A DNA stretch of 6,687 nucleotides, taken from positions 1 to 6,687 of the forward strand of contig CAMLGG010000282.1 in the NCBI GenBank assembly GCA_946479475.1, written 5' to 3'. How positions within the stretch are numbered: the first letter of the stretch is position 1; each line of letters begins with the position of its first letter. The DNA comes from an uncultured Ideonella sp. GTDB lineage: Bacteria; Pseudomonadota; Gammaproteobacteria; Burkholderiales; Burkholderiaceae. This document shows positions 1 to 6,687 of the stretch, one piece after another. The translations under genes were made by a program, and so were the position numbers. The notes under the pieces are model-generated. The model was given only the letters and a program-made list of their open reading frames with translations, searched no databases and had not been told where the DNA came from.

Positions 1-150
1 TGGGCCCCCCCCGCGGGGTTTCCCTCTCCGTTATGGCGGCCTCACACAACAACCCCAACCCCGGGGGGGGGGTGTCGTTGGGGGGGGCTTTTTGGGCTTG
101 CCCACCCCCCGGGGGGCCGCGGGTCCCGGGCGCCCACGCCACTTTCAGAG
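1..150. other. Homopolymer-rich G/C stretch, probable low-quality contig end
   Basis: This stretch is dominated by runs of a single base: C8 at 5-12, G10 at 63-72, G8 at 80-87 and C6 followed by G6 at 105-116. The rest of the window shows normal codon-structured sequence and no comparable density of runs. An open frame in phase with the downstream dehydrogenase continues up to a TTG at 92, but its translation is Gly/Pro/Arg-rich and does not resemble the start of any aldehyde dehydrogenase. No promoter, RNA gene or upstream gene can be read here. Base-call or assembly error is the simplest explanation, so the true upstream region of the operon is probably not represented. Confidence 0.6.
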
Positions 151-151
151 G
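147..151 (+). promoter_or_regulatory. Ribosome binding site that decides the aldehyde dehydrogenase start
   Basis: AGAGG ends nine bases before the ATG at 161, which is normal Shine-Dalgarno spacing. Another in-frame ATG at 152 directly abuts AGAGG and has no usable spacing. The site therefore favours the start at 161 over 152 or the TTG at 92. Confidence 0.6.
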
Positions 152-160
152 ATGACCTCC

Positions 161-1648
161 ATGTCCACCATCAACTGGGCCGAACGCGCCACCTCCCTGC
201 GATTCGACGGGCGCAGCGTGATCGATGGCAAGCGCGTCGAAGCTGCCGACGGCCAGACCTTCGACAAGCGCTCGCCGATCGACAACCGGCTGCTCGGCCC
301 GGTGGCCCGCGGCCAGGCCGCCGACGTCGACGCGGCGGTGCGCAGCGCCCGCGCCGCCTTCGAGGATCGCCGCTGGGCCGGCAAGTCGCCCGCGGCGCGC
401 AAGAAGGCCTTGCAGCGCTTCGCCGACAAGATCCTGGCCGCCAAGGAAGAACTGGCCCTGCTCGAGACGCTGGACATGGGCAAGCCCATCCAGTACTCGC
501 TCAGCGTGGACGTTCCCTCGACCGCCCGCACCATCGCCTGGTATGCCGAGGCCGTCGACAAGATCTACGACGAGATCGCGCCCACCCCGGACTCGGCCCT
601 GGCTCTCATCACCCGCGAGCCCATGGGCGTGATCGGCGCGATCGTGCCCTGGAACTACCCGATGATCATGGCAGCCTGGAAGCTCGGGCCGGCGCTGGCC
701 GCCGGCAACTCGGTGGTGCTCAAGCCGAGCGAGAAGAGCCCCTACACCGCCCTGCGGCTGGCCGAGCTGGCCGTCGAGGCCGGCCTCCCGCCCGGGGTGT
801 TCAACGTGGTGCCCGGCTATGGGCACGAGGCGGGCGAGGCGCTGGCCCTGCACATGGAGGTCGATGCGATCGGCTTCACCGGGTCCACCCGCGTGGGCCG
901 CCGCATGCTGGATTACTCGGGCCGAAGCAACCTCAAGCGCGTCTACAACGAGCTCGGCGGCAAGTCGGCCTTCGTGGTGTTCGACGATTTCGCCGACATC
1001 GAGCGCGCCGCCCGCACCGTGGCCGGCAGCATGTTCTTCAACCAGGGCGAGAGCTGCAACGCGCCCTCGCGCATCCTGGTGCAGGCCGGCATTGCGGACG
1101 AGTTCGCCAGGCTCGTGGCCGCCGAGGCGCCCAAGTACGCGCCGGGGGATCCTCTGGACGCCACCACCGAGCTCGGCGCCCTCGTCGACGAGACGCAACT
1201 GCGCACCGTGCTGAGCTACATCGACGCGGGCCACCAGGAGGGCGCCCAGGTGCTGGCCGGTGGCCGCCAGGCGCGTGCGGAGACAGGCGGCTACTACGTC
1301 GAGCCGACCGTCTTCACCGGCGTCGACAATGGCATGAAGATCGCCCGCGAGGAGATCTTCGGCCCGGTGGTCGGCGTGATCCGCTTCGAGACCGAGGCCG
1401 AGGGCATCGCGCTGGCCAACAACTCTTCCTATGGCCTGCAGGCGAGCGTCTGGAGCGACAACATCAACCGCGCGCATCGGGTCGCTCGGGCCCTGCGTGC
1501 GGGCACGGTCCATGTCAACCAGTACGACGAGGACGACCTCACGGTGCCCTTCGGTGGCTACAAGCAGAGCGGCAACGGGCGCGACAAGTCGCTGCACGCC
1601 TTCGACAAGTACACCGAACTGAAGACGACCTGGATCCGGATCGACTGA
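161..1648 (+). CDS. PuuC-like NAD(P)-dependent aldehyde dehydrogenase
   Basis: This 495-residue protein is a full-length member of the aldehyde dehydrogenase superfamily, which oxidises aldehydes to carboxylates with NAD(P)+ in the cytoplasm. Seen in the sequence, numbered from the ATG at 161: the PWN motif with Asn165, Lys188 in KPSEKSP, the GFTGSTRVG nucleotide-binding turn, general-base Glu264 in ELGGKS, and the catalytic nucleophile Cys299 in GESCNAP. The C-terminal segment FGGYKQSGNGRDKSLHA and the following TELKTTWI closely match E. coli PuuC as I recall it, also about 495 residues. PuuC oxidises gamma-glutamyl-gamma-aminobutyraldehyde in putrescine degradation. The neighbouring gamma-glutamyl ligase family gene supports a gamma-glutamylated aldehyde substrate. 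That ligase is not a typical PuuA, so the true substrate may differ from putrescine's intermediate; other amine-derived aldehydes are possible. The family call is near certain and the substrate is inferred. Confidence 0.93.
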   Translation: MSTINWAERATSLRFDGRSVIDGKRVEAADGQTFDKRSPIDNRLLGPVARGQAADVDAAVRSARAAFEDRRWAGKSPAARKKALQRFADKILAAKEELALLETLDMGKPIQYSLSVDVPSTARTIAWYAEAVDKIYDEIAPTPDSALALITREPMGVIGAIVPWNYPMIMAAWKLGPALAAGNSVVLKPSEKSPYTALRLAELAVEAGLPPGVFNVVPGYGHEAGEALALHMEVDAIGFTGSTRVGRRMLDYSGRSNLKRVYNELGGKSAFVVFDDFADIERAARTVAGSMFFNQGESCNAPSRILVQAGIADEFARLVAAEAPKYAPGDPLDATTELGALVDETQLRTVLSYIDAGHQEGAQVLAGGRQARAETGGYYVEPTVFTGVDNGMKIAREEIFGPVVGVIRFETEAEGIALANNSSYGLQASVWSDNINRAHRVARALRAGTVHVNQYDEDDLTVPFGGYKQSGNGRDKSLHAFDKYTELKTTWIRID

Positions 1649-1650
1649 TG
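1646..1650 (+). promoter_or_regulatory. TGATG stop/start overlap coupling two genes
   Basis: The dehydrogenase stop TGA (1646-1648) and the ligase ATG (1648-1650) share one base. With no clear Shine-Dalgarno upstream, terminating ribosomes probably reinitiate here, giving matched expression of the two enzymes. Confidence 0.75.
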
Positions 1651-2979
1651 GTGGATCTCCAGCAGCGGCTCGCCGCGCAGGGCGTGCACACCGTGCTCGC
1701 TCAGTTCACCGACATGCACGGCGTGGCCAAGGGCAAGTACCTGCCCCTGTCCAAGCTGCCGGAGTTGATCGAGACCGGTGCCGGCTTCGCCGGCCCCTCG
1801 ATCTGGGGCACGGCCTTGCCGCGCACCGGGCCGAGGGCCGAGTACTACGCGCGAGCGGATGCCGGGCGTATCCAGCCCATGCCCTGGATGCCCGGCTACG
1901 CCCGTGCCGTGTGCAGCGGGTACGTCGATGGGCAGCCCTTCGAAGCCTGCCCCCGCCAGGTGCTGCAGCGGGCCACGGGCCGCCTGGCCGAGCGCGGCTG
2001 GACCCTCAAGACAGGCATAGAGCCGGAGTTCTTCCTTCTCAAAAACGAAGGCGATCGCTGGCTGCCGGCGGACGACGCCGACCGGCTGGACAAGCCGTCC
2101 TACGACCTGAAATCGCTGCCGCGCCAGGCGGATTTCCTCCACGCGCTGCACCAGGCCCTGGCCCAGTGCGGGCTGGACGTGCTGCAGCTGGACCACGAGG
2201 ATGCGCACGGCCAGTACGAAGTCAATTTCGCCTTCGACGAGGCGCTGGCCAGCGCCGATCACCTGATGCTGTTCAAGCTCGCCGCCCAGGCGCTGGCCGA
2301 GCAGCACGGTGCGGTCTTCTCCATGATGCCCAAGCCCTTCGCCAACCAGCCGGGCAGCGGGCTTCACTTCCACGTCTCGATGTGGGAGGCGTCCGGCCGC
2401 TGCGTCTTCACGCCGGCCGACCAGAGCGGTCCCGCGCTCCTGTCGCCCCTGGGCCGCCAGTTCCTGGCCGGCGTGCTCGCCCATTCGCCGGCGCTGTGCG
2501 CCCTCGCCGCGCCGACGGTGAACAGCTACAAGCGCCTGGTGGTCGGCGAGTCGCTTTCGGGCACCAGCTGGGCACCCGCCTACATCGCCCACGGGCCGAA
2601 CAACCGCACCGCCACGTTGAGGACCCTGCCCGGGCGCTTCGAATGGCGGCTGCCCGATGCCAGCGCCAATCCATACCTCGCGACCGCGGCCCTGATCGCC
2701 GCCGGCCTGGACGGCATCGACCGGGGCCTGGACCCGGGTCCCGACTGCACTGAAGACCTGTTCAGGCTTTCGCTTCGCGAAGTGCGCGAGCGCGGCCACG
2801 GGCTGCTCCCTCAGTCGCTGGAGCAGGCCATCGAGGCGCTGGAGGCCGACGAGGTCGTCCGTGCGGCACTGGGAGACACCCTCGCCAGTGAATTCATCCG
2901 TTTGAAGCGCATGGAGTGGGTGGAGTACGCCCGGCACGTGAGCGACTGGGAGCTGCGGCGCTACGCAGCCGCCTTCTGA
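1648..2979 (+). CDS. glnT: Type III (GlnT-type) glutamine synthetase family ligase, possibly a gamma-glutamylamide synthetase
   Basis: This 443-residue cytoplasmic enzyme belongs to the glutamine synthetase superfamily, which ligates ammonia or an amine to the gamma-carboxyl of glutamate using ATP. Visible active-site elements are Glu125 and Glu127 in IEPEFFLL, metal-ligand glutamates Glu184 and Glu191 in HEDAHGQYEVNF, His240 and His242 in GSGLHFHVS, NSYKRL, Arg320 in GPNNRTATLR, and Arg330/Glu332/Arg334 in RFEWRLPDASANPY. The N-terminal GAGFAG and PWMPGYARAV segments resemble the GlnT (type III) branch, which also holds gamma-glutamylmethylamide synthetases. The Tyr-containing adenylylation loop of classical GlnA (NLYDLPPEE) is absent, so GlnE-type control is unlikely. 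The ATG shares its A with the dehydrogenase stop (TGATG) and no good Shine-Dalgarno precedes it, which points to translational coupling. Co-expression with a PuuC-like enzyme makes glutamylation of an amine more likely than housekeeping glutamine synthesis. The amine cannot be read from sequence. Confidence 0.9.
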   Translation: MVDLQQRLAAQGVHTVLAQFTDMHGVAKGKYLPLSKLPELIETGAGFAGPSIWGTALPRTGPRAEYYARADAGRIQPMPWMPGYARAVCSGYVDGQPFEACPRQVLQRATGRLAERGWTLKTGIEPEFFLLKNEGDRWLPADDADRLDKPSYDLKSLPRQADFLHALHQALAQCGLDVLQLDHEDAHGQYEVNFAFDEALASADHLMLFKLAAQALAEQHGAVFSMMPKPFANQPGSGLHFHVSMWEASGRCVFTPADQSGPALLSPLGRQFLAGVLAHSPALCALAAPTVNSYKRLVVGESLSGTSWAPAYIAHGPNNRTATLRTLPGRFEWRLPDASANPYLATAALIAAGLDGIDRGLDPGPDCTEDLFRLSLREVRERGHGLLPQSLEQAIEALEADEVVRAALGDTLASEFIRLKRMEWVEYARHVSDWELRRYAAAF

Positions 2980-2992
2980 TCGCGCGTCGCCG

Positions 2993-3925
2993 GTGACGAC
3001 CCGCGAACCCTCGGGCGGAGAGCGCCCACACGTTCCCTGGCTGGCCTACGGCTGCCTGGCACTCAGCATGACGCTGGTGGGCAGCTACGTCGGACTGTCG
3101 CGCTCGCTGGTCGCGGTGTTTCCCGTGTTCCTGCTGGCCTGGCTGCGCTTCGGCATCGCGGCGCTGGCCATGCTGGGCTGGGTCCGGCGCCGGCCCGAGG
3201 AGCCGCGGCTGTCGCGCCATGACCGCTGGCTGCTGTTCTGGGAGAGCTTCCTCGGCAACTTCCTGTTCTCGATCTGCATGCTCTTCGGCGTGGCCGCCAC
3301 CTCGGCGGTCGCGGCCGGCGTGGTGATGGCCGGCATCCCGGCGGCCGTCGCTGTTCAGTCCTGGCTGTTCCTCGGGGAGCGAATCGGCTGGCGAGTGGGC
3401 AGCGGCATCGCGTGCGCGGTGATCGGCATCGCCTGGTTGGCCGTGGCGAGGTCGGGAACGGCCGGAGCGAGCGCCGGCGAGCCGCTCTGGGGCTACGCCC
3501 TGCTGCTCGGGGCGGTGGTCTGCGAGGCGGCCTACGTGGTGATCGGCAAGCGTCTGACCGCGCAGGTTTCCCCGCGCCGGATCAGCGCCCTCATCAACCT
3601 GTGGGGGCTGGTGCTGGTCACGCCGCTCGGCGTTTGGCAGGCGCTGCGCTTCGACTTCACGGCCGTAGGCGCACCCACCTGCGGCTTGCTCGTGTTCTAC
3701 GCGCTGGCCGCCAGCATGGTCACCGTGTGGCTGTGGATGCGCGGACTGCAGCACGTGCCCGCGCCGCGAGCAGGCGTGTTCAGCGTGCTGCTGCCGGTGG
3801 CAGCCACGTTCGTGGGGGTGATCTTTCTCGGAGAGAGCCTCGACACGCCCCAAGTAGGGGCCCTGATCCTTTCACTCGCAGGATTGCTCCTGGCCACGGC
3901 GCCATACCACACAACTGCCAAGTAA
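2993..3925 (+). CDS. EamA/DMT-family inner-membrane transporter
   Basis: This is a 310-residue integral membrane protein of the drug/metabolite transporter superfamily, with two tandem EamA-type halves. About ten hydrophobic segments can be seen, roughly at residues 15-34, 38-64, 79-100, 101-126, 134-150, 164-183, 196-215, 226-246, 257-280 and 286-303. The first half ends in the family-typical LGE (Glu129) after helix 4, and the second repeats it as LGE (Glu281) after helix 9. The GTG at 2993, 13 bases after the ligase stop, is preferred because it keeps helix 1 and a short charged N-terminus. There is no clear Shine-Dalgarno, and the first ATG (3068) would cut into helix 1. DMT proteins move small metabolites such as amino acids and amines, often as exporters. 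Its place after the ligase suggests a role with the substrate or product of that pathway, but direction and cargo are unknown. Confidence 0.88.
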   Translation: MTTREPSGGERPHVPWLAYGCLALSMTLVGSYVGLSRSLVAVFPVFLLAWLRFGIAALAMLGWVRRRPEEPRLSRHDRWLLFWESFLGNFLFSICMLFGVAATSAVAAGVVMAGIPAAVAVQSWLFLGERIGWRVGSGIACAVIGIAWLAVARSGTAGASAGEPLWGYALLLGAVVCEAAYVVIGKRLTAQVSPRRISALINLWGLVLVTPLGVWQALRFDFTAVGAPTCGLLVFYALAASMVTVWLWMRGLQHVPAPRAGVFSVLLPVAATFVGVIFLGESLDTPQVGALILSLAGLLLATAPYHTTAK

Positions 3926-4009
3926 CGCGATAGCGAACTCGGGCATTGAGCGTTTTTGTCACAAGGGGGGCCCTTAGCATCCGCCCGCTTTTGCCGACCA
4001 ACCGCCCTT
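3926..4009. other. 84-base intergenic gap before the lipoprotein gene
   Basis: The gap is less GC-rich than its flanks and holds a T5 run at 3953-3957. A TTGTCA (3956-3961) is close to a sigma-70 -35 box, but no acceptable -10 box lies 16-18 bases beyond it. A five-pair stem AAGGG/CCCTT with a GGG loop (3963-3975) is too weak and lacks a following T tract, so it is not a convincing terminator. No Shine-Dalgarno is visible before the ATG at 4010. The gap probably contains the start of a separate transcription unit, but I cannot point to its promoter. Confidence 0.4.
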
Positions 4010-6687
4010 ATGCAGACCAAAGCCCTCCTCCACCGCCTCCCGCACCGCCAGCTCCTGGCGGCCATCCTGTCCGCCCTGCTGGTTTCCTGCGGGGGTGGTG
4101 GTGGAGGAGCGGCCGGCACGGATGCCGGCACGCCGCCTGCAGCCGACGGTGGTTCCGGGGATTCCGGCGGGGCCGGCTCGGGTGGTAGCACCGACACTGG
4201 CGGTGGCACCGACACGGGCGGTGGCACCGATACGGGCGGTGGCACCGATACGGGCGGCACCGGCGGCTCCGGCGGAACGACCCCGCCGCCGTCCGGCGAA
4301 GAATCACAGGCCGACGGCCTTGCCCAGAACTGGTCGGACCCGAAGACCTGGGGGGGCACGCTCCCGCCGGCAGGTTCCGCGGTCGTCATTCCCGCCGGCA
4401 AGACCGTGGTGCTCGACACCATGACGAAGGATCTCGGTGACGTGCGTGTCGAAGGCACGCTGAAGTTCAGTGACACGCAGGACGTTGCTCTTTCGGCGAC
4501 CTCGCTCACCGTCACCGGCACCATCCAGGCCGGCTCGGTCGCCGCGCCGTTCACGCACCGGGGCACCATCACCCTCACCGGCCAGCCGGCCGGCACCAAC
4601 GACGGTGTCTCCCGCGGCCTGCGGGTGATCGGCGGCAAGCTGCTGCTCTACGCGGCCACGCCCCGGCCGGTCTGGACCAAGCTGAACCAGAACGCCGATG
4701 CGGGCGCCAAGCAGCTGACCCTGAAGGAATCCACCAACTGGAAGGCCGGCGACCAGATCGTCGTGGCGCCGACCGACCACTACGGGCTTTCCGAATCGCA
4801 GAGCCTCACGCTCGCCTCGGCCAGCGGCTCGACCGTGACCGCCACGGCCGGCCTGGGCAAGTCGCGCTGGGGCCGCCTGCAGTACCCCACCAGCACCGGC
4901 CTCTCGCTGACCCAGGACACCGGCTACAAGCCGCAGGCCACGCCGGCGCCGACGGTGCTGGACGAGCGCGCAGCCGTCGGCAACCTGAGCCGCCGCATCG
5001 TCATCGAGGGCGCCGACGACAGCGCCTGGCGCACCAAGGGCTTCGGCGCCCACGTCATGGTCATGGGCCTGAAATCCCAGGTCCAGATCGACGGGGTCGA
5101 GTTCCGACGCGTCGGCCAGGCGGGCGCCCTCGCCCGCTACCCCTTCCACTGGCACATGCTCAGCTACAACGTGGACACCGGAGCCTATCTCGGCGACGCC
5201 ACGGGGCACTTCCTGCGCAACAGCGCCATCTGGAGTTCGGCGAACCGCTGCGTGGTGATCCACGCCACCAACGGCGTGACGGTGCAGAACAACATCTGCT
5301 ACGACATCAAGGGCCACGCCTTCTTCCTGGAGGACGCGGTCGAGCGGCGCAACGTGCTCGACGGGAACCTGGCGCTCAAGACCCGCTCCCCGGCGCCGGA
5401 GAATCTCCTGAAGATCCACGAAGGGCCGGACGTCTTCCAGGGCGGCCCCTCGGGCTTCTGGATCACCAACCCCGACAACACCGTCACCAACAACCTGGCC
5501 GGCGACTCGCAGGGCAACGGCATCTGGCTGTCCTTCCCGCTCAAGCCCCTGGGCCTGTCGCGCAAGGTCAACCTGTGGCCGCGCTACACGCCGCTCAAGC
5601 AGGTCGAGAACAACACGGTCCACACCTCGCGCGGCCCCGGCATCATGCTGGAGTGGGTGCCGGTGGACGACGACGTCGAGCATCCGGAGCAGACGCTGGG
5701 CTCCATTGCATCGCAGCGCTACGTGCCCATGAGGGACGGCAAGGCCTGCCTGGACGGCAACGGGCAGCCGTACGACTACTGCCCTGACGGCATGCTGCGC
5801 CTGACCCTCAAGCGCATCACCTCGTTCAAGAACAACGACGGCGCGTACCGCAACCGCGTCACCAATCCGGATTACCTGGAATGGGCGGTGGCGGACAACG
5901 TGGGCCTGGCCTTCGGCGGAGCGGCCCTGGACGGCACCATCCAACGCGGCCTGATGATCGGCACCAGCCTGAACCACAACGCCAACAAGTACCCCGCGGG
6001 CGCTTCCCTGCCGGCCGGCATCGCGACCTACCACTCGCTCGTGGGCCTGCTGAACAACACCTTCATCAGCTTCCCCTTCGTCGACGGCGCTACCAGCGGT
6101 GCGTTCAGCGCGGAGGACTACTACACCTCGGCGGTCGAGCGCGGCAAGGCCCGCAACAGCAACAACCGCCTGATCGCCAGTGCCGCGGGCTACCGCAACC
6201 TGCAGCCCGGCCTTCGCCAACACCACCTGCCGGCGGAGAACTGGGCCTTGGCCAGCGCGCTGTGGGATACCGAAGGCTTCTGGGGTCCCAAGGGCTGGTA
6301 CACCGTGCCGAACACGCCGTTCCTCACGATCGGTGCCAACTGTATCGACGCGCAACCTGCGGGTCGGAACGGTAAAACTTGCGAGGGCGAGTTTTACGGC
6401 ATCGAATCCATCCAGACGGACTTCGACTCCTCGCGATTCGAGTTCTCGGCGGCCATCAACGCGTCGCGCCAGGACAGCAACGGCAATGAAATCGCTTCTT
6501 GGCGGGTGGAAAACGGGTACAGCCACTATGTCAACAACGATGTGAATCGCCGGTATGCGTGTGATCAGGACATCACCCCCCCTCCGGGCAACTTCTGTTC
6601 CTGGGAGCTTGGATGGATGCGCCACTTCGCCGTCCGCCCCGACGGCCGCTATGTGATGAGCTTCCCCGGCTGGCCGGCGGCCAAGTG
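4010..6687 (+). CDS. G8-domain, CEMIP/TMEM2-like beta-helix lipoprotein (3' end outside window)
   Basis: The frame is open for 892 codons and runs off the window. Residues 1-27 form a lipoprotein signal peptide: basic/His N-region, LLAAILSALL core and lipobox LVSC with Cys27. The next residues are glycines, with no Asp at +2, which fits outer-membrane sorting. Residues 28-97 are a flexible Gly/Thr/Asp/Ser linker. A G8 domain spans about 108-215, starting NWSDPKTWGG, with PAGSAVVIPAG and GLRVIGGKL. From about 328 (RRIVIEG) comes a right-handed beta-helix core with YPFHWHM (His380, His382), GHAFFLED (His436, Glu441), GFWITNPDNTVTNN and GNGIWL. This order matches animal CEMIP and TMEM2, implicated in hyaluronan depolymerisation, and PKHD1L1. 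A surface polysaccharide-binding or cleaving role is inferred; activity is unproven. The ATG at 4010 is the only ATG giving a signal peptide, though no Shine-Dalgarno is seen. An in-frame TGA at 3947 limits any upstream start. Confidence 0.88.
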   Translation, partial: MQTKALLHRLPHRQLLAAILSALLVSCGGGGGGAAGTDAGTPPAADGGSGDSGGAGSGGSTDTGGGTDTGGGTDTGGGTDTGGTGGSGGTTPPPSGEESQADGLAQNWSDPKTWGGTLPPAGSAVVIPAGKTVVLDTMTKDLGDVRVEGTLKFSDTQDVALSATSLTVTGTIQAGSVAAPFTHRGTITLTGQPAGTNDGVSRGLRVIGGKLLLYAATPRPVWTKLNQNADAGAKQLTLKESTNWKAGDQIVVAPTDHYGLSESQSLTLASASGSTVTATAGLGKSRWGRLQYPTSTGLSLTQDTGYKPQATPAPTVLDERAAVGNLSRRIVIEGADDSAWRTKGFGAHVMVMGLKSQVQIDGVEFRRVGQAGALARYPFHWHMLSYNVDTGAYLGDATGHFLRNSAIWSSANRCVVIHATNGVTVQNNICYDIKGHAFFLEDAVERRNVLDGNLALKTRSPAPENLLKIHEGPDVFQGGPSGFWITNPDNTVTNNLAGDSQGNGIWLSFPLKPLGLSRKVNLWPRYTPLKQVENNTVHTSRGPGIMLEWVPVDDDVEHPEQTLGSIASQRYVPMRDGKACLDGNGQPYDYCPDGMLRLTLKRITSFKNNDGAYRNRVTNPDYLEWAVADNVGLAFGGAALDGTIQRGLMIGTSLNHNANKYPAGASLPAGIATYHSLVGLLNNTFISFPFVDGATSGAFSAEDYYTSAVERGKARNSNNRLIASAAGYRNLQPGLRQHHLPAENWALASALWDTEGFWGPKGWYTVPNTPFLTIGANCIDAQPAGRNGKTCEGEFYGIESIQTDFDSSRFEFSAAINASRQDSNGNEIASWRVENGYSHYVNNDVNRRYACDQDITPPPGNFCSWELGWMRHFAVRPDGRYVMSFPGWPAAK
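4190..4258 (+). repeat. 18-bp in-frame tandem repeat coding TDTGGG
   Basis: Three full copies and one 15-base copy of an 18-base unit (ACCGAYACKGGCGGTGGC, K = G or T, Y = C or T) encode residues 61-83 as repeats of Thr-Asp-Thr-Gly-Gly-Gly. Copies differ only at synonymous positions (GAC/GAT, ACT/ACG). The repeat sits in the linker between lipid anchor and G8 domain, where copy number can change without breaking a fold. Replication slippage is the likely origin. Confidence 0.9.
6372..6397 (+). repeat. Inverted repeat / strong stem-loop inside the lipoprotein gene
   Basis: The arms GTAAAACTTGC (6372-6382) and GCGAGTTTTAC (6387-6397) pair over 11 positions, with one T-G wobble, around a GAGG loop. 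Eight outer pairs are perfect. The element is in frame and encodes part of NGKTCEGEFYG around Cys791. No T tract follows, so it does not look like a Rho-independent terminator. Its role, if any, is unknown. Confidence 0.6.

What the first reader, a model, noticed from the sequence alone, without database searches (positions are those of the whole stretch)
4010..6687. Bacterial lipoprotein with the G8 plus beta-helix core of animal CEMIP/TMEM2
The sequence shows a lipoprotein signal, a G8 domain and, in the same order as I recall for CEMIP, TMEM2 and PKHD1L1, the landmarks W-K-A-G-D-Q-I-V-V, LDERAAVG...RRIVIEG, YPFHWHM, GHAFFLED..RRN..DGNL and NPDNTVTNN. The animal proteins are linked to hyaluronan turnover. 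A lipid-anchored bacterial relative could bind or cut a surface or environmental polysaccharide. G8 domains in bacteria are known as a family, but their function is essentially undescribed. The insert domain (FAM3/ILEI-like) of CEMIP appears absent: only about 110 residues separate G8 from the beta-helix.
Basis: partly seen in the sequence, partly recalled or inferred. Interest (0 to 1): 0.7.

Follow-up and report, generated by a model that had tools for sequence, protein, structure and literature searches.

The report
Bacterial relative of animal hyaluronidase TMEM2
This bacterium carries a lipid-anchored protein built on the same core as the human hyaluronan-degrading proteins TMEM2 and CEMIP but without their lectin-like parts, so it is a simpler relative that could help locate their disputed active site.

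The parts
4010..6687 (+). G8/CEMIP-core lipoprotein gene, 3' end cut off by the window (892 codons seen)
   Evidence: open frame; 632 homologues at E <= 1e-3 among 7992 scored candidates, the 12 closest full-length ones 69-77% identical
4010..4090 (+). signal peptide with lipobox LVS-C27
   Evidence: sequence; a loose lipobox pattern occurs at residues 9-50 in 83 of 119 database homologues
4179..4275 (+). 18-bp tandem repeat coding the Gly/Thr/Asp-rich linker behind the lipid anchor
   Evidence: TRF; pLDDT below 50 over residues 22-102
4346..4687 (+). G8 domain (residues 113-226), first turns of the beta-helix
   Evidence: PF10162 E 1.7e-21
4676..4738 (+). place where TMEM2 carries its GG/lectin-like insert; here 21 residues (between W222 and W244)
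5039..5635 (+). CEMIP-type beta-helix (residues 344-542)
   Evidence: PF24606 E 2.5e-66; 8c6i E 2e-34, 115 of 303 aligned residues identical
5051..5155 (+). conserved H348 and Y377-x-x-H380-x-H382 (TMEM2 H519, Y547, H550, H552)
5246..5344 (+). conserved R413, H418, H436, E441, D442, E445 (TMEM2 R580, H585, H603, E608, D609, E612)
6275..6685 (+). start of the C-terminal region corresponding to TMEM2 'domain X' (boundary approximate)
   Evidence: model aligned to TMEM2 up to 1054; full-length homologue P0003 up to 1161, 771 residues aligned
152..1648 (+). neighbour: aldehyde dehydrogenase, PuuC-like but below the PuuC cut-off
1648..2979 (+). neighbour: type III glutamate--ammonia ligase
   Evidence: TIGR03105, 499.3 bits, cut-off 469.6
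2993..3925 (+). neighbour: EamA/DMT transporter

Best explanation
It is a lipid-anchored, surface or periplasmic carbohydrate-active enzyme of the G8-CEMIP beta-helix superfamily: the catalytic core that animals also use, without their lectin-like domains. Shown: lipobox, G8 plus CEMIP beta-helix, overall predicted fold as in TMEM2 including domain X (domain X mainly from a full-length homologue), no GG insert. Inferred: a polysaccharide chain lies along the concave face of the helix and is cut internally at a centre formed by H348, Y377, H380, H382, H418, H436, E441 and E445, with the two Glu (or Glu plus His) as acid and base; the target is a bacterial or environmental exopolysaccharide rather than hyaluronan; in animals the GG domain was added as the part that captures hyaluronan. 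In some of its closest relatives the gene is translationally coupled to a small five-Cys anchored protein ('partner A') that may assist it.
Against: No activity of a bacterial member turned up in the paper searches made. TMEM2's own activity is disputed: none for the purified human ectodomain in one study (PMC10206443), robust for human and mouse in another (PMC10474455), present for mouse but not human TMEM2 in cells in a third (PMC10276149). The TMEM2 structure authors could not assign an active site. The G8 neighbours that Pfam names are mostly housekeeping genes, with no common polysaccharide locus. Of the invariant bacterial columns 31 of 69 differ in TMEM2. Five His, one Tyr and two Glu are more than a simple hydrolase needs and could equally be a metal site. 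119 of the 161 aligned homologues are the window protein's best-scoring relatives (49% or more identical where a figure is printed), so their agreement counts for less.
Confidence: 0.45

Rival explanations
1. A non-catalytic carbohydrate-binding or adhesive surface protein; the conserved residues bind sugar but do not cut.
For: The purified human TMEM2 ectodomain showed neither hyaluronan binding nor cleavage in one study (PMC10206443); no catabolic locus next to the bacterial genes examined.
Against: Charged and His residues conserved from planctomycetes to human fit catalysis better than binding; another study reports cleavage by purified human and mouse TMEM2, and a review reports it for CEMIP-expressing cells.
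Confidence: 0.25
2. A uronate lyase or C5-epimerase working like AlgG/AlgE, with Tyr/His as acid-base.
Confidence: 0.15
3. A hyaluronan- or glycosaminoglycan-degrading enzyme for nutrition or host contact.
For: The closest solved relative is named cell surface hyaluronidase.
Against: Lacks the GG domain in which the reported loss-of-activity residues lie; no GH88/GH105 in 14 of 14 carriers; named carriers include a groundwater MAG, Meiothermus and a mud isolate.
Confidence: 0.08
4. A metal-handling beta-helix protein of the NosD kind, the His ladder holding copper or another metal.
Against: PF24606 and TMEM2 match far better; no copper gene among the neighbours scanned.
Confidence: 0.07

Closest known systems
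TMEM2/CEMIP2 and CEMIP (HYBID, KIAA1199), animal hyaluronan-depolymerising proteins
   Same: G8 domain merging into the beta-helix, CEMIP beta-helix, domain X, conserved His/Tyr/Glu/Asn set; 115 of 303 aligned core residues identical to TMEM2. CEMIP itself was not compared here
   Different: bacterial lipoprotein; no GG/lectin-like insert (TMEM2 220-387) and no counterpart of TMEM2's last ~220 residues with the second lectin-like domain (seen on homologue P0003); substrate unknown
Bacterial 'G8 domain-containing proteins' (Ideonella, Aquabacterium, Caldimonas, Vitreoscilla filiformis plasmid, more distantly Meiothermus)
   Same: same domains, about 50-75% identity for the named Burkholderiales
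   Different: nothing essential; the window protein is an ordinary member. Members from the phylum of Meiothermus are closer to human TMEM2 (up to 205 bits) than the window protein (141 bits)
Mannuronan C5-epimerases AlgG/AlgE and lyase RbmB
   Same: right-handed beta-helix acting on acidic polysaccharides

Membership tests
G8-CEMIP beta-helix superfamily | G8 domain (PF10162) | tested here: met
   76.8 bits, cut-off 22.9
G8-CEMIP beta-helix superfamily | CEMIP beta-helix (PF24606) | tested here: met
   223.9 bits, cut-off 27.3, positions 1-209 of 212
G8-CEMIP beta-helix superfamily | G8 continuous with a right-handed beta-helix as in 8c6i | tested here: met
CEMIP/TMEM2 hyaluronidase subfamily | domain X after the helix | tested here: met
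   on the full-length homologue P0003: 771 aligned, model 67..993 to TMEM2 119..1161, at least 121 of them beyond the helix end near 716; only partly contained in the window
CEMIP/TMEM2 hyaluronidase subfamily | GG/lectin-like domain inserted after the first turns | tested here: not met
   21 residues at that place; at most 43 in 161 of 161 homologues, against about 170 in TMEM2
CEMIP/TMEM2 hyaluronidase subfamily | second, C-terminal lectin-like domain | tested here: not met
   on P0003: the alignment runs to its last residue and stops at TMEM2 1161, while TMEM2 is resolved to 1381; not visible in the truncated window
CEMIP/TMEM2 hyaluronidase subfamily | hyaluronan depolymerisation | not testable with these tools
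   needs an assay; contested even for human TMEM2
Alginate C5-epimerases / polysaccharide lyases | their catalytic motifs on the helix | not tested
   only overall fold compared
NosD-type copper-binding proteins | PF05048 above cut-off | tested here: not met
   21.4 bits, cut-off 23.6

The most novel reading that the evidence does not exclude
The bacterial protein is the ancestral-type catalytic core of the CEMIP/TMEM2 enzymes, and the His/Tyr/Glu ladder it shares with TMEM2 (H519, Y547, H550, H552, H585, H603, E608, E612) is their true active site; the animal GG domain, where the activity-killing substitutions read about here lie, only captures hyaluronan. In some Burkholderiales the core enzyme works together with a co-translated small five-Cys anchored protein of an undescribed family.
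Probability: 0.35. Interest if true: 0.7.

Novelty: new member of a known kind. Interest (0 to 1): 0.42.

Why it matters
Where TMEM2 and CEMIP cut hyaluronan, and whether human TMEM2 cuts at all, is disputed in the papers seen here. A bacterial relative without the lectin-like domains and widely diverged in sequence acts as a natural deletion and mutation experiment: what survives in both is a short list of candidate catalytic residues that can be mutated directly in the human or mouse protein. A bacterial core without those domains may also be easier to produce.

Tried and rejected
Genomic context as a clue to substrate: genes in 41 G8 loci were compared by clustering, and 29 proteins, chosen because adjacent or recurrent (two of them the partners described below), were scanned with Pfam. 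22 of 29 had a match; most of those are housekeeping or metabolic (aconitases, DNA ligase, succinyl-CoA ligase, valyl-tRNA synthetase, ABC transporter parts). One locus (L041) has a pectate-lyase/epimerase-like gene next to the G8 gene, one (L087) a TpsB-like transporter. No common polysaccharide locus. Among the 21 loci the ALDH-GS III-EamA order before the G8 gene is seen in L001 and L035 only.

GH88/GH105 as a sign of uronate-lyase catabolism: 0 of 14 carriers, 2 of 28 non-carriers; it says nothing about hydrolases.

'Partner A follows every G8 gene' was rejected: 6 of 41 loci have partner A, 4 of 41 the unrelated partner B, none of the 20 loci fetched has either (tblastn at E 1e-5). Partner A also stands alone: of 13 hits in 10 of 399 genomes, 5 lie directly behind a G8 gene; six of the other eight were fetched without a G8 gene being found near them (L067, L068, L070-L073), L069 starts inside the small gene, and G001:C70 was not examined. 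Co-occurrence: partner A in 6 of 11 PF24606 carriers and 4 of 388 non-carriers; in two of the six (G455, G532) it is not next to the G8 gene, and one of the four is weak (E 3.6e-4).

Superposing the proposed site could not be done (no coordinates are released), so 'one cleft' rests on DSSP order. Foldseek against viral models gave phage and giant-virus beta-helix proteins and, best, an unnamed 571-aa protein at E 4.3e-13, not followed. In one search two of 43 rows are faulty (L006: wrong-strand frame; L011: truncated); they were kept in the counts. The 33 residues listed were picked because they match; the unbiased test is. An early note put the missing C terminus at about 105 residues; recounted, it is about 140.

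Literature: ten searches of an open-access library (two searches found no paper) showed, in listings and the passages opened, no study of a bacterial G8/CEMIP protein and no mutagenesis of the beta-helix residues. Subscription papers are not covered; the 2006 G8 domain paper (He et al.) was seen only as a reference. From PMC10206443 I read passages and one section; from PMC10474455, PMC6888145, PMC10276149 and PMC13424714 passages only. All others were seen as listings.

Full report
WHAT IS THERE. Window 4010-6685(+) is one open frame that the window cuts before its stop codon. Residues 1-27 are a signal peptide ending in a lipobox (LVS-C27), followed by a low-confidence Gly/Thr/Asp-rich linker partly coded by an 18-bp tandem repeat at 4179-4257. 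Pfam finds G8 (residues 113-226, E 1.7e-21) and CEMIP_beta-hel (344-542, E 2.5e-66), both far above cut-off. The protein search returned 632 homologues at E <= 1e-3 from 7992 scored candidates; the best 120 are listed, all with PF24606 and all but P0013 (a shorter protein) with G8, the named ones from Burkholderiales and related bacteria. The 12 closest full-length homologues have 930-1020 residues; counting on P0013, about 140 C-terminal residues lie outside the window.

WHAT IS MISSING. In TMEM2 a lectin-like GG domain (residues 220-387) sits between the G8 strands and the motif WKPGDQIVVA. The window protein has 21 residues there, and among 161 aligned homologues none has more than 43. The second lectin-like domain at TMEM2's C terminus also has no counterpart in P0003. 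The passages read report loss of hyaluronan degradation for R187 of CEMIP and R265, D273, D286 and the H248/A303 double change of mouse TMEM2, all within the GG domain, and state that the location of TMEM2's active site is an open question. Whether human TMEM2 is an enzyme is contested.

WHAT IS KEPT. Chain index plus 82 gives TMEM2 numbers (tag length; check: the free Cys554 named falls on the Cys of FHLC). Over the core, 115 of 303 aligned residues are identical. Of 69 columns invariant in 30 bacterial sequences and alignable to TMEM2, 38 are identical in TMEM2, against 77 of 234 other columns (Fisher p 0.0011); 31 of the 69 therefore differ. Among 161 homologues, H348 is kept in 156, Y377 in 159, H380, H382, H418, H436 and E445 in 158 each, E441 in 157, R328 in 160, N453 in 161, H538 in 151. 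119 of these are the window protein's best-scoring relatives, so a second set of 43 with planctomycete and other distant members at 23-29% identity is the better test: H380 and Y377 40, H382, H436, E441 and E445 39 each, H348 and H418 38 of 43, two rows being faulty. By contrast R447 (22), D432 (21), N421 (25) and W506 (28 of 43) vary in distant members. DSSP places H348, H380/H382, H418 and the strand before E441 at the same place of successive rungs, which suggests a ladder along one face; this is inference, as no coordinates were available.

HOW IT MOST LIKELY WORKS. A lipid anchor and flexible linker hold a beta-helix at the cell surface or in the periplasm; a polysaccharide lies in its groove and is cut at the His/Tyr/Glu centre. 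Steps shown: anchor motif, domains, predicted fold, conservation. Steps inferred: catalysis, groove binding, substrate. CEMIP is described as acting on hyaluronan in an endo-beta-N-acetylglucosaminidase manner and not on other glycosaminoglycans, which favours hydrolysis; the carriers tested lack GH88/GH105 (0 of 14), which gives no support to a uronate-lyase route. Because the bacterial protein lacks the domain tied to hyaluronan degradation, I expect another polymer.

RELATIVES AND DISTRIBUTION. Around G001, the genome of the named relative L001 (a Burkholderiales MAG), PF24606 occurs in 3 of 399 genomes drawn from the order, 11 of 399 from the family, 3 of 16 of the genus and 3 of 200 from the phylum; around Meiothermus in 39 of 111 genomes of its phylum, 38 of them above the cut-off. 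Some genomes have several copies. Proteins from the latter phylum score up to 205 bits against the TMEM2 core, the window protein 141. Public records already name such proteins 'G8 domain-containing protein'.

NEIGHBOURS AND A PARTNER GENE. The window's aldehyde dehydrogenase, type III glutamine synthetase and EamA genes recur in the same order before the G8 gene in L001 and L035. In 6 of 41 G8 loci a small gene, partner A, follows, and in 4 an unrelated one, partner B. In 9 of these 10 the stop and start codons overlap by 1 or 4 bases, if the nearest start codon is the one used. Partner A has five invariant Cys in six sequences. Three sequences of each partner family were scanned: no Pfam or NCBIfam match reached its cut-off. 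Partner A has 153 homologues at E <= 1e-3; of the 120 listed none has a Pfam domain, and the names given are 'hypothetical protein' except one. Eight of those 120 share an exact longest-contig length with a listed G8 homologue (among them P0134 with P0002 and P0148 with P0003, both close to the window protein); shifted controls give 0.275 on average, at most 2. Partner A is found in 6 of 11 PF24606 carriers and 4 of 388 non-carriers, but also as a lone gene. The window ends too early to show its own.

VERDICT. Membership in the G8-CEMIP beta-helix superfamily is shown; membership in the hyaluronidase subfamily is not, since its lectin-like domains are absent and activity is untested. It is an ordinary member of a known bacterial family for which no function was found in print here, of interest because comparison with it yields a short, testable list of candidate catalytic residues for a disputed human enzyme.

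Noticed in passing
L001:12775-13203, L035:8138-8488, L038:11311-11640, L039:7721-8101, L040:11661-12062, L044:7376-7816: Partner A: small anchored protein with five invariant Cys, no Pfam/NCBIfam family, starting at or within the G8 gene's stop codon in five of the six loci.
   Followed up: partly
L041:7201-7707, L042:11048-11602, L047:11927-12484, L049:11764-12294: Partner B: a different small, His-rich protein at the same place behind other G8 genes, with 4-bp overlaps.
   Followed up: partly
L041:10793-12775: A pectate-lyase/epimerase-like protein (PF12708) directly upstream of the G8 gene on the same strand: a second beta-helix enzyme in one possible operon.
   Followed up: no
window 152-3925: ALDH, type III glutamine synthetase and EamA genes in the same order before the G8 gene in L001 and L035; L001 also has what look by eye like polyamine-type ABC transporter genes upstream.
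   Followed up: partly
window 1-140: Runs of C and G before the dehydrogenase start; looks like a poor contig end.
   Followed up: no
L036 (G573:C2) and plasmid NZ_CP022424.1: A G8/CEMIP-core gene sits on a 283-kb plasmid of Vitreoscilla filiformis (the contig length and position of G573:C2 agree with it); eight further plasmid records have weaker matches.
   Followed up: no
L086, L087 (G1058): Several G8/CEMIP-core genes close together; L087 also has a TpsB-like transporter and a YadA-like adhesin.
   Followed up: no
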